DNA from: Verrucomicrobiales bacterium
Lineage (GTDB): Bacteria; Verrucomicrobiota; Verrucomicrobiia; Limisphaerales; UBA9464
DNA: 64,000 nucleotides
NCBI GenBank assembly: GCA_027488845.1
Contig: JAIYBC010000042.1
Span: 1-64,000, forward strand
Direction: 5' to 3'
The notes under the pieces were generated by a model that saw only the letters and a program-made list of their open reading frames with translations, made no database searches and was not told the origin of the DNA. Both the position numbers and the translations under genes were made by a program. Below, one piece after another: positions 1 through 64,000 of this stretch. Positions within the stretch are counted from its first letter, which is position 1; every line of letters begins with the position of its first letter.

Positions 1-1
1 G

Positions 2-115
2 ACCACCAGCGGGAAGGTCCAGCGCCGACGGGTCCGCCAGATGTACCTCGACGGCGCCCTCGAGTCCGTCGGCCGACACGTTGGTCCCACCTTCGGCGGA
101 CAGGCTCCGGCCTGA
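2..115 (+). CDS. C-terminal end of an AMP-forming acyl/aryl ligase (5' end outside window)
   Basis: Only the last 37 codons are in the window. They begin with TTSGKVQRRRVRQMYLDGAL, which matches the A10 motif of adenylate-forming enzymes, where the Lys of SGKVQR is the adenylation lysine. The next gene carries an equivalent motif, ATGKVQRGRCRSLL. The stop at 113-115 lies 49 bp before the next start on the same strand, so this is probably the preceding gene of the same operon and the ligase count of the pathway is at least two. Whether it is a stand-alone ligase or the end of a longer protein cannot be seen. Confidence 0.75.
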   Translation, partial: TTSGKVQRRRVRQMYLDGALESVGRHVGPTFGGQAPA

Positions 116-164
116 GCCGGCACCCGCCATCCCGCTTCCCGCTCCCAAGCCACCGAACCGTCCC

Positions 165-3100
165 ATGTCCGAGATCCGATCCACCGCGTCCACCACCCTT
201 GTCGAGGTCCTCGAGGAGGCCGCCGTCCGTTTCGCGGACACCCCGGCGCACCAGTTCCTGGCGACGCGCGAGGCCGAGCCGGCGGTCACCACGTTCCGGG
301 ATCTGGTCCGCCGGTCGTCCGGGATCGCGGCTTCGATCCGGGACCGGGTGGCGCCCGGACGTCCGGTCCTGGTGGTGACGCCGCCCTCGACGGAATTCCT
401 TCCGGCCCTCGCCGCCTGCTTCCGCCTCGGTTCGCCCGCCGTCCCTCTCTATCCGCCACGGCCGGGCCTCGAGGCCGACGGCGTCGCCTGGATCTCCCGT
501 GTCGCCGGACTCTGCGACGCCGCCCTCGTCCTCGCCCCGGTTGCGCTCGTCCCGCTCCTCCGTGAACACCGTGTCGCCCGCGCGGACGGCACGCCGCTCG
601 AGGTCGTCCCGCTGGATGCCCCGACGGAGGCCGGTCCGCCGTGGGATCGACGTTCCGAAGACCGGTCGGTCGTGGCGGAGACGCCCGCCCTGCTGCTGTT
701 CACGTCGGGTTCGACCGGGGCGCCCAAGGGGGTCGTGCTCACCCACGGGAACCTTGTCGGGAACATCGCGGAATTCGTCCGGGGCGCCCGGCTCGGCTCC
801 GCCGACGCGATGGTGACCTGGCTTCCCAACGGCCACATCGCGGGCCTCTACACGCGGTTGGTCGGGCAGTTCACCGGGGCGACGACCGTCGAGTTTCCCG
901 CCCCGCTGTTCCTCGAGCGGCCCGCCTTCTGGGCGCGGACGATTGCCCGGTTCGGGGCGTCGATCTCGGCCGCACCGAACTTCGCCTACGACCTCCTCGC
1001 CTCGGTCCCGCCCGCGGAGCTTGCCGGCGTCCGGCTCGACCGTTGGCGCCTCGCCATCTCCGGCGGCGAGGTGGTTCGACCCGCGACCTTCCGTGCCCTC
1101 GCCGACACGCTGGGTCCGTGCGGCTTCCAGCCTGCCGCCCTCACCCCCTACTACGGACTCACCGAGACGCTCTGCTCGGCCGTCCGGCTCTCCCCCGACC
1201 CCGGCCAGGTGCGCCTGTCCCGCGCCGGACTCGAACGCCACCGCGCCGAGGACGCCCCGGCCGACGCGACGGACGCCCTCGAGTTCCTCGGCAACGGACC
1301 CGCGCTCGGCTCCACCCGGCTCGCGATCGTCGATCCCGCCACCCGCCGGGGCCTGGCGGAGGATCACGTCGGCGAAATCTGGGTCGGCGGCGCCGCGGTC
1401 ACGCCGGGATACCTGCACCAGGAGACCCTCAACGCCGAGGTGGTCCGCGCCGTGCGCGCCGACGGCACGGACGGAACCTGGTTCCGGACCGGCGACCTCG
1501 GCTTCCTCCGCGCCGGCACGCTGTACGTCACCGGGCGCCTCAAGGAGATGGTGATCGTCCGCGGCAAGAACTACTACCCGGCCGACATCGAACACGCCGC
1601 GCTCTCCGCGCTCTCCGGACACGGCGTCGCCGTCTGCGCCGCGTTCGGACTGGATCTGCGGGGCGAGGAGCAGGTGGCGCTCGCGCTCGAACTGGCCCGT
1701 GGAACCGACGCCACGTCGGCGGACCCATCCGCACTCGCCGCGCTCGCGCAGTCGGGACTTGTCCGTGTCTGCGGGGTCGCCTGCGGCGCCGTCGTGGTCG
1801 TGCCCTTCGGAAGCCTGCCGCGGACGGCGACCGGGAAGGTGCAGAGGGGACGCTGCCGTTCGCTGCTCGAGTCGGGGCAATGGAAGCCGGTTGGGGCGGC
1901 CGCCGCTTCGGCATCCGGTCCGCGGCCCGACGCCTCGGTGCCGTCGCCGCCCCTGGATCCCGCCATCGGCCCCTTCGTGGAGTGGCTCCGCACCGAGATC
2001 GCCATCGTCACCGGCCGGACGCCGGGCTCCGTGGATGTCTCGCTGCCGCTGCCCGCCCTCGGCGTCGACTCGCTGGGGATGGTCCGCCTGCTCGCCGCCA
2101 TGGAGATACGCTTCGCCGCCGGTGTCGGAATCGGACGCATGCTCTCCGCCGCCAGCGTGGTCGAGCTCGCCCGCGGCATCGAGGCCGGCCGCCCGGAGGC
2201 CGTCGAGCCGGTGGACTTCGCCGCCGAACAGAAGGGGTTCACGGACCGCCTGGCGAGCTTCCGCCCCGGCTCCCGCCCGCCGGGCCCGCCGCGAACCGTC
2301 CTCCTCACCGGCGCCACGGGCTTCCTCGGCGCCTACCTCCTCCGCGACCTGCTCGGCGGTTCCGAGTCCCGTGTCCGCTGCCTGGTCCGCGGATCCGACG
2401 CCGCGGACGGACTTCGCCGCCTCCTCCGCAAGCTGGAGTCCATCCCGGGATGGAACCCGGCCTGGGAGCGACGTCTTGAAGTTGTCCACGGGTCACTCGA
2501 TTCCCCCGGCTTCGGCCTGAGCCAGGATGCCTTCCGCGCCCTCGCCGCCGACACGGACCTCATCGTCCACAACGGTGCCAACGTGAACTTCGTGGCCCCG
2601 TACCCGCTCCTGCGAGCGGTCAACGTCACCTCCAACCTCGCCGTCCTCGACCTCGCCCTCGCCGGGGGCGGACTGCCCGTCCACTATGTCTCCACCACCG
2701 CCGTCTTCAACGGGCCGGACCGCGACCGCTTCCCGCTCCTCGACGAGGAGGCCTTCCTCCCCGGGCCGTCCACGCTGTTCAGCGGCTATGCGCAGACGAA
2801 GTGGGTCAGCGAGGCGCTTTGGCGTGTCGCCAAGGGCGGCGGGCTGCCCGTCGCCGTGCACCGGCCCGGCTTGGTCACCGGCGACGCCTCCACGGGCGTG
2901 TGGCACACCGACGACTTCCTCTGCCGCCTCTTCAAGGGCTGCCTCCAGATCGGCGCCTTCCCGGACCTCGAGGTCGGCATCGACATGATCCCCGTCGACG
3001 TCGTCAGCCGGGGGATCGTCGCGGCGGTGGTCGGCGGTGGCCATGGACGGGCCTACCACTGGACCCATCCCGCGCCGGTCCGCCTGCGGGCGATCGCCGG

Positions 3101-3431
3101 GTGGTTCGCCGCCAACGGCTGGGAGGCCCTTGCGCTTCCGGTCGGGGAATGGCTCGCCCGGATCCGAACCGTGGACGAGTCGAACGCCCTCTATCCGCTC
3201 CTGCCCTTCCTGCTCCAGCGGATCGGTCCCGGGGCCGAGAGCATCCTCGAGTTCTTCGGAAGACGGAGCCTCAACCTCGGCCGCTCCAACGCCGCGGCGT
3301 TGGCCGAGGCCGGCGGTTTCCGGTGCCCGGATCCGCTCGCGGAACTGCTTCCCCTCTACGCCGGACACCTCGTCGACACCGGCTACCTCCCGTCCCCTTC
3401 GGTTTCCGTCCATCCGTCAGCCAATCCCTGA
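165..3431 (+). CDS. AMP-ligase (FAAL-like) - carrier - thioester reductase fusion
   Basis: A 1088-residue protein with A-T-R order, as in carboxylic acid reductases and reductase-terminated NRPS modules. The adenylation domain shows LLLFTSGSTGAPKG (about 176-189), WLPNGHIAG resembling the fatty-acyl-AMP-ligase signature, YYGLTE (about 328-333) and the A10 motif ATGKVQR. A carrier domain has LGVDSLGM with Ser636 as the likely phosphopantetheine site. The C-terminal half is an SDR-type thioester reductase with GATGFLG (716-722) and YAQTK (Tyr875, Lys879). Expected chemistry is ATP-dependent loading of a carboxylic acid and NAD(P)H-dependent release as an aldehyde or alcohol. The ATG at 165 was chosen because an upstream TTG at 81 in the same frame overlaps the previous gene and adds a proline-rich tail with no domain. 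It lies 8 bp upstream of the FkbH fusion gene. The substrate cannot be predicted; the FAAL-like signature suggests a fatty or aryl acid. Confidence 0.88.
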   Translation: MSEIRSTASTTLVEVLEEAAVRFADTPAHQFLATREAEPAVTTFRDLVRRSSGIAASIRDRVAPGRPVLVVTPPSTEFLPALAACFRLGSPAVPLYPPRPGLEADGVAWISRVAGLCDAALVLAPVALVPLLREHRVARADGTPLEVVPLDAPTEAGPPWDRRSEDRSVVAETPALLLFTSGSTGAPKGVVLTHGNLVGNIAEFVRGARLGSADAMVTWLPNGHIAGLYTRLVGQFTGATTVEFPAPLFLERPAFWARTIARFGASISAAPNFAYDLLASVPPAELAGVRLDRWRLAISGGEVVRPATFRALADTLGPCGFQPAALTPYYGLTETLCSAVRLSPDPGQVRLSRAGLERHRAEDAPADATDALEFLGNGPALGSTRLAIVDPATRRGLAEDHVGEIWVGGAAVTPGYLHQETLNAEVVRAVRADGTDGTWFRTGDLGFLRAGTLYVTGRLKEMVIVRGKNYYPADIEHAALSALSGHGVAVCAAFGLDLRGEEQVALALELARGTDATSADPSALAALAQSGLVRVCGVACGAVVVVPFGSLPRTATGKVQRGRCRSLLESGQWKPVGAAAASASGPRPDASVPSPPLDPAIGPFVEWLRTEIAIVTGRTPGSVDVSLPLPALGVDSLGMVRLLAAMEIRFAAGVGIGRMLSAASVVELARGIEAGRPEAVEPVDFAAEQKGFTDRLASFRPGSRPPGPPRTVLLTGATGFLGAYLLRDLLGGSESRVRCLVRGSDAADGLRRLLRKLESIPGWNPAWERRLEVVHGSLDSPGFGLSQDAFRALAADTDLIVHNGANVNFVAPYPLLRAVNVTSNLAVLDLALAGGGLPVHYVSTTAVFNGPDRDRFPLLDEEAFLPGPSTLFSGYAQTKWVSEALWRVAKGGGLPVAVHRPGLVTGDASTGVWHTDDFLCRLFKGCLQIGAFPDLEVGIDMIPVDVVSRGIVAAVVGGGHGRAYHWTHPAPVRLRAIAGWFAANGWEALALPVGEWLARIRTVDESNALYPLLPFLLQRIGPGAESILEFFGRRSLNLGRSNAAALAEAGGFRCPDPLAELLPLYAGHLVDTGYLPSPSVSVHPSANP

Positions 3432-3439
3432 ACCCGAAC

Positions 3440-6400
3440 ATGAACCCGACCCCCTCTCCCAAGAACGCCCCAGCCACGACCCATGACGTCGCCGCGATCG
3501 AGGGCTGGCTGCGCACCCGCCTCTGCGGCCCGTTGCGGCTCACCGGACCCGAGGCCGTGGACCTGCGCCGTTCCGCCGAGGACCTCGCCTTGGACTCCAT
3601 GAACGTGGTGCGCCTCGCCGGGGAGCTCGAGGAATGGCTCGGCATCGAGCTGGAGCCCTCCCTCATCTACGAATACGAGAGCCTCGCCGCCTTCGCGCGC
3701 CAGATGGAGGTGATGCATCGGAAGGCCAGCGGGCGACGTGGGGACACGGGTCGTCCCTTCCGGATCGCACTCGCTGCGACCTTCACCGCGGAGCCCGTCG
3801 GCGAGGCCTTGGGATTCGCGCTCGGCCGCATCGGCTACGCCCCGGAAATCCTCTTCGCCCCGTACCACCAGGTCTTCCAGGAACTGCTCAACCCGGCCGG
3901 CGTCCTCGGCTCGAACCGCGACGGCACCAACGTGGCCCTCGTCCGCGTCGAGGACTGGTTCCGCTTCGAGACCGACGTCGTCGACCCGGCGAAGGCCACG
4001 GCCATCGTGGACGACTTCGTCTCCGCCCTCCGCACCCACGCCGCCGGCGGCGGTGCCCGCCTGCTGCTCGTGCTCTGTCCCCACAGCGGACCCCAGGTGC
4101 GCCGCCTCGGCCTCACCGAGGTGCTCGACGCCCTCGACGAACGCATCCTCGACGCAGCGAAGCCGCTCCCGGGCGTCCGCGTCCTCGACCTGCGCGATCC
4201 CGAGTCCCTCCGTGGCGTGCGCCGGGTGCACGACGAATCCCGGGACCACCTCGGCCACATCCCGTTCACGCCGGAATTCTTCAACGCCCTCGGCCTCGAG
4301 GTCGCCCGCCGCGCGTTCACCCCCCGGCATGCGCCGGTGAAGGTGCTCGTCGTGGACTGCGACAACACCCTCTGGCGCGGGGTCGTCGGCGAGGACGGCC
4401 CCCTCGGGATCGAGATCACCCCGGGGCACGCCCGGCTCCAGGACTTCCTCGTGCGGCAACAGCGCGAGGGCCGCCTCCTGTGCCTCGCCTCCAAGAACAA
4501 CGAGGCCGACGTCTGGGAGGTGTTCGACCGCAACCCCGCCATGCGCCTCCGCCGCGAGCACATCGTCTCCGCACGCATCGACTGGTCCCCGAAGTCCGGC
4601 AACATCCTGGACCTCGCCTCCGAACTGCGGCTCGGGCTCGACGGCTTCGTCTTCCTCGACGACAGCCCCACCGAGTGCGAGGAGGTCCGCTCAGCCATTC
4701 CCGACGTCCTCGTCGTCCGGGTCCCCGAGGACCCTTCCCGTCTCGCCGACTTCCTCGACGGCCACTGGGCCTTCGACGCCGAGGGCGTCACCGCCGAGGA
4801 CCGCGAGCGCACCCGGATGTACCGCGAGAACCTCCAGCGCGAGGCGGTCCGCTCGTCCGCCCGGAGCTTCGAGTCCTTCATCGCCCAGCTCGACGTCCGG
4901 GTGGAGATCGCCGCCGCCACCGGAGACGAGGTCCCGAGGATCGCCCAACTGACCCAGCGGACGAACCAGTTCAACGCGACCTCCATCCGGCGTGACGAGG
5001 CGGCCGTTGGGACGCTGCTCCGGGAACCCGCGATCCGGGTCCGCACAGTCCGGGTGAAGGACCGCTTCGGCGACTACGGCCTGGTGGGTCTGCTCGTCGC
5101 CCATCCCGACGCCGGCGCCCGCGCGCTCGTCTGCGAATCCTTCCTCATGAGCTGCCGTGTCCTCGGCAAGCGCGTGGAACAGGCCATGGTCGAGCACCTC
5201 GCCGCGATCGCGGATTCCCTCGGCCTCGAGGCCGTCCACATCCGCTTCGCCGCCTCGGAGAAGAACCGGCCGGTCCGCGACTTCCTGGAAAGCCTCGGCG
5301 AGCCGTGGTCGTCCGTGGAGGACGCCTCCTCCATGCAGGAGATCCGCCTTCCGCTGGGGAAGGTGGCGGCCGCCGTCGCCGCCTCGCGCACGGAACATAC
5401 GCTTCCGTCCAACCCCGCCGCGTCCAACCCCGCCCCGGCGGCTGCGGCGGCCGGGACGGGTTCCGACCGTGTCCGCCTTTCCGACGTCGCCCAAGGGCTC
5501 GAGGCGCTGGCCCGGCTCCATGGAGACCCCGCCGCCCTCCAGGCCGAGATGCGTTCCCGGAACAGGGTCCGCCGCGGGGATCTCGCCACGCCGTTCGTCG
5601 CCCCCCGCACTGCGTGGCAGCGCAAGATCGCCGCCATCTGGGCCGAGGTGCTCGGCGTGGACCGCGTCGGGATCCACGACGGGTTCTTCGACCTCGGCGG
5701 CGACTCGCTGCGCGCTGCGGAGGCGTTCGCCCGCATGTGGGAGATCGGCGCGCCGGAGTCCATCTCGCTCGTCAACGCGTCCGAGGTGACGGTCGCCGGC
5801 GTCGCCGGGGCCATCGAGGAGGTGAAGGCGGGCCGCGAGGCCAAGCTCACCACCGTCCGCACCTCGCTCGACGACGAGGGACGCGTGCCCGAGGACGTCC
5901 ACGCCGCCGCCGGCGCCGTGGTCCTCGCGGAACCGATGATGCGCCGGGTCTTCCTGACCGGCGCCACCGGCTACCTCGGCGCCTTCCTGCTCGCCGAGCT
6001 GATGCGTCAGACCGCGGTCGCCGTCACCTGCCTCGTCCGTGCCGCGAGCCCGGCGGAGGGACGCCGACGCGTCGTCGCCAACCTCTCCCGCTACGGGCTC
6101 TGGGACGACTCCTGGACCGCCCGCGTCGGAATCGTCCTCGGTGAGCTTTCCGAGCCCCGTTTCGGCCTGTCCGAGGAGCGCTTCCGCACCTTGGCCGCGG
6201 ATCACGACACGATCTTCCACTCCGGCGCCTGGGTGAACTTCGTGTTCCCCTACGAGCGGCTGCGCCCCTCGCACGTCGACGCCATGGAACACGTGATGCG
6301 TCTGGCCACGGCGAATCCCGACCGCGTCCTGAACCTGCACTTCATCTCGACGCTCGGCGTGATCATGTCCACCGGCTACGCCCGCGGCTCGGTGGTCCCG

Positions 6401-7090
6401 GAGGACGAGCGCCTGCAGCACGTCGAGGGCCTTCTCAACGGCTACGAACAGGCCAAGCACGTGGCCGACCGCATGGCCTGGACCGGGATGAAGGAACGCG
6501 GCATCCCGACCGCGATCTACCGCCCCGGCATGGTCGGCGGGGACGGCGTCACCGGCGAGTACCACAAGCTCGATGAGTTCCTCTCCTCCTTCTACAAGGG
6601 CTGCATCCAGCTCGGGGCCATGCCGCTGCTGGAGTCCACGTGGGAGGTGATCCCGGTGGACTTCCTCACCCGCGTCGTCGTCCACGGAGCCCGGCGCGAG
6701 GGAACCCTCGGGCACGTCTACCACTCGCTCCACCCGGAGCCGACGCCGGTCGCCGACTACATCCGCTGGTTCAACGAGTCCGGCTATCCGATGCGCGCGC
6801 TGCCCTGGTCCGTCTGGAAGAGCGAGCTGATGGCCCAGGGGCCGGTCCGTCTCAAGGAGAACGCGTTGTTCCCATTCGTCGACTTCATCCGTGCGCTCAC
6901 CGACGAGCAGGTCTACTTCCCGGCCACCGACAAGTCGAACTGGCGGCGTCTCGTGTCCGCAAGCGGCCTGTCCTGTCCCGCCCAGCGCGACGTGCTCGAC
7001 CGCTACCTCGCCCACTTCGCGAAGGTCGGCTTCCTCCAATCCCCGCGCCCGGGCTCCGCGCGCGATCCCCGTTCCCTCATCCAAGCCTGA
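3440..7090 (+). CDS. Carrier - FkbH glyceryltransferase/phosphatase - carrier - thioester reductase fusion
   Basis: A 1216-residue multidomain protein. Residues about 20-90 form a carrier with LDSMN (Ser53). Residues about 300-470 are an FkbH-type HAD domain with VVDCDNTLW (Asp306, Cys307, Asp308), LASKNN and VFLDDSP (Asp407, Asp408), followed by the FkbH C-terminal region with RTNQFNATSIRR. FkbH enzymes take a glyceryl unit from 1,3-bisphosphoglycerate through the Cys of DCDNT and pass it to a carrier thiol. A second carrier has DLGGDSLRA (Ser756). A C-terminal thioester reductase has GATGYLG (841-847) and YEQAK (Tyr1002, Lys1006). An Ala/Pro-rich linker joins FkbH to the second carrier. Ending a glyceryl-loading protein with a reductase is unusual: known FkbH proteins normally feed polyketide synthases. 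A plausible product is a glyceraldehyde-level C3 unit, but this is inference. Confidence 0.87.
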   Translation: MNPTPSPKNAPATTHDVAAIEGWLRTRLCGPLRLTGPEAVDLRRSAEDLALDSMNVVRLAGELEEWLGIELEPSLIYEYESLAAFARQMEVMHRKASGRRGDTGRPFRIALAATFTAEPVGEALGFALGRIGYAPEILFAPYHQVFQELLNPAGVLGSNRDGTNVALVRVEDWFRFETDVVDPAKATAIVDDFVSALRTHAAGGGARLLLVLCPHSGPQVRRLGLTEVLDALDERILDAAKPLPGVRVLDLRDPESLRGVRRVHDESRDHLGHIPFTPEFFNALGLEVARRAFTPRHAPVKVLVVDCDNTLWRGVVGEDGPLGIEITPGHARLQDFLVRQQREGRLLCLASKNNEADVWEVFDRNPAMRLRREHIVSARIDWSPKSGNILDLASELRLGLDGFVFLDDSPTECEEVRSAIPDVLVVRVPEDPSRLADFLDGHWAFDAEGVTAEDRERTRMYRENLQREAVRSSARSFESFIAQLDVRVEIAAATGDEVPRIAQLTQRTNQFNATSIRRDEAAVGTLLREPAIRVRTVRVKDRFGDYGLVGLLVAHPDAGARALVCESFLMSCRVLGKRVEQAMVEHLAAIADSLGLEAVHIRFAASEKNRPVRDFLESLGEPWSSVEDASSMQEIRLPLGKVAAAVAASRTEHTLPSNPAASNPAPAAAAAGTGSDRVRLSDVAQGLEALARLHGDPAALQAEMRSRNRVRRGDLATPFVAPRTAWQRKIAAIWAEVLGVDRVGIHDGFFDLGGDSLRAAEAFARMWEIGAPESISLVNASEVTVAGVAGAIEEVKAGREAKLTTVRTSLDDEGRVPEDVHAAAGAVVLAEPMMRRVFLTGATGYLGAFLLAELMRQTAVAVTCLVRAASPAEGRRRVVANLSRYGLWDDSWTARVGIVLGELSEPRFGLSEERFRTLAADHDTIFHSGAWVNFVFPYERLRPSHVDAMEHVMRLATANPDRVLNLHFISTLGVIMSTGYARGSVVPEDERLQHVEGLLNGYEQAKHVADRMAWTGMKERGIPTAIYRPGMVGGDGVTGEYHKLDEFLSSFYKGCIQLGAMPLLESTWEVIPVDFLTRVVVHGARREGTLGHVYHSLHPEPTPVADYIRWFNESGYPMRALPWSVWKSELMAQGPVRLKENALFPFVDFIRALTDEQVYFPATDKSNWRRLVSASGLSCPAQRDVLDRYLAHFAKVGFLQSPRPGSARDPRSLIQA

Positions 7091-7124
7091 ACCCAGGCGC
7101 CTGTCGCCGGATTCCCCCTCCACC

Positions 7125-8192
7125 ATGCATCCCCCAGCCCCTCCCGCCACCACCACCGCCTCCCGGCCCGCCGCCATCGACAACCGCCCCGTCTTCGACC
7201 CGACCGTCATCGGGTTCTCAGAGGCCTACTACGTCATCTGGACCGACCCCGAGGCCCAACGGTCCATGGTCGTCCGCTATGTGCTCTTCAACGGACCGGT
7301 CGAGGACCACCGGATCGCCGAGGTCTGGTGCTGGTACCGCGACCGCCTCCGGGGCGACGACATCGCCATCCGCCAACGCTATCCGCTGAAGTCCGCGACG
7401 ATCGCGGCCTCGGGCTTCGACCTCCGCATCGGCGCCGGCTCGGGCATCACCGACGAACGCGCCTGGGGCGTCGTCGAGGACGCCGGCCGGGTCGTCGCCT
7501 GGGACTTCCACATGCCCGCCCCCGCCGCGACCGGCGTGGACCGTCTCCGTGGCGCGTCCGGCTCGGTGCTCTTCCCCCGCTTCTACTCCACCGGCTGCCG
7601 CAGGACCCTGGACGCCCGCGTCCGCGTCGACGGCGCCGAGATCGTGGCCCGCGGCGTCGCGGCCACGGACGGCCACTACTGGAACACGCACCACCTGCGG
7701 ACCTGGAGCTGGGCCAACGGGGTGCGTTTCCGCGGCGCCCCCGACGCGTTCCTGGAGGCCATCGCCTTCCGCCTGCATTCCGACGACGCGCCCATGGCGG
7801 TGAGCCTGACGCTCGGCGACGGCGGCTGGATCTGGCAGAACGACATGCTCGAGAGCCTCTATCTCAACCGCGAACTGGAGACGCAGCTCGAACGCTGGAA
7901 GGTCTCCGCCGGTTTCGGCGGACGCCGCGTGGAGGCCGAGGTCGGCGGCGATCCGGACGACATGATCCTGATCACCCATCCGCTCCCCGACGGCTCCTTC
8001 CTCTACACCACCATCACGCTCGAGGCCCGCATCCGCGTGGTCGTCCACGACGAGGGTCCCGGAGGCGGCACGCGCGTGCTCGAGTCCGAGGGCGGCGCCT
8101 CGTTCGAGGTCACCAAGCCGGTTCGGAACGGGCGCGTCCGGAGGGAATTCCGCATCGTCGCCGCCCCATCCCACCTCCTTTCCTCCCGTTGA
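7125..8192 (+). CDS. Lipocalin-like protein (AttH/CrtC/tocopherol-cyclase type fold suspected)
   Basis: A 355-residue protein without signal peptide, beta-rich and unusually rich in Trp and His. Clusters include VWCWYRDR, WDFHMPAP, HYWNTHHLRTWSWANG and DGGWIWQND. This pattern resembles two-domain lipocalin-like proteins such as AttH, hydroxyneurosporene synthase (CrtC) and tocopherol cyclase, which hydrate or cyclise lipids. The resemblance is by eye and family membership is uncertain. It starts 34 bp after the FkbH fusion, and the next gene starts 23 bp downstream, so it is very likely in the same operon and may act on the released lipid or aldehyde. The ATG at 7125 follows a pyrimidine-rich leader with no obvious ribosome binding site. 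Confidence 0.6.
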   Translation: MHPPAPPATTTASRPAAIDNRPVFDPTVIGFSEAYYVIWTDPEAQRSMVVRYVLFNGPVEDHRIAEVWCWYRDRLRGDDIAIRQRYPLKSATIAASGFDLRIGAGSGITDERAWGVVEDAGRVVAWDFHMPAPAATGVDRLRGASGSVLFPRFYSTGCRRTLDARVRVDGAEIVARGVAATDGHYWNTHHLRTWSWANGVRFRGAPDAFLEAIAFRLHSDDAPMAVSLTLGDGGWIWQNDMLESLYLNRELETQLERWKVSAGFGGRRVEAEVGGDPDDMILITHPLPDGSFLYTTITLEARIRVVVHDEGPGGGTRVLESEGGASFEVTKPVRNGRVRREFRIVAAPSHLLSSR

Positions 8193-8215
8193 ACCGCCGA
8201 CAGGAAGCCACACCC

Positions 8216-8620
8216 ATGGGATCCCACCTCCAACCCGAACCGTTGCTCCGGCACATCTACGGCCTCTACCGCAGCGGCGACCTCTCCGGTTTCCCGGCGA
8301 TCGTCTCGCCCGACTGCGAGTGGGTCTTCCCAGGCAACCCGGAGATCCTTCCCTGGGCCGGGACCTACCGGGGCCTCGGCATCTTCGACTTCGCCGCGAA
8401 GATCGCCGGGTCGATCGCCTACGAACACTTCGAGGACCACACCTACCTGCCTTCCGGGGATTCGGTGGTGGTCGTCCTCCGCGAGCGCTGTCGGGTCCTG
8501 TCGACCGGCAAGGTGTTCCACAACGACATCGCCGCCGTGGCGACGGTGCGTGCCGGACTGCTGGTGCGCTATGTGGAATACAGCGACACCGGTGCGATGG
8601 AGCGCGCCTTCGCGAAGTGA
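8216..8620 (+). CDS. NTF2-like / SnoaL-like domain protein
   Basis: A 134-residue protein with the layout of a SnoaL/ketosteroid-isomerase-like cone fold: an N-terminal helix (HIYGLYRSGDLSGFPAIV), then CEWVFPGNPEILPWAGTYRG, where a Trp-Ala-Gly-x-Tyr-x-Gly turn is typical, then strands ending in VRYVEYSDTGAMERAF. Members of this superfamily are cyclases, isomerases or dehydratases in polyketide pathways, though many have no known activity. It is the last gene of the plus-strand operon and faces the convergent SGNH hydrolase gene 45 bp away. The ATG at 8216 is preceded by GGAAG at a suitable distance. Substrate unknown; a tailoring role is inferred from position. Confidence 0.72.
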   Translation: MGSHLQPEPLLRHIYGLYRSGDLSGFPAIVSPDCEWVFPGNPEILPWAGTYRGLGIFDFAAKIAGSIAYEHFEDHTYLPSGDSVVVVLRERCRVLSTGKVFHNDIAAVATVRAGLLVRYVEYSDTGAMERAFAK

Positions 8621-8665
8621 GGGACGTCGCCGGGCGTCAGGCCTGGGCCGGACGGGTCACGCGTC

Positions 8666-9976
8666 TCACTTCGCCTTGCGCACGGTGAACGTGTGGCCCC
8701 GGGGCTTGCGGGCTTCGTCGAGGCGTTTCTCGAGGTTGGCCACCTCGGTGTCGAGACGCGCGAGTTCGGTGGCCCGCCGGGCCTCGAGATCCGGGCCCTT
8801 GGCCCAGCCCGGGAAGTTGTGCAGCTGCACCCCGCGCCAACGCTCGAAGTAGACGTCGTTCTTCCGGAACACGCCCTTGAGCACCTCCTGCGACTGCCGG
8901 GTGACCGCGCCCGCATTGCGGGTGAGGTCCACGCCCCCGGCCAACGACCTGGAGTCCGTCTTCAGCGTCGTCTCGCCGTCCACGCCGACCTCGTAGTCGC
9001 CCTCGGGCAGGCCGGTCACGGTCAGGGTGTAGCGGCTCAGTTCCGCAAGCACCGGGGCCAGGCCGAGCGCGGGCACGGCACGGTCGTCCACGGGGAACGG
9101 CAGCGCCGAATCGAGGCGGTCGAACGACACGCCGTCGGCGGACACCTTCAGGTTCGAGACCGTGCAGCCCTCGGCCGAGGACTTGGAGCCGGTCGCATCG
9201 ATGGACACCGAGGACACCGTCGCCGTCGCCCCGAGGCCCTTGAGCACCGCCCACGCCATCAGCAGCTGGCCGGAGTGACCGGGATGCACCGCGTCGCCGC
9301 CTCCGATGAAGGCCTTCGGATCCTTGGCCCGGGCCGTCAGCATCAGGTCCATGAACGGCTGGAACTGGTCCACGAACCCGGCGCCGGCCTGCGTCGCGAC
9401 GTCCTTCAATCCGTCCGAGAAACGCCGGAGCGACAGGTTGCGGTCGTCCTTGTCCGGATCCGGGCGGCGTTCCTCGATGGGCTGGGGCGTGAGGAAGGCG
9501 ACCCTCGCCCCGGCCGCCTGGAGTTCGCGCGCGATCTCGGCCTGGCTGCGGGCGTAGGCCCGGAAGATGTCGGGACGGAACTTCTGGTAGGAGTGGTCGT
9601 TCATCCCGAACTTCACCGTCACGAACGTCGGCCGATGCGGCAGCACGTCCCGTCCCAGTCCGCGGGCCACGGCGTTGGTCACCATGCCGTCGAGCGCCTC
9701 GCCTTCCGCTGCGAAGAGGCGTCCCTCGTCGGGATGCGCGCGCTGACGGAGCCAGGCGGTGTCGCCGCCCCAGCCGACGTTGCGGAAGCTCAGCTTCCAA
9801 TCCGGATGCCGTGTGAGCGCGTAGGCCTCGATGTAGGTGGTGTAGAGGCGCTGTTCCGTGATGCTGTCGCCGAGGAACACCACGCGGTCGCCGTCGCGGA
9901 TCGCGAAGTCGGCGGCGAGGAGGTCGAAGGCGGCGACGAGGCCGGAAAGCACCAGGAACGTGCGGCGGAGTGGCAT
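8666..9976 (-). CDS. Secreted SGNH/GDSL hydrolase
   Basis: A 436-residue protein. The start at 9976 puts a signal peptide (MPLRRTFLVLSGL..., cleavage near residue 22) at the N-terminus; a longer in-frame reading to 10027 only adds a polar extension. SGNH blocks are present: block I FLGDSITEQ (Ser38), a Gly around 69-71 (VGWGGD), block III GMND (Asn126) and block V DAVHPGH (Asp228, His231). These form the catalytic triad and oxyanion hole of esterases and acetyl-hydrolases acting on glycans or lipids. The last 50 residues are charged and probably helical (a coiled stretch around EARRATELARLDTEVANLEKR). It converges with the NTF2-like gene and is probably monocistronic. Substrate unknown; PVC relatives often deacetylate polysaccharides. 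Confidence 0.85.
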   Translation of the reverse strand: MPLRRTFLVLSGLVAAFDLLAADFAIRDGDRVVFLGDSITEQRLYTTYIEAYALTRHPDWKLSFRNVGWGGDTAWLRQRAHPDEGRLFAAEGEALDGMVTNAVARGLGRDVLPHRPTFVTVKFGMNDHSYQKFRPDIFRAYARSQAEIARELQAAGARVAFLTPQPIEERRPDPDKDDRNLSLRRFSDGLKDVATQAGAGFVDQFQPFMDLMLTARAKDPKAFIGGGDAVHPGHSGQLLMAWAVLKGLGATATVSSVSIDATGSKSSAEGCTVSNLKVSADGVSFDRLDSALPFPVDDRAVPALGLAPVLAELSRYTLTVTGLPEGDYEVGVDGETTLKTDSRSLAGGVDLTRNAGAVTRQSQEVLKGVFRKNDVYFERWRGVQLHNFPGWAKGPDLEARRATELARLDTEVANLEKRLDEARKPRGHTFTVRKAK

Positions 9977-10039
9977 GTCGGGAGACTGCCCTTCGAACGT
10001 CCCCGGCGACAAGCGGCCGGTGGCCACGGCGTCACCGGT

Positions 10040-10444
10040 TCAGGATAACCGGGTGAGGACCACCTCGGCGACCGCAACGAGGAGGACGACCAAGCCGAAG
10101 GCGCCTCCGCGCTTCCATCCTTGGAGGACCTTGGGCGACCAGTAGTCCGCCTTCCGTCCGATCCGGTAGACCAGCCATCCCCAGCTGCCGATCATCAGGA
10201 GGCCGAGCAGGAGGAAGAGCGTCCGGGTGCTCATCGGTGCGCCTCCCTGTTCCAGCCGTCCCATGGAGCCGACCCAATAGACCTGGGCGACCGTCGAGGA
10301 GACCGCGAGGAGGATGGCGCGGTTCCAGGGGATCAGTCGGGCCCAGCCGAGGGCCATGAAGAGACCGAAGGGCAGGGTGAGGACCGAGAGGATCCAACCC
10401 CAGGCGGGGATCGGGCGGACGGGTTTGCAGGCGATGGGTTCCAC
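10040..10444 (-). CDS. Small membrane protein with four predicted transmembrane helices
   Basis: Reading from the GTG at 10444 gives 134 residues with four hydrophobic segments: around WGWILSVLTLPFGLFMALG, AILLAVSSTVAQVYWVG, LFLLLGLLMIGSWGWLVYR and GGAFGLVVLLVAVAEVVL. An open frame continues upstream to an ATG at 10669, but that extension is polar, proline-rich and overlaps a dispersed repeat, so the GTG is preferred. I do not recognise the family. Its stop lies about 60 bp from the start of the neighbouring SGNH gene on the same strand. Function unknown. Confidence 0.55.
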   Translation of the reverse strand: MEPIACKPVRPIPAWGWILSVLTLPFGLFMALGWARLIPWNRAILLAVSSTVAQVYWVGSMGRLEQGGAPMSTRTLFLLLGLLMIGSWGWLVYRIGRKADYWSPKVLQGWKRGGAFGLVVLLVAVAEVVLTRLS

Positions 10445-10721
10445 GGGATCCCGCCACGAGGACGGTTCCGGAGGCTCTACACCCTCCCGGGCCGGGAATC
10501 CAGCCCCGCCGCGTCCCGGTCGGCTTGGCCGGAAAGAATCTCGGAAGGAACCAGGCCAGGCTTCACCCAAACCCGCCAAGGCGCAGCGGAAGCACGGGAC
10601 CCGGGACCTGCAACCGCCGGTCACCGTTCGGTTTCCGGTCCCTTCTCGAGCCGACCGCCACGGCCCCATTCTCCTCCGCGGCCTAGACGCTTCACGCCTT
10701 CGCGCGAGCCTCCGCCCCGGT
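10445..10721. other. Intergenic stretch containing one CGCCAAG-type dispersed repeat
   Basis: It lies between the four-helix membrane protein and glnB. It holds one copy of the ACCCGCCAAGGCGC phrase near 10571-10585 that recurs elsewhere in the window. No convincing gene is seen; the open frame across it is the unsupported upstream extension of the membrane protein. Confidence 0.5.
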
Positions 10722-11975
<1,254 letters not shown>

Positions 11976-11980
11976 TCACA

Positions 11981-12045
11981 GACGGCCGTTGCCCGTCGTC
12001 CGTTGTCGGTTGTCCGTGGCCTTGGCCGTCGGGCCACGGACGATC
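11981..12045. repeat. Dispersed GTTGCCCGTTGTCCG-type phrase repeat
   Basis: The stretch reads as runs of near-repeats of CCGTTGCCCGTCGTCCGT. Closely similar wording occurs at about 24107-24158 and, on the other strand, at about 27850-27882 (CTGACAACGGACCACTGAC). All copies are intergenic. Confidence 0.6.
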
Positions 12046-12103
12046 ATCGCCGCTGCCCGGTTCCCCACTGGAAACTGGAAACCGAAAACTTCGAACTCCC
12101 CGT

Positions 12104-13282
12104 TCACTTCTTCTTCAGGCCGATGCTGCTGGCGCGCTTGGCGACCTTCCGGCTGGTGAGGACCTTCGAGACCGTGCCGGTCTTGAGGTACTTGGACTTC
12201 ACGGTGTCCAGGATCGCGTCGCGGTGGTCGTACAGGCGCTTGAGCTTGCGGGGCTTCACCCGGGCGGTGACGTACGCCGTGAGCAGCGGCAGCGCGATGG
12301 TGGTGTCCGTGTAGCAGACCACCGAGTCGGGGAGCTTGTCGGGATCGACCTTGCCCCAGCTGACGGCCTCGGCCGGCGTGGCGCCGCTCAGGCCGCCGGT
12401 GTCCGGGCGGGCGTCGGTGCACTGCAGGAAGTAGTCGTGGCCCTTCTCCTGGATGCCCATGACCTCCTGGATCTGGGGCTCGGTCTGGAGCATGAAGTTC
12501 TTCGGGCTGCCGCCGCCGAGGATGAACACGCTGCTGGTGTGGCCGGTGCTCTTGGCGTGGTAGACGATGCCCGCGGTCTGGTTCACGTCGCGGTTCACGT
12601 CGGGCAGGAGCTTCGAGCCGCGCATCGACATCGCCGCCACGTTCATGCCGATCGAGCTGTCGCCCGGGCTGCTGGTGAAGATGGGGATCCCGCACTCGTA
12701 CGCGGTGGCCAGCACCGAGCTGTCGGCGATGCCGAGCTTCTTCTGGCGGGCGTGGACGTACTTGCCGAGCAGGTAATGGAATTCGTCGGTGCCCATCGTC
12801 CGCTGGAACTCCGGTCCCTGGATCACCTCGCGAACGAAGGCGTCGGTGTCGAGCAGCACGTTGTAGTCGAACAGCACGTCGTAGATGCGGATGACGCCCT
12901 CCCCGTGCAGTTCCACGTCGTCGAGGAACGGCGTGCCGCTGTGCAGGTGCATGTCCAGGCCGAAGTGCAGGTCGTGGTAGAGGTTCGCGCCGGTCGAGAT
13001 GATCCAGTCCACGTAGCCGCCCTTCATCAGCGGGATGAGGCAGCTCTTCCCGAGTCCGGCCGGGGTCAGGGCGCCGGTGAGCGACATGCCGATGAAGCCG
13101 TCGTCGGGCAGCATCTTCCTCGCGAGGAGCATCGCGGCCTCCCGCAGGCGGCCGCCGTTGTAGGCCAGCATGGACTGGTCGATCAGGTCGGCGGCGGAGA
13201 TGTCCTTGCCCACGCCGAACGGATTCAGGCGCGGGTAGGCGGCGAACTTCTTCGAGATCTTGTGGGCGGAGGCTTTGCTCAT
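12104..13282 (-). CDS. Deoxyhypusine-synthase-family protein
   Basis: A 392-residue protein clearly of the deoxyhypusine synthase fold. It contains [32 protein letters not shown] with NAD-binding features, GGGSPKN, and [10 protein letters not shown], where Lys311 corresponds to the enzyme-intermediate lysine of eukaryotic DHS. In eukaryotes DHS transfers aminobutyl from spermidine to eIF5A. Bacteria lack eIF5A, and bacterial homologues are thought to act on free polyamines, for example as homospermidine synthases, or on agmatine-derived substrates. An eIF5A-like target is not expected here. The lysine and NAD-site residues appear intact, so it should be catalytically competent. No other polyamine gene is in the window. 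Confidence 0.88.
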
Positions 13283-13369
13283 GTTCGGGACGATCGGTTT
13301 GCGGCCGCAGTGTGGTGCCCGGCGCCAAAGGAAAAAGGGAAAACCTCGCGGCGGCGGGGCCGGATCGGC

Positions 13370-14842
13370 TCAGGGGACCGATTCGGCCGTCGGCTCCGGT
13401 TTGGCGGACGCCGTTGGTCCCGCGATGAGGAACGTCTCGTTGAACGCCAGCCGGACCTGCAGCCGGATGTCACCGGGCTTCGCCTTGAGCAGGTCGACGT
13501 GGAACAGCCGCCGTTCCAAGCCGGGGAGGTGGTCCATGAGCTCGGCCTTTCCCTGTGCCCAGGTGTCGTCCGCTGTCCGGTAGGCGCCCCACCAGTTCTC
13601 GCGTTCTTCGCCTGCATCCCGCCATGGCAGCCGGCCGACGCCCCGTGTATCGAGGACCAGCCAAAGCACCACATGGTCCCCGCGGCTCCGGACCTTCCAG
13701 GAGTCCGCGGTGACCCGCGGTCGCTCCGGCATGCTTTCGGCGGGATCCCCTTCCGACCGGGGTTCATCACGGACCCCGTCGGTCACCGATACCTTCCCCG
13801 GTCCGCTGAATCCGCCTCCGACGACGCCCCGTGAGCGGAGCGCCTCCAGATCCGGGAGGGGAATCCATTCCCCCTCGCCGGGTACCTGCGGCAGACGGAG
13901 GATGAGCGCGTCGTCGTCATCGGGCCCGGGCACCGTCCTCGACCAGGCTTGGATCCGGATCCGCCACTTCGGCTCCGAAGCCAGCAGCCGCCGTGAATGG
14001 ACCCGCCCGTCGGCGTCCTCGAACCGGTATTGCCATCGCATCTCCTTCGTCACATCACGGTCCCCGCTGAGAAACCGCAGCTCGGGCGCCCAGCCCACCT
14101 TCCCCGACAGTGCGGCGCCATTGGGTCGAAGTCCGACGAGGTGCATTTCGACGCCTCTCTTCCTTCGGATGGCGGGAAACGGCTCCACGGGCCCGCGGAA
14201 CCGACGCAATGTTGAAGGCGGCCGTGGATTGGGCATTTCGACGGTCTTCTCGACGCCACCTCCACGGATCCGGAACCGGAGTCGTCCGGACTGCCAATCG
14301 ACCCAACGCAGTTCCTCAAGATGGAGCGCGACGGGAAGGCTCGGCGCCACGGAATACGCCTCGAGAGGGGCTCCGGACTCGTCCAGCACCTCCACGATGA
14401 AGGGGCCCGGACGCGATCCTCGGACCACAACCATCTCCAGGTGGCCCGGCTCGAGGACCTGGTCGACGGCCATGGTGTACCTGGAACCGAGATGGTCGGT
14501 CACCATCTCGATCCGTGACGCCTTGCCACCCCGGAAGCCCACGACCTCCGGCAAGGGAATCAACGGGTGCAGTCCGACGGTCCAGATGCTCGCCAGCCGG
14601 TTGCCGAGCCACCTCCGCAACGGCATCGGTCTCCGAACCTCCATCGCCGCACCCCATGTCACCCGATGGAAGGTGACCTGCGTGCCGTCGGGGAAGACCA
14701 CCCTGCGCGGCGAATCGCGGTGGAACATGAGCCATCCGGACGCCAGGGCGACGACCACGGCGAGCGCAAAGGCCCCGATCCGACGCCGGTGCCGGAACTC
14801 CGGCGGTTTGGGCTGATGATGCATGCGAGACGTCCCGGTCAT
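13370..14842 (-). CDS. Membrane-anchored protein of unknown function
   Basis: 490 residues from the ATG at 14842; a second ATG six codons later at 14824 is also possible. One transmembrane segment near the N-terminus (about residues 22-41, GAFALAVVVALASGWLMF) is followed by a large beta-rich extracytoplasmic part starting FPDGTQVTFHRVTWG. I recall similar FPDGTxVTxRxVTxG openings in verrucomicrobial hypothetical proteins, but cannot name a domain. No catalytic motif was found. It is divergent from the next gene, with a 144-bp shared intergenic region. Confidence 0.65.
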   Translation of the reverse strand: MTGTSRMHHQPKPPEFRHRRRIGAFALAVVVALASGWLMFHRDSPRRVVFPDGTQVTFHRVTWGAAMEVRRPMPLRRWLGNRLASIWTVGLHPLIPLPEVVGFRGGKASRIEMVTDHLGSRYTMAVDQVLEPGHLEMVVVRGSRPGPFIVEVLDESGAPLEAYSVAPSLPVALHLEELRWVDWQSGRLRFRIRGGGVEKTVEMPNPRPPSTLRRFRGPVEPFPAIRRKRGVEMHLVGLRPNGAALSGKVGWAPELRFLSGDRDVTKEMRWQYRFEDADGRVHSRRLLASEPKWRIRIQAWSRTVPGPDDDDALILRLPQVPGEGEWIPLPDLEALRSRGVVGGGFSGPGKVSVTDGVRDEPRSEGDPAESMPERPRVTADSWKVRSRGDHVVLWLVLDTRGVGRLPWRDAGEERENWWGAYRTADDTWAQGKAELMDHLPGLERRLFHVDLLKAKPGDIRLQVRLAFNETFLIAGPTASAKPEPTAESVP

Positions 14843-14986
14843 GGACACCGTATCGGACCTCCACGTCCGCCGTGAAGGGTGACGAATGTCCCAACCAACG
14901 GTGGACACCGGGGCCCGCGGCTTCGGGAATGCCGTCCGTGCCACAGCCGGCTTCCCGGTCGGCATCGGCCCTGTTCCGATTCCGCC

Positions 14987-16972
14987 GTGCGCGTCCTTTC
15001 TCCTTCACGCGGTTCCCTGTTCCGGGTCATGGCCTTCCTGGTCCTCGCCGTCGGCCGAGTCGTGGCGAAGCCCATCGCCGACACGCCGTTCTGGCAGGAT
15101 GTCGCCGTCCGAATCCGCCACGCGGACTCCCTTTCCAACGCCGTGTACCGGCGTGTCCGCGTGGACCAGGAGAACGTGGTCCACGTGCTCACCGACCGCG
15201 GCATGGCCCGCGTGTACGACGACACGCTGGTGCCCGACCGGAGCTGGCGTCCGCTGGCCGGCACGGTGCCGAAGGACATCGCGGTCTCCGACGGGGACCT
15301 CTTCCTCCTTTACGCCGACCGGGTGTTGTCGAACGCACGGAACGGGACCTACGCGCGCCCGGCCCCGGCGGGGGCGGAGTGGCTGGAACCGTTGCCGGAC
15401 GGAACGGTGGCGGCGCGGACCGGGCCGCGGCCGGCGTGGAAGGGTCCGCGGGGCCGTGCGCCGGTGGACGGGGTGACCGCCCGGGTCGAGGTGCCGGGCG
15501 GCGTCTGGTTCGGCAGCCCGCGCGGCGCGCATTTCGAACGGGAAGGCACGTCGGCGCGCTACGCGACGCCTTCGGCGCCGGGCATCGAGCCGCCGGCGTT
15601 CCGCTACTACGCCGGGAAACGGTGGCTGCGGGACGACGCGGTGGTGGACCTCGACGTGGACCGCGACGGCCACGTGTGGGTGCTGACCTCGACCGGGCTG
15701 AACAAGATCGAGTTCCGGAGCATGACCCTGGCGGAGAAGGCGCGGTGGTTCTCCCGGAAGATCCGTTCGCGGAACCTCCGCTTCGGCCTCACCGCCGAGC
15801 GGCGGCTGAGCGTGCCCGGCGACATCACGTCGAGCGAGATGGTCGACACCGACAACGACGGCGGCTGGACGAGCTACTACATCGGCGCGCTCGGGGCGCA
15901 GTGGGCGGTGACGCGCGACGCGGAGGTCCGTCGCCAGGCCTGGGACGCCTTCGGGGCGCTGGAGCGGCTGCAGTCGATCCACACGAACGCGGGCTTCCCC
16001 GCGCGCACGATCGAGCGTCGGGGATTCAAGTACTCGGACACGGACCGCTGGCGCGACGCGCCGGACGCGGGTTGGGAGTGGAAGGGCCACACGAGCAGCG
16101 ACGAGATGCAGGCCCAGTGCTTCGCGCACGCCGTGATGTGGGAGCTGGTGGCGACCAACGCGGCGGAGAAGGCGCGCGTGACGCGGAACTGGATCCCGGT
16201 GGTGGAGCACATCCTCCGCAACAACCTGTACCTCGTGGACGTGGACGGGCAGCCGACGCTGTGGGGACGTTGGAATCCGGAGTACGTGAACTGGTTTCCG
16301 CCGAGCATCGTGGACCGGCGGCTGAACTCGGCCGAGATCACGGCGGCGTTGCAGCTGGCGTTCCGGATGACGGGCGACGTCCGGTATCGCCGCGAGGCCG
16401 AGGAGCTGTTCCGGAAGCACGGCTACCTGGAGAACATCCTGAGCCCGATGAAGCTCGTCGGGCCGACGACGGGATTCGTCTTCCGCGGGAACGACATGGG
16501 CAACGAGTGGAACCACAGCGACGACGAGCTGGCGTTCTTCACGTATTGGGTGCTGACGCGGTTCGCCTTCGACCGGGAACTTCGCGGGAAGTACCTCGGC
16601 GCCGTCGGGGACCATTGGAACTTCGAGCGGCCGGAGCGGTATGCGATCTGGAACTTCCTCCACGCCGGCTGCGGCGGGAAGGAGCACGACCCGGAAGGGG
16701 CGGTGTGGACGTTGCGGGGCACGCCGATGGACACCGTCGCGTGGCGGGTCGTGAACTCGCATCGGAAGGACGTCACCCGGCTGGCGCCGAACTTCATGGG
16801 CCGCGAGCTGAAGGAGCTGCTGCCGCCGGGGGAACGGCTCGTGGCGCGGATCAACACGCAGCCGTTCCTGCTCGACCACGGCGACGACGCGACCGACTTC
16901 CCGGGCGACGAGTTCCTCCTGGGCTACTGGATGGGGCGGTACGTGGGATCGATCGGTCCGGAGCGGCGCTGA
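14987..16972 (+). CDS. Secreted protein with propeller-like N-terminus and helical (alpha/alpha) C-terminal domain
   Basis: 661 residues from a GTG at 14987, giving a signal peptide (MRVLSPSRGSLFRVMAFLVL..., then AVGRVVAK). The N-terminal 230 residues contain short blade-like repeats such as DGDLFLLYADRVL and DRDGHVWVLTSTGLNKI, the latter resembling two-component-regulator propeller repeats. The C-terminal 400 residues look like an alpha/alpha-toroid, with EMVDTDNDGGWTSYYIGALGAQ, SDEMQAQCFAHAVMWELV and NDMGNEWNHSDDELAFFTYWVL. Such toroids occur in glycoside hydrolases and lyases, but no specific family is recognised. Probably periplasmic and carbohydrate-related, which is inference. Confidence 0.7.
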   Translation: MRVLSPSRGSLFRVMAFLVLAVGRVVAKPIADTPFWQDVAVRIRHADSLSNAVYRRVRVDQENVVHVLTDRGMARVYDDTLVPDRSWRPLAGTVPKDIAVSDGDLFLLYADRVLSNARNGTYARPAPAGAEWLEPLPDGTVAARTGPRPAWKGPRGRAPVDGVTARVEVPGGVWFGSPRGAHFEREGTSARYATPSAPGIEPPAFRYYAGKRWLRDDAVVDLDVDRDGHVWVLTSTGLNKIEFRSMTLAEKARWFSRKIRSRNLRFGLTAERRLSVPGDITSSEMVDTDNDGGWTSYYIGALGAQWAVTRDAEVRRQAWDAFGALERLQSIHTNAGFPARTIERRGFKYSDTDRWRDAPDAGWEWKGHTSSDEMQAQCFAHAVMWELVATNAAEKARVTRNWIPVVEHILRNNLYLVDVDGQPTLWGRWNPEYVNWFPPSIVDRRLNSAEITAALQLAFRMTGDVRYRREAEELFRKHGYLENILSPMKLVGPTTGFVFRGNDMGNEWNHSDDELAFFTYWVLTRFAFDRELRGKYLGAVGDHWNFERPERYAIWNFLHAGCGGKEHDPEGAVWTLRGTPMDTVAWRVVNSHRKDVTRLAPNFMGRELKELLPPGERLVARINTQPFLLDHGDDATDFPGDEFLLGYWMGRYVGSIGPERR

Positions 16973-17058
16973 CGCCTGCGCTTCGCCGATGCCCAGCCTT
17001 TGTGCATGGAGCCGTTCAGGATTTTGACAGGAATCTGGAAAACCAGCAATATGGACAC

Positions 17059-17349
17059 GTGAAGACCACGTTGGATTTGCCGAATGACCTGGTTCGCGAG
17101 GTGAAGCTGCGGGCCGTCAACGAAGGCATGAAACTGAAGGACGTGATCTCGGATCTGCTCCGCAAAGGCTTGGGGCATCCGAACCCGACGCCACCGGGGA
17201 CCACGGCACGTCGGGGGGGCATTATGTTGCCCCTGTTTCCGTCGTCTCCACACGCGCCTGCCCGGCGGATGTCGTTGGACAGGCTGGTGGCCGCCGAGCA
17301 TGAAACCCTGACCCGCGACGATCTTGAGCGCCTCCGCCCGCCTGTTTGA
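17059..17349 (+). CDS. VapB-like antitoxin (ribbon-helix-helix N-terminus)
   Basis: 96 residues from a GTG at 17059. The N-terminal 40 residues, beginning MKTTLDLPNDLVREVKLRA, read as a VapB-type ribbon-helix-helix DNA-binding domain that would dimerise on its own promoter. The C-terminal half is Pro/Arg-rich and ends TRDDLERLRPPV, the part expected to wrap the toxin. It overlaps the PIN-domain frame downstream by 26 nt, the usual toxin-antitoxin coupling. The toxin frame is interrupted, so the antitoxin may now be solitary. The base composition of this module is a little less GC-rich than its neighbours, compatible with transfer. Confidence 0.78.
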   Translation: MKTTLDLPNDLVREVKLRAVNEGMKLKDVISDLLRKGLGHPNPTPPGTTARRGGIMLPLFPSSPHAPARRMSLDRLVAAEHETLTRDDLERLRPPV

Positions 17350-17809
17350 TACCGGGGTTTGGATCGGACTGGCCTTTGACAGCCACCCTCTGCACCGCCT
17401 CGCCCGGGAGGTGTTCGAGTCGGCGGATTCGGAGCGGCCCATCGCCTTCTGCCGCGCCACCCAGAACAGCTTCCTGCGCCTGCTGACGACGCCGGCCATC
17501 CAGGCGTTGTATGGCGGTCCGGCCGTGACCAACGCGCAGGCATGGGCCAAGAGCTAGGAATTGCTGGCTTTGCCGCAGGTGGTGTGGCTCGCCGAGCCGG
17601 TGGCCCTGGAATCCGAATGGAAGCGATGCGGTGGTGTTGAAACCGTCTCGCCCAAGGTTTGGATGGATGCCTACCTGGCAGCGTTCGCCATTTCCGGCGA
17701 CCTGGAGTTGGTCACCTTCGACCGGGACTTCGCCAACTTCACCCGGCATGGACTTCGGCTGACGCTCTTGGAGGCCAAGGCCGCCGGGAGTCGAAAGCCA
17801 AGACGCTGA
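17324..17809 (+). pseudogene. VapC-like PIN-domain toxin interrupted by an in-frame TAG
   Basis: One continuous frame runs from a TTG at 17324 to 17809, with a single TAG at 17555-17557. Before the stop it encodes LFDTGVWIGLAFD (first PIN Asp at residue 9) and FCRATQNSFLRLLTTP. After it comes LLALPQVVWLAEPV, then WMDAYLAAFA and ELVTFDRDF, which supply the remaining PIN acidic residues. Together these make a full-length VapC of about 160 residues of the type that has TQ in place of the second acid. Intact, it would be a site-specific RNase targeting tRNA or rRNA. The nonsense codon separates the catalytic acids, so the product should be inactive unless the stop is suppressed or is a sequencing error. 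Confidence 0.8.
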
Positions 17810-18180
17810 GGCTCACCGCTCGACCGGGGAGGTGGGTTGGTCCTGATCCAACGCTGCGGAAGAGATTCGCACGCAAAGTCGGGGGGCCGCGGAGGAAAAG
17901 GTGGAAGTTGCGAAGGGCCCGACACGGAACCGGACACCGGATGGTGGGCGTCGTCGTCCGTCCCGGATCCCGTGCCTCACTTCGCGTCTTGGCGGGTTTG
18001 CGTGAGGCCGGTCTTCGTTCCGCCTGGACCGGTGGCGGGGAGCCCACGGATCGTCGTGGGGTTCGGTCAGGGAATCCGACGACGAGGGCCAAGAAGCACA
18101 AACGGGGCGGAACCTTCCGGTCCCGCCCCGTTTCGATTGCAGTGTCCGCATGCGGCGGACAGCGGTTCACCGCGGCCGGC
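17810..18180. other. 371-bp intergenic region with repeat phrase and terminator
   Basis: It separates the broken toxin from the convergent PQQ-like gene. It contains one TTCGCGTCTTGGCGGGTTTGCGTGAG phrase in pieces at 17980-18006, matching the dispersed CGCCAAG family, and a strong hairpin at 18100-18133. No supported gene is seen on either strand. Confidence 0.6.
18100..18133 (-). terminator. Hairpin terminator downstream of the PQQ-like propeller gene
   Basis: AAACGGGGCGG at 18100-18110 pairs perfectly with CCGCCCCGTTT at 18123-18133, an 11-bp GC-rich stem with a 12-nt loop. It lies 47 bp past the stop of the minus-strand gene and is followed in that direction by a T-rich tract (TTTGTGCTTCTT). 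Confidence 0.75.
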
Positions 18181-19845
18181 CTACGGCTTCACCGGCACGA
18201 CACCTTGCGGTCCGTCGGTGAGCACCGGCTTGGCGTCGGATCCGACCGCGAACAGGTGGGTCTGGCTGCCGATGTACATCGTCCCGTTGGCCACGATCGG
18301 TGTGCTGTAGATCGGCGCGCCGACGTTCGTCTCGCTGATCACCTGGGGCTTGTCGCCGCCCTTCGCCGCCAGCACCACGAAGTCGCCGTCCTCGTCGCCC
18401 ACGTAGACCTTGCCGTCCGCCACGAACGTCGAACCCCACATGTGGGCCTTCATGTCGTAGATCCACTGGAGCTTGCCGTTGGACGAGTCGAGGCAATGCA
18501 CGAACCCGGAGAAGTCCGCGACGAAGAGCAGGCCGGTCGCCGGATCGATGCTCACGGTGGAGATCGAGCGCTTGATGCCCTTGTAGTCCCAGAGGATGCC
18601 GGTCTTGGTGATGTCGCCGGTCTTCGAGGGATCGAGGCACACGAGGCGTCCGACGCCTTCGCCGTGCTCGGGGTCCTGGCCGGTGGCGATGTACACGCGG
18701 TCCTTGTAGAAGACCGGCGTGGCGTTGATCTCGGAGGGACCTTCGGCAGCAGGATACTTGAACGGCTTGCCGTCGCGGGCCTTGTACTCGGGCGGGTTCA
18801 GGTCGGCCCACCAGATCTTCTTGAGGTACTGCGTCTCCGGATCCTCGTCGGCCTCCGCGGGGGTGCCGGGCAGGATCGGGTTCAGCTTGGCGCCGGAGCC
18901 CTTGGACGGGATGGCGTCGAAGCCGTAGCAGACGCCGTCGCCGCCGCCGAAGAACACCTGGTCCTTGCCGCCGACCTTGCCGGTCGAGGGGGAGGTCCAC
19001 TGGCCGTGGAAGATGCGCGGGCCGACGCGGGCGTTGTCCTCGCCGAGCAGCTTGCCGGTCTTCGCGTCAAGCGCGATGAAGCTCGGGGAGTTCGGCGACG
19101 GGATGTTGACGTGGGTCCAGTCCTGGCCGTTGGAGGTGCAGACGTAGAGGATGTCGCCGATCATGAGGATCGAGCAGTTCGAGGCGTTGTGCGGGAACAC
19201 GCCCAGCTCGTCCATCATGTCGTACTTCCACACGATGTCGGCGTCCTTGGGGCCGACGTCGGCCGGGGTGCCGTCCTTCGGGGTGTCCTTCACGACGTAG
19301 AGGCCCTCCTCCTTGAAGTCGCCGTCGTTGCCGTTGGCGAGGCCCTCGGTGTCGAGGCAGAGCACCTCGCAGCGGCTGGTGACGATCCAGAGGCGGTTGC
19401 CGGCGACCAGCGGCGAGGCGAGCAGGCCGAGGTTCTCCCAGTCGTTCACCTTGCCGGACTTCAGCTTGGGCACGACGAGCTGCCAGAGGTAGGCGCCGGT
19501 CTTCTCGTCGAAGGCGTAGAGGATCGAGCGGTCGCCGACGTGGCGCTTGTCGCGGGGGACCTCGTTGTTGGTGCCGACGAACACCTTGCCGGCCGACACC
19601 ACGGGGTTGCCGTAGCTTTGGGAGCCGAGCTTCACCGCCCACTTCACGTTCTTGGTGGTGGCGAGGTCGATCTCCTCGGTGCCGGACTTCAGCTTGCCCG
19701 GCTCGAAGCGGTCGGGAAGGCCCTTGGCCGGGGAGTACATGTTCCGGCCCGGGTCGTTGCCTCCCCACTGCGGCCAGTCCTCTGCGTTCAAGGCGAAGGC
19801 GGCCGCAACGGCGACCACCACACTCAATTGAGTCTTCTTGTTCAT
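18181..19845 (-). CDS. Secreted PQQ-like beta-propeller protein
   Basis: A 554-residue protein with a signal peptide (residues 1-21, ending ALNA before EDWPQWGGNDPGRN). The WPQWGG opening and repeated blades such as LYAFDEKTGAYLWQL, FIALDAKTGKLLGED, LVCLDPSKTGDI and HCLDSSNGKLQWIYD are typical of PQQ-like quinoprotein propellers (PQQ_2/BamB-like). No Cys pair or haem motif of true PQQ alcohol dehydrogenases is evident, so enzymatic activity should not be assumed. Similar proteins are abundant in Planctomycetes and Verrucomicrobia and are thought to be periplasmic. It is the last gene of a minus-strand set and is separated from a second PQQ-like gene by a four-helix-bundle cassette. Confidence 0.85.
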   Translation of the reverse strand: MNKKTQLSVVVAVAAAFALNAEDWPQWGGNDPGRNMYSPAKGLPDRFEPGKLKSGTEEIDLATTKNVKWAVKLGSQSYGNPVVSAGKVFVGTNNEVPRDKRHVGDRSILYAFDEKTGAYLWQLVVPKLKSGKVNDWENLGLLASPLVAGNRLWIVTSRCEVLCLDTEGLANGNDGDFKEEGLYVVKDTPKDGTPADVGPKDADIVWKYDMMDELGVFPHNASNCSILMIGDILYVCTSNGQDWTHVNIPSPNSPSFIALDAKTGKLLGEDNARVGPRIFHGQWTSPSTGKVGGKDQVFFGGGDGVCYGFDAIPSKGSGAKLNPILPGTPAEADEDPETQYLKKIWWADLNPPEYKARDGKPFKYPAAEGPSEINATPVFYKDRVYIATGQDPEHGEGVGRLVCLDPSKTGDITKTGILWDYKGIKRSISTVSIDPATGLLFVADFSGFVHCLDSSNGKLQWIYDMKAHMWGSTFVADGKVYVGDEDGDFVVLAAKGGDKPQVISETNVGAPIYSTPIVANGTMYIGSQTHLFAVGSDAKPVLTDGPQGVVPVKP

Positions 19846-19897
19846 GTGTCGGTTGTGAAATCGGTCCCTTCTCCTCCGCTACTTCCTCTTCCTCCCA

Positions 19898-19913
19898 CTC
19901 TTAACCTTAATCC
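19898..19913. repeat. Left copy of a 16-bp inverted repeat framing the four-helix-bundle gene
   Basis: CTCTTAACCTTAATCC here is the exact reverse complement of GGATTAAGGTTAAGAG at 20352-20367. Both lie within longer low-complexity flanks (TCCTACTCCTACTCC on this side, TAAGAAGAAGG on the other). The two copies bracket a single 138-codon gene. Confidence 0.85.
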
Positions 19914-19918
19914 TACTC

Positions 19919-20335
19919 CTACTCCAAATCCTCCCACCCACGATCCGCTCCATACCGCACGGGCTCCTCATGCACCCGGTCCCGCGACTGGCTCCGGATG
20001 AGCCCAACCAGCATCGAGACGAACTCGGCCCGCTGTCCCTTCGGTACCTCCACTTCGGCTTCGGCCAGGACTCCGCGGGCGACGAGGACGTCCAGAACCG
20101 GCGCGCACTCCAAGGCCGAGCCCCGGCCGGAGTCGAGGAACCGGCACCGGTCCGCAGCCGTGTGGCGGCCGTTGCCCTCGGCGATGTTCAGCGGGATGGA
20201 GGTCGAAGCCCGGTCCAATTGATCCCGCGCCGAGGTCCGAGCCGGGATCCTTTCCAGTGCCCTCCCCGCCCAACGGACGAACTCCAGGGACCGTGGGTCG
20301 ACGGTCAGGCGTTCGTGGTCGAAGCGGGCGGGCAT
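19919..20335 (-). CDS. Four-helix bundle protein (23S rRNA intervening-sequence type)
   Basis: 138 residues with the hallmark ASTSIPLNIAEGNGR, close to the SIPxNIAEG signature of the S23/four-helix-bundle family first found in 23S rRNA intervening sequences. The N-terminal helix (LEFVRWAGRALERIPA) and the C-terminal helix (GQRAEFVSMLVGLIRSQ) complete the bundle. The function of the family is unknown; it often sits as a compact single gene in repeat-rich DNA. Here it is framed by a perfect 16-bp inverted repeat (19898-19913 and 20352-20367) and interrupts a pair of PQQ-like genes. The ATG at 20335 was chosen because the upstream frame is only an extension inside the neighbouring gene. Confidence 0.88.
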   Translation of the reverse strand: MPARFDHERLTVDPRSLEFVRWAGRALERIPARTSARDQLDRASTSIPLNIAEGNGRHTAADRCRFLDSGRGSALECAPVLDVLVARGVLAEAEVEVPKGQRAEFVSMLVGLIRSQSRDRVHEEPVRYGADRGWEDLE

Positions 20336-20351
20336 GGGGGGAGCGGGATTG

Positions 20352-20367
20352 GGATTAAGGTTAAGAG
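20352..20367. repeat. Right copy of the 16-bp inverted repeat framing the four-helix-bundle gene
   Basis: GGATTAAGGTTAAGAG, the exact reverse complement of the left copy at 19898-19913. It lies between the four-helix-bundle start codon and the stop of the upstream PQQ-like gene at 20389. Confidence 0.85.
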
Positions 20368-20388
20368 TAAGAAGAAGGGCGGTTCCGG

Positions 20389-22761
20389 TCAGTTCGGGGT
20401 CACGGCGACGTTGTCGATGGCGACGCGTTGGTCCTGGGGCGCGAAGCCGAAGAGGCCGGGGGAACCCGACGCATGGGCGTGCGTGTGCGGGACCTCGATG
20501 GTCCAGGCCTCGGGTTCGGGATCGCCCTTCTTCCAGGCCTTGCCACGGACCACGCCGGAACCGTCTGCGGCCACGTCCACGCGGGCCTTCACGGTGTACC
20601 AGGTGTTGGGTGTCCACTTGAAGGGCTTGGAGACCTTGATGCGTTCCTGGTTCGAGTTCACCTCGAGCTCCTGGGAGTTGCCCTTGAGGATCACCAGGTA
20701 GCGTTGGTTGATCACGCCGACCTCGGACATCTTGCGCTTGTTGCCCTCGGAGAGGACGTCGGCCTGGATGGTGTAGTTGCTGAGGTTGGGGAAACCGAAG
20801 AACAGCTGGCCACGCTGGAACAGCTTGTTGTCGATGGTCTTCACCAGCGCCTGGTTGGTGGGGTTGCCGTCCAACTCCTTGGCGCGGACCTCCCAGCGGA
20901 AGCGGGCGGAGTTCCAGCTCAGCGGCGGGTAGGCGAAGTCGGTCGGCGGCTCGACGGTGTTGGTGGTCTTGTTGGTGAGGGCGAAGTTCTCGAAGTTGAA
21001 GGCGAGCGGGGGCGCCGGGAGGATGCGGCCCTTGATGAAGCCGACCGCATTGGAGCCGTTGGGCAGCTTGAGGGTGGCCTTGAACTGGCCGGCGCTCGGC
21101 GCGGGGGACTTCTCGGCCACGAGCGCGCCGTCGGCGTTGAAGGCGCCCTTCGCGAACGCCCGCACCAACGCGGTCGGCGGCACGTAGGGCTCCCAGGTCA
21201 CCGACTTCGGATCGATGCCCTCGGACACCGGGAATCCCGCGGCGTCGAGCGTGCGGATCCGGAAGGACTGCGTCTGTCCCGGCCGCATGAGGAACTCGTA
21301 GGGCACGATCTGGAGCTGTGCCGCAGGACCCGCCGCCGGCAGGGAAGGCTTCGCCGGCGCGGCCGCGAGCCCGGGGTTGTTCCCCTTCGAGCCGAAGGCG
21401 TAGAGCTTCTTGTCGGTCTGGATGTAGACCTTGCCGTTGTAGCCGATCGGCGATCCGAAGCAGCGGCCGGTCAACTGGGTGCGGCTGAGCACCTCCGCGC
21501 CGTCCGGCCCGGGCTTCAACACGAACAGGTCCCCGTTGGCGCCGGCGTCGGCCTCCGCCGACTTCGCGGCGTCCGCGCCCTCGGAGCTGACATACATGGC
21601 CACGTACAGCAGGCCGTCCGCGTAGAACGGTGTGCTCTGGCGCTGCTCGATCCCGAGCTTCTTCTTCCACAGCACGGTGCCGGTGTCCGCCTTCACCGCG
21701 GCGAGGTCGCCGGTGCCGGTCACCTCGTAGATCACGTCGCCGACCGGGACCGGGGAGCTGGCCAGGGAACCCAAGCCGTTGCGCCACACCTCGAAGGTCT
21801 TCGGGGGGAACACGTGCGGGATCACCGAGTTCGTCGGCTTCACCTCGGAGGGCGAAGGGATGCGGAATGCGGCCATGCGCCCGATCTCGGAGCTGTCGAG
21901 GTTCTCGGACTCGTGCAGGGCGATGAGGTTGTCCTTGTGCCGGATCAGCGCCGCGTTGATGCCGCCCTTGGCCCCGGCCTTGGCGAAGCTGAAGCGCCAC
22001 AGCGGCTCGCCGGTGCGCGCGTTGATCGCGAGGATCGAGCTGTCGCCGCCGGCGCTGTACAGCACCCGCTTGCCGTCCCAGACGTCGAGGTACGGATTGG
22101 AGAAGGTGTTGTCCTGCGGACGGTCCCCGGGGGCGCTGCTCCAGACGAGCTGGCCCGACTTCTTGTCGAAGGCGTAGAAGCGGTCGCCGGCCGCACCGTG
22201 GGCGCCCCAGGCGCTGGTGATGCCGCGGGTGATGACGATGTCGCCGTCCAACACCGGCGAGGCCGTGCGGGAATTCGGGAAGGTGAGACGCCCGAACTCC
22301 TCCATCATCGAGTGGCGCCACAGCTCCTTGCCGGCCGGATCGAAGCAGACCAGGACGCCCTGGGTGAACTGCACGTAGATGTTGCCGGTCTCCGCGTCGA
22401 CGGACGGCGAGGAGGTCGAGTAGCGGAGGTAGATCGTGTCGCTCGCGAAGTCGCTCTCCCGGTGTTCCCACACCAGCGCGCCCGTCTCGGCGTCATAGCA
22501 GCGCACCACCTCCTGCAGGTCGGGGCCGTCGCCGAGGTACCCGTTGATGTAGAGCCGTCCGTCGGCGATCACCGGCGCGCTCTGGCCCGGGAAGTCCGCC
22601 GTCCACAACGGCGCCGCGGCGTCGATCTTCGCGGGAAGCCCCTTCTCGGTGGAGACGCTGTTCTGGCTTGGACCCCTCCAGGTGAGCCATCCGGTGGCGG
22701 CCGACAGGGGAAGGGACAGGAGGACGGCCAAAGACAGGCCGGAAAGGACGGGTAGTTTCAT
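20389..22761 (-). CDS. Secreted PQQ-like beta-propeller protein with C-terminal jelly-roll domain
   Basis: 790 residues from the ATG at 22761, which places a signal peptide (MKLPVLSGLSLAVLLSLPLSAA) at the N-terminus. Residues about 25-450 carry quinoprotein-like blades: TGWLTWRGPSQN, VRCYDAETGALVWEH, FYAFDKKSGQLVWSS, ILAINARTGEPLWRF, DLAAVKADTGTVLWKK. After a linker, the last 180 residues form a concanavalin-like domain with RGQLFFGFPNLSNYTIQADV and WYTVKARVDV, ending RVAIDNVAVTPN. Probably periplasmic or surface-exposed and glycan-associated; catalysis is not demonstrated by motifs. It is in the same orientation as the other PQQ-like gene, and the two may once have been adjacent before insertion of the four-helix-bundle cassette. 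Confidence 0.83.
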   Translation of the reverse strand: MKLPVLSGLSLAVLLSLPLSAATGWLTWRGPSQNSVSTEKGLPAKIDAAAPLWTADFPGQSAPVIADGRLYINGYLGDGPDLQEVVRCYDAETGALVWEHRESDFASDTIYLRYSTSSPSVDAETGNIYVQFTQGVLVCFDPAGKELWRHSMMEEFGRLTFPNSRTASPVLDGDIVITRGITSAWGAHGAAGDRFYAFDKKSGQLVWSSAPGDRPQDNTFSNPYLDVWDGKRVLYSAGGDSSILAINARTGEPLWRFSFAKAGAKGGINAALIRHKDNLIALHESENLDSSEIGRMAAFRIPSPSEVKPTNSVIPHVFPPKTFEVWRNGLGSLASSPVPVGDVIYEVTGTGDLAAVKADTGTVLWKKKLGIEQRQSTPFYADGLLYVAMYVSSEGADAAKSAEADAGANGDLFVLKPGPDGAEVLSRTQLTGRCFGSPIGYNGKVYIQTDKKLYAFGSKGNNPGLAAAPAKPSLPAAGPAAQLQIVPYEFLMRPGQTQSFRIRTLDAAGFPVSEGIDPKSVTWEPYVPPTALVRAFAKGAFNADGALVAEKSPAPSAGQFKATLKLPNGSNAVGFIKGRILPAPPLAFNFENFALTNKTTNTVEPPTDFAYPPLSWNSARFRWEVRAKELDGNPTNQALVKTIDNKLFQRGQLFFGFPNLSNYTIQADVLSEGNKRKMSEVGVINQRYLVILKGNSQELEVNSNQERIKVSKPFKWTPNTWYTVKARVDVAADGSGVVRGKAWKKGDPEPEAWTIEVPHTHAHASGSPGLFGFAPQDQRVAIDNVAVTPN

Positions 22762-22888
22762 GGCGTGAAACAGGGACCGACGGACTCCGATCAAGCTGGC
22801 CGTCACCCCGACCGCTGGCAAACCAAATAGTACGGGTACGTATCATCTGCCCCGGCCTGTCGCCCGATGCCTGTCGCCTGAAACCGGC

Positions 22889-24007
22889 TCAAGGCATCTT
22901 CAGCGCGATCGACAGGTTCTTCAGGTGGGGCTTCACCGCGTAGCGTTTCTCGAAGGCCTGCCGCAACGACTCGGAACCGCCCGCGCCGGCCATGCGGCCG
23001 AGGGCCGTGGCGATGCCGGCGACCTCCTTGGGCTTGCAGAGGCCCGGATAGTCCTTCGGGAAGTACTCCGGGATCGCCCGCCAACGGGTGGTGACGCAGG
23101 GAAGTCCGTAGGCCATCGCCTCGATGAGGTTCAGCGGCTGGCCTTCGTTGGAGAAGTAGGTGGGGAACAGGAACAGGTCGCTCTCGCGGAACAGGCGGTC
23201 CTTGGCCGGGCCGGCGGCGAAGCCGACATGCTTCACGCAGCCCGAGGCGTCCGGCCGTGCGATGCGGTCGCGGAACTCCTGCTCCTCCGCGGCCGAGAGG
23301 AACGCCCCGGCGACCCGCAGCACGAACCGCACCCCCTTGGAGCGGCGATTCGCCTCCACCACCGCCTCCACGGCGTCGAACAGCCCCTTCTCCCGGGTGC
23401 AATGGGCGAGGTAGAGCACGCGGACGACGTCGCGTTCGGGCAGTTGGCGACGGTGGGGCGCGATCTCGGTGTGGAAGTCCGGGCACGGATCCGGGATCCC
23501 GTTGTTCACCACGCGCAGCCGCTTCGGATCGAGCTTCGCGGCGTCCTCGCGGTTGGTCGTCGCCAGCACGATCGAGACGTCGGCACCGCCCAAGAGACGT
23601 CGGGCGAACCACCGTTCCCAGAACCGGGCCTCGGTCTCCAGCCAGGCGCCGAGCCCCACCGAGTGCCAGTGGAACACGATCCGGCGGAACCTCAGCCGCA
23701 GCAGCGAGAGCACCACGAAGTCCCGGTACAACGGCGTCCGACGCGGCGGGGCCGGGATGTAGTAGAGCGTCCGGCACCCGTGCTTGCGGGAAAGGGACCA
23801 CGCCTGACGGCAATAGCCCAAGAGGGCCCGGAGCTTGCCGCCGCGGGCCGATCCGACGTCGGCCATGTCCTCGGAAAGCCGCGCATCCACGTGCAACACC
23901 TCGATGCCCAGGCCCGGATCCGCGCGGAAGCCGTCCACCATGAGCTTCACCATCTGGCTCTGGCCGTGGTGCGGCGGCGGGACATGCGCGAAGACGACGA
24001 CTTTCAT
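22889..24007 (-). CDS. GT-B glycosyltransferase (GT1/GT4-like)
   Basis: 372 residues from the ATG at 24007. The N-terminal Rossmann half starts MKVVVFAHVPPPHHGQSQMV with the glycine/proline-rich acceptor loop common in GT4. The C-terminal half has RVLYLAHCTREKGLFDAVEAV, then DLFLFPTYFSNEGQPLNLIEAMAYGLP, in which the E-x7-E-like segment (EGQPLNLIEAM) binds the nucleotide-sugar, and CVTTRWRAIPE. A role in polysaccharide or glycolipid assembly is expected; donor and acceptor are unknown. There is no adjacent capsule locus. An upstream extension of the frame to 24178 runs through dispersed repeats and was not used. Confidence 0.88.
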   Translation of the reverse strand: MKVVVFAHVPPPHHGQSQMVKLMVDGFRADPGLGIEVLHVDARLSEDMADVGSARGGKLRALLGYCRQAWSLSRKHGCRTLYYIPAPPRRTPLYRDFVVLSLLRLRFRRIVFHWHSVGLGAWLETEARFWERWFARRLLGGADVSIVLATTNREDAAKLDPKRLRVVNNGIPDPCPDFHTEIAPHRRQLPERDVVRVLYLAHCTREKGLFDAVEAVVEANRRSKGVRFVLRVAGAFLSAAEEQEFRDRIARPDASGCVKHVGFAAGPAKDRLFRESDLFLFPTYFSNEGQPLNLIEAMAYGLPCVTTRWRAIPEYFPKDYPGLCKPKEVAGIATALGRMAGAGGSESLRQAFEKRYAVKPHLKNLSIALKMP

Positions 24008-24074
24008 CAGGGGGACTGCCGGCCGGATGAAACGACGCCGGGTCGCCGGGTTGAAAGTTCGAAACGAGGGGGCG

Positions 24075-24101
24075 TTGCCACCGAGACGCCAAGGACACGG
24101 A
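24075..24101. repeat. Degenerate CGCCAAGG dispersed phrase
   Basis: TTGCCACCGAGACGCCAAGG is a variant of the CACGCAAACCCGCCAAGGCGC phrase family. It is followed by the GTTGCCCGTTGCCC phrase at 24107-24158 and then the octamer array, three repeat families side by side. Confidence 0.5.
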
Positions 24102-24177
24102 GGTTGTTCCCTTGGTCCGTTGCCCGTTGCCCGTTGCCCGTCGTGCGCCGTGCGCCGTGACCCTGTGGCCATCACCA

Positions 24178-24258
24178 CCCTTCAGCCCTTCAGCCCTTTA
24201 ACCCTTCAACCCTTCAACCCTTCAGCCCTTCAGCCCTTCAACCTTTCAACCCTCCACC
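24178..24258. repeat. Octamer array (CCCTTCAA/G)n directly 3' of mqnA
   Basis: About nine imperfect 8-bp units (CCCTTCAG, CCCTTTAA, CCCTTCAA, CCTTTCAA) end two bases before the mqnA stop codon, which is on the minus strand. In the mqnA transcript the array would read as repeated GGGTTGAA. Related arrays occur at 27625-27700 and 32667-32832. Confidence 0.85.
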
Positions 24259-24260
24259 CC

Positions 24261-25019
24261 TCAAAAATACCCCGGCTCCCAGGTCGGGCGGCCGGTGTGG
24301 TGCCCGAGGTCGCGGCGGAACCGTTCGAGGCCGGCCTTTTCGCCCGGGCCGAGGTCGTAGCGGATGTGTCCGCCCAGGTAGGCCTGTCGGAACCCGCGGT
24401 CGAACTCGGTGCGGTGCTCGACGTGGAAGGGAATGCGGGCCACCCCGCGCTCCTTCGCGGCTCGGAGGTCCCGGGCCAAGGTGGGCGTGGCGGCCGATTC
24501 GCGGACGGCCCAGACCGCATAGACGAACGGGAGTCCGGTCTGGCGCCGCCATTCCTCTCCCAGGTCCAGGATCCGGTGGTCGCGGGGCCCGCGCGCGAAC
24601 TCGATCGCCGGATTCCCGATCAGCAGGACGTTGTCGGGCATCGATCCGAGGTCGTAGGACTCCAATGGCCGGTACTCCGGGCGCAGTCCACGGCCGGCCA
24701 GCAGGATCCGCAGGAGGTTCACGCTGGTGCAGGAGGCGGGATCGAGGTGGACCGTCCGGATGGATTCCAACGGTTCCCGGTGGGCGAGGAAGACGCTGTA
24801 GACCGGGCCGTCCGAGCCGATCGCCACGCCGTCGACGATCCGGAAACCCGGCCGGAGCAGCGCTTCGGTGACGCTGACGAGGGCGACGTCGAGCGTTCCC
24901 GCCGCGAGGCGTTCCGCCAGGGCCGAAGGCGGGAGGAAGAGGCAGTCGTCCTCGATGCCGTCGGTGAGCGGAACGGCGTTGAGGTACGGTACGGAACCGA
25001 TGCGTTGCGGGAAGGCCAC
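24261..25019 (-). CDS. mqnA: Chorismate dehydratase of the futalosine menaquinone pathway
   Basis: 252 residues from a GTG at 25019, beginning VAFPQRIGSVPYLNAVPL, the conserved N-terminus of MqnA (GxxxYLNxxPL). Other motifs are FLPPSALAERLAAGTLDVALVS, the SxxS-like TSVNLLRILL, and LLIGNPAIEFAR near the substrate pocket, the equivalent of the IGDxAL element. MqnA dehydrates chorismate to 3-enolpyruvylbenzoate, the first step toward 6-amino-6-deoxyfutalosine. No mqnB/C/D/E gene is in the window. A TTG at 25094 in frame would lengthen the protein by 25 residues without homology. Its 3' end abuts the octamer array. Confidence 0.87.
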   Translation of the reverse strand: MAFPQRIGSVPYLNAVPLTDGIEDDCLFLPPSALAERLAAGTLDVALVSVTEALLRPGFRIVDGVAIGSDGPVYSVFLAHREPLESIRTVHLDPASCTSVNLLRILLAGRGLRPEYRPLESYDLGSMPDNVLLIGNPAIEFARGPRDHRILDLGEEWRRQTGLPFVYAVWAVRESAATPTLARDLRAAKERGVARIPFHVEHRTEFDRGFRQAYLGGHIRYDLGPGEKAGLERFRRDLGHHTGRPTWEPGYF

Positions 25020-25356
25020 GTCACCGGGACGGTCGTCCGGATCCGGTGAAGTTCCAACCCGATGTGGACCGGGATCCGACGGGTGCGGACCCAATCCCTA
25101 TAAAAAAGACGGTAAAAAAGTTCACGATTCACCTTAAGGGATCGCGGGGTGAGCCGATAGGATAAGTGCGTCCGCGAGCGCCATGGTCCGACAAAGGCTC
25201 CGATCCCTCCCGTTGGAGTCCCAATCCCCCCCATAGCGCGGATCGAACCAAGTCGAGTCCCCCAACCGACAGTTCAATTTTGGTGCTCGCGGACGCCCTT
25301 TCCTTTCCCCGCCTTGCCCGGTGAGGGCCACCCGGTAGGCTGAACCCCGTCCTTCA

Positions 25357-26355
25357 ATGATCCGTTCCTTCGCTTTCACCACGGCCGGACGCCTGCATTC
25401 GCAGGACCTGGACGTGTTCCTGATGCCGACCCTGCTCGCGGACACCAACCTGTTCCTCTGGGTCGACCTCGAGGCGTCCAGCGTGGAGGAGGCGAAGTCG
25501 ATCCTGGAGGGCGTGTTCCACTTCCATCCGCTGTCGATCGAGGACTGCATCAACGAGAGTCCCTCGCCGAAGGTGGAGACCTACGAGCCGAAGGAGGACG
25601 ACCGGTTCGCGAACTACCTGTTCATGGTGATCCACGCGGTGGACTACAGCCGGAAGAACGGCGTGTTCGACACCAGCGAGCTGAACTTCTTCCTCGGGAA
25701 GAACTTCCTGGTGACGTTCCACTCGGTGCCGCTGCGGAGCGTCGCTCAGGTCGAGGAACGCTGCCTGAAGAGCACGGTCCACGTCGCCCGCGCGCCGGAC
25801 CGGGTCGCCCACGCGCTGCTGGACACCCTGGTGGACAACTACAAGCCGGCCCTGGAGGAGTTGAGCATCGAGATCGCGGAACTGGAGGACGAGGTGCTCC
25901 GCAAGCCCGAGCCGGAGACGCTCCAGCGCATCCTCGCGGTGAAGAAGGAGGTGCTCCACCTCCGCCAGATCATCGGACCCCAACGCGAGGTGCTCAAGCG
26001 CTTCGCCCTCGGCGAGTTCAAGCTGATCCGGGCCCACCTGGTGCCCTACTACCGCAACGTCTACGACGGCCTGTTCCACATCAGCGACCTCTCCCAGGGG
26101 TACATGGATGCCCTCACCGGCATCCTGCAGATCTACCTGAACCTCTCGGCGAACAAGACCAGCGAGATCGTGAAGATCCTCACGATCATCACCATCATCA
26201 CCACCCCGCTGATGATCGTGGGCACCTGGTACGGCATGAACTTCGAGAACATGCCGGAGGTGAAGTGGCAGCACGGATACGCCTTCGCGTTCGGGCTGAC
26301 GCTGGTGACCACCGCGCTGACCCTGATCTACTTCCGCAAGAAGCGATGGCTCTGA
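25357..26355 (+). CDS. corA: CorA-family magnesium/cobalt transporter
   Basis: 332 residues, close to typical CorA length. The cytoplasmic funnel shows FHFHPLSIEDCINE, LNFFLGKNFLVTFH and the long helix with LEDEVLRKPEPETLQRILAVKKEVLHLRQ. Two C-terminal transmembrane helices follow (IVKILTIITIITTPLMIVG and YAFAFGLTLVTTALTLIYF), with the selectivity motif YGMN at residues 292-295, then FENMPE. It ends in KKRWL, the basic cytoplasmic tail. The family forms pentameric Mg2+/Co2+/Ni2+ channels. The stop overlaps the start of the downstream sensor kinase by 10 nt, indicating translational coupling. Confidence 0.96.
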   Translation: MIRSFAFTTAGRLHSQDLDVFLMPTLLADTNLFLWVDLEASSVEEAKSILEGVFHFHPLSIEDCINESPSPKVETYEPKEDDRFANYLFMVIHAVDYSRKNGVFDTSELNFFLGKNFLVTFHSVPLRSVAQVEERCLKSTVHVARAPDRVAHALLDTLVDNYKPALEELSIEIAELEDEVLRKPEPETLQRILAVKKEVLHLRQIIGPQREVLKRFALGEFKLIRAHLVPYYRNVYDGLFHISDLSQGYMDALTGILQIYLNLSANKTSEIVKILTIITIITTPLMIVGTWYGMNFENMPEVKWQHGYAFAFGLTLVTTALTLIYFRKKRWL

Positions 26356-27572
26356 AGCGCCGCAACCGAGTCCGTCCCGGGTTCCTGGACAAGGCGCTCG
26401 ACCGCATCGAGCGCCTCGACACCAGCGGGCTGCACGACGTCATCCAGCGTCTCGCCGTCGAACGGGAGTTCCTGGAGACGGTCTTCAACGCGATCGAGGA
26501 CGGCATCGTGGTGGCCGACGAACAGGGGCGTGTGGAGTACCTGAACGCCTCCGCGACGCGTCTGCTGGGGATCCCGCCCGACACCGCGGTGGGGCATCCG
26601 GTGACGCGCTACCTGCCGGAACTCGACTGGAAGAACATCGCCGAAGCCGACCAGGCCGGCGGGCCGTCCGTGTTCCGGCGTGAGTTCCAGGTGGACTACC
26701 CACGTCCGCGGCTGCTGCGGCTGCACGTCTCCCCGCTCGACGGTTCCGCGCCGGGCAGCCGGGGTCTGGTGTTGATCCTCCACGACGCGACCGAGGCCCG
26801 TCGACGCACCTCCGAGGCCATCGAGGCCGAGCGGGTGCATGCGTTGACCCTGCTGGCCGGCAGCCTCGCGCACGAGATCGGCAATCCGCTCAACGCCCTG
26901 GACATCCACCTCCAGCTCATGGAGCGGGAGATCCGGCGTCTGCGCCGACTGGCCGGGGCCTCGGACCCGGAGGCGGTCTCCTCCTCGGAACGGCTGGAGA
27001 AGTACCTCGGCGTGGCGAAGGGCGAGGTGCACCGGTTGGACTACATCATCACCGAGTTCCTCCAGGCGTTGCGTCCGTCCGCGCCGAAGTTCCGGACCGG
27101 CTCGCTCAACGACGCCGTGGAGGAGTCCCTCGCGTTGCTGCGGCCCGAGTTGGAGGCCCGTGGGCTCACCGTGGGCGCCGAGCTCGTCGCCGGCCTGCCG
27201 GCGGTCCAGTTCGACCCGACCCAGATCAAGCAGGTGCTGGTGAACCTGGTGAAGAACGCGATGCAGGCCACGCCGCGCGACGGCACGATCACCCTCTCCA
27301 CCGGCGCCAACAACGAGGACGTCTGGCTCTGCGTCCGCGACACCGGATCGGGAATCCCGCCCGAGCGCCTCAACCGCATCTTCGAGCCGTTCTACACCAC
27401 CAAGGAGAAGGGCACCGGACTTGGGCTGCTCATCGTCCAGCGGATCATCCGCGACCATGGCGGCCGCATCGAGGTGGAGAGCGCCGTCGGCAAGGGCACC
27501 GCCTTCAAGCTCTGGCTCCCCCTCATCGAACGCCGCCCCCGCATGATCGCGCCTGCGGCAGGGGAAGCGTAG
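26346..27572 (+). CDS. Cytoplasmic PAS-domain sensor histidine kinase
   Basis: 408 residues with no transmembrane segment. A PAS domain (about 45-155) starts ETVFNAIEDGIVVADEQGRVEYLNASA. HisKA contains SLAHEIGNPLNAL with phospho-acceptor His176. HATPase_c has the N box VNLVKNAMQA, the G1 box VRDTGSGIPPE, the F box FEPFYTTKEKG and the G2 box TGLGL. This arrangement resembles NtrB-like or ZraS-like cytoplasmic kinases. It overlaps corA by 10 nt, so it should be co-expressed with the Mg2+ channel, but no response regulator is encoded nearby. Signal and partner are unknown. A terminator follows at 27580-27600. Confidence 0.92.
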   Translation: MALKRRNRVRPGFLDKALDRIERLDTSGLHDVIQRLAVEREFLETVFNAIEDGIVVADEQGRVEYLNASATRLLGIPPDTAVGHPVTRYLPELDWKNIAEADQAGGPSVFRREFQVDYPRPRLLRLHVSPLDGSAPGSRGLVLILHDATEARRRTSEAIEAERVHALTLLAGSLAHEIGNPLNALDIHLQLMEREIRRLRRLAGASDPEAVSSSERLEKYLGVAKGEVHRLDYIITEFLQALRPSAPKFRTGSLNDAVEESLALLRPELEARGLTVGAELVAGLPAVQFDPTQIKQVLVNLVKNAMQATPRDGTITLSTGANNEDVWLCVRDTGSGIPPERLNRIFEPFYTTKEKGTGLGLLIVQRIIRDHGGRIEVESAVGKGTAFKLWLPLIERRPRMIAPAAGEA

Positions 27573-27579
27573 TGGCCGC

Positions 27580-27600
27580 GCCCGCAAGGACGCGGGCTTT
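27580..27600 (+). terminator. Terminator after the sensor kinase
   Basis: GCCCGC (27580-27585) pairs with GCGGGC (27592-27597) around a 6-nt loop and is followed by TTT. It starts 8 bp after the stop codon. Confidence 0.65.
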
Positions 27601-27624
27601 GCTGTCAGGCGTCGGGCGTCAGGG

Positions 27625-27700
27625 GCTGAAGGGTTGAAGGGCCAAAACGTTAAAGGGTTGAAGCGATGAAGGGTTGAAGCGATGAAGGGTTGAAGGGGGG
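27625..27700. repeat. Octamer array (GGGTTGAA)n 3' of the sensor kinase
   Basis: Imperfect 8-bp units GGGCTGAA, GGGTTGAA and GCGATGAA lie on the plus strand, the same strand as the gene that ends 50 bp upstream. The sense-strand wording matches the arrays behind mqnA and the haem-domain gene at 32834. Confidence 0.8.
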
Positions 27701-27885
27701 TGGCCGCGTCCGCCCGGACGCGGTTCCCCGCATCGGGAGGTTGAAGGGGGCCAAGGCTGAGGCGGCAAACACCTGGGTCCATGGACCCGACCCTCTGGAA
27801 ACGGGTCCGACACCGCATCCGCACCGAGATACGCCCCGGTCGACGAACTACTGACAACGGACCACTGACAACGGACAAATCCCCA

Positions 27886-28623
27886 CTACTTCCTGAATCT
27901 CACCACGTAGTTGTCCTTGAAGGTCAGCGGCTCGCCGACCTTGGTGAAGCCAGCGGCGACGATCTCGGATTCGAACACCTCCTGGCCTGCGCGGACGTGG
28001 GTCATCATCCATTCCGAGCTGACGCCCGGGATGCGCTTGAAGTCCACCACGACCATTTCGCCTCCCGGCTTCAGGGCCTTCCGCAGGCTCGCGAGCATCG
28101 GCGCCGGATACTCGAAGTGGTGGTAGGTGTCGCAGATGTAGATCCGGTCGACGCTGTTCGCCGGCAGCCGCGTGTCCTGTTCTCCGCCGCGGTGGACCTT
28201 CACCTGTCCGTAGCCGCCCTCCGCGGCTCGACGCCCGAGGTGCACGAGGAGCACCGGCGAGATGTCCACGGCGTGCACCGTTCCCTGCTTCCCGACGGCG
28301 TCGGCGAACAGGAAGGTGAACAGGCCGGTGCCGGCGCCGACGTCGGCGATCGTCATGCCGGGTTTCAGGCCGAGTACGGCGACGATCTCGCGACGATGGT
28401 CGAAGACCTCGCGACCCTCCTTCTCGAAGCGCTCCACCCACTGGTTCGGGTTCAGGTCGGGCTTGAGGAACTCCTCGTTGATCCCGGGCTTCACCGACAC
28501 GGCCGGAGTCCCGCTCACGGCCACGGCCGGGGACTTCGCGTCCGGCTTCAGACAGCTGCAGCAGCCGCAGAGGACGACGCCGAGGGCGAGGGCGGCGGCG
28601 GTGGACAACGGAGTGCGCTTCAT
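27886..28623 (-). CDS. Class I SAM-dependent methyltransferase with a lipoprotein signal
   Basis: 245 residues from the ATG at 28623. The N-terminus (MKRTPLSTAAALALGVVLCGC) is a lipoprotein signal with lipobox LCGC and Cys21 as the lipidation site. The body is a class I methyltransferase: motif I IADVGAGTGLFTFLFA (93-108), GTVHAVDISPVLL for the acidic ribose-binding loop, RIYICDTYHHFEYP, and LKPGGEMVVVDF. SAM enzymes are normally cytoplasmic, so an exported, lipid-anchored copy is odd, although I am aware that similar predicted exported methyltransferases occur in this phylum. Substrate unknown. A further in-frame start at 28743 would bury the lipobox and was rejected. Confidence 0.82.
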   Translation of the reverse strand: MKRTPLSTAAALALGVVLCGCCSCLKPDAKSPAVAVSGTPAVSVKPGINEEFLKPDLNPNQWVERFEKEGREVFDHRREIVAVLGLKPGMTIADVGAGTGLFTFLFADAVGKQGTVHAVDISPVLLVHLGRRAAEGGYGQVKVHRGGEQDTRLPANSVDRIYICDTYHHFEYPAPMLASLRKALKPGGEMVVVDFKRIPGVSSEWMMTHVRAGQEVFESEIVAAGFTKVGEPLTFKDNYVVRFRK

Positions 28624-29014
28624 GTCCGCAGGATGCCGCGTCGGAAGCCCCATCTCAATGCCCTGTAGAGCCGCCGGCGTATCTCCCGACTTTGGCTCAC
28701 TTCCTCTCAAAATGATCACCTGTATCCGTAGGAGCTGCTTCATTCCGTATAGGCAGCAGGAGGGGCGATCGGACGGTTCACGCTACATTCCAATCGCTAT
28801 CCTCGCTTCAGCTCTGCTAGGACACAGAGGTGTCCAATATAGACAGCTAATGCTACAAGGTACCACCACCAAGGCATGTTGAACTGGTAAATTAATATGC
28901 AGGCGATTAACAGTGTCACTTGTTGTTTTGGTTTAAATCTAACCGCTTCTTTCGATTGTGAATCAATTCGCTAGATTGAGTTCAGTTTCCCCTTTGGTCA
29001 GTTCTCGACTCGCT
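28624..29014. other. AT-rich intergenic stretch upstream of the lipoprotein methyltransferase
   Basis: From about 28690 the base composition drops sharply from the surrounding high GC to roughly 45 % by eye, with tracts such as AATTAATATGCAGGCGATTAA. No gene is recognised. Together with the small ORF downstream it forms a compositional islet. Confidence 0.6.
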
Positions 29015-29287
29015 TTAGGGTTCCGGAACAATCCAAAAACGGATCTTGTCGCATTCTCGGTGGATCTCCCGCAAGACAGTTTCGTTCAGGTCATCCATTA
29101 AATAATCCGAGATTAGTTCTGAAGTGATTACTGCATGTTTTTCATCTGCCGCCTTAGCCAGCCTGACGCACTCTTCTGAAACGAATTGAAGAGAGTTCTG
29201 GAGTTGTCCTCGCTTTTCAGGAGTGGCTTCCTGAAGTCTTGGTAAGGTTATCAGAATTAGTTCGATTAGGTCATTGAACAGTGACAT
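29015..29287 (-). CDS. Small hypothetical protein in an AT-rich islet
   Basis: A 90-residue ORF from the ATG at 29287, beginning MSLFNDLIELILITLPRLQE. It is predicted almost entirely helical and acidic, with no signal peptide, and ends KIRFWIVPEP. It has far lower GC and different codon use from every neighbour (AAT, TTA and AGA codons), which suggests recent acquisition. The amino-acid pattern is protein-like (amphipathic helices, few rare residues), so it is probably real. I do not recognise the family. It could be an orphan immunity or antitoxin-like protein, but nothing in the sequence proves this. Confidence 0.5.
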   Translation of the reverse strand: MSLFNDLIELILITLPRLQEATPEKRGQLQNSLQFVSEECVRLAKAADEKHAVITSELISDYLMDDLNETVLREIHRECDKIRFWIVPEP

Positions 29288-29553
29288 GGACTTTAGACGC
29301 TGAAGGCTATTTCGGGGATCCGAAGCGTCTCCTCTGAGTGGGAGACCTTTCGCTGCTAGTTGAGAGATATTCCTAAGTCAATTAGAAATTATTGGCTTCC
29401 CGTCTCGCATTTCAGGGGCGAACTGTGACCCTGCATACTTTCACAGAGAAGAATCTCAACGAATAGCCACATCTCCCAACTGATCCAAGTTCCGATCCGA
29501 TCTTTCCGATGTTAACCCGGAGAAAACCTTTGAGATTCCCAAACATTGAACCG
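29288..29553. other. AT-rich non-coding stretch
   Basis: It continues the low-GC islet from the small ORF to the hairpin at 29554. No coding potential or recognised RNA is seen. Confidence 0.55.
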
Positions 29554-29582
29554 GTGACCGCGGCCATGGCGGCCGCGGTCAC
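29554..29582 (-). terminator. Strong hairpin at the islet boundary, 3' of the haem-domain gene
   Basis: GTGACCGCGGCC (29554-29565) pairs perfectly with GGCCGCGGTCAC (29571-29582) around a 5-nt loop. It lies 12 bp after the stop of the minus-strand gene ending at 29595 and marks the edge of the AT-rich islet. The following U-tract is weak (GGTTCAATGTTT). Confidence 0.6.
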
Positions 29583-29594
29583 GGGCTCTGCGGA

Positions 29595-32500
29595 TCACTT
29601 GGCGAAGGCCTTGTGCTGCGGGTTGCCGCCCGACTGCAGATAGGCGATCAGGTCCAGCAGTTCGTCGCCGTTGAGGCCGTTGATCATACCGGCCGGCATC
29701 AACGACACGGGATAGGGCTTGCGGCCCTTCACCTGGTCCAAGGCCACCGTGGTCGAGTCGTCCGGGTTCCGCGGGTCGGCGGTCACCACGAGCTTCCCAC
29801 CCTCGGCGTACACGCGTCCGACCAGGGTGGAGCCGTCGGCCAGGAGCACTTCCTCCGAGCCGTACTGGTCCGAGATGACCTTCGAGGGTTCGACGATGTT
29901 CTCCATCAGGTCGCGCAGGGTGTAGCGGTTGGCCACGCCGGAGAGGTCGGGGCCGACCCCGCCGCCGGCGCCGTCGAAGCGGTGGCAGGCGGCGCAGCCG
30001 ATGGAGTTGTACATGGCGCGGCCGTTCTCGAAGTTCCGGCCGCGGATCCCGCCGGAGGCCAAGGCGAGCGCCTGTTCGACGGTGTAGGACCTGCCCGGTC
30101 CCTTCGGCGCGGCGAATTGGGTCGGGGCGCCGCTGGGCTTGGCGGTGGAGAGCGCCTCGAGGGCGGAGCGCTCCGCCGGATCCGTCACGGTCGCGAGGGC
30201 GTCCTTGCGGATGTTCTCGAGGAAGCCGCGGAAGCTGTTGCCGCCCTGCCAGGGCGCGGTGCGGGGGAACCAGCCGAAGAACGACTTCCGAAGGGCCGGG
30301 GTCCATCCGGTCTTGGCCTCACGCAGGATGTAGGCGAAGGCGATCTGCTCCTGGTTGGGCCGGCTGGCCGAGGCCTGGGCGAAGGCGGAGGCGTAGCCCT
30401 TGTTGCGCTCCAGCAGGGCGTCGCTGGCGTAGCGCAGGTCCGCGTCGTTGGCGGTGAGCATCAGCGGCACGGTCTTGGCCACCACGCCCGGCGCGCCGAG
30501 GCGGACCAGGGTGCCGGCCAGCTCGCGGTTCATCGCGCGGCTCTTCGACGGATAGAGGGCGTCGAGCCGGCGCAGGACCGTGTCGCGGACCGTGCCCTCG
30601 GGGTTGCCCCGGCGGATCAGCACGAGCTGGTACGCGCGGATCGCGGCGAGGCGGGCGGCCTCGTCGAGACGGCCGAAGTCGAGCTGGTTCAATCCCTCGA
30701 GCAGGCGGTCGCGGTGTTCGGCCGAACCCATGCGGGCCAGCGCCACCGAGGCTTCGATCCGGGCCCAGGGACGCTTCTCCGCGAACACCCGGTCGGCCCA
30801 GGCGGAAACCGGCTGACGCTCGATGGCCACGCGCGCGGCGTAGCGGATCCAGCGGTCGTCGTGGTCGAGATGCTTCCAGGCCTTGTCGACGGCGGCGGTT
30901 CCGGTGCCTTCGTCGTGCAGGGTCTCCAGCTCACGGCGGAGCGCATGGGCCTTGTTCTCCTTCAGCGCCTTCGCGGGGGCGGTGCTCTCGGTGCCGACGT
31001 AGGTGACGCGGTACACGGCGGACTGGGTGCCGCGGCCGCCGATGGCGAAGTAGAGCGCGCCGTCGGCCGGATGGACCAGCAGGTCGGTCAGGGGAAGCGG
31101 GCGGCCGCTGACGAACTCCTCCTTCTCCGCCTTGTAGCCCGCGCCGTCCGGCGTGAGGTGGATGGCGTACATGGTCCCGTAGGTCCAGTCGTTGGCGAAG
31201 ATCGCGTGCTGGTAGCGGGCGGGGAACTTCGCGCCCTTCCCGGATTCCACGCCGGTGGGGCTGCCCGGGCCGATGTCGACGAGGGCCGGGAGGCTGTCGG
31301 GGTAGTACGTGGGCCACTTGCCCGCGCCGGAACGCCAGCCGAGGTCGCTGCCGCTGGGCGCCATGCTGACACGTGTGGGGCGGTACCACGGGGTGCCGGC
31401 GTCCCATTCCATGTCGGAGTCGTAGGTGAACAGGTCGCCGAGGGAGTTGAAGGCGATGTCGTACTGGTTGCGGTAGCCGTAGCTGACCAGCTCGAAGGTC
31501 TTGCCGTCGGGATCGGTGCGGCAGATGTAGCCGCCCGGCGCGAGGATGCCGCGGGCGTGGCCGTTGGCGTCCCAGAGGCGGGTCACGACCTGGTCCTCGT
31601 CCCAGGCCCGGGCGGCGCGGGACAGTTCCATGTCCTTGGGCAGCTTCGTGTGGTTGCCGCACGCGACGTAGAGGGACTTGCCGTCGGGCGAGAGGACGAT
31701 GCCGTGCGGTCCGTGTTCGCCGCCGCCCTCGATGCGACGCAGGAGCTTCTCCTCGTCGTAGCGGTCGTCGCCGTCGGTGTCGCGCAGACGCCACAGGCCC
31801 TGCTTCCCGCCCTGCTCGTTGACCATCACGTAGAGGCTGTCGAAGGCGTACAGCAGGCCGTGGGCTCCGCCGACCGAGTTGGAGAGCTTCTCCACCGTCG
31901 CCGCGTTGGTCGAACCGGCCGCCGGCAAGGTGAGACGGAACAGGCCGCCGCCCTGGTCGCAGGCCACGAGACGGCCCTTGGCGTCGACGGTCATGCTGAC
32001 CCAGGAGCCTTCCTCGGACTTCGGCACGGCGTGGACCAACTCGACCCGGAACCCGGGCCGGACCTGGATGTCCGCCACCGCGGTGACCTTCGGCGGACCC
32101 GACGGGGCGCCCGCGCCGGCGAGAGCGTCGCCCCAGGGTTCGTCGCCGTACTTCGCGAGCACCTTCGCCGCCTTCCATTCGGTCCGTCCGGGCACCGTGG
32201 CCTCCCAGGATCCGTCGGTCTCGACGTAGGACTGCTTGCCGTCCGCGGTCTTGAGCCGGAGCCGGGCCACGAGGCCGGCCTGGGCGCCTTCGTTCTTGGC
32301 CTCGACCCGGAGTTCATGGCGTCCCGGGGTGAGCTGGCGGGTGAGGCCGATCCGGGACGGGGCGTTCCAGTCGGCGTTGGTCAGGACGGACTTGCCGTCG
32401 AGGAAGACCACGGCGCCGTTGTCGCAGGTGAGGAAGAGCACCGCCTCGCGCAGGTTCTCCGGGATCTCGAGGGTCCTGCGGAGCGTGGCCGCGGTGCCGC

Positions 32501-32615
32501 TGCCGGGGCCTTCGGCCCAGATCCATTTGGGATCGGCGACGATGTCGGCGGTTCCGAGTCCCAGCAATGCGGCGGTGATCGCGGCGGACAGGGCGGTGCG
32601 TGGCGGAAGGGGCAT
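29595..32615 (-). CDS. Secreted PVC-type haem-binding propeller protein with HEAT-like repeats
   Basis: 1006 residues with a signal peptide (MPLPPRTALSAAITAALLGLGTADIVA). Residues 30-130 form a beta-sandwich (WIWAEGPGSGTAATLRRTLEIP). Then comes a membrane-bound-dehydrogenase-like propeller (about 175-540) containing VRPGFRVELVHAVP and GYRNQYDIAFNSLGDLFTYDSDMEWD. HEAT-like helices follow (about 560-790), and finally the haem domain with CAACH at about 874-878, a distal Met region LMPAGM and LLDLIAYLQSGG. This is the architecture of the putative haem-binding proteins widespread in Pirellula and Verrucomicrobium. It is likely a periplasmic redox enzyme acting on sugars, which is inferred. A homologue of related architecture is encoded just upstream at 32834-35605. 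Confidence 0.9.
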   Translation of the reverse strand: MPLPPRTALSAAITAALLGLGTADIVADPKWIWAEGPGSGTAATLRRTLEIPENLREAVLFLTCDNGAVVFLDGKSVLTNADWNAPSRIGLTRQLTPGRHELRVEAKNEGAQAGLVARLRLKTADGKQSYVETDGSWEATVPGRTEWKAAKVLAKYGDEPWGDALAGAGAPSGPPKVTAVADIQVRPGFRVELVHAVPKSEEGSWVSMTVDAKGRLVACDQGGGLFRLTLPAAGSTNAATVEKLSNSVGGAHGLLYAFDSLYVMVNEQGGKQGLWRLRDTDGDDRYDEEKLLRRIEGGGEHGPHGIVLSPDGKSLYVACGNHTKLPKDMELSRAARAWDEDQVVTRLWDANGHARGILAPGGYICRTDPDGKTFELVSYGYRNQYDIAFNSLGDLFTYDSDMEWDAGTPWYRPTRVSMAPSGSDLGWRSGAGKWPTYYPDSLPALVDIGPGSPTGVESGKGAKFPARYQHAIFANDWTYGTMYAIHLTPDGAGYKAEKEEFVSGRPLPLTDLLVHPADGALYFAIGGRGTQSAVYRVTYVGTESTAPAKALKENKAHALRRELETLHDEGTGTAAVDKAWKHLDHDDRWIRYAARVAIERQPVSAWADRVFAEKRPWARIEASVALARMGSAEHRDRLLEGLNQLDFGRLDEAARLAAIRAYQLVLIRRGNPEGTVRDTVLRRLDALYPSKSRAMNRELAGTLVRLGAPGVVAKTVPLMLTANDADLRYASDALLERNKGYASAFAQASASRPNQEQIAFAYILREAKTGWTPALRKSFFGWFPRTAPWQGGNSFRGFLENIRKDALATVTDPAERSALEALSTAKPSGAPTQFAAPKGPGRSYTVEQALALASGGIRGRNFENGRAMYNSIGCAACHRFDGAGGGVGPDLSGVANRYTLRDLMENIVEPSKVISDQYGSEEVLLADGSTLVGRVYAEGGKLVVTADPRNPDDSTTVALDQVKGRKPYPVSLMPAGMINGLNGDELLDLIAYLQSGGNPQHKAFAK

Positions 32616-32833
32616 CCGCTACCAACGCCGGAAACCGCCGGAATATTCAAGTCCGGGGATGGGGGAGGGTTGAAGGGTTGAAGAGTTTCAGGGTTGAAGC
32701 GGATTGGGGAGAGCGGCGAATGGCGGCCATTCCCGCTTCCACCCTTCCACCCTTCAACGCTTCAACGCTTCAACGCTTCAACCTTTCAACCTTTCAACCT
32801 TTCAACCTTTCAACCTTTCAACCTTTCAACCCC
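32616..32833. other. Intergenic region dominated by two facing octamer arrays
   Basis: It carries GGGTTGAA units at 32667-32697 and the oppositely oriented CCTTTCAA array at 32735-32832, separated by about 40 bp. Apart from the start-proximal 50 bp it is almost entirely repeat. No gene is supported. Confidence 0.7.
32667..32832. repeat. Two facing octamer arrays, (GGGTTGAA)n and (CCTTTCAA)n
   Basis: The first block has three to four GGGTTGAA-type units. The second has about twelve units grading from CCCTTCCA through CGCTTCAA to six consecutive perfect CCTTTCAA copies. It ends immediately before the stop codon of the minus-strand gene at 32834. The homogenised six-unit core points to recent slippage expansion. 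The two blocks could fold into a long hairpin. Confidence 0.88.
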
Positions 32834-35605
32834 TCACCGCCCACGAAGCCAGGCGAGGAGGGCGGCCATGGCCTCGGGGGTGACGGCGGTCTCGAGGCCG
32901 GTTGGCATCAGGGAACCGTCGGCGGGAGCGAGGCGTTCCAGGTCGTTCCGCAGGATCGGGTAGTCCTGCCCTCCGGGCAGCCGCAGGACGACGTTGTTCG
33001 CGGTCTCGGCGCCGAGCAGGCCGGTCAGGCTCTCGCCGGACTTCAGCGTCGCGGTCCAGGCCCTGTAGCGCGTCTCGACGGCCTGGTCGGGGTCGAGGAT
33101 CGCCGTCAGCAACCACTCGGTCGGCTTCGAGGCCACCATGCCGAGATCGGGGCCGACCTCGTGGCCTTCGCCCGCGAACCGGTGGCACGCCGCGCAGACC
33201 TCACGGAACACCTTCCGTCCCGATTCCACGTCGGATGCGGATGCCGCCGGGGTCGTGGTCCGGGCGGCCGGTGTGGCGGACAGGGCGGCCCGGTACCGTT
33301 CCACGACGGCTGTGCGGTCCGTCCGGCCCGCCGACTCGCGGCGCACGGCGGCGGCGATGGGCAGGGGCGACTTGTCCCGCAACGCGGCGAACAGCGCGCT
33401 GTCCGGCCGCAACGAGGATTGCACGGCAACCTTGAGCCACTCGTCGGCGTCGGGGCGGGCGGCGATCCGCGCGAGCCAGGGCTCGGCCTTCTCCGGTGGC
33501 CACGCACCGAGGCTGAACGCAGCCTGGAGCCGCACCCGTCCGTCGGCGTCGTCGCCCAGCGCGCCGACCTCTTCGGCCAGTTCCGGATGCCGGGAGGCGA
33601 GCGCCTCGACCTGCCTCAGCGCCTCGGCGCGGACCGCCGGGTGCGGGTCCTGGAACGCCCGGCGCAAGACCTCGGTGTCGAGGCCCCCGAGCAGTCCGAG
33701 CGCGGCCAGGGCCTGGAGGCGGGTCTTGGGCGGTTCGGCCGGCGTGAGCAACCGCAGCAGTGCCGGCACCGCGGCCGGATCCGGGTCGGCGACGAGGAGC
33801 CGCTGCGCCATGTCGCGTTCCCAGCCGTTCACCGAGCGGAGCGCGGCGACGCGGCCGGCGGTGTCGAGGTGGCGGAGGTCGGGGATCGGCCGTGGCTTCG
33901 CACCGTCGGGCACCACCCGGTAGAGGCGTCCGCGGTCGGAACCGGCGCGCACGTCGAGCCGGGCCAGCGTCGCGGGCGGGATCCACTCGGGATGCTCCAG
34001 GCTGAAGCGGTACATGTCGGCGACGTACAGCGCGCCATCCGGACCGGTGCGGGCCTGGACCGGCCGGAACCAGCCGTCGGTGCTGGCGAGGAACTCCGAG
34101 GCCTCCTCGCCGGCGGCCCGGTGGCTGCGGAAGCCGGAGCCGAACGGCTCCAGCACCTCGCGGTGGACGACGTTGTGGACGGGTTCGCAGGCGAACACCG
34201 AGGTGGCGAAATCCGGGCCGAACAGCTCGTCGCGGTACGGCGCCGGGCTGCACCCGCTGGTCACGTGCCCCAGCGACCAAGGCTGGTTGGGACGTTCCGC
34301 CGGGGCGCTCACCGGGAACACGCGCGTCGGCTCCGGACCGTTCGCGAGCACCTCGACCACCCGCTTCACCGCGAGCTTCGGGTTGCGGCGCAGATGGTGT
34401 TCCGGGAGGACGACATGCCACAGCCAGGTCGGGTTGTTGTTCCCGAACCAGTTTCCCCAGTCGTCGCGTCGGCGTCCGAACTGGGTCTGGGCGGAGACGG
34501 TCTCCAGTTCCCCGGTCCCGGGACGGAACCGGAAGTCGCGTCCACGAAGCTCCACGGTCTTCCCGGTCTTCAGGGACTTCACCGTGCCGCCGCTGTCGCC
34601 GTTGGCTCCGTACACCCAGCCGTCGAGGCCCCATTCGAAACCGTTGAACCGATGCTGCTGGTTGCCCTCGACGAAGCCGGTGAGCAGCACCTCGCGCCGG
34701 TCCGCCCGGCCGTCGCCGTCGGTGTCCTCGGCGTAGATCAGGTCCGGCGCCGCCGACACCAGGGCGCCCCGGCCCCACGGCATCACGCCCGAGGGGAACG
34801 GAAGCCCGGAGAGGAACTCCACCGCGCGGTCCATGCGGCCGTCGTGGTCGGCGTCCCCGAGGATCTTCACCGTCCCGCCCGGCTTCCCGTGGCCGTCCAT
34901 CCCAAGCGGGTAGTCGCGCATCTCCACCACCCAGAGGCGTCCGTCGGCGCCCCAGTCGAAGGCGACCGGATCGACCACCAGCGGTTCCGCGGCGACGAGC
35001 TCCACGTGGAACCCGGGCCGGACCCGGAAGCGCTTCAGGGCTTCCTCGGGCGACGACGGCTCCGGCATGGGCATCGCCAGCAGCGGGCGGAGCGGGGTCC
35101 GTTTCTCGCCGGTGCCCCGACGGACGACCAGGTCGCCGCCCTCGACGCGGACCTCGGCGCCAACCAGGGACGGCAGCGGGTCGTCGGGACCCGAAGGCGG
35201 ACCGGAGCGGACGCGGTGGGACCAGCCGGGCGTCCAGCCGAGGTCGGGGCGCACGACGGCGTTCCAGAGGTGGATGGCCCGAGACGAGGCGTCGCCGGAG
35301 AGCACGTCGGGGTGTCCGTCGCCGTCGAGGTCGAGCAGGCGGACGCCCGAGTCCGCGCCGTCGGGCGTCGCGAGGCGCAGCGGCTCGGGCAGGCCGAAGC
35401 CGGCGTTCGTCCAGGAGCCGGACGACCCGGATCTCCGTTCGACGCGGTTCGTGGTGCCCACCGCGGTGATGCGTTCCGGCTTCCCGTCGCCGTCGAGGTC
35501 GACTTCCAGCACGCCGGGCGCGGGCCGCGCCAGGACGGCGGAGCTGGCCGCCCAGGCCGCGAGCACCGCGGCGAGGCGTGGGAAACGGAGGACGGGCCGG
35601 GTCAT
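32834..35605 (-). CDS. Secreted haem-binding propeller protein with integrin-like N-terminus
   Basis: 923 residues from the ATG at 35605, with a signal peptide (MTRPVLRFPRLAAVLAAWAASSAVLA). The N-terminus has FG-GAP/VCBS-like Ca-binding motifs (VDLDGDGKPE, LDLDGDGHPDVL). The central propeller contains VRPGFHVELVAAEPLVVDPVAFDWGADGRLWVVEMRDYP in pieces, with EDTDGDGRADRREVLL. HEAT-like repeats follow (LLRLLTPAEPPKTRLQALAALG), and then the haem domain CAACH at 804-808 with DLGMVASKP and a C-terminal LMPTGLE. This matches the PVC putative haem-binding and membrane-bound-dehydrogenase families. Its ATG overlaps the stop of the DMFase-like gene in ATGA, so the two are translationally coupled. Confidence 0.9.
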   Translation of the reverse strand: MTRPVLRFPRLAAVLAAWAASSAVLARPAPGVLEVDLDGDGKPERITAVGTTNRVERRSGSSGSWTNAGFGLPEPLRLATPDGADSGVRLLDLDGDGHPDVLSGDASSRAIHLWNAVVRPDLGWTPGWSHRVRSGPPSGPDDPLPSLVGAEVRVEGGDLVVRRGTGEKRTPLRPLLAMPMPEPSSPEEALKRFRVRPGFHVELVAAEPLVVDPVAFDWGADGRLWVVEMRDYPLGMDGHGKPGGTVKILGDADHDGRMDRAVEFLSGLPFPSGVMPWGRGALVSAAPDLIYAEDTDGDGRADRREVLLTGFVEGNQQHRFNGFEWGLDGWVYGANGDSGGTVKSLKTGKTVELRGRDFRFRPGTGELETVSAQTQFGRRRDDWGNWFGNNNPTWLWHVVLPEHHLRRNPKLAVKRVVEVLANGPEPTRVFPVSAPAERPNQPWSLGHVTSGCSPAPYRDELFGPDFATSVFACEPVHNVVHREVLEPFGSGFRSHRAAGEEASEFLASTDGWFRPVQARTGPDGALYVADMYRFSLEHPEWIPPATLARLDVRAGSDRGRLYRVVPDGAKPRPIPDLRHLDTAGRVAALRSVNGWERDMAQRLLVADPDPAAVPALLRLLTPAEPPKTRLQALAALGLLGGLDTEVLRRAFQDPHPAVRAEALRQVEALASRHPELAEEVGALGDDADGRVRLQAAFSLGAWPPEKAEPWLARIAARPDADEWLKVAVQSSLRPDSALFAALRDKSPLPIAAAVRRESAGRTDRTAVVERYRAALSATPAARTTTPAASASDVESGRKVFREVCAACHRFAGEGHEVGPDLGMVASKPTEWLLTAILDPDQAVETRYRAWTATLKSGESLTGLLGAETANNVVLRLPGGQDYPILRNDLERLAPADGSLMPTGLETAVTPEAMAALLAWLRGR

Positions 35606-37044
35606 CGGGAGAGCCGGTCGAGCACGTTGCGGGTGATGCGGACGACGGCGGGGTCGTTGCCGCGCAGGCCGTGGGCCCAGTCGGTGCTGCCGCAGGTGAA
35701 GACCGTCCCGCCACGCCGGTGGACGCCGAGGACCGCATGGCCCTTCCGTCCGTTCTCCCAGCGGTCGTACCACTGGCAGTCGTCCGGATGCCATTGGGCG
35801 GGCGCGGTTCCGAGGACCTCGAACGACTCCGGCGTCCCGTCCTTGTGCGTCGGGTAGGGGAGTCCGTCGCGCCATTCCAACTCGCAGCCGTCGCACTCGT
35901 AGCCGACGACGGTGTCCTGGGCGCCGAAGGCGTCGCCGCGCTTCAGGCCGGTGCCCTCGAACAGCCAGTGGTCGGGGCGATGGACGGTGAACGCGCCGGA
36001 GCCGTCCATGAGCTGGCCGTGGCTGCGGTGGTAGCCGCCCCAGAGGAACCCGACGCCGGTGAGGCGGTTCTCCGGGTTCCCCACGAGGTGGTGGCTCCAG
36101 AGCGAGGAAAGCGTGGCCTGGCCTTGGCGTGCGGCGTACACGGGATCGCTGTGGTAGTTCTGCTTCCAACAGGTGAGCGCCTCGCCGTCGTCCTCGGGCC
36201 GGACCTGCCAGCAGCAGGTGTTGCCGGAGAAGAAGGCGACGTTGCCGCCGCCCTCGAGGAACGCCTCGAGGTTCCGGCGCATGCCGGCGGACCAGTATTC
36301 GTCGTGCCCCACGCTGAGCACGAGGCGGCGGCCCTGGAGCACCTCGGGATGGAACTCGAGGTCGCCGTTGGCCGCGTAGTCGAGCTCGATGCCGTTGGAC
36401 TCGGCCCATTCCACGAAGGGCTGTTCCCAGTTGGCGAACTGCGGCAACGGTGGCCGCTGCCAGGAGACGCGGTGCCCCTGGTTGCCGCCGCGGCCGTTGT
36501 AGGCGTAGAGGCTGAACCCACCCCAGTTGTTGTAGGCGTTGTACGTGTGCGTGGAGAGCTGCAGGAGGATCGGTCGCGGCTTCGCGTCGCGGGCGGGGCG
36601 GAGGACGAAGAAGCAGGAGCCCTCGGCGGTGCGCGGGCCGCGGTGGAAGAACGGGCCGCCGCCGTTGTCGCGGACCCGGAACGTGACGAGATAGTAGCCG
36701 GAACGCCAGTCGGCGGGCACGGGGATCGAAACCGCGGCGGGCCAGCGGCAGCCGTGGGACGAGGCGTCGGGCGGCGTGGGGTGCTCGGCCCCGGGGACCT
36801 CGCCGGAGGTCCAGACCACGGTGGGCTTCGCGCCGAGGCGTCGGATCTCGACGGCGACCTTCGGGGCCGAGGTGTTGAGGTGGAGCGTCAGCGTGTCGCC
36901 GGGGGCGACGGAATGGCGTCCGGCGTAGCCCTCGACGAAGAGCTCGCGGGTCTCCGACTGGCCGAACGCGCGCCAGGGTCGAAGCAGGCCGACGAGGCCG
37001 GCGAGGCGCAGGGCGGACCGGAGGGCCAGACGTGGGGAACGCAT
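35602..37044 (-). CDS. Secreted protein of the N,N-dimethylformamidase large-subunit-like family
   Basis: 480 residues from the ATG at 37044, with a signal peptide (MRSPRLALRSALRLAGLVGLLRPWRAFG). A beta-sandwich (about 30-150) precedes a Rossmann/GATase-like domain with THTYNAYNNWGGFSLYAYN, RRLVLSVGHDEYWSAGMRRNLEAFLEGGGNVAFFSGNTCCW, and a final CGSTDWAHGL. The NNWGG, GHDEYWS and FFSGN blocks are those of the DMFase beta-subunit C-terminal family, whose members are hydrolases or non-catalytic sugar-associated proteins. The real substrate is unknown. The stop overlaps the next start by ATGA, so it is co-translated with the haem-domain propeller and may deliver or process the same substrate. Confidence 0.82.
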   Translation of the reverse strand: MRSPRLALRSALRLAGLVGLLRPWRAFGQSETRELFVEGYAGRHSVAPGDTLTLHLNTSAPKVAVEIRRLGAKPTVVWTSGEVPGAEHPTPPDASSHGCRWPAAVSIPVPADWRSGYYLVTFRVRDNGGGPFFHRGPRTAEGSCFFVLRPARDAKPRPILLQLSTHTYNAYNNWGGFSLYAYNGRGGNQGHRVSWQRPPLPQFANWEQPFVEWAESNGIELDYAANGDLEFHPEVLQGRRLVLSVGHDEYWSAGMRRNLEAFLEGGGNVAFFSGNTCCWQVRPEDDGEALTCWKQNYHSDPVYAARQGQATLSSLWSHHLVGNPENRLTGVGFLWGGYHRSHGQLMDGSGAFTVHRPDHWLFEGTGLKRGDAFGAQDTVVGYECDGCELEWRDGLPYPTHKDGTPESFEVLGTAPAQWHPDDCQWYDRWENGRKGHAVLGVHRRGGTVFTCGSTDWAHGLRGNDPAVVRITRNVLDRLSR

Positions 37045-37115
37045 CCCCCGATGGCGCGACAGAACCGGGTTTCCGGGCAAGCCCGGTGTCGCGGTCCGAT
37101 GCACGGGCAGAAGGT

Positions 37116-38822
37116 TCACTTCGCCGGCGTCCGATTCCAGAAGGGGTACATCCGTCCGTTCAGCAGCCAACCGATCCAGGTGGGTCGGACGAGCAGGTGG
37201 TAGGACGTGAGCAGGAGCGCGGCGAGCGCGAGGCAGAGCACGGCGAGCTTGGCCAGGGCCGGGAGGGTCGTCGGCCGGACCCAGACGTGGATCAGGACCA
37301 CCAGCGGATGGTGGGCGAGGTACATCCAGTAGGCCGCGTCGGAGAGGTACCGGACCGCCGGCCGTTCGTTGGAAAGCGTCCGCCGGAACAGGCCGAGGAA
37401 TCCGAGGATCATGCCCCAGGCATAGACGACCTGGAAGAATCCCGAGGCGGCCTTGGACACGCCCTGGAGCGCCACGCCGATCGGCAGCGCCACGAGGGTG
37501 GAGACGGGCAGCAGCCACGGCCAATGGCGTCCGAGCCGATCCACCGGCACCGGGGTGTCGTGGGTGAAGGCGCCGGCGGCGTAGAAGATCCCGTAGTACA
37601 GCAGCAGGTGCGGCGGCGGGAGGAGTCCGACGGAGGTGTCCGGTCCCGGACCGCCGGTCATGAAGAACTGGGGCAAAACCGGCAGGGCGAGCAGGACCAC
37701 GAACAGACGGGGGTTCCTCCAGGCGCCGCCGGAGGATTGCGTGTGAGCGTTCCTTCCGGCGATGGCCGCCACGACGGCGTGGAAAGCGACCAGCCAGCAG
37801 AGGAAAGCGAGGAACCAGAGGTGGTCGAAGACCGGACTGCCGATCAGGTGCCAGCCGTCCCCGGCCGAGGGCCGTAGGAACGGCGGATGCCCCCGCATGA
37901 GGAAGCGGTCTGAGCCCAGCCAACCGTGGTAGGCGGAACGGAGGGTGTCGGGTGGGGATTGGGATCCGGAAACCGGTCGGGCGCCGGCTTCGAGCAGTCG
38001 GGCGCGGCACGCCTCACGTGCGGCTTCGAATGCGGCGGGTGGCATGGACCATTCGAGGCCGATCCAGCCGGCGATCGTCTGGACTTCGCCGATCCCTTTC
38101 GAGGCGGCCACCAGCGGGGCTTCCCCGGCGTCGTTGCGTTGGTTGGGATCGGCTCCCCGTTGCAGCAGCAGGGCCACCGTCTCCGGCCGGGCGAAGTAGG
38201 CGGCCCCGTGCAGCGGCCGATGGCCGCCGGGACTGGGACGGTTCGGGTCGGCCCCGGCGTCGAGCAGCCGTCGCACCGCCTCGGTGTCTCCCCGGTTGGA
38301 CGCCCAGGAAAGGGCCGGCATCCCCAGGTCGGCGTCCGCCTGGTTGGGGTCGGTTCCCGCCGCCAGCAGGCGAACGACCGAAGCGACGTCGTTGGAACGG
38401 GCGGCGTCGGCGAGCGGGGTCGCGGGACGCCGGGATCCGCGGTGCAGGGCGTCGTCGGACGCGGCGCGGGTGCGGGCCCAGGAAACGATCGCGTCCTGGA
38501 GCGGCAGGAGCGTGAAGGTGCCGATCACCAGCGGCAGCAGGATCCGCAGGACCCGCTGTCCGACCGTCGGCGCCAATCCCTTCCGGCGCCACATCATCTG
38601 GGTGAAGTACCCGCTGACGAAGAGGAACAGCGGCATCCGGAACCCATGCACCCAGAGGGTGAACGCCCCGAGGCCCTCGGCCCGGTTCCAGTCGCTCACG
38701 TACCAGCCGGTCGTGGCGAACGGCAGGGTGGCGTGGAAGACGATGCCCACGAGCATCGCGAAGGCCCGGAGGGCGTCGAGGTCGTGGCGGCGCCCGGCGC
38801 CGGCGCGGTTCTCATTGGACAT
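37116..38822 (-). CDS. Membrane acyltransferase (acyltransferase-3 type) with inserted ankyrin repeats
   Basis: 568 residues. The N-terminus has the acyltransferase-3 signature HDLDALRAFAMLVGIVFHATLPF with an invariant-type His. Further transmembrane helices include FTLWVHGFRMPLFLFVSGYF, LLPLVIGTFTLLPL, VFDHLWFLAFLCWLVAF, LFVVLLALPVLPQFF and others up to the C-terminus, with YLSDAAYWMYLAHHPLVVLIH near the end. Between helices, at about residues 135-242, lie three to four ankyrin repeats (TPLADAARSNDVASVVRLLAAGTDPN, PALSWASNRGDTEAVRRLLDAGADPN, RPLHGAAYFARPETVALLLQ in pieces). The family O-acylates glycans or lipids; the ankyrin insertion in a loop is unusual. The gene is 71 bp upstream of the DMFase-like gene on the same strand. 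Confidence 0.85.
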   Translation of the reverse strand: MSNENRAGAGRRHDLDALRAFAMLVGIVFHATLPFATTGWYVSDWNRAEGLGAFTLWVHGFRMPLFLFVSGYFTQMMWRRKGLAPTVGQRVLRILLPLVIGTFTLLPLQDAIVSWARTRAASDDALHRGSRRPATPLADAARSNDVASVVRLLAAGTDPNQADADLGMPALSWASNRGDTEAVRRLLDAGADPNRPSPGGHRPLHGAAYFARPETVALLLQRGADPNQRNDAGEAPLVAASKGIGEVQTIAGWIGLEWSMPPAAFEAAREACRARLLEAGARPVSGSQSPPDTLRSAYHGWLGSDRFLMRGHPPFLRPSAGDGWHLIGSPVFDHLWFLAFLCWLVAFHAVVAAIAGRNAHTQSSGGAWRNPRLFVVLLALPVLPQFFMTGGPGPDTSVGLLPPPHLLLYYGIFYAAGAFTHDTPVPVDRLGRHWPWLLPVSTLVALPIGVALQGVSKAASGFFQVVYAWGMILGFLGLFRRTLSNERPAVRYLSDAAYWMYLAHHPLVVLIHVWVRPTTLPALAKLAVLCLALAALLLTSYHLLVRPTWIGWLLNGRMYPFWNRTPAK

Positions 38823-38961
38823 GACTCGTTGGGGGACGTCGGGGGACGAAGTGGATCTCCGACATTCCGAAAGCCGTGGAGGTCCCTCAATTCCCGATTC
38901 CGCATCCGGCTCCGACAACGGACCGCTTGCCGCGCTCCGCCCGGCGGTCCGAGGATCCGAC

Positions 38962-40788
38962 ATGACTTCCAGATGGTCCGTCGCCCGGTTGGGTCGCCGG
39001 CTCGAACGTTGGGTACGGCTGTCGGCGCTCGGCCTTTCGGCGCTTGGGGTTTCCGCCGAGCCGGTCCGGGTGATGACCTTCAACCTCTGGCACGGCGGCG
39101 ACGCGGGGAAGCAGCCGTTGACGCAGACCCTTGAGGTGATCCGCGCGGCCCAGGCGGACCTCGTCGGCCTCCAGGAGACGGGCGGCTTCGAGAAGGACGG
39201 CCGGCGTCCCGACAACGGCCGGCGCCTCGCCGAGATGCTCGGTTGGAACTACGTGGACCAGGGCGATCGGACCGGGATCCTGTCGCGCTTCCCCGTGGTC
39301 ACCAACACGCCGCGCAAATGGGGCGTCCAGGTGCGCCTGCCGTCGGGACGGACCGCGTGGATGTTCAACGCCCACCTGATGCACGCGCCCTACCAGCCGT
39401 ACCAGCTGCTCTCGATCCCCTACGCCGACGGCCGCTTCATCCGCACCGCCGGGGAGGCCGTGGACGAGGCCCGGAAGGCGCGCGGTCCGCAGGTCGGACG
39501 GCTGGTCGCGGAGCTGACGCCGGCGGTGGCGACCGGCGAACCGGTGTTCCTCACCGGCGACTTCAACGAGCCGTCCCACCTCGACTGGACGCCGCGGGCC
39601 GCCGCCGCCGGACTCTGCCCCGTGGCGGTGGAGTATCCGTCGACGAAGGCCGTGGCGGATGTCGGGATGCGCGATTCCTTCCGCGCGGTGTTCCCCGACG
39701 AGGTGCGGTTCCCGGGCAGGACCTGGACGCCCATCACGCGTCCCGACGACCCCAAGGACCGCCACGACCGTATCGACTTCGTGCACTTCGCCGGGAAAGG
39801 CGTGGAGGCGCTGAAGTGCGCGGTCGTCGGCGAGTCGTCGGCGAACGCGGACATCGTGTTGAAGCCGTATCCGTCGGACCACCGGTCGGTGGTGGCGACG
39901 TTCGAGGTCGGCGACGCGGCCGCCTCCGTGTCCGCGCCGCCGATGAAGTCCGTGGCGCTTCCCGAGATGAAGCCGGTCTCACTGGAGCCCTACGCGGCCC
40001 TTGAGATCCCGGCCCATCTCGAGCCGTCGGGCCTCGTGAAGAGCCGGCTCTGGCCGGACGTGTACTGGTCGCACAACGACTCCGGGGACCTGCCGCGGAT
40101 CTTCGCCGTCCATCGCGACGGACGCATCTATCCCAGCGAACGGGAAGGCGCGGCCCACGGCGTGCACATCGACGACGCGGTCAACGTGGACTGGGAGGAC
40201 ATCGCCGCGGACGACCAGGGGAACCTCATCGTCGCGGACTTCGGCAACAGCGAGAAGAACGACCGGCGCGACCTGTGCCTCTACTGGATCCGCGAGCCGC
40301 ATCCGTCGGTGGGGCGGACGAGCGTCTTGAGGAAGGTCTTCTTCGAGTATCCCGACCAGACCGAGGTGCCGTCGCCGGTGCGCAACTTCGACGCCGAGGC
40401 GGTCTTCTTCGCCCACGGCCACGTGTACATCCTGACCAAGCACCGGAGCGACACGGGGACCACGCTGTACCGGCTCGATTCGATGGAACCGTACGTGGTG
40501 AACCGGTTGACGTTGGTCGACCGCTTCGACACGCGTGGCCAGGTCACGGGCGCGGACGCCAGCCCGGACGGGCGTACCCTGGCGGTCCTGACCTACACGG
40601 GCATCTGGCTCTTCGAGGCGCGGGAGAAGGAGAAGTGGTTCGACGGCGGGGTGCGGTGGCTGCCGACGGAGGACGACGAGGCGGAAGCCATCACGATCGA
40701 TGGGGACAAGCTGATCGTCTCTGCGGACGAGGGGGATGGGGACCTGTACGAGATCCCGGTTTCGAAGCTCGTCATGGTCCGGCCCTGA
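38962..40788 (+). CDS. Secreted endonuclease/exonuclease/phosphatase-family protein fused to a C-terminal propeller-like domain
   Basis: 608 residues from the ATG at 38962, with a signal peptide ending GVSA before EPVRVMTFNLWHGG. The EEP domain (about 33-320) shows MTFNLWHGG, DLVGLQETGG (catalytic Glu), FLTGDFNEPSHLDW (Asp/Asn), RHDRIDFVHF (DRIDFV) and PSDHRSVVATF (terminal Asp-His). These are the Mg2+-dependent phosphodiesterase/phosphomonoesterase residues of the DNase I/IMPase-like fold. The C-terminal 270 residues contain blade-like strings (PRIFAVHRDGRIYPS, WEDIAADDQGNLIVADFGNSE, LYRLDSMEP, LAVLTYTGIWLFE), resembling a phytase-like propeller. The exported enzyme may hydrolyse phospholipids, sugar phosphates or nucleic acid. 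It is divergent from the acyltransferase gene across 139 bp. Confidence 0.87.
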   Translation: MTSRWSVARLGRRLERWVRLSALGLSALGVSAEPVRVMTFNLWHGGDAGKQPLTQTLEVIRAAQADLVGLQETGGFEKDGRRPDNGRRLAEMLGWNYVDQGDRTGILSRFPVVTNTPRKWGVQVRLPSGRTAWMFNAHLMHAPYQPYQLLSIPYADGRFIRTAGEAVDEARKARGPQVGRLVAELTPAVATGEPVFLTGDFNEPSHLDWTPRAAAAGLCPVAVEYPSTKAVADVGMRDSFRAVFPDEVRFPGRTWTPITRPDDPKDRHDRIDFVHFAGKGVEALKCAVVGESSANADIVLKPYPSDHRSVVATFEVGDAAASVSAPPMKSVALPEMKPVSLEPYAALEIPAHLEPSGLVKSRLWPDVYWSHNDSGDLPRIFAVHRDGRIYPSEREGAAHGVHIDDAVNVDWEDIAADDQGNLIVADFGNSEKNDRRDLCLYWIREPHPSVGRTSVLRKVFFEYPDQTEVPSPVRNFDAEAVFFAHGHVYILTKHRSDTGTTLYRLDSMEPYVVNRLTLVDRFDTRGQVTGADASPDGRTLAVLTYTGIWLFEAREKEKWFDGGVRWLPTEDDEAEAITIDGDKLIVSADEGDGDLYEIPVSKLVMVRP

Positions 40789-41230
40789 GCGGGCTTCGTG
40801 TGCCTTGCCAAGCCTGCGAAGCGTCGGTTCGTCGGTGGAATTCCCAGCAGCCCGATCCGTCGGATGTCGGGACTCCCGGATTCTGGGGTTCCTTTGTGCC
40901 CGGTTGGACGAAGTCGGTGTCGAAGTTCTCTCAATACGGCACCGGTTCGCGTGCCTCCGGCCGGTACATCCGGAGGCCTTCCGACTGGAAGGCAGTCGCT
41001 TCGGCCGGATTCACGTGGGTTCGATCCGTTTGATGATCAATGCCTTGAGCGGCCCTTGCAGGCCAAGGTCGATGGATTCGTGGATCCAGGCGATCCGGCT
41101 TCCGGGATGGTGAAATTTGTCAGCAACACTGCGTTCCAGTTCATGGACGGAACGGAACGGGACGTGCGATTGTTCGACCGTACCCCTACGGAAACACGCA
41201 GCACACACGTACCCCAGCCGAACTGCCGTC
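40789..41230. other. 442-bp intergenic region, no supported gene
   Basis: It separates the EEP-fusion gene from the LamG/TSP3 gene. Somewhat lower GC in 40880-41200 and a 73-codon antisense frame at 41011-41232 (RIAWIHESIDLGLQGPLKAL) were considered. The frame has no recognised family and overlaps the probable promoter and leader of the LamG gene. It may be a decayed coding remnant. Confidence 0.45.
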
Positions 41231-44200
41231 ATGAAACGTCGTCATCCCAAGTCCTCCGACCGATGGAACCACCGCCGCTCGGCGTTGGCCCCGATTTCCG
41301 CCACCGGCCTGCACCTCCGAGGCTCCGCACTGGCCGCGGCGGTCTTCTGCGGCGCCGGCGCCAACGCGGCGGTGCTGGTCAACCTCGACGCCACCGCATT
41401 GCCCGAGGGTGCGCTGAGCACCTGGCGGAACACCGGCACCGTCGGCGGCAGCTTCGCCTCCGCCGGAACGGCCGCGCCCAGCGTCGTCACCCAGGCCGGG
41501 GTGAAGGCCGTCGGGTTCACCGGCGCCGCCAACCACTACCTCGGCCCTGTCGCCCCGGAAGCCGTCACCGGCGCCGGTCCGCGCACCATCGAGGCCTGGG
41601 TCTACAACCCGGAGGGAGCCGACTTCGAGACCATCGTCGCCTGGGGCCGCCGTGAGGGTCCGGAAAACACCAACAGCGGCTTCGGCCACGGCGTGCAGGG
41701 CACCTGGGGCGCCTTCGGCGGCTGGGGTGCGGCGGACCTCGACTGGGCGGGCAAGCTCGCCTTCGGGCGCTGGAACTACGTCGTCTACACCTACGACGGC
41801 GCCACCTCGAGCGTCTATTCCGACGGCGCCCTCGCGAACTCCGAGGACGTCACGCTGAACACGTGGGCGGTCGACAACACCGCGGAGGTGAAGCCCCTGC
41901 CGTTCCGGCTCGGGGCCCAGAACCTGGCGAACGGAACGGCCGCGGTGAACGAGCCGGCGACGTTGGCCATGGCGCGTGTCCGCGTGCACGACACCGCGCT
42001 CACCGCGGACGCCATCGCCGCGAAGTTCCAGTCGGAGAAGGGCGACTTCGGCTACAACGACGACGACAACGACGGCCTGCCCAACGCGTACGAACGTCAG
42101 TACGGCGACATCCTGAACCCGAACGACGCGTCGGACGCGGCCCGGGATCCGGACAACGACGGGCTCACCACCCTGCAGGAATTCACGCTCCGGACGGTCC
42201 CGAACAACGCGGACACCGACGGCGACGGCGCCAACGACGGCGCCGAGGTGAACCGGGCGGGCGGTGCGACGGATCCCCTGAGGGCCGACAGCGACGGCGA
42301 CGGCATGCTGGACGGCGCCGAGGCCGCCGCCGGCACCAATCCGCTGCTCGCGGACACGGACTCGGACGGCTTCGCCGACTTCCAGGAGGCCATCCACGGC
42401 TCGAATCCGAACTCGGCCACCAGCACCCCGAACATCACTCGGCCGCTGATCGAGCTCGACGCCACCGCCCTGAACCTCGGGGCGCTCGCCCAGTGGCAGA
42501 ACACCGGCGTCCTGCCCGGCAACTTCGCCTCGAGCGGCAGCGCAACCCCCTCGGTCGTCAGCCTCACCGGGGTCAAGGGCGTCAACTTCACCGGGGCCGC
42601 CAACAACTTCATCGGACCTTCGGCGCCGGGCTTCGTCGCCGGCGCCGCGACCCGCACCATCGAGGCCTGGGTCTACAACCCGGCCGGATCCGACTTCGAG
42701 ACCGTCGTCGCCTGGGGCCGCCGTGGCGGCGGGCCCGACAACTCCAACGGCGCCTTCGGCCACGGTGTCCACGGCACGTGGGGCGCCTACGGCGGATGGG
42801 GCGCGGCCGACCTCGACTGGCAGGGCAAGCTGTCCTTCGGCCGCTGGAACTACATCGTCTACACCTACGACGGCACCACCTCGAGCGTCTTCGCGGACGG
42901 CGCGCTGGCCAACTCGGAGGACCTCGCCCTCGCCACCCATGCCACCGACAGCACCGGCCGCCCGCTGCCGTTCCGGCTCGGCGCGCAGAACCTCGCGAGC
43001 GGTGGGATCGAGACCGGCGAGGCGCCCACGCTGACCGTCGCCCGCCTCCGGGTGCACGACCGTCCGCTGACGCCCGCCGAGATCCAGGCCAAGTACCTCG
43101 CCGAGGCCGGCGAGTTCGGGCTCATCGACTTCGACAACGACGGTCTCCCGACCGGTTTCGAGCGCCAGTACCCCGACTTCCTCAACCCGAACAGCGCCGC
43201 GGACGCGGCCCGGGACCAGGATGGCGACGGACTGACCAACCTCGAGGAGTACACCCGCGGGACCGTCATCAACAATCCCGACAGCGACGGTGACGGCCTG
43301 AACGACGGCGCCGAGGTCGCCCGGACGACCAATCCGTTGGCGCCCGACAGCGACGGCGACGGCCTCACCGACTCCCAGGAGACGTCGACGAACCCCACGC
43401 TGGCCGACAGCGACAGCGATGGGTTCGCGGATGGACAGGAGGTCTTCCACGGATCCAACCCGGCCCTCGCGACGAGCACGCCCAACCTCGCCACCCCGGT
43501 GAAGCTGGTGGACCTGAACGCCTCCGGCCTCGCCTCCGGACCGCTGGCGAGCTGGCCCAACGCCGGAATGATCCAGCATCCGTTCACCGCGGGCGGAACC
43601 CCGTCCCAGGTGGAGACCGTCGCCGGCGTGAAGGCCGTGACCCTCGACGGCACCCAGTACTACTTCGGCTCCGCGGCGCCCGGATTCATCGGCGACAACG
43701 CGCCGAGGACCGTGGACGCCTGGATCTACAACCCGGCGGCCGCCGACGAGGAGACGATCTTCGCCTGGGGACGCCGCGGGGGTCCGGACGGCTCGAACGT
43801 CTCCATCAACCACGGCGCCAACGCCGCGTTCGGCGCGGTCGGCCACTGGGGCGCGCCCGACATCGGCTGGAACGGGCGCGTCGTCACCGGCGCCTGGACC
43901 CATGTCGCCTACACCTACGACCCCGCCACGACCACGGTCTCGGTCTACTCCAACGGCACGCTCGCCAACAGCGAGGTCCTCACCGCGCCGCTGGCCACCC
44001 ACTCGTTGAACAACGCCGAGACCCCGGTCCCGCTGCGGTTCCTCCTCGGTGCGCAGAACGAGGCCAACGGAAACCCGACCGGCGGGCTCCGCGGCTCGAT
44101 GAGCATCGCACGCCTCCGCGTGTACGACGGCCTGCTCGGGGCCGATGCCATCGGACAGATCCACTCGTCCGAACTCCCGGCCTACAATGCGGTCCCGCCG

Positions 44201-44404
44201 ACCCTGCTGACACCGGTCTACGAGTCCGGCGCGGATCGCCTGACGCTGCGCTGGAGCCCGGTGCCGGCCACCACCTACCGGCTCGAGGCCGGCGAGACCC
44301 TCGGCGACTGGACCCCGCTCGCCACCGGGCTCACCGGCACCAACCACGTCATCGAGGGCGTCTCCTCACGCCCCGCGAGATACTTCCGTCTGCGCGGCGA
44401 ATGA
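41231..44404 (+). CDS. Secreted three-LamG protein with thrombospondin-3-type calcium repeats
   Basis: 1057 residues from the ATG at 41231, with a long Arg/His-rich signal region cleaving near ANAA-VLVNLDA. Three homologous concanavalin-like modules (about 48-271, 405-625, 755-980) repeat TIEAWVYNP, FETIVAWGRR, AFGGWGAADLDW, WNYVVYTYDG and PFRLGAQN. Between them lie calcium-binding TSP3 segments (NDDDNDGLPNAYE, DTDGDGANDGAEV, DSDGDGMLDGAE, DSDSDGFADGQE). The C-terminal 45 residues (TYRLEAGETLGDW ... ARYFRLRGE) resemble the end of the delta-60 protein at 57553. A surface adhesion or polysaccharide-binding role is likely. LamG modules 1 and 2 are the most alike, pointing to internal duplication. 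A terminator follows at 44432. Confidence 0.88.
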   Translation: MKRRHPKSSDRWNHRRSALAPISATGLHLRGSALAAAVFCGAGANAAVLVNLDATALPEGALSTWRNTGTVGGSFASAGTAAPSVVTQAGVKAVGFTGAANHYLGPVAPEAVTGAGPRTIEAWVYNPEGADFETIVAWGRREGPENTNSGFGHGVQGTWGAFGGWGAADLDWAGKLAFGRWNYVVYTYDGATSSVYSDGALANSEDVTLNTWAVDNTAEVKPLPFRLGAQNLANGTAAVNEPATLAMARVRVHDTALTADAIAAKFQSEKGDFGYNDDDNDGLPNAYERQYGDILNPNDASDAARDPDNDGLTTLQEFTLRTVPNNADTDGDGANDGAEVNRAGGATDPLRADSDGDGMLDGAEAAAGTNPLLADTDSDGFADFQEAIHGSNPNSATSTPNITRPLIELDATALNLGALAQWQNTGVLPGNFASSGSATPSVVSLTGVKGVNFTGAANNFIGPSAPGFVAGAATRTIEAWVYNPAGSDFETVVAWGRRGGGPDNSNGAFGHGVHGTWGAYGGWGAADLDWQGKLSFGRWNYIVYTYDGTTSSVFADGALANSEDLALATHATDSTGRPLPFRLGAQNLASGGIETGEAPTLTVARLRVHDRPLTPAEIQAKYLAEAGEFGLIDFDNDGLPTGFERQYPDFLNPNSAADAARDQDGDGLTNLEEYTRGTVINNPDSDGDGLNDGAEVARTTNPLAPDSDGDGLTDSQETSTNPTLADSDSDGFADGQEVFHGSNPALATSTPNLATPVKLVDLNASGLASGPLASWPNAGMIQHPFTAGGTPSQVETVAGVKAVTLDGTQYYFGSAAPGFIGDNAPRTVDAWIYNPAAADEETIFAWGRRGGPDGSNVSINHGANAAFGAVGHWGAPDIGWNGRVVTGAWTHVAYTYDPATTTVSVYSNGTLANSEVLTAPLATHSLNNAETPVPLRFLLGAQNEANGNPTGGLRGSMSIARLRVYDGLLGADAIGQIHSSELPAYNAVPPTLLTPVYESGADRLTLRWSPVPATTYRLEAGETLGDWTPLATGLTGTNHVIEGVSSRPARYFRLRGE

Positions 44405-44431
44405 TCGCGCAGTCCATTGCATAGGAACACG

Positions 44432-44464
44432 GGCCGCCCGGCGCGCTTGCGTCGGGCGGCCTTT
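44432..44464 (+). terminator. Terminator after the LamG/TSP3 gene
   Basis: GGCCGCCCG (44432-44440) pairs with CGGGCGGCC (44453-44461) around a 12-nt loop and is followed by TTTGT. It lies 28 bp after the stop codon and 60 bp before the halogenase-like gene. Confidence 0.75.
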
Positions 44465-44523
44465 GTCCGTCCCTTGATCCGGCCACCCCGTTCCCCCGCA
44501 AGCCCGACAACCCAACGCCCGAC

Positions 44524-46008
44524 ATGAAGGTCCAGTCCATCGTCGTCCTCGGCGCCGGCAGCGCCGGCCTGATGGCCGCGCTCACGCTCAAGAGGAAGCT
44601 GCCCCACCTCGACGTGCGCGTCGTCCGTAGCCCCGACATCGGCATCATCGGCGTCGGCGAGGGCACGACCGCGGTCTTCCCGCGCCACTTCTTCGAGTAC
44701 CTCAAGCTTTCCCCGCAGACCTTCTACGCCGAGGCCGAACCGACCTGGAAGCTGGGGATCAAGTTCCTGTGGGGCCCCCGTTCCCACTTCTTCTACTCCT
44801 TCGCTTTCGAGTTCGAGAAGCGCCTCCCGGAACTCGCCCGCAACAACGGCTTCTACTACTCCGACGAGTTCCCCTGGCTGGGCAACGCCTCGGTGTACAT
44901 GGCCCACGACCGCTGCTTCCCCCGCCAGCCGAACGGCCTCCCCCAGTTCCACAACAACCACGCCTTCCACATCGAGAACCACCGCCTCGCCGGCTGGTTG
45001 GAACGCCGGTGCCTCGAGCTGGGGATCGTCCTCACCGACGCCACCGTCCGACCCGAGACCGGTCCCGAGGGCATCGCCGCCCTGGTCACACCGTCCGGCG
45101 AACGCATCACCGCCGACCTCTACGTCGACTCCTCCGGCTTCCGCTCCGAACTGCTCGGCCAGGCCCTCGGTGTCCCGTTCGTCTCCTACGCGGACACCCT
45201 CTTCTGCGACCGCGCCGTCATCGGCGGATGGGCCCGCACCGACGAGCCGATCCATCCCTACACCGTCGCCGAGACCATGGACGCCGGCTGGGCCTGGCAG
45301 ATCGAACACGAGAACTTCATCAACCGCGGCTACGTCTACTCGTCCTCGTTCATCAGCGACGACGACGCGCGCGCCGAGCACCTGCGGAAGAACCCGAGGA
45401 TCCCCGCCGACAAGACCCGCGTCGTGAGGTTCCGGGCCGGCCGCCATCAGCAGCTCTGGGTCAAGAACGTGGTCGGCATCGGCAACGCCGCCGGGTTCGT
45501 CGAACCCCTCGAGGCCACCGCCCTCCAGGTCATCTGCGTCGAGGTCAGCTCCCTCGCCGACTCGCTCATCGACAGCGTCTGCGAACCCACGCCGACGCTG
45601 GTGGAGCTCTACAACCGCTACAACACCGCGGCCTGGGACGACATCCGCGACTTCCTCGCCGTCCACTACCGCTTCAACACCCGCCTCGACACCCCGTTCT
45701 GGCGCGCCGCCCGCAACGACGTCGCGCTCCACCGGGCCGGGGGGATCGTCGACTTCTACCGCGAGAACGGCCCCAGCGTCGTCGCCGGCAGCGCGCTCCT
45801 GCATCCCTCGAACTCCTTCGGCATGGACGGCTACCTCGCCATGCTCGTCGGACAGGCCGTCCCGCACGGCAAGCCGTGGAACGCCAGCGCCAACGAGCTC
45901 CGGTTCTGGCGCGAACGCTCGCTCAAGCTCGCCGCCTACGCCCAGACCGGCATGACCGTGAAGGAGGCCCTCACCGCGTTGCGCTCGCCCAACCTGAAGT
46001 GGGGCTGA
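44524..46008 (+). CDS. Flavin-dependent halogenase family protein (tryptophan-halogenase-like)
   Basis: 494 residues, typical for PrnA/RebH-type halogenases. The FAD-binding start is VVLGAGSAGLMAAL (GxGxxG at 10-15), followed by IIGVGEGTT. The segment AEPTWKLGIKFLWG aligns with the region of the catalytic lysine; Lys76 or Lys80 is the candidate that forms the lysine-chloramine. The signature WxWxIP appears as WAWQIEHE (Trp256, Trp258), with Glu replacing the Pro. GNAAGFVEPLEATALQVI is the conserved C-terminal flavin motif. The substrate is unknown, and the deviant WxWxI motif makes true halogenation uncertain; related proteins in environmental bacteria modify glycan or indole compounds. No flavin reductase is adjacent. 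Confidence 0.85.
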   Translation: MKVQSIVVLGAGSAGLMAALTLKRKLPHLDVRVVRSPDIGIIGVGEGTTAVFPRHFFEYLKLSPQTFYAEAEPTWKLGIKFLWGPRSHFFYSFAFEFEKRLPELARNNGFYYSDEFPWLGNASVYMAHDRCFPRQPNGLPQFHNNHAFHIENHRLAGWLERRCLELGIVLTDATVRPETGPEGIAALVTPSGERITADLYVDSSGFRSELLGQALGVPFVSYADTLFCDRAVIGGWARTDEPIHPYTVAETMDAGWAWQIEHENFINRGYVYSSSFISDDDARAEHLRKNPRIPADKTRVVRFRAGRHQQLWVKNVVGIGNAAGFVEPLEATALQVICVEVSSLADSLIDSVCEPTPTLVELYNRYNTAAWDDIRDFLAVHYRFNTRLDTPFWRAARNDVALHRAGGIVDFYRENGPSVVAGSALLHPSNSFGMDGYLAMLVGQAVPHGKPWNASANELRFWRERSLKLAAYAQTGMTVKEALTALRSPNLKWG

Positions 46009-46026
46009 ACCGGGAGGGAGGCTGAC

Positions 46027-46143
46027 CTCACGCAAACCCGCCAAGCCGCGAAGGGGCCGGAGAGAAACCGCCGTCCCCACTCCCTGCTCTATGCTCCCTG
46101 CTCCCTGCTCCCTTCCTTCGCGGCTTGGCGCCTTGGCTTGAGG
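46027..46143. repeat. Two opposed CGCCAAG phrases around a GCTCCCTGCTCCCT stretch
   Basis: CTCACGCAAACCCGCCAAG (46027-46045) and CTTCGCGGCTTGGCGCCTTGG (in part, 46118-46138) are inverted copies of the same dispersed phrase. Between them is a CTCCCTGCTCTATGCTCCC-like run at 46080-46112. The unit lies between convergent genes. Confidence 0.6.
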
Positions 46144-46165
46144 TTCCCCCGGCGGCACCGCGGCC

Positions 46166-48265
46166 TCACTTCGCCGGCTCGTCGAAGCGCGGTTCCGTCA
46201 GGGTCGGCGTGCCGCCGATCCAGCGGGCGATCCAGGCCTGCACCTCCCAGTTCCAGTGCAGCGAGTTCTGCGGCGAGAGGATCCAGTGGTTCTCGTCCGG
46301 GTACACCACGAGCCGCGCCGGCAGGCCCATCGCCTGGTACACGCCGTACAGCGCCGTCCCGTTCACGTACGGCACCCGGTAGTCCTTCTCGCCATGCAGG
46401 ATCAGCATCGGCGTCCGGAAGTTCCGCGCGTACGCCATCGGGTTGTTCCGCTGCATCCCCTCCGGGTTCTCCCACGGCGTGCCCCCGAGCACCTTCGAGA
46501 ATCCGAACGCGGTCACGTCGGCCCCGTACTGGGTGACGAAGTCGTTCACGCCCGCGTGGTCCACGATGCACGCGAACCGGTCGGTGTGCCCCGCGACCCA
46601 CGCCGCCATGTAGCCGCCGTAGCTCGCACCCGCCGCGGCCATCCGCTTCGGGTCGATGTTCGGGAACCGCTTCAGCAGGACGTCCGTCGACGCGAGGATG
46701 TCGGCCAGCGGCTTCGCGCCCCACTCGCCGAGGATGCTCTGGCTGTACTTCTCTCCGAACCCGGTCGACCCGTGCCGGTTCACCCACGTGACCACATGTC
46801 CCATCGCCGCGAAGACCTGCGCGTTCCAACGGGGGCTCCACGCGTCGCGGCACATCGTGTGAGGACCGCCGTGCATGAGCTGCACGAGGCCGCACGGCTT
46901 CGCCGGATCGAATCCCGGCGGCAGGAACACCCAGCCCTGCACCGTGTCGCCGCCGGCTCCGGCGAACTCGTAGGACTCCTGCCGGCCGAATCCGATCCCG
47001 GCCATCAGTTCGTCGTTGAAGCGGGTGAGCCGCCGGGACGCACCGGTCGCCGGATCCAGGACGAACAGCTCGTCCGGCCGCGTCGAGGTGCTGTTGAGGT
47101 AGGCCACCGTGCCGCCACGCACCGACAGGGCGGTGCTCGTGCCGTCCCGCGTCACGGCCTTCAGCGGGCCGCCCGCCGCGTCCATGCGGAACACCGGCAC
47201 CACGCCGCGGTCCTCGCCGACGACCCAAAGCTCCCGTCCGTCCGGCGCGAACACCGCCTCGGCGATCCCGAGGTCCTGGTCCTCGGTCAGGGAGGAGTTC
47301 CTCCCGGTCTCGAGGTCGTGGCGCCACAGCTTGGCGAACTCGCCGTTGTAGTAGTTGGACTGCGTGCGGGTGAAGACCACCGAGCGGCCGTCCGGCGCGA
47401 ACATCGGGTTGCCGTCGTCGCCGGTGTTGTCCGGGGTCAGGTTCCGCGGCGGCGCGGAGCCGTCGACCGCCACGAGGTACACGTCGTGGTTCGGGTACTC
47501 GCGGTACGGCGGCGGCGTGCTGTCCAGGGTCACGGCCAGCCACTTCCCGTCGGGCGAGACCCGGTAGTGGGCCTCGCCGCTGAGCTGGAACTGGTTGGTC
47601 CAACCCGGCGTGAGGTCGCGGACCGAACGGTCCTGGAGACCGACGCGCACCAGGCGTCCGGCGAGGCCGTCGGTGATCCAGTGGTCCCAGTACCGGTAGG
47701 CGCGGGATTCCGTGGACTTGGCGCTGATCTTCGACTCCTTCCGCCGCTTCAGCTCCTTGCGCATCGCGTCGAGGTCCGGCTTCGAGAGCGTGCCCGCCAG
47801 ACCGGGGACCACGGTGGTCGCCACCACGAGGCCGGAGCCGTCGGGAAGCCATTGGGGACTGGAGACGCCCATCGGCAGCTCAAGGAGCTTCTCCGCCTCG
47901 CCGCCGGCCACCGGGATGACATGGAGCGACGGCACCTCGTCGCCGTCCCGCTTGGAGACGAACGCGATGCGGGCGCCGTCGGGGCTCCAGGCCGGGGAGC
48001 CGTCGCTGCCCTTCGCCTGGGTCAGCCGACGGGTCGTGCCGTCGGCGACGTCCGTGAGCCACAGGCTCGAGGTGCTCTGGTTCTTCTCCACGGACCACTC
48101 CTGCACGGCGTAGGCGACGGACTTCCCGTCGGGCGACACCGCGGGCGCGGCGAGGCGCTTCACCTTCCACAGGTCGGCGGGGGTGATGGGGCGCGGGTCG
48201 GCGGCGGTGGCGGAGACGGCCGCGAGGGCCAGGAGGAGGATCCGTGGATGCCAGGTTCTCGTCAC
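46166..48265 (-). CDS. Secreted S9-family serine peptidase (acylaminoacyl/DPP-type)
   Basis: 699 residues from a GTG at 48265, giving a signal peptide (VTRTWHPRILLLALAAVSATA). The N-terminal propeller (about 30-440) has WD40-like TolB/DPP blades (AAPAVSPDGKSVAYAV, SPAWSPDGARIAFVS, HYRVSPDGKWLAVTLD, NPMFAPDGRSVVFTR). The C-terminal alpha/beta hydrolase has HGGPHTMCRD (oxyanion region), nucleophile GASYGGYM (Ser near 547), LHGEKDYRVP (Asp near 625) and DENHWIL (His near 659). The family cleaves short peptides or acyl-amino acids in the periplasm. It is divergent from the esterase gene across 94 bp. Upstream in-frame starts exist but would hide the signal peptide. Confidence 0.9.
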   Translation of the reverse strand: MTRTWHPRILLLALAAVSATAADPRPITPADLWKVKRLAAPAVSPDGKSVAYAVQEWSVEKNQSTSSLWLTDVADGTTRRLTQAKGSDGSPAWSPDGARIAFVSKRDGDEVPSLHVIPVAGGEAEKLLELPMGVSSPQWLPDGSGLVVATTVVPGLAGTLSKPDLDAMRKELKRRKESKISAKSTESRAYRYWDHWITDGLAGRLVRVGLQDRSVRDLTPGWTNQFQLSGEAHYRVSPDGKWLAVTLDSTPPPYREYPNHDVYLVAVDGSAPPRNLTPDNTGDDGNPMFAPDGRSVVFTRTQSNYYNGEFAKLWRHDLETGRNSSLTEDQDLGIAEAVFAPDGRELWVVGEDRGVVPVFRMDAAGGPLKAVTRDGTSTALSVRGGTVAYLNSTSTRPDELFVLDPATGASRRLTRFNDELMAGIGFGRQESYEFAGAGGDTVQGWVFLPPGFDPAKPCGLVQLMHGGPHTMCRDAWSPRWNAQVFAAMGHVVTWVNRHGSTGFGEKYSQSILGEWGAKPLADILASTDVLLKRFPNIDPKRMAAAGASYGGYMAAWVAGHTDRFACIVDHAGVNDFVTQYGADVTAFGFSKVLGGTPWENPEGMQRNNPMAYARNFRTPMLILHGEKDYRVPYVNGTALYGVYQAMGLPARLVVYPDENHWILSPQNSLHWNWEVQAWIARWIGGTPTLTEPRFDEPAK

Positions 48266-48359
48266 CCCGGCATCACAGCCACGGAAGCCGGCCGAGTCAA
48301 AGCGGCAGCCCGCCTGTAACCCGCCCCGCATCCCCCGGTCTCCTCGCCGACTCCCCCGC

Positions 48360-49502
48360 ATGAAACTTCCCCGACTCCTGGCCGGCGGCCTTGCCGGCAT
48401 CCTCATGTCCGCCGTCCTCCAAGCCCAACGTCCCACCCCGCCGCCGTCCGTCACCTCGCCCGAGGTCGGCGCCGACCGCCGCATCACCTTCCGCGTCCAC
48501 GCCCCGAAGGCGCAGTCGGTGAAGCTCGCCGGCAGCGACCTTCCCGGCCTCGGCCAAGGCCAGGACATGAAGGCCGGCACCAACGGCGTGTGGGAGATCG
48601 CCTTCGGCCCGGTGGCCCCCGGCAGCTACCGTTACAACTTCAACGTCGACGGCCTGTCGGTCGTCGATCCGCGGAACCCGAAGACCAGCGAGTCCAACGA
48701 GAACACCTGGAGCCTCGTCCACGTGCCGGGCGCCGACTGGCAGGACACGAAGGACGTCCCGCACGGCGCGGTGGCCCAGGTCACGTACTGGTCCTCCACG
48801 CTCAAGCGGTTCCGCCGTTGCCACGTCTACACGCCACCCGGCTACGAGGCGGGCGCGGAGCGGTTTCCCGTCTTCTACCTGCTCCACGGCGCGTTCGACT
48901 CCGACAACTCCTGGGGCACGGTCGGCCGCGCCGGCTTCATCCTCGACAACCTCATCGCCGCGGGGAAGGCGAAGCCGATGGTGGTGGTGATGCCCGCCGG
49001 CCACACCGGTCCGTTCTCCATGGGCCGCGGCTCCATGAGCGGCGAGTTCGAGCCCGACTTCCTCCAGGACCTGCTCCCGCTGGTCGAGAAGCGCTACCGG
49101 GTCCACACCGACCGCGCCCACCGCGCCATCGCCGGCCTCTCCATGGGCGGTGCCCACACGCTGAACATCGGCGTGCCGCACCTCGGCCGCTTCGCCTACC
49201 TCGGCGTGTTCAGCTCCGGGATCTTCGGCATCGTCCAACGCCCCGGCGCCCCGGCACCCCAGGGACCCACCTTCGAGGAGACGCACAAGGCCGTGCTCGA
49301 CGACGCCAAGCTCAAGGAGGGCCTCAAGCTGTTCTGGTTCGCCACGGGCAAGGACGACTTCCTCGTCGAGACCTCGCGCAAGACGGTGGAGATGCTCCGC
49401 GCCCACCGCTTCGACGTGGTGTACGAGGAGACCGAGGGCGCCCACACCTGGGACAAGTGGCGCGACTACCTCAACGAATTCGCGCCGAAGCTGTTCCGCT
49501 GA
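48360..49502 (+). CDS. Secreted esterase (Fes/esterase-D type) with N-terminal CBM48-like domain
   Basis: 380 residues with a signal peptide (MKLPRLLAGGLAGILMSAVLQA). Residues about 35-115 form an early-set/CBM48-like domain (RRITFRVHAPKAQSVKLAG, NGVWEIAFGPVAPGSYRYNFNVDG in pieces). The catalytic domain is a putative esterase with FPVFYLLHG, GRAGFILDNLIAAGK, VMPAGHTG, nucleophile AGLSMGGAHT (Ser261) and a terminal EGAHTWDKW, with the His of the triad. This architecture is common in feruloyl or acetylxylan esterases and enterochelin-esterase-like proteins of polysaccharide utilisers. It is followed 110 bp later by the large BNR/PA14 gene on the same strand. Confidence 0.88.
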   Translation: MKLPRLLAGGLAGILMSAVLQAQRPTPPPSVTSPEVGADRRITFRVHAPKAQSVKLAGSDLPGLGQGQDMKAGTNGVWEIAFGPVAPGSYRYNFNVDGLSVVDPRNPKTSESNENTWSLVHVPGADWQDTKDVPHGAVAQVTYWSSTLKRFRRCHVYTPPGYEAGAERFPVFYLLHGAFDSDNSWGTVGRAGFILDNLIAAGKAKPMVVVMPAGHTGPFSMGRGSMSGEFEPDFLQDLLPLVEKRYRVHTDRAHRAIAGLSMGGAHTLNIGVPHLGRFAYLGVFSSGIFGIVQRPGAPAPQGPTFEETHKAVLDDAKLKEGLKLFWFATGKDDFLVETSRKTVEMLRAHRFDVVYEETEGAHTWDKWRDYLNEFAPKLFR

Positions 49503-49612
49503 CCCGTCACGGGCCGCGCTTGCCTTCCACCCTCGCGCTCGGATCTTTTGCGCCCTCGCAGGTCCGCCAGACGGCCCCGAGCCCGCCCATCCCGAACGAT
49601 CCCGAACCGGCC

Positions 49613-52600
49613 ATGCCCCGAAAGTCCCGCCTCCTCCGGTGCCTGGCGCCACTCCTCTGCGCCCTCGCGGCCGTTGTCATCGTCCCGTCGGCGCACGCGA
49701 CCTGGTACCAGGAGAACGTCGAGGACGGCGCCGACATCGTGATGATGGACCTCCGCTGGCCCTGGTGGCCGTCGGGCTCGTACTTCGCCAACTGGAACTC
49801 CGGGTTCAACCCCAAGCCCAACAACCTCAGCTTCTACGCCGGCTTCGTCTCCGACGTCCCCGACGGCCCGGGTTCCCTCCCCAATCCCGACGCCGGCCTC
49901 CAGTCGTCGTTCCGGCCCGGGTCGGTCTGGACCTTCTGGGGGGCCGGTCGCGACGGCACCCCGGTGCGGTTCACCGACGTCGCGCCGAATCTCTTCATCA
50001 AGAACGACTACGGCGGCGAAGGCAGCAGCGGGACGCTCGGTGGCGAACCCTGGCGCTTCGTCGAGGTCCGACGCTGGTACACCATGCTCGCCCGGGTCTG
50101 GCGCCAACCCGACGGCTCCGAACCCGGCTCCGCCCGCGTCGGTCGCTGGATCAAGGACGTCTCCAACGGCCGTTGGCATCTCGTCGGGCAGGCACGCCTA
50201 CCGATCCCGGCCACGTCGTTCACCGGCAACAGCGGCTTCCTCGAACCGCTCGGCAGCGAGAAGGCGGTGCGGTCCCTGCACCGGCGGCTCGGCTACTTCC
50301 GCAAGGACGGCGCCTGGCGGAAGTCCGACGCCATCTCCATCGACAAGACCGAGTTCGTGGTCGTCGGCGTCCTGCCCGAGGACGACCACGAGTATGTCGC
50401 CATCGAGTACGCCCAGCGCCCCGACCTCCTCCCGCGGGAACTGTCCGGCAAGCCGCTCGCCGGCGACCGGAAGCACCGGTTCACCGTGCGACAATCCGAT
50501 CTCCCCGCGCTCGATGCACCCGCGGTGTCGGACGTCCGCGCCGTCTCCGCACCGGGCCAGCTCCTCGTCACCTGGTCGGTTCCCGACTCCGCCGCGCCCC
50601 AGCTGGGCTTCCGGGTCGAGGTCTTCGATTCCCCGGCCTGCGAAGGCACGCCCCGATCGGTCCTCGATCGCCGCGAACCCACCGCCCGCCACGCCCTTGT
50701 CGACCTCCCGGACGCCCTCGCCACGCCGGGCGTGCGGCTGACGGTGACCGACGTCTTCGACCAGTCCACGCCGCCCACGGTCGCCCGAGCCGAGCCGTCA
50801 CCCCGGCCGTCGTCGCCACAGGCCGTCCCGGGTTCCGCCGAGGGACTCCGGTACACGCTGTTCCGGAAGGAGTCCAAGCGGCGCGTCTCCCACTTCCACC
50901 CGCCGGCCCAGCGGCCCGACGAGGAACACCACTGGCTCCATCTCGACGAGATCCGTGACGGCCGCCGACTCCGCGAGGGACGTTCCCGCGGATTCGACAT
51001 CGGCCTCCGCGAGGAGATCGACTCGGGCTATGCGCTGGTGTTCCGCGGATTCCTGCGGGTCCCTCACGACGGCTTCCACGCGATCCACGCCCATGTCGAC
51101 GGCGCCTTCCGGATCCTCGTGGACGGCGCGGAACTGCTCTCGCGCGACGGACAGTGGGGAACCGTCCCCGTGGTCGGCACGCGCCACCTCGCCGCCGGGG
51201 ACCATGCGTTGGAGGTCGTCCACCTGTACGACGAGCTCCCCGCCCGCAATTTCCGCCTCGATTGGGAAGGTCCCGGGATGCCGCTGCAGCCGATCCCGCT
51301 GGAGGCGCTGCGGACGAAGGTGGCCGACGACGAGCCGACCGCCGTGCTCCGCGCCACCGCAGCGGGCGACGGCACCGGCCGGATCGAGGTCGTCGTCGAG
51401 GCCCGTGGACACCAGGTCGACCGCACCGTCCTGCGCCTCGGGGCCCTGGAGTTGGCCCGGGCCGACGGCCCGCACCTCGTCTACGAAGGCCCGCTGCCGA
51501 AGGGGCCGCAGACCTTCCGGTCCCGGGTGTTCCACGACGGCGACCGCACCGTGGATTCGGATCCGGTGACGCTGACGGTCTCGGGTCCCGCAGCGGATCC
51601 GGGATGGACCGTCCGGAACGTCGGCGACGACCACGCCTCGGCGGGCCTCTGGCAGACCGGTCCGGGCGCGTTCCAGTTCTTCGGCGACGGCATGCACGTC
51701 GTGACCCGGCGTGTGGAAGGGGACTTCACGGCGACCTGCCGCGTCGACGCCTTCCACGGTTCCGCCGGCGAACCGGTGAACCGCCAGGCCTGGGTCGGCC
51801 TCACCGCGCGCGAGCACGCGGAACGCCGGAACTGGGAATGGGGCCGCGACTTCCACCTCGTGCAGACCGCGGCCGAGGGACTCCGCGCATCCGCGGACTT
51901 CACCGACTTCGGCGCCACCCGCGTCTCCTCCTACCGGCTGCCCGACGGACACCCGTGGCTCCGGATCGTGCGACGTGGATCCATCTGGACCGCCTGGAGC
52001 TCCGCCGACGGGAAATCCTGGGAACTCGGCGCGCACCAGTTCCGGAAGATGGCCCCGGCCCTCGACGTCGGCCTGTTCTTCAGCGCGTTGCCGCAGGACG
52101 CCAAGGCCCACTACCGCGCCCGCGTCTCGTCGCTGGAGATCCAAACGGGCGCGCCGCCCGAGGCCGCGGTCCCCGAGCCCCCGGTCGCCCGGGGCACCGA
52201 CGGCGACCGGATCACCGGCGTCGTCACGGCGCGATCCGACCCGAAGGTCGCCGTGGTGCGCTCCACCTCGCGGGGACTGCTCCGGACGGAGGATGGCGGG
52301 GCCACCTGGAATCAGGCCGACGGCGGGCTCGACGGCGAAGCCCTGGCGGTCCGCAGCGTGGCCATCCACCCGGCCGATCCCCGCATCCTGGTGCGGGCCT
52401 GCGGCCGGGGCGCGGGTGGGACGCTGTGGCGTTCCGGCGACGCCGGCCGTTCCTGGACCCGACTCGCGGCCGACCGGGAACTGGACTTCGACGCCGTGGG
52501 CCCGTCGGCCTTGTGCGGCGAGGTCGTCGCCTTCGACCTCCGACGGCCGGACACCCTCTACGTCGGCACCGAGTCGAAGGGCTTCCTGAAGAGCGTCGAC

Positions 52601-53290
52601 GGCGGCACGACCTGGACGAACCTCGGACTCGTCGGCGAACGGATCACCGCGGTCGCCGTGTGGCCTTGGGAGGAGCACTACCCGGCGCCGGCTCAGGGGA
52701 AGTCGCACCTGTGCGTGACCACCTGTGCCGACCGATGGATGCCGTTGCTGGGGCGCGGGGTTCCGGCCGTGCGCAACACGGGGACCGTCTCCCGCGGCTA
52801 CGTGAGCCGCGACGACGTCCGGACGTTGGTGGTGGCCGACGAGCGGGACGACACGGGCTTCTACAACGTCGCCTTCGACAAGGCCCTGCAGTCGGTGGGC
52901 GAGATGCGCTACGGGACGTCCCACGGGATGCAGAGCCAGGTGTTCGAGGGCTGGCACATGGCGTTGTATCCGCCGGCGAAGGGCCTCGAATGGATGCGGC
53001 CGATGACCGGGGTGGGCGCGGCGGCGGTGGGCGACCGCAAGTTCGGGAGGTTCCTCGCGCAGGTCCTCGACCCGGCGGACCCGGGACGGATCTCCTCCAG
53101 CGAGCGCTGGGCGTTCGAATGGTCGTGGTTGCGCCCGCAGGGCGATCACCCTGGCGGCGGCATGATCGCCGTGGCCGGCGACGTTCGGCTCGGCCGGCGT
53201 TGGTGGTTCGTCCACACGGACGGCCTTTGGACCTCCGAGGACGGCGGCCACACGCGTCGTCGCCTCCTCGACCGGTCGGGCCATCGCTAG
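49613..53290 (+). CDS. Large secreted multidomain protein: DUF3472-like, PA14, DUF1349-like and BNR/sortilin-type repeats
   Basis: 1225 residues from the ATG at 49613, with a signal peptide (MPRKSRLLRCLAPLLCALAAVVIVPSAHA). The N-terminus (TWYQENVEDGADIVMMDLRWPWWPSGSYFANWNSGF in pieces) resembles DUF3472 proteins. A fibronectin-like segment is followed by PA14 at about 412-562 (GLRYTLFRKE, IHAHVDGAFRILVDG, FRLDWEGPGMP). A DUF1349-like jelly-roll spans about 664-841 (WTVRNVGDDHASAGLWQTGPG in part, VEGDFTATCRVDA). The C-terminal 360 residues hold Asp-box/BNR repeats (RTEDGGATW, RSGDAGRSW, KSVDGGTTWTN, TSEDGGHT), as in sialidase- or sortilin-like propellers. No catalytic Arg triad was identified. 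Probably a carbohydrate-binding or processing surface protein. Confidence 0.82.
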   Translation: MPRKSRLLRCLAPLLCALAAVVIVPSAHATWYQENVEDGADIVMMDLRWPWWPSGSYFANWNSGFNPKPNNLSFYAGFVSDVPDGPGSLPNPDAGLQSSFRPGSVWTFWGAGRDGTPVRFTDVAPNLFIKNDYGGEGSSGTLGGEPWRFVEVRRWYTMLARVWRQPDGSEPGSARVGRWIKDVSNGRWHLVGQARLPIPATSFTGNSGFLEPLGSEKAVRSLHRRLGYFRKDGAWRKSDAISIDKTEFVVVGVLPEDDHEYVAIEYAQRPDLLPRELSGKPLAGDRKHRFTVRQSDLPALDAPAVSDVRAVSAPGQLLVTWSVPDSAAPQLGFRVEVFDSPACEGTPRSVLDRREPTARHALVDLPDALATPGVRLTVTDVFDQSTPPTVARAEPSPRPSSPQAVPGSAEGLRYTLFRKESKRRVSHFHPPAQRPDEEHHWLHLDEIRDGRRLREGRSRGFDIGLREEIDSGYALVFRGFLRVPHDGFHAIHAHVDGAFRILVDGAELLSRDGQWGTVPVVGTRHLAAGDHALEVVHLYDELPARNFRLDWEGPGMPLQPIPLEALRTKVADDEPTAVLRATAAGDGTGRIEVVVEARGHQVDRTVLRLGALELARADGPHLVYEGPLPKGPQTFRSRVFHDGDRTVDSDPVTLTVSGPAADPGWTVRNVGDDHASAGLWQTGPGAFQFFGDGMHVVTRRVEGDFTATCRVDAFHGSAGEPVNRQAWVGLTAREHAERRNWEWGRDFHLVQTAAEGLRASADFTDFGATRVSSYRLPDGHPWLRIVRRGSIWTAWSSADGKSWELGAHQFRKMAPALDVGLFFSALPQDAKAHYRARVSSLEIQTGAPPEAAVPEPPVARGTDGDRITGVVTARSDPKVAVVRSTSRGLLRTEDGGATWNQADGGLDGEALAVRSVAIHPADPRILVRACGRGAGGTLWRSGDAGRSWTRLAADRELDFDAVGPSALCGEVVAFDLRRPDTLYVGTESKGFLKSVDGGTTWTNLGLVGERITAVAVWPWEEHYPAPAQGKSHLCVTTCADRWMPLLGRGVPAVRNTGTVSRGYVSRDDVRTLVVADERDDTGFYNVAFDKALQSVGEMRYGTSHGMQSQVFEGWHMALYPPAKGLEWMRPMTGVGAAAVGDRKFGRFLAQVLDPADPGRISSSERWAFEWSWLRPQGDHPGGGMIAVAGDVRLGRRWWFVHTDGLWTSEDGGHTRRRLLDRSGHR

Positions 53291-53318
53291 CCGGGGCCGC
53301 GGATCCGGGATGCTGCCG

Positions 53319-54080
53319 TCAGGAAGCCGACGCCAGCCGGATCCGCACCAGCAGGTCGTCCAAGGCGGCCCGGGCCCCCTCGTCCGGCGTCTCCCGGAGC
53401 GTGCTCGACTCGAAGGCCGCCTGGAGCTCGATGCGCAGGCGTCCGTATTCCCGCAGATGGAACGTCACGTCCGCGTCGTCGAGCGTGCTGTTCTCGCCGG
53501 ACTGCTTCCGGTGGATGAGCTCCGGGATGAAGGGGCGCTGGACCGGGTCGTTCAGATCCGAGAGATCCGCCCGGATCTCGCCCGTACGCATCAGGTGGAT
53601 GCCCGTGAGCAGGACCCGATAGACGTAGAGCAGGGGCTTCACCCGGCGCGGCCGTTCCTTGTCGAAGAGCTTCCACTGGGTCTCGGCGAAGCCGAAGTAG
53701 TGGTGCGAGTGGTGCCGTGTGATGCAGCCGCGGGCGATCTCCTTCAGTTCGGCGTGGGCTCCGGTCGTGTGGACCACCAGGGGCGAATAGAGCTGCTCCA
53801 GGACGTATCCGTTCTTCTTGAGCAGGAGCCCGAAGAACTTCCGCACGTCGTGGCTCACGATGTCCATCTCGAGACCGTCGACGACCCGGGAATCCTCGAG
53901 GGTCTCGTCACGGACCTCCAGGCCGACCACGGAACGGAGCGGCAGGATGTGGGCCCCGCGGAGGTCGAAGTCGGAGTCCGGGGAGGGGAAGCCGTACAGG
54001 TGCGCGCCGCTGATGGTGGCGAAGAGCAGCGGGTGCGGCTGCGCGGCGACGATGCGATGGAGGCGTGGGTCGAGGTTCAT
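53319..54080 (-). CDS. Predicted nucleotidyltransferase (RlaP/YcgL-like), second of a tandem pair
   Basis: 253 residues. The N-terminal minimal-nucleotidyltransferase motif is ISGAHLYGFPSPDSDFDLRG, with Asp37 and Asp39 as metal-binding residues and S-G in place of the usual G-S. VGLEVRDETLE and GLEMDIVSHDVRKFFGLLLKKNG follow, with a third Asp in strand 5. The C-terminal half is a helical substrate domain (KPLLYVYRVLLTGIHLMRTGEI). This resembles COG3541-type nucleotidyltransferases, some of which are linked to RNA repair, though the substrate is unproven. Its ATG overlaps the stop of the preceding paralogue by ATGA. Confidence 0.82.
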   Translation of the reverse strand: MNLDPRLHRIVAAQPHPLLFATISGAHLYGFPSPDSDFDLRGAHILPLRSVVGLEVRDETLEDSRVVDGLEMDIVSHDVRKFFGLLLKKNGYVLEQLYSPLVVHTTGAHAELKEIARGCITRHHSHHYFGFAETQWKLFDKERPRRVKPLLYVYRVLLTGIHLMRTGEIRADLSDLNDPVQRPFIPELIHRKQSGENSTLDDADVTFHLREYGRLRIELQAAFESSTLRETPDEGARAALDDLLVRIRLASAS

Positions 54081-55051
54081 GACGCGCGGACGGGGATGGG
54101 GCCGGAACCGATGCCGCCGTCGACGGCCGAACGGCGGGCCCGCAGGAGGAATCCGTTGGCCCAGTCGTAGTCGGGTCGTTCGGGCAGGCGCGTGGCGGCG
54201 AACGCCTCGTCGAACTCGCGGTGGAGACCGCGGCGCCAGGCGTCCAGGTCCGACCAGGAGGTCCGGCCATGCTTGATGTCGAGGAGCGCAGGCCGGTGTT
54301 CGTCGAGGCACACCCGCAGTTCGCCGTCCCTGAGGACCCCGATGCCCGACAGGAGGAGGCGCATCAGGTGCATCGCATGCTTCCACTTGATCTCGCCGCG
54401 CGCCCGCAGGTCCTGCTCCAGCTTCCGGAACTGGCTCATCACGTAGCCGTTGTAGGTCTGGTACACGAGCCGCGAGAGGAAGGCCCGACGGTTCGCGAGC
54501 AGTTCGAGGGCGAGTGGCGACGCGACCTCCACGATGGGCGTGTAGAGGCACTCCAGGATGTTCGGGTTCGCCTTGAGCGCCATCACGAGGAACTTCTGCA
54601 GCTCCCAGTAGACCTCCTGCGTGGTGTCCTGCTCGACCTGCTCGGGAACGCCATACAACGACCAGTGGAGGTCGGCGGGCGGCAGGAAGAATCCGCGACG
54701 GTCGACATCGGAGTTCCGGTCGCTCAGGCCGAAGGCCTGGGAGCCGACCACGCAGCGGTACTGGACGAAGGGCTGCCAGTCGGCGATCTCGCCGGCGATC
54801 TCGGCGGCCGGCTTCCCGATCGACATGTCGTCCTTGAACTCGCGGAGGATGGAGAGTTCCGTCCGGCGGAGCATGGCCTCGGAGCCGTCGTTGAAGCGGA
54901 GCCGGTAGGCGTGATGGGCGTCCGTCGGCGGCTCCAGGACGACGCCGACGGCCCCGGCGGGCGCCGGCACGCCTCCGCCGATCCGGTTGGCCTCGTTCCG
55001 GGTCACGACGCGCGTGCCGGCCGGCAGGATGAGATGGATGGGATGGGCCAT
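54077..55051 (-). CDS. Predicted nucleotidyltransferase with N-terminal KOW-like domain, first of a tandem pair
   Basis: 324 residues. Residues 1-70 form a small beta-barrel (LPAGTRVVTRNEANRIGGGV, GAVGVVLEPPTDAHHAYRLRFNDGSEAMLRR in pieces) resembling a KOW/SH3-like nucleic-acid-binding domain. The nucleotidyltransferase core follows, with VVGSQAFGLSDRNSDVDRRG (Gly103-Ser104, Asp115, Asp117), then VYWELQKFLVMALKANPNILECLY. The C-terminal helical part has KWKHAMHLMRLLLSGIGVLRDGEL, matching the second paralogue. Tandem RlaP-like genes suggest a heterodimeric or sequential RNA-end or small-molecule nucleotidyl transfer; this is inferred. No RNA ligase is adjacent in the window. Confidence 0.83.
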   Translation of the reverse strand: MAHPIHLILPAGTRVVTRNEANRIGGGVPAPAGAVGVVLEPPTDAHHAYRLRFNDGSEAMLRRTELSILREFKDDMSIGKPAAEIAGEIADWQPFVQYRCVVGSQAFGLSDRNSDVDRRGFFLPPADLHWSLYGVPEQVEQDTTQEVYWELQKFLVMALKANPNILECLYTPIVEVASPLALELLANRRAFLSRLVYQTYNGYVMSQFRKLEQDLRARGEIKWKHAMHLMRLLLSGIGVLRDGELRVCLDEHRPALLDIKHGRTSWSDLDAWRRGLHREFDEAFAATRLPERPDYDWANGFLLRARRSAVDGGIGSGPIPVRAS

Positions 55052-55265
55052 GGGTTGAGGGGGACCGCGGGTTCGAACCGGATCCCCGCGTCGTGTCCGC
55101 TCCGCATCGTCGGGACGCCCCGCGGCACATCAAGAGGATTGAAGTTTCCGCCCGCCGTCCCTTCGCGGCGTGGCGCCTTGGCGTGAGCTCCCTCCCGACG
55201 CCCGTCGCCCGACGCCGGTCATCCGTCACACATTTCCTGTCCAATTCCGGGAGGCCGCCGGAAGT
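55052..55265. other. Divergent intergenic region with a CGCCAAG phrase
   Basis: This 214-bp region lies between the nucleotidyltransferase pair and the ECF sigma operon. It contains CTTCGCGGCGTGGCGCCTTG at 55161-55180, a copy of the dispersed phrase, followed by a GACGCCCGTCGCCCGACGCC run at 55198-55217. The sigma-gene promoter should lie in its last 60 bp (TCACACATTTCCTGTCC). Confidence 0.5.
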
Positions 55266-55841
55266 ATGGCTGCAACCCTTCGGATGTCCCACGACGCGCC
55301 ATCCAATCCCGACGCCACGGCCGCCGCGCAGCAGCGGTTCCTCTCGCTGTTCCTGCGGAGCGAACGCGAGGTGTTCCGCTACGTCTCGGCCCTCGTGCCC
55401 AACGTCTCGGACGCCGAGGACATCGTCCAGCAGACCGCCGTGGCCCTCTGGGAACGGTTCGACGCCTACGATCCCGCGCAGCCGTTCACGCCGTGGGCCT
55501 GCCGCTTCGCCCTCAACAAGGCCCGCCAATGGATCGAACGCCACCAACGCTGGCGCGCCCTGCTCGACAACGGCCTCGCGGAGGAACTCGCCCGGCGAGG
55601 GGAGGAACTCAGGCCCGAGATCGAGTCGCGCCTCCGCCGACTCGAGGGCTGTGTCGGACTTCTTCCCGACGACCAGCGGAACCTCGTCGAGGGCTACTAC
55701 TACCGGCGCGAGGAGATCGACCAGCTCGCCGCCCGCACCGGGCGCACCGCGGCCTCGACCTACAAGGCGCTGCAGAGGATCCGCCAGACCCTCCAGGCCT
55801 GCGTGGAGAGGTCCCCCGAACCGGAGGCCGGCACGCCATGA
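55266..55841 (+). CDS. ECF RNA polymerase sigma factor
   Basis: 191 residues from the ATG at 55266; an ATG at 55284 (MSHDAPSNPD) is also possible. Region 2 reads FLSLFLRSEREVFRYVSALVPN, then DAEDIVQQTAVALWERFDAYD and FTPWACRFALNKARQWIERHQR. Region 4 reads LPDDQRNLVEGYYYRREEIDQLAARTGRTAASTYKALQRIRQTL. This is the form of the Rhodopirellula/Verrucomicrobium ECF family. The stop overlaps the ATG of the FecR-domain gene (ATGA at 55838-55841), so sigma factor and membrane regulator are co-translated. Targets are unknown; the gene at 57553 is the nearest candidate. Confidence 0.93.
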   Translation: MAATLRMSHDAPSNPDATAAAQQRFLSLFLRSEREVFRYVSALVPNVSDAEDIVQQTAVALWERFDAYDPAQPFTPWACRFALNKARQWIERHQRWRALLDNGLAEELARRGEELRPEIESRLRRLEGCVGLLPDDQRNLVEGYYYRREEIDQLAARTGRTAASTYKALQRIRQTLQACVERSPEPEAGTP

Positions 55842-57451
55842 ACCTCCGGTTTCCCTCGGCGGAGTTCGACGGGACGGTCGCGTCGGTCTGCCACGGCACC
55901 GCCACGGAGGAACAGGCGGTCGCGTTGAACTCGCTGCTGCTCTCCGACGCCGCGGCCCGCGACGAATACCTGCTCCGTGTGGCCCTCCACGCGCGTCTCG
56001 CCTCGGACCCGGACCTCTTCGTCCCGGAGGTCCCGGCCACGGACCCGGCACTCGCGGCTCTTCCCCTGGATCGTGACGGGTTCCGGAAGACGCACCGGAC
56101 GACCCGGCTCGCCCTCGCCGCCGGATTGGTCCTGTTGCTGGCCCTTGCCGGTTGGTGGGGCCTGGCCCTGGCCACCGCCCGACGCGGTCCCGGCCGTGCG
56201 GTCGCCCTGTTGAACCGGACGGTCAACGCCCGCTGGAATCCCTCCGACCCGGTCCCACGCCTCGGCGCCCCGCTCGAGCCCCGGCTTCTCCGCCTCGAAT
56301 CCGGCCTCGCCCAGGTCGTCTTCCAGAACGGGGCCCGGGTCGTGCTCGAAGGCCCCGCCGAACTCCGGCTCGTGTCCGAGGCCGAGGCGGTGTGCACCTC
56401 CGGACGGCTCACCGCCGAGGTGCCTCCCCAGGCGCGCGGGTTCCGCGTCATCGCCCCCCACCTCGACGTCACCGACCTCGGCACGGCCTTCGGAATGAAC
56501 GTCGCCGGCGGACGCTCCGAGGTGCATGTCTTCCAGGGTCGCGTGCAATACCGCCCCGAACCCTCGACGCCCGGGACCGATCTCGAGGAGGGCAACGCCG
56601 CCGTCGTCGAGGACGGCGCCCCGCCGCGGCTGGTGCCGTCCGACCGCTCGGGCTTCGAACCCCTGTTCGACCTCCAGGCCCTGTCCACCGCGGCGGAGGC
56701 CCGGCGCTACGACGCCTGGCGTCTCGCCGCCCGCAGGCTCGACCAGGACCGCTCGCTGCGGGTCCACCTCGACTTCGAACACGCCTCCCCCAACGACTGG
56801 CGCCTTCCCAACGTCGCCTCGGGGAACGCCGAGGTCCCCTTCGCCACCATCGTCGGCGCCCATTGGCAGGAGGGCCGCTGGTCCACCAAGCCCGCGCTGG
56901 CGTTCCGGGGCGTCGGCGACCGCGTCCGCTTCGCCCTGCCCGGTTCCATCGGATCGGTCACGCTCGCCGCCTGGGTGCGCGTCCAGGCCCTCGACCGCGA
57001 GATCAACTCCCTCTTCATGTCCGATGGCTTCGAACCCGGAACCCTCCACTGGGTGCTCCGCGACGACGGCGTCCTCGGCCTCACCGTCATCGGTCCCGGA
57101 CGCGACCACCAGATCCTCGCGAGCCCGCCGGTGCTGACGCCCGACCGGCTCGGCTCCTGGATCCACCTCGCGGTGGTCGTCGACGGACCGGGCCGTCGTG
57201 CCGTCCATTACGTCGACGGCCGACCGGTCAGCCGGCATCCGCTCCGGATCGCGCCGCCCTATTCCGTGGGCACCGCGGAACTCGGCAACTGGAACGCCGT
57301 CGGCTTCCCGGGAAGCGATCCGTTCCTCGTGCGCAACCTCCATGGCCTGATGGACGAGTTCTGCCTCTTCGACCGGCCGCTCGGACCCGAGGAGATCCGG
57401 TCCCTCCACGCCGACGGACATCCGCAGCCCGAATCGTCGGACCTCCGCTGA
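55838..57451 (+). CDS. FecR-domain membrane protein with C-terminal LamG domain (putative anti-sigma partner)
   Basis: 537 residues. A cytoplasmic N-terminus of about 85 residues, with a short helical motif (TEEQAVALNSLLLSDAAARDEYL) like those of anti-sigma factors, precedes one transmembrane helix (about 90-112, LALAAGLVLLLALAGWWGLALA). A FecR domain (about 140-260) shows ESGLAQVVFQNGARVVLEGPAELRL, FRVIAPHLDVTDLGTAFGM and VHVFQGRV. A LamG-type concanavalin domain (about 345-525) includes VTLAAWVRVQALDREINSLFMSD and LHGLMDEFCLFDRPLGPEEIRSL in pieces. FecR-LamG proteins paired with ECF factors are frequent in Verrucomicrobia and Planctomycetes; the extracytoplasmic LamG may sense a glycan. The ATGA overlap shows coupling to the sigma gene. 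Confidence 0.9.
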   Translation: MNLRFPSAEFDGTVASVCHGTATEEQAVALNSLLLSDAAARDEYLLRVALHARLASDPDLFVPEVPATDPALAALPLDRDGFRKTHRTTRLALAAGLVLLLALAGWWGLALATARRGPGRAVALLNRTVNARWNPSDPVPRLGAPLEPRLLRLESGLAQVVFQNGARVVLEGPAELRLVSEAEAVCTSGRLTAEVPPQARGFRVIAPHLDVTDLGTAFGMNVAGGRSEVHVFQGRVQYRPEPSTPGTDLEEGNAAVVEDGAPPRLVPSDRSGFEPLFDLQALSTAAEARRYDAWRLAARRLDQDRSLRVHLDFEHASPNDWRLPNVASGNAEVPFATIVGAHWQEGRWSTKPALAFRGVGDRVRFALPGSIGSVTLAAWVRVQALDREINSLFMSDGFEPGTLHWVLRDDGVLGLTVIGPGRDHQILASPPVLTPDRLGSWIHLAVVVDGPGRRAVHYVDGRPVSRHPLRIAPPYSVGTAELGNWNAVGFPGSDPFLVRNLHGLMDEFCLFDRPLGPEEIRSLHADGHPQPESSDLR

Positions 57452-57478
57452 CACCCGTTGGCCGGTTCCGGAGGGGCG

Positions 57479-57494
57479 TACGTAGTTCTACGTA
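57479..57494. promoter_or_regulatory. Perfect palindrome TACGTAG-TT-CTACGTA upstream of the delta-60 gene
   Basis: Two 7-bp arms flank a 2-bp centre, 27 bp after the FecR-LamG stop and 58 bp before the ATG of the 1392-residue surface protein. It is AT-richer than its surroundings. It could be an operator or a regulator-binding site; the short loop makes a terminator unlikely. Confidence 0.5.
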
Positions 57495-57552
57495 GCACGC
57501 GGAGCATTTCTCGACCTGGTGGAAGTCCCCTGACTAGAACGGGCCAACCGTC

Positions 57553-60500
57553 ATGAACTTTCTACGGATTGGGCTGATCACGATCGGCATTCTCGCCGGC
57601 CTGCGCGCGGTCGCGCAGCAGGCGGGTTCCCTGGACACCAACTTCGTCGCCGTTGCCGGCACCGACGCCGTGCCGAACCGGCTGGCCCCGTTGCCGGACG
57701 GCCGGGTCTACGTCGGCGGCGGATTCACCAACTACGGCGGGACCGGCAGGGCCTCCTTCGTCCGTCTGCTCCGCAACGGCGAGGTCGACACCGCCTTCAC
57801 CCTGCAACCGCTGCGCAAGGTCACGCCCGCCGTCATCCTCAACAACCAGGTCCTCGTTCCTGCCTCGACCAACGTCGGCGCGATCGCCGCGGCCATCGCG
57901 CTCCCGGACGGCCATGCGGTGATCGGCGGCGTCTTCTCCCACCTCGGCGCGACTCCGGTGAACAACCTCCTCCTCCTCGGCACGGACGGATCGGCGGCCG
58001 TGTCTTCCTTCGACATCGAGGGCCTCGAGGTCTCGTCGCTGTTGCCCGGTCCCGCCGGGACCTTCTACGTGGGCTGCAAGGGCAGCCTCGCGTCGGCGCG
58101 TCTGCCGCTGCTCCGCTTCCACGTCACCGGCGCACGGGACACCTCGTTCACCCCGCCCACCCTCGCCGAGCTCGGCTACCAGAGCGCCAATCCGTTCATC
58201 CTCGCCCAGGGGCCCGGCGACACGGTCTACGTCGTCCCCGCCGCCGCGGTGGGCTTCAACCCGGTCTCGGACATCCTACGGCTCACCGCCTCGGGTTCCC
58301 TCGACACCGGCTTCGCCGCCACCGGCAAGGCGTCCATCCCGTTCGCCAACTTCTCCAGCTTCGTCTCCGATCCCTCGGGCCGGCTGGTCTTCGCCAACGT
58401 CGGCTCCTACCGGGGTTCCGCACTCCCCCGGAAGATCAACCGCCTCAACCTCGACGGGTCCCTCGACTCCACCTTCCTCCCCACGGTCGATCCCGGCCAG
58501 GGAGGACGCGTCGTCGCGGCCCAGGCCGATGGCAAGGTCCTCTTCACCAGCGCCGCGGCTCCGGTCTCGCGTCTCAACGCCGACGGAACCCCGGACACCG
58601 GCTACGCCAATCCGGCCCTCGTGCCCATCCGCCAGACGCTGCTCTCGTTGACCCACTTCGCCCCCGCGCCGGATGGAAGCCTGTTCGCGGCCGGTCTGTC
58701 CTTCACGCCCACTTTCCAGGTCCGCAACGGCGCCTACCGCATCTTCGGTGACCCCAACACGCCACCGACCGTCTCCGGCCCGCCCCTGTCCCAGACCAAC
58801 ACCGTCGGCGCCCGCACGCGGTTCAGCGTGACGGCCCAAGGGGCCGCGCCCTTGGCGTACCAGTGGCACCGCAACGGCCAGGTCATCCCCGGCGCCACCG
58901 GGCCCAACCTCGTGCTCGATTCCTCGCCGGCCGAGGACGACGGCGCGCTCTTCCACTGCTTGGTCTCGAACGGCCTCGGGTCGACCCCGTCGGATCCTGC
59001 CCGCCTCACCCTCCTGCCCGCGACGGCAGGCAGCGTGTACCGCGAGACCGACACGCCCGTCGGCGCCGACTCCTCGGTGGTGGACCTCGAATGGGATGCC
59101 TCGGGACGCCTGCTCGCCGTGGGTGGCTTCACGAAGTTCCACGGCACCAACCGTGTCCGCGCCGCCCGCCTGGTCGACGAGGGCCGGCTGGTGGATCCGT
59201 CGTTCGAGCCCACCGGGATCAACAGCGTGGGCCTGCTCCAGTCCGTCTACCCGCTCGCCTCGGGCCGGGTGCTCGCCGTCGGCAGCGTCTCGCTCACCTA
59301 CTCCAACGTCGTCCACCAGGGCGTGCTCCGCCTCGGCGCCAACGGCGCGCTCGACACCTCCTTCAATCCCGCCGGCACCGGCGGCGATACCGGGACGGTC
59401 TTCTCCGAACTGGCCGACGGAAGCCTCTTCGTCGGCGCCTCCTTCTGGAACGGAATCCCGCTCCCCAACGGCTACGGACGCCTCTCCGCCGACGGCGTCC
59501 GCGACCCCGCGTTCGTCCCGTCCCCGGCGTTCGGTCCCACCCGCGTCGTGCTCGCGCTGCCCGACGGTTCGGCCCTCGTCGGAGGCCTCACCAACCTCTC
59601 CGTTCCTTCGCTCAACGGCAGCGGCGTGATCCGCCTGCGTCCGGACGGCTCGCGCGATCCCGCCTTCTACACCGGCCTGTTCCCCGGTTGGTCGCGGCCG
59701 ACCGTGACCGCGATCCTGCGCCAGCCCGACGGCCGGATCCTCGTCGCCGGCAGCTTCAGCCGCGACAACGTCCTGCCCTCCCGGACGATCGGCGTGATCC
59801 GCCTGCTCGAGGACGGCCGGATGGATCCTTCCTTCAACCCGGTGACCTCGCTGACGACCATCGACTCCGGCTCCGTGTCCGGCATCGGCCTGCAGGCGGA
59901 CGGACGGATCCTGATCCGCGGGAACTTCGGCAACGTCGGAGGATTCCCCCGCAACGGCGTGGCCCGGCTCTGGCCCAACGGCGTGGTCGATCCCGACTTC
60001 GCCCCGGGACGTCCCACCCGCGGAACCCTCGCCGGATCGGTGTCCGCCCTCGCGGTCTCGCCGTCGAACAACGTCTTCCTCGGCGGCGACTTCTTCCAGT
60101 TCGACGGCCTTCCCCGCACCAACTTCGTCCGGATCCACGGTGGCCCGTTGCAGCCGGTTCCCGCCGCCCCGGGCATCGGCAGCCAGCCGACGCGTGTCGT
60201 GGCCAAGGCCGGCACCGCCGTCACCCTCACCGTGGTCCCGACCGGCGACGGCCCGTTCCAGTACCAGTGGCGCCGCAACGAGACCCGCGGCTCGACGAAC
60301 TTCGTCGAGATCCCCGGCGCCACCAACGCCAGCCATGTGATGCCCGCCGTCCGCTACGGTCCCGGTCCGGATTCCGGCCTGTTCCAGGTCACGGTGATCA
60401 ACCCCGGCGGCTTCGCCGTCAGCTCCGACATCACGCTGCTCGTCGAGCCGGATCCCGTCGTCCCGGGCGCCGTGGACAACGCCTTCGCCCCCGCGGCGGC

Positions 60501-61731
60501 CAGCGGCATCCTCACCGGCCAGGCGCAGCTCGTCGCACCGGCTCCCGACGGACGCCTCTACGCCTCGCTCCGCACCACGCTCGTCCGCCTGCTCGAGGAC
60601 GGCACCCCGGATCCGACCTTCCGGGCACCGGTCGACCTCACCGCCATCCAGGACGGCGGCATCTCCGCCGTGAAGTGGCAGCCTGACGGGAAGATCCTCA
60701 TCGCCGGCCGCATGAAGGACGGCGCCTTGGCACGGTTGTTGCCGGACGGTTCCTACGATCCCGGCTTCGTCCGCACCCACCGCTACAACGGCGGATTCCA
60801 GAACGTCCCCTGGGAGATCGGACTCCAGCGCGACGGCCGCATCCTGCTCGCGGGCAGCTTCGAGAACTTCGCCGGCCGCCCCGTGAACGGACTGCTCCGC
60901 TTCCTGCCGGACGGCACGGTCGACACGTCCTTCCCGTTCACGGCCCTGGAAGCCGTCCTTCCGAATCCCACCCGCACCCTGCCCGGCACAGCGGTCTCCC
61001 TGCGGGTGCTCTCCGACGACCGCATCTACGTCGGCGGCGGGTTCAACCGCGTGGGCGGCGTGACCCGCGTCGGCGTGGCGCGCCTGAACCCCGACGGCTC
61101 GCTGGACACCTCCTTCGAACCGCCCACGAATGCCGCCACCCCGCTTGGCCAGGGCGGCAACATGCTGTTCTACACCCTCGGACCGGTGACGCCCCAGGGC
61201 GGCGTGTATGTGTTCGGCACCTTCCAGCCCGTGCCCGGCGGACGGACCGACTCCGCCCTGCGGCTCGCGCCGAACGGATCCGTCGACGACACCTTCCACG
61301 TCTCGACCGACTTCCAGATCAACTACGGCGCCGTGCAGGGTGACGGGAAGCTGATCGTCACCGGCCAGTTCACCCGGCTGAACGGGGAGAACCGTGCGGG
61401 CTTCGCGAGGCTCAACCTCGACGGGACGACCGACGGAACCTTCACGCCGGCCACCGGCTTCGGAGTCGGTTCGGCGATGGTGATCCTGCCCGACGGCAAG
61501 CTCATGGTCGGCGGCACCCGCTACTTCACCGGCATCGGCCCGTCGCTGCCGGCGCAGGAGATCGACTTCACGTTGCGGCCGGGCGGACTCGAGCTGAGCT
61601 GGCCCGCCGCGTATCGACTCCAGCGCGCCACCCGGCTTTCGCCGGCCGACTGGCAGGACGTCCCCGATCCGTCGCCGTTCGTCGTGCCGCTCTCCGGCCC
61701 CGGCGAGTTCTTCCGCGTCGTCCCGCGCTGA
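57553..61731 (+). CDS. Very large secreted delta-60-repeat (DUF5122) protein with Ig-like domains
   Basis: 1392 residues with a signal peptide (MNFLRIGLITIGILAGLRAVA, then QQAGSLDTNF). Delta-60 repeat units recur throughout, each combining LxPDGRVYVGGxF with the FxxLLRNGEVDTAF or LNLDGSLDSTF type, for example LPDGSALVGGLTN and RLNPDGSLDTSFEP; these form beta-propellers. Two Ig-like domains interrupt them, at about 403-486 (APLAYQWHRNGQVIPGATG) and 876-960 (GPFQYQWRRNETRG). The C-terminal 45 residues (AYRLQRATRLSPADWQDVP ... GEFFRVVPR) match the end of the LamG/TSP3 protein at 41231 in pattern and may be a shared export or anchoring tail. It lies downstream of the ECF/FecR pair and a palindromic site. 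Function unknown; likely an adhesin or surface layer component. Confidence 0.9.
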   Translation: MNFLRIGLITIGILAGLRAVAQQAGSLDTNFVAVAGTDAVPNRLAPLPDGRVYVGGGFTNYGGTGRASFVRLLRNGEVDTAFTLQPLRKVTPAVILNNQVLVPASTNVGAIAAAIALPDGHAVIGGVFSHLGATPVNNLLLLGTDGSAAVSSFDIEGLEVSSLLPGPAGTFYVGCKGSLASARLPLLRFHVTGARDTSFTPPTLAELGYQSANPFILAQGPGDTVYVVPAAAVGFNPVSDILRLTASGSLDTGFAATGKASIPFANFSSFVSDPSGRLVFANVGSYRGSALPRKINRLNLDGSLDSTFLPTVDPGQGGRVVAAQADGKVLFTSAAAPVSRLNADGTPDTGYANPALVPIRQTLLSLTHFAPAPDGSLFAAGLSFTPTFQVRNGAYRIFGDPNTPPTVSGPPLSQTNTVGARTRFSVTAQGAAPLAYQWHRNGQVIPGATGPNLVLDSSPAEDDGALFHCLVSNGLGSTPSDPARLTLLPATAGSVYRETDTPVGADSSVVDLEWDASGRLLAVGGFTKFHGTNRVRAARLVDEGRLVDPSFEPTGINSVGLLQSVYPLASGRVLAVGSVSLTYSNVVHQGVLRLGANGALDTSFNPAGTGGDTGTVFSELADGSLFVGASFWNGIPLPNGYGRLSADGVRDPAFVPSPAFGPTRVVLALPDGSALVGGLTNLSVPSLNGSGVIRLRPDGSRDPAFYTGLFPGWSRPTVTAILRQPDGRILVAGSFSRDNVLPSRTIGVIRLLEDGRMDPSFNPVTSLTTIDSGSVSGIGLQADGRILIRGNFGNVGGFPRNGVARLWPNGVVDPDFAPGRPTRGTLAGSVSALAVSPSNNVFLGGDFFQFDGLPRTNFVRIHGGPLQPVPAAPGIGSQPTRVVAKAGTAVTLTVVPTGDGPFQYQWRRNETRGSTNFVEIPGATNASHVMPAVRYGPGPDSGLFQVTVINPGGFAVSSDITLLVEPDPVVPGAVDNAFAPAAASGILTGQAQLVAPAPDGRLYASLRTTLVRLLEDGTPDPTFRAPVDLTAIQDGGISAVKWQPDGKILIAGRMKDGALARLLPDGSYDPGFVRTHRYNGGFQNVPWEIGLQRDGRILLAGSFENFAGRPVNGLLRFLPDGTVDTSFPFTALEAVLPNPTRTLPGTAVSLRVLSDDRIYVGGGFNRVGGVTRVGVARLNPDGSLDTSFEPPTNAATPLGQGGNMLFYTLGPVTPQGGVYVFGTFQPVPGGRTDSALRLAPNGSVDDTFHVSTDFQINYGAVQGDGKLIVTGQFTRLNGENRAGFARLNLDGTTDGTFTPATGFGVGSAMVILPDGKLMVGGTRYFTGIGPSLPAQEIDFTLRPGGLELSWPAAYRLQRATRLSPADWQDVPDPSPFVVPLSGPGEFFRVVPR

Positions 61732-61771
61732 GACGGCCTGACGAGGCGGCTGGGTGAGGCGCGGCAGCGTC

Positions 61772-61881
61772 GTGGAGTGCGCGAGTCCGCTCGCGCTTTC
61801 TGCGGCACCTGCCCAGCCTGCGATCTCCCTCGTTGATGCGCGTCCCGGGAGAGAAAGCGGCAGCGGACTGCCGCACTCCAC
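61772..61881. repeat. REP pair 1 (inverted), upstream of the transposase
   Basis: GTGGAGTGCGCGAGTCCGC... begins at 61772, with hairpin GCGCGAGTCCGCTCGCGC. An inverted partner ends at 61881 (hairpin GCGGCAGCGGACTGCCGC, then ACTCCAC). The pair shares a roughly 100-bp near-identical layout with pair 3, including TGCGGCACCTGCCCAGCCTG between the hairpins. Confidence 0.88.
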
Positions 61882-61950
61882 AACCTCGCGGAGGAAACGG
61901 GGCGCTGGATGCTCCTGATGCGGGTCATCCCGGCCCGAACAGACTCGGCC

Positions 61951-62520
61951 ATGGATCCGTCATCGCCGCCATGGCCGCATGCGCCCACCCACAAGCTGGG
62001 TCCGGCTGGGACCTTCTTTGTCACGGCCAGTACGCTGCATCACGCGCACCACTTCCGCGGCTCCGACCGCCTGTCGTTCCTGCAGCGGAGTCTGCTGGCA
62101 GTGGCTCGAGACTTTGGCTGGAACCTCGAAGCCTGGGCCGTCTTCTCCAACCACTATCACTTTGTGGCCCACGCACCTGAGATGCCCATCGGATCCTCCC
62201 GCTTGGCAGACATGCTGAGTGTCCTTCATGCCACCACCGCAGGTTGGATCAACATCCTGGACGGCGAGTCTGGACGTCAGGTTTGGTTCAACTATCGAGA
62301 AACCCAGTTGACCTACCAGAAGTCCTATCTCGCCCGGCTCAACTATGTGCATCAGAACCCCGTCAAACACGGGCTGGTTCCCATCGCAAACCGTTACCCA
62401 TGGTGTTCCGCGGGCTGGTTCGAGAAGTCCGCATCCCCGGCACAGGTGCGTTCGATCTATCGTTTCAAGACCGACCGGATAGAGCCCACCGACCGTTTCG
62501 AGGTGGCCTCCGATTGGTGA
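61951..62520 (+). CDS. REP-associated tyrosine transposase (RAYT, IS200-like Y1 family)
   Basis: 189 residues from the ATG at 61951 (MDPSSPPWPHAPTHKL), whose WPHAP-H-L opening fits the family; an earlier ATG at 61909 adds 14 residues inside the REP flank. The Y1 HUH motif is AWAVFSNHYHFVAH (His68, His70). The catalytic tyrosine should be one of Tyr126 or Tyr132 in SYLARLNYVHQNPVKHGLV, and the C-terminus WCSAGWF is typical. RAYTs bind and cleave REP hairpins and are thought to spread them. The gene is flanked by REP pair 1 upstream and by pairs 2 and 3 downstream, a complete REP-transposase locus. It appears intact. Confidence 0.92.
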   Translation: MDPSSPPWPHAPTHKLGPAGTFFVTASTLHHAHHFRGSDRLSFLQRSLLAVARDFGWNLEAWAVFSNHYHFVAHAPEMPIGSSRLADMLSVLHATTAGWINILDGESGRQVWFNYRETQLTYQKSYLARLNYVHQNPVKHGLVPIANRYPWCSAGWFEKSASPAQVRSIYRFKTDRIEPTDRFEVASDW

Positions 62521-62534
62521 GTCGCGGGAGCGTC

Positions 62535-62646
62535 CTCGAGTGCGCGAGTCCGCTCGCGCTTTCCAGGCATCTACCTGATCCAACGGCCTTGGTATCCGTC
62601 CACGCTCCCGCCCGAAGAGCGGTAGCGGACTACCGCACTCCACAAC
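62535..62646. repeat. REP pair 2 (diverged), downstream of the transposase
   Basis: The hairpin GCGCGAGTCCGCTCGCGC is retained, while the second hairpin is GCGGTAGCGGACTACCGC: two compensating base changes preserve the stem. The spacer between the hairpins differs from pairs 1 and 3. Confidence 0.88.
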
Positions 62647-62688
62647 CTTCCGGATATCCAAGGCGGCCGGGTGAGGCGCGGCAGCGTC

Positions 62689-62800
62689 GTGGAGTGCGCG
62701 AGTCCGCTCGCGCTTTCTGCGGCACCTGCCCAGCCTGCGATCTCCCTCGTTGGAGTGCGTCCTGGGGGAGAAGAGCGGCAGCGGACTGCCGCACTCCACA
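62689..62800. repeat. REP pair 3, near-identical to pair 1
   Basis: It has the same two hairpins and the same spacer wording as pair 1, including the upstream GTGAGGCGCGGCAGCGTC and downstream CAACCTCGCGG. Pairs 1 and 3 therefore form long direct repeats flanking the transposase. Confidence 0.9.
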
Positions 62801-62839
62801 ACCTCGCGGCCCGACAGGGTCGCACTGGCTGGAGCGTTG

Positions 62840-62858
62840 ACTGAATGACTCATTCAGT
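62840..62858. promoter_or_regulatory. TetR-type operator palindrome
   Basis: ACTGAATGACTCATTCAGT is a perfect palindrome around a central C, with 9-bp arms, located 12 bp upstream of the GTG start of the TetR gene. TGAATGA/TCATTCA half-sites are typical of TetR-family operators, and the position overlapping the start region fits autorepression. Confidence 0.85.
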
Positions 62859-62870
62859 TATCAAACGGCC

Positions 62871-63590
62871 GTGCCACGGTTGCGAGCGGACATCTCAGGG
62901 AAGCGGTTGAGGGAACTCGTCGAGGCGGCCCTGGGGGTCTTCTGCCGCCAGGGCTACGAGCGGTCGCAGGTCGCCGATGTCGCCAAGGTCATGGGCGTCG
63001 CCGTCGGCACCATCTACCTCTACGTCGAGGGCAAGGAGGCCCTGTTCGACCTCGTCGTACGCCACACGGCGTCCACGGACACGGACTGGCTCGACGACAT
63101 CGAGATCCCCGTCCCCGCGCCGGCTCCTGGCTCCACCGTGGAGTTCCTCCGCGGTGTCTTCGGGCGCGAAGGCCAGTGGCCCCATCTCCAGGCCGCACTC
63201 AGGGCCCGCCGCGCGCCGGACATCCGCGCCGAGCTCGACGGCGTGGTACGCGAACAGTACCGGCTGATGACCCGCCATCGCCGCGGCCTCGTCCTCCTCA
63301 TGCGCTCCGCCCTGGAGTTCCCCGGCCTCTCCGAGGTGTTCGTCCTCGGCCTCCGGAAACGCCTGCTCGAAGGCCTCGCCAAATACCTCGCCTCCCGCAT
63401 CGCCGCAGGCCAGGTGCGCCCGCTCCCGGATGTCGCCGCCACCGCGGCGGTCCTCACCCAGACGATCGCCTGGGCCAATCTCCAACGCCCCTTCGACCCC
63501 GGCCTGAACGCGCTCGCCGAAAAGGCCGTTGAGGACGCCACCGTCGACCTCATCGTGTACGGCCTTCTGCCCCACCCCACCCAGACATGA
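62871..63590 (+). CDS. TetR/AcrR-family transcriptional regulator
   Basis: 239 residues from a GTG at 62871. The N-terminal helix-turn-helix (about 10-58) reads LVEAALGVFCRQGYERSQVADVAKVMGVAVGTIYLYVEGKEALFDLVV, the TetR consensus with GTIYLYVxxKEAL. The C-terminal ligand-binding and dimerisation domain is helical with an Arg-rich region. A perfect palindrome lies directly upstream. The stop overlaps the ATG of the desaturase-like gene by ATGA, so the regulator probably controls that membrane oxygenase and itself. The ligand could be a fatty acid, sterol or toxic lipid; unproven. Confidence 0.93.
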   Translation: MPRLRADISGKRLRELVEAALGVFCRQGYERSQVADVAKVMGVAVGTIYLYVEGKEALFDLVVRHTASTDTDWLDDIEIPVPAPAPGSTVEFLRGVFGREGQWPHLQAALRARRAPDIRAELDGVVREQYRLMTRHRRGLVLLMRSALEFPGLSEVFVLGLRKRLLEGLAKYLASRIAAGQVRPLPDVAATAAVLTQTIAWANLQRPFDPGLNALAEKAVEDATVDLIVYGLLPHPTQT

Positions 63591-64000
63591 AGTTCCTCGA
63601 ACAGCTCCTCGGCAAGGACCGCTCCTTCCTCGAACGCTCCCTCGCCACCACCGTCGAGGTCGGCCTCCGCTACTTCCTCTTCGCCGGCATCGCCTGGATC
63701 CTCGCCTACTGGCTCTTCCGCAGCCGCTGGCTCCACCGCAAGATCATCGATCGCTTCCCGGCCTCCGCCGACGTCCGACGCGAGATCGGCTATTCGCTGA
63801 TGACGCTGCTGATCTTCGGCCTCATGGGTGCCGGCACCATCGCCGCCTCACGCGCCGGCTGGACGCGGATGTACTGGAGGTTCTCGGACTACGGCCAGGC
63901 GTGGTTCTGGGGCAGCGTGGTCTGCGCGATCTTCCTCCACGACACCTACTTCTACTGGACCCACCGGCTCATGCACCACCGGCTGTTGTTCCCGACCTTC
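63587..64000 (+). CDS. Fatty-acid hydroxylase / sterol desaturase superfamily protein (3' end outside window)
   Basis: The first 138 codons are present. Two hydrophobic segments (about YFLFAGIAWILAYWLF and LMTLLIFGLMGAGTIAA), with a third starting WFWGSVVCAIFLHD, precede the histidine box HDTYFYWTHRLMHH at about 122-135. This is the first HxxxH/HxxHH cluster of integral-membrane di-iron oxygenases that hydroxylate or desaturate fatty acids, sterols or carotenoids. The remaining His boxes would lie beyond 64000. The start overlaps the TetR stop (ATGA at 63587-63590). It probably acts in lipid modification under TetR control. Confidence 0.88.
   Translation, partial: MKFLEQLLGKDRSFLERSLATTVEVGLRYFLFAGIAWILAYWLFRSRWLHRKIIDRFPASADVRREIGYSLMTLLIFGLMGAGTIAASRAGWTRMYWRFSDYGQAWFWGSVVCAIFLHDTYFYWTHRLMHHRLLFPTF

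Follow-up and report, generated by a model that had tools for sequence, protein, structure and literature searches.

The window, a 64,000-nucleotide stretch of a Verrucomicrobiota genome, starts at a contig end with a compact five-gene operon. All genes lie on the + strand, in the order FAAL / A-T-R / T-FkbH-T-R / AttH-fold protein / SnoaL_2 protein (FAAL, fatty acyl-AMP ligase; A, AMP-ligase; T, carrier; R, thioester reductase). The genes and their domains are:

2..115, + strand: 3′ end of gene 1, stand-alone FAAL (117-bp exact contig overlap; Pfam; PDB matches)
165..3431, + strand: gene 2, A-T-R protein, 1088 aa (Pfam, NCBIfam)
210..1415, + strand: gene 2, FAAL-type AMP-ligase (AMP-binding) domain (PF00501; FAALs among the best PDB matches)
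1980..2174, + strand: gene 2, carrier with motif LGVDSL (PF00550; D635 and S636 invariant, 4/4)
2295..3389, + strand: gene 2, thioester reductase domain (TIGR01746; GxxGxxG and YxxxK invariant, 4/4)
3440..7090, + strand: gene 3, T-FkbH-T-R protein, 1216 aa (Pfam, NCBIfam)
3506..3700, + strand: gene 3, first carrier, T1 (PF00550)
4337..5302, + strand: gene 3, FkbH domain, motif DCDNTLW at aa 306 (TIGR01686)
5585..5809, + strand: gene 3, second carrier, T2, motif LGGDSL (PF00550 in two stretches)
5948..7036, + strand: gene 3, thioester reductase (TIGR01746; best PDB match MxaA)
7125..8192, + strand: gene 4, protein of predicted AttH / kievitone hydratase / lipocalin-like pericyclase fold, 355 aa (predicted-structure search)
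8216..8620, + strand: gene 5, SnoaL_2 / NTF2-fold protein, 134 aa (PF12680)

The FAAL stop lies at position 115, and the intergenic gaps from gene 1 to gene 5 measure 49, 8, 34 and 23 bp. An earlier sequence-only reading had described five co-oriented genes with these same gaps; all five were recovered, and its AMP-ligase, carrier, FkbH, reductase and NTF2-like domain calls were confirmed by Pfam and NCBIfam HMMs. Upstream extension, which that reading had proposed, placed the remainder of gene 1 on the overlapping contig C49, where the full-length gene encodes a 604-aa FAAL (L008:4970-6784). Upstream of gene 2 lie the gene 1 FAAL, two divergently oriented two-component genes, another FAAL and a methyltransferase. 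The contig layout used here (C42-C49-C40) is based on the 117-bp repeat, the alternative being a direct C42-C40 junction with C49 separate; in either layout a FAAL ends 49 bp upstream of gene 2. The regulator-FAAL-ATR order is also present at the L027 locus.

Searched against PDB and NCBIfam, gene 1 and the gene 2 A domain both have FAAL/FadD types and PKS ligase domains at the top of their match lists. On these matches both A domains group with FAALs, as had been suggested from the sequence for that of gene 2; the cut-offs of single FAAL subfamilies were reached by neither. The reductase domains of genes 2 and 3 score 275.8 and 261.1 bits with the thioester reductase model TIGR01746 (cut-off 213.35). 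Classification of gene 2 as a carboxylic acid reductase was rejected, the NF041592 score being 130.9 against a curated cut-off of 1300.

In gene 3, the FkbH model TIGR01686 is covered over its whole length with 313.2 bits (curated cut-off 146.65); DxDNT is a HAD-type motif. Matches beginning near aa 85-109 suggest that an N-terminal extension, approximately aa 95-299, precedes the FkbH domain. T1 is similar to Asl1650 and to the N-terminal ACP of Pks13-type synthases. Among the sequences covering each site, the T1 serine is conserved in 4/4, DCDNTLW in 5/5, the T2 serine in 6/6, and the GxxGxxG and YxxxK motifs of the reductase in 6/6. FkbH and the two reductase domains retain their motifs in these alignments; a loss of catalytic residues had been named in the sequence-only reading as contrary evidence.

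The set of AMP-ligase, carrier and reductase found in gene 2 also makes up carboxylic acid reductases (NF041592) and ElbD of Myxococcus. This likeness raises the possibility that FkbH handles another phosphorylated hydroxy-acid, or is structural, and that the operon yields fatty aldehydes or alcohols for an ether lipid or wax. The elb operon likewise encodes a HAD-like phosphohydrolase, according to the portion of the ElbD report available (PMC9131029); in the available part of one study, ElbD homologues are given for 43 of 270 Verrucomicrobia MAGs (PMC11868695); and MxaA is the closest of the solved chains to both R domains. In the same portion of the ElbD report, however, the reductase-like domain is N-terminal and an acyltransferase-like domain is present, unlike gene 2 (PMC9131029). 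Pfam assigns no acyltransferase family to gene 2 or gene 3, and on this ground membership in ElbD was rejected. With the strong, full-length FkbH match also standing against it, we consider an ether-lipid or wax role distinctly improbable.

Gene 4 gave no Pfam match at E 0.01 and nothing usable from a PDB sequence search. Its predicted model (mean pLDDT only 68.8) matches 13 entries of the AttH, kievitone hydratase, CghA, Phm7, Fsa2 and 25-phosphosteroid lyase type with Z 16.1-20.0, the next match falling to Z 6.5. The predicted protein would share with the AttH / kievitone hydratase / CghA-Phm7-Fsa2 entries a two-domain beta fold (Z 19-20), at just 4-13% sequence identity. These structure matches correct the earlier description of gene 4 as "lipocalin-like" to an AttH / hydratase / pericyclase fold, which would not on its own demonstrate hydratase or pericyclase function. 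Gene 5 matches SnoaL_2 (PF12680) with 39.7 bits (gathering cut-off 27) and shows fold similarity to 3fgy with Z 19.3.

The operon is rare and occurs in Verrucomicrobiota bacteria. A search for the five-gene order, as the sequence-only reading had advised, showed that it recurs elsewhere in the phylum: the complete order is present in a related freshwater genome (L027/L077) and in the cultured Rubritalea marina (L031), while two further genomes (L022, the same as L028, and L029) carry genes 3-5 in order, the operon being interrupted by contig ends. In the Opitutales MAG OFTM360 the operon is split, with genes 1-3 together, gene 4 on a different contig and no gene 5 homologue in the stretches read, for which reason genes 4 and 5 may be dispensable for the core chemistry. 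In one further genome the operon has decayed. Such patchiness (of 320 genomes in the order, five have a gene 4 match, one of the five being decayed) could be taken to mean that the operon is a relic, no longer functional, of an assembly line that has since disappeared. Against this, dN/dS relative to the congener G005 is 0.17-0.20 (genes 3-5 only; gene 3 over 767 codons), and the window and R. marina share the gene order, their proteins being 35-51% identical. The same two observations oppose a chance arrangement or pseudogene, and we regard a relic as very improbable. Literature searches on FkbH (with Verrucomicrobia, reductase domain or glyceryl), Rubritalea marina, Verrucomicrobia clusters, ElbD, and FAAL plus reductase listed neither a description of the operon nor FkbH plus thioester reductase combined with a fatty acyl-AMP ligase or with an aldehyde.

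Two carrier-bound units are usually joined by a ketosynthase (KS) or a condensation (C) domain. The sequence-only reading had noted the lack of any condensing enzyme and had named a KS/C assembly line directly upstream as the finding that would speak against its model. With KS and C queries, tblastn found nothing in the window, in C49 or in the initial 20 kb of C42, and on this ground a modular PKS/NRPS upstream was rejected; Pfam found no KS or C domain in ten upstream and operon proteins, and tblastn none at any locus of this operon group. The C domain family PF00668 is absent from the window genome (G000), G005 (67% complete) and R. marina, which speaks, for these three, against a C domain supplied from elsewhere in the genome. 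The single PF00668 match in G693 and the two in OFTM360 all lie away from the operon loci. A regular-expression count of KS/C motifs at 41 loci proved too insensitive (it missed the L033 KS and C found by Pfam) and was not used.

A ketosynthase of FabF or FabH type encoded elsewhere might still act in trans on gene 3, which would then be an ordinary module in the making of an extended chain, on the pattern of tetronate or butenolide pathways. KS and FabH-type matches do occur in all four carrier genomes searched, and the other two FkbH-T-R proteins encountered (L032 and G378, below) carry both KS and C within the one protein or stretch. In the excerpted account of the tetronate glycerate-utilisation operon, an FkbH-like enzyme and a carrier yield glyceryl-ACP, as the present operon might, and a FabH-like enzyme performs the joining; the excerpt names no thioester reductase or FAAL (PMC7489565). 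A scan of operon and upstream proteins turned up no such FabH-like enzyme, and no KS lies near the operon at any carrier locus. Moreover, the counts are low enough for housekeeping fatty acid synthesis: PF00109 has two matches each in G000 and R. marina, all encoded on other contigs by ORFs 384-506 aa long, and PF08545 two in G000 (on C35 and C57) and one in R. marina. We judge the participation of a trans-acting ketosynthase unlikely.

The setting of FkbH was compared with that at 35 other multidomain FkbH loci, a set excluding 12 stand-alone FkbH ORFs (L056-L067). All 35 have a C or KS match, one of them weak. A C domain stands directly ahead of FkbH in 25 of the 35 (23 of 26 in the first set); the other ten include L037, where FkbH is at the ORF start and C comes later, and L046 and L047, where about 400 residues separate C from FkbH. 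The nine loci from the phylum that complete the 35 (L082-L090) have C directly before FkbH in two cases and KS after FkbH in six, a loading position without a preceding C thus being common in the phylum; in the ninth, L083, FkbH is N-terminal and the sequence is truncated at a contig end, with no C before and only a weak C match after. In the operon group, C directly before FkbH is absent from all four complete proteins (L028 and L029, N-terminally cut, are not among these), and the loading arrangement of FkbH-T followed by KS was not encountered either, there being no KS match at the group's loci.

In a 47-row FkbH tree the operon group forms a single clade (100/100); its neighbours (98/96) are L043, a long-branched row with C before FkbH, and L083, and the larger clade that holds them is of mixed types. 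Unusual letter composition is flagged for several rows, including that of the window, and L043, L064, L082 and L090 have long branches; this tree and an earlier 38-row tree both omit six partial sequences (L028, L029, L034, L055, L058 and L067). Loss of the C domain, first read from the 38-row tree and the 23 of 26 loci, was withdrawn once L082-L090 had been added. Because the neighbours in the larger tree are of mixed types and just two of L082-L090 have C directly before FkbH, descent of the operon group from C-FkbH-T modules with loss of the C domain is a possibility.

Known assembly lines offer the closest parallels. In vioprolide biosynthesis, the available part of the report describes a FAAL-recruited fatty acid ester-linked to FkbH-supplied glycerate; FAAL and FkbH arms occur there as in the operon, but the ester-forming C domain sits in a PKS/NRPS line, whereas the operon has no C or KS and terminates both arms in R domains (PMC8949500). 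The terminal module of BurF (malleicyprol) shares with gene 3 an FkbH-type N-terminal extension, a carrier and a terminal reductase; in the excerpt available, a C domain forms the ester before the R domain releases an aldehyde, and the suggestion is made that the phosphatase and acyltransferase portions of FkbH may be gone from BurF, while the operon retains FkbH and lacks C (PMC12304814). A KS-T-C-FkbH-T-R protein of Paenibacillus curdlanolyticus (L032), with a FAAL-T protein upstream, has the same FkbH-T-R end, as does a similar stretch from the phylum (G378; L082, L101). Both have KS and C, unlike the operon.

Gene content, order, conservation, motifs, folds and the absence of KS and C are what we observe at the operon; every substrate and every bond named in what follows we infer. 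The reading that we prefer, with a probability of a little under 0.4, is a small thiotemplate pathway in which an acyl arm is combined with a glyceryl arm. It would have its relatives in the acyl-glycerate-ester FAAL/FkbH modules of PKS/NRPS systems but operate without KS or C, and its product would be a glyceryl lipid. Judging from the relatives of T1, the stand-alone FAAL would adenylate a fatty acid and load it onto T1 of gene 3. As is typical of its family, FkbH would use D-1,3-bisphosphoglycerate and place the glyceryl unit on T2, the probable acceptor because a carrier directly after FkbH is its usual partner. The acyl and glyceryl units would then be joined without a condensation domain, in the simplest form as an O-acyl-glyceryl ester; for this weakest step the FkbH acyltransferase half and the gene 4 or gene 5 protein are candidate catalysts. 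The terminal R domain, with its motifs in place, would release the product as an aldehyde or alcohol. The ester alone leaves the A-T-R protein unexplained and a second substrate is required: this protein may act on a further acid, probably a fatty one, and reduce it to an aldehyde or alcohol. Finally, the AttH-fold and SnoaL_2 proteins might carry out acid-base finishing, that is hydration or dehydration, cyclisation or aldol-type joining.

The sequence-only reading had instead suggested that a fatty or aryl aldehyde or alcohol and a C3 aldehyde are joined into a glyceryl lipid. Spelled out as a model, each arm would be reduced separately, the A-T-R protein giving a fatty aldehyde and the T-FkbH-T-R protein D-glyceraldehyde, with the AttH-fold and SnoaL_2 proteins making an aldol- or acetal-type bond. 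Each arm does have its own T-R pair, and the lack of C domains in G000 and R. marina fits such a route, as do SnoaL-fold neighbours that include putative polyketide cyclases, ketosteroid isomerase and PhzA/B. Glyceraldehyde is, however, readily obtained from central metabolism, and making it on a carrier would seem uneconomical; nor would T1 and the stand-alone FAAL have a role. BurF, in the excerpt at hand, joins its chains prior to reduction (PMC12304814). We consider separate reduction rather unlikely.

On a bolder reading, this lineage would join carrier-bound acyl and glyceryl units without KS or C, with the bond or a ring closure made by the hydratase/pericyclase-fold and SnoaL-fold proteins, and the reduced glyceryl lipids so formed would be of a class not yet described, in Verrucomicrobiota; we put this forward as tentative and somewhat doubtful. 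A compact, conserved operon that has both loading arms and both reductases and no KS or C could reveal another route of bond formation. It could also help to assign function to a bacterial branch of the AttH/pericyclase fold and, since one carrier, Rubritalea marina, has been deposited as DSM 17716, direct testing is feasible.

Pfam and NCBIfam assign gene 2 as A-T-R and gene 3 as T-FkbH-T-R, upholding the domain calls of the sequence-only reading, whose genes and gap lengths for the operon in the window are also reproduced. Both ligase domains (gene 1 and the A domain of gene 2) have FAAL-type ligases as their best matches. The first of the two carrier domains of gene 3, T1, is similar to Asl1650 and to the N-terminal ACP of Pks13-type synthases, which is loaded by the FAAL FadD32. 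Among solved chains covering them, both reductase domains are best matched by MxaA, whose product is an alcohol. The carrier serines and the DCDNTLW, GxxGxxG and YxxxK motifs are kept in all aligned rows that cover each.

Contig overlap comparison showed that the first 117 bp of the window, the start of contig C40, are identical to the terminal stretch of both the 6786-bp contig C49 and reversed contig C42; the same 119 bp also occur at the start of C49. Using every contig a single time gives the path C42 (reversed)-C49-C40, which supplies the following features (L008 is C49, L009 a stretch of C42):

L008:4970-6784, gene 1, FAAL of 604 aa, complete on C49
C49, divergent from gene 1, Reg_prop histidine kinase and LuxR-type response regulator
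L009:3-1835, minus strand, second FAAL (71% protein identity to the gene 1 FAAL), end of reversed C42
L009:1909-2865, minus strand, methyltransferase just before the second FAAL

Beyond the methyltransferase, L009 carries a LuxR-type response regulator on the opposite strand, which together with the FAAL is possibly a duplicated regulator-FAAL unit. The two FAAL paralogues are near-identical over roughly their final 400 bp, with an exact match over the final 119 (window 1-117; L008:6670-6786; L009:1-117), a pattern that suggests a recent duplication or gene conversion. The assembly is also broken at this repeat.

Among named genomes, a scan found 41 gene 3 relatives, of which five come from Verrucomicrobiota of this group (L027-L031). 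The T-FkbH-T-R protein is complete in L027, L030 (Opitutales OFTM360) and L031 (Rubritalea marina DSM 17716) and has its N-terminus cut off in L028 and L029. All five genes occur in the same order and strand in L027 (contained in L077 of genome G693) and in R. marina, L027 having the divergent kinase and regulator too. Genes 3-5 follow in order up to the contig ends in L028 (identical to L022 of the congener G005) and in L029, the contig holding the match of genome G692, judged by coordinates. In OFTM360, several other small genes separate genes 1-2 from gene 3; gene 4 lies near the end of a separate contig, in a match flagged with one in-frame TAA. The small genes between genes 2 and 3 (L030:6319-9853) include one with a metallo-beta-lactamase match.

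Within the order, the gene 4 model matched 5 of 320 genomes, one of them (G054) with a decayed copy; in the phylum sample it matched 2 of 387 (the window genome, and another with a weak, partial match) and in the R. marina family sample 1 of 97, R. marina itself. The G054 locus (L076, contig C22, 6040-8935) holds decayed pieces of genes 2-5, with genes 4 and 5 swapped in order. Gene 3 has a match in one of 18 congeners (G005); among phylum genomes 31/387 match at E 1e-60, the whole model being covered in the window genome only. With so few genomes matching, the operon is rare and patchy, yet it is conserved where present, as the window genes, compared with those of G005, give dN/dS values of 0.176 for gene 3 (767 codons), 0.169 for gene 4 and 0.196 for gene 5.

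Absence of an upstream KS/C assembly line, on which the earlier proposal of an unknown glyceryl lipid depended, was borne out by tblastn with KS and C queries over the 64-kb window, C49 and the first 20 kb of C42. The same search gave no match in the group loci L022, L027, L029, L030, L031 and L077. No match to the condensation domain PF00668 occurs in the window genome (95.4% complete), G005 (67% complete) or R. marina; G693 has one and OFTM360 has two. PF00109 matches twice each in the window genome and R. marina, on contigs other than the operon's and within ORFs measuring 384-506 aa, three times in G693 and ten times in OFTM360, several of these sharing one ORF; FabH-type PF08545 matches number two, one, two and five, respectively. 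A trans-acting KS from elsewhere in the genome may therefore serve the operon.

C or KS matches are present in all of the 35 other multidomain FkbH loci, comprising 26 (L032-L055, L013, L023) and a further nine (L082-L090). A C domain directly precedes FkbH in 25 (23 of the first 26, 2 of the nine) and a KS follows it in six; the sole match in L083 is a weak C match after FkbH. Loci L084-L089, from six phylum genomes, resemble loading modules, FkbH having a KS after it and no C match ahead of it. Both other FkbH-T-R proteins found, in L032 and in genome G378, have C and KS. The Paenibacillus curdlanolyticus YK9 cluster (L032:2533-15753) encodes FAAL-T, KS-T-C-FkbH-T-R, an ApbA-type reductase and a PapA-like protein; in the G378 locus (L101, contig C520, about 1208-12679), KS, KS, C, FkbH, T and R matches occur in order.

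A first FkbH tree (38 rows) placed the operon group among C-FkbH-T proteins, which could be read as loss of a C domain. With the nine rows added, the group still forms a single clade (100/100) but now sits next to proteins of mixed type, and C-domain loss is thus not supported.

At E 0.01, Pfam gave no match for gene 4, and the R. marina homologue of this gene matches Tocopherol_cycl weakly, under cut-off. The gene 4 AlphaFold model (mean pLDDT 68.8) aligned with Z 16.1-20.0 to 13 entries sharing the fold of AttH, kievitone hydratase, CghA, Phm7, Fsa2 and 25-phosphosteroid lyase, the next row having Z 6.5. Gene 5 is SnoaL_2 by Pfam; its model (pLDDT 90.7) reached Z 19.3 against an NTF2-like protein, followed at lower ranks by ketosteroid isomerase, TerC, limonene epoxide hydrolase and PhzA/B.

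Every domain of the operon is already known, and FAAL and FkbH logic already exists in assembly lines; no description of the five-gene form lacking KS and C was found in the open-licence PMC literature searched. As described in the cited passages, FkbH takes the place of the A domain in NRPS modules and loads the T domain with a glyceryl unit, and in vioprolide an ester-forming C domain links a FAAL-recruited fatty acid to FkbH-derived glycerate (PMC8949500). The account of malleicyprol BurF has a C domain joining two carrier-bound chains as an ester, an FkbH-type N-terminal extension, and a reductase releasing an aldehyde that then cyclises (PMC12304814); L101 has a BurF-like ending but keeps FkbH. 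Relative to these systems, as there described, the operon includes the components of two such arms and of a reductive end, yet no C or KS; we therefore propose that acyl and glyceryl units are joined without a C domain. While anatomy, conservation and folds are observations, we infer every substrate and bond of this chemistry. The acyl unit would sit on T1 of gene 3 and the glyceryl unit on T2, its second carrier domain; their joined product would be released reductively, the A-T-R protein would supply a second reduced acid, and the proteins of genes 4 and 5 would carry out finishing. With C-domain loss no longer supported, our confidence is lowered both in this scheme and in its narrower form, in which carrier-bound acyl and glyceryl units are joined without KS or C and the gene 4 and 5 proteins do the joining or ring-closing; this form appears doubtful. 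A pathway with an acyl arm and a glyceryl arm, C-free joining and reductive release would still best explain the operon, with a probability of somewhat under two in five.
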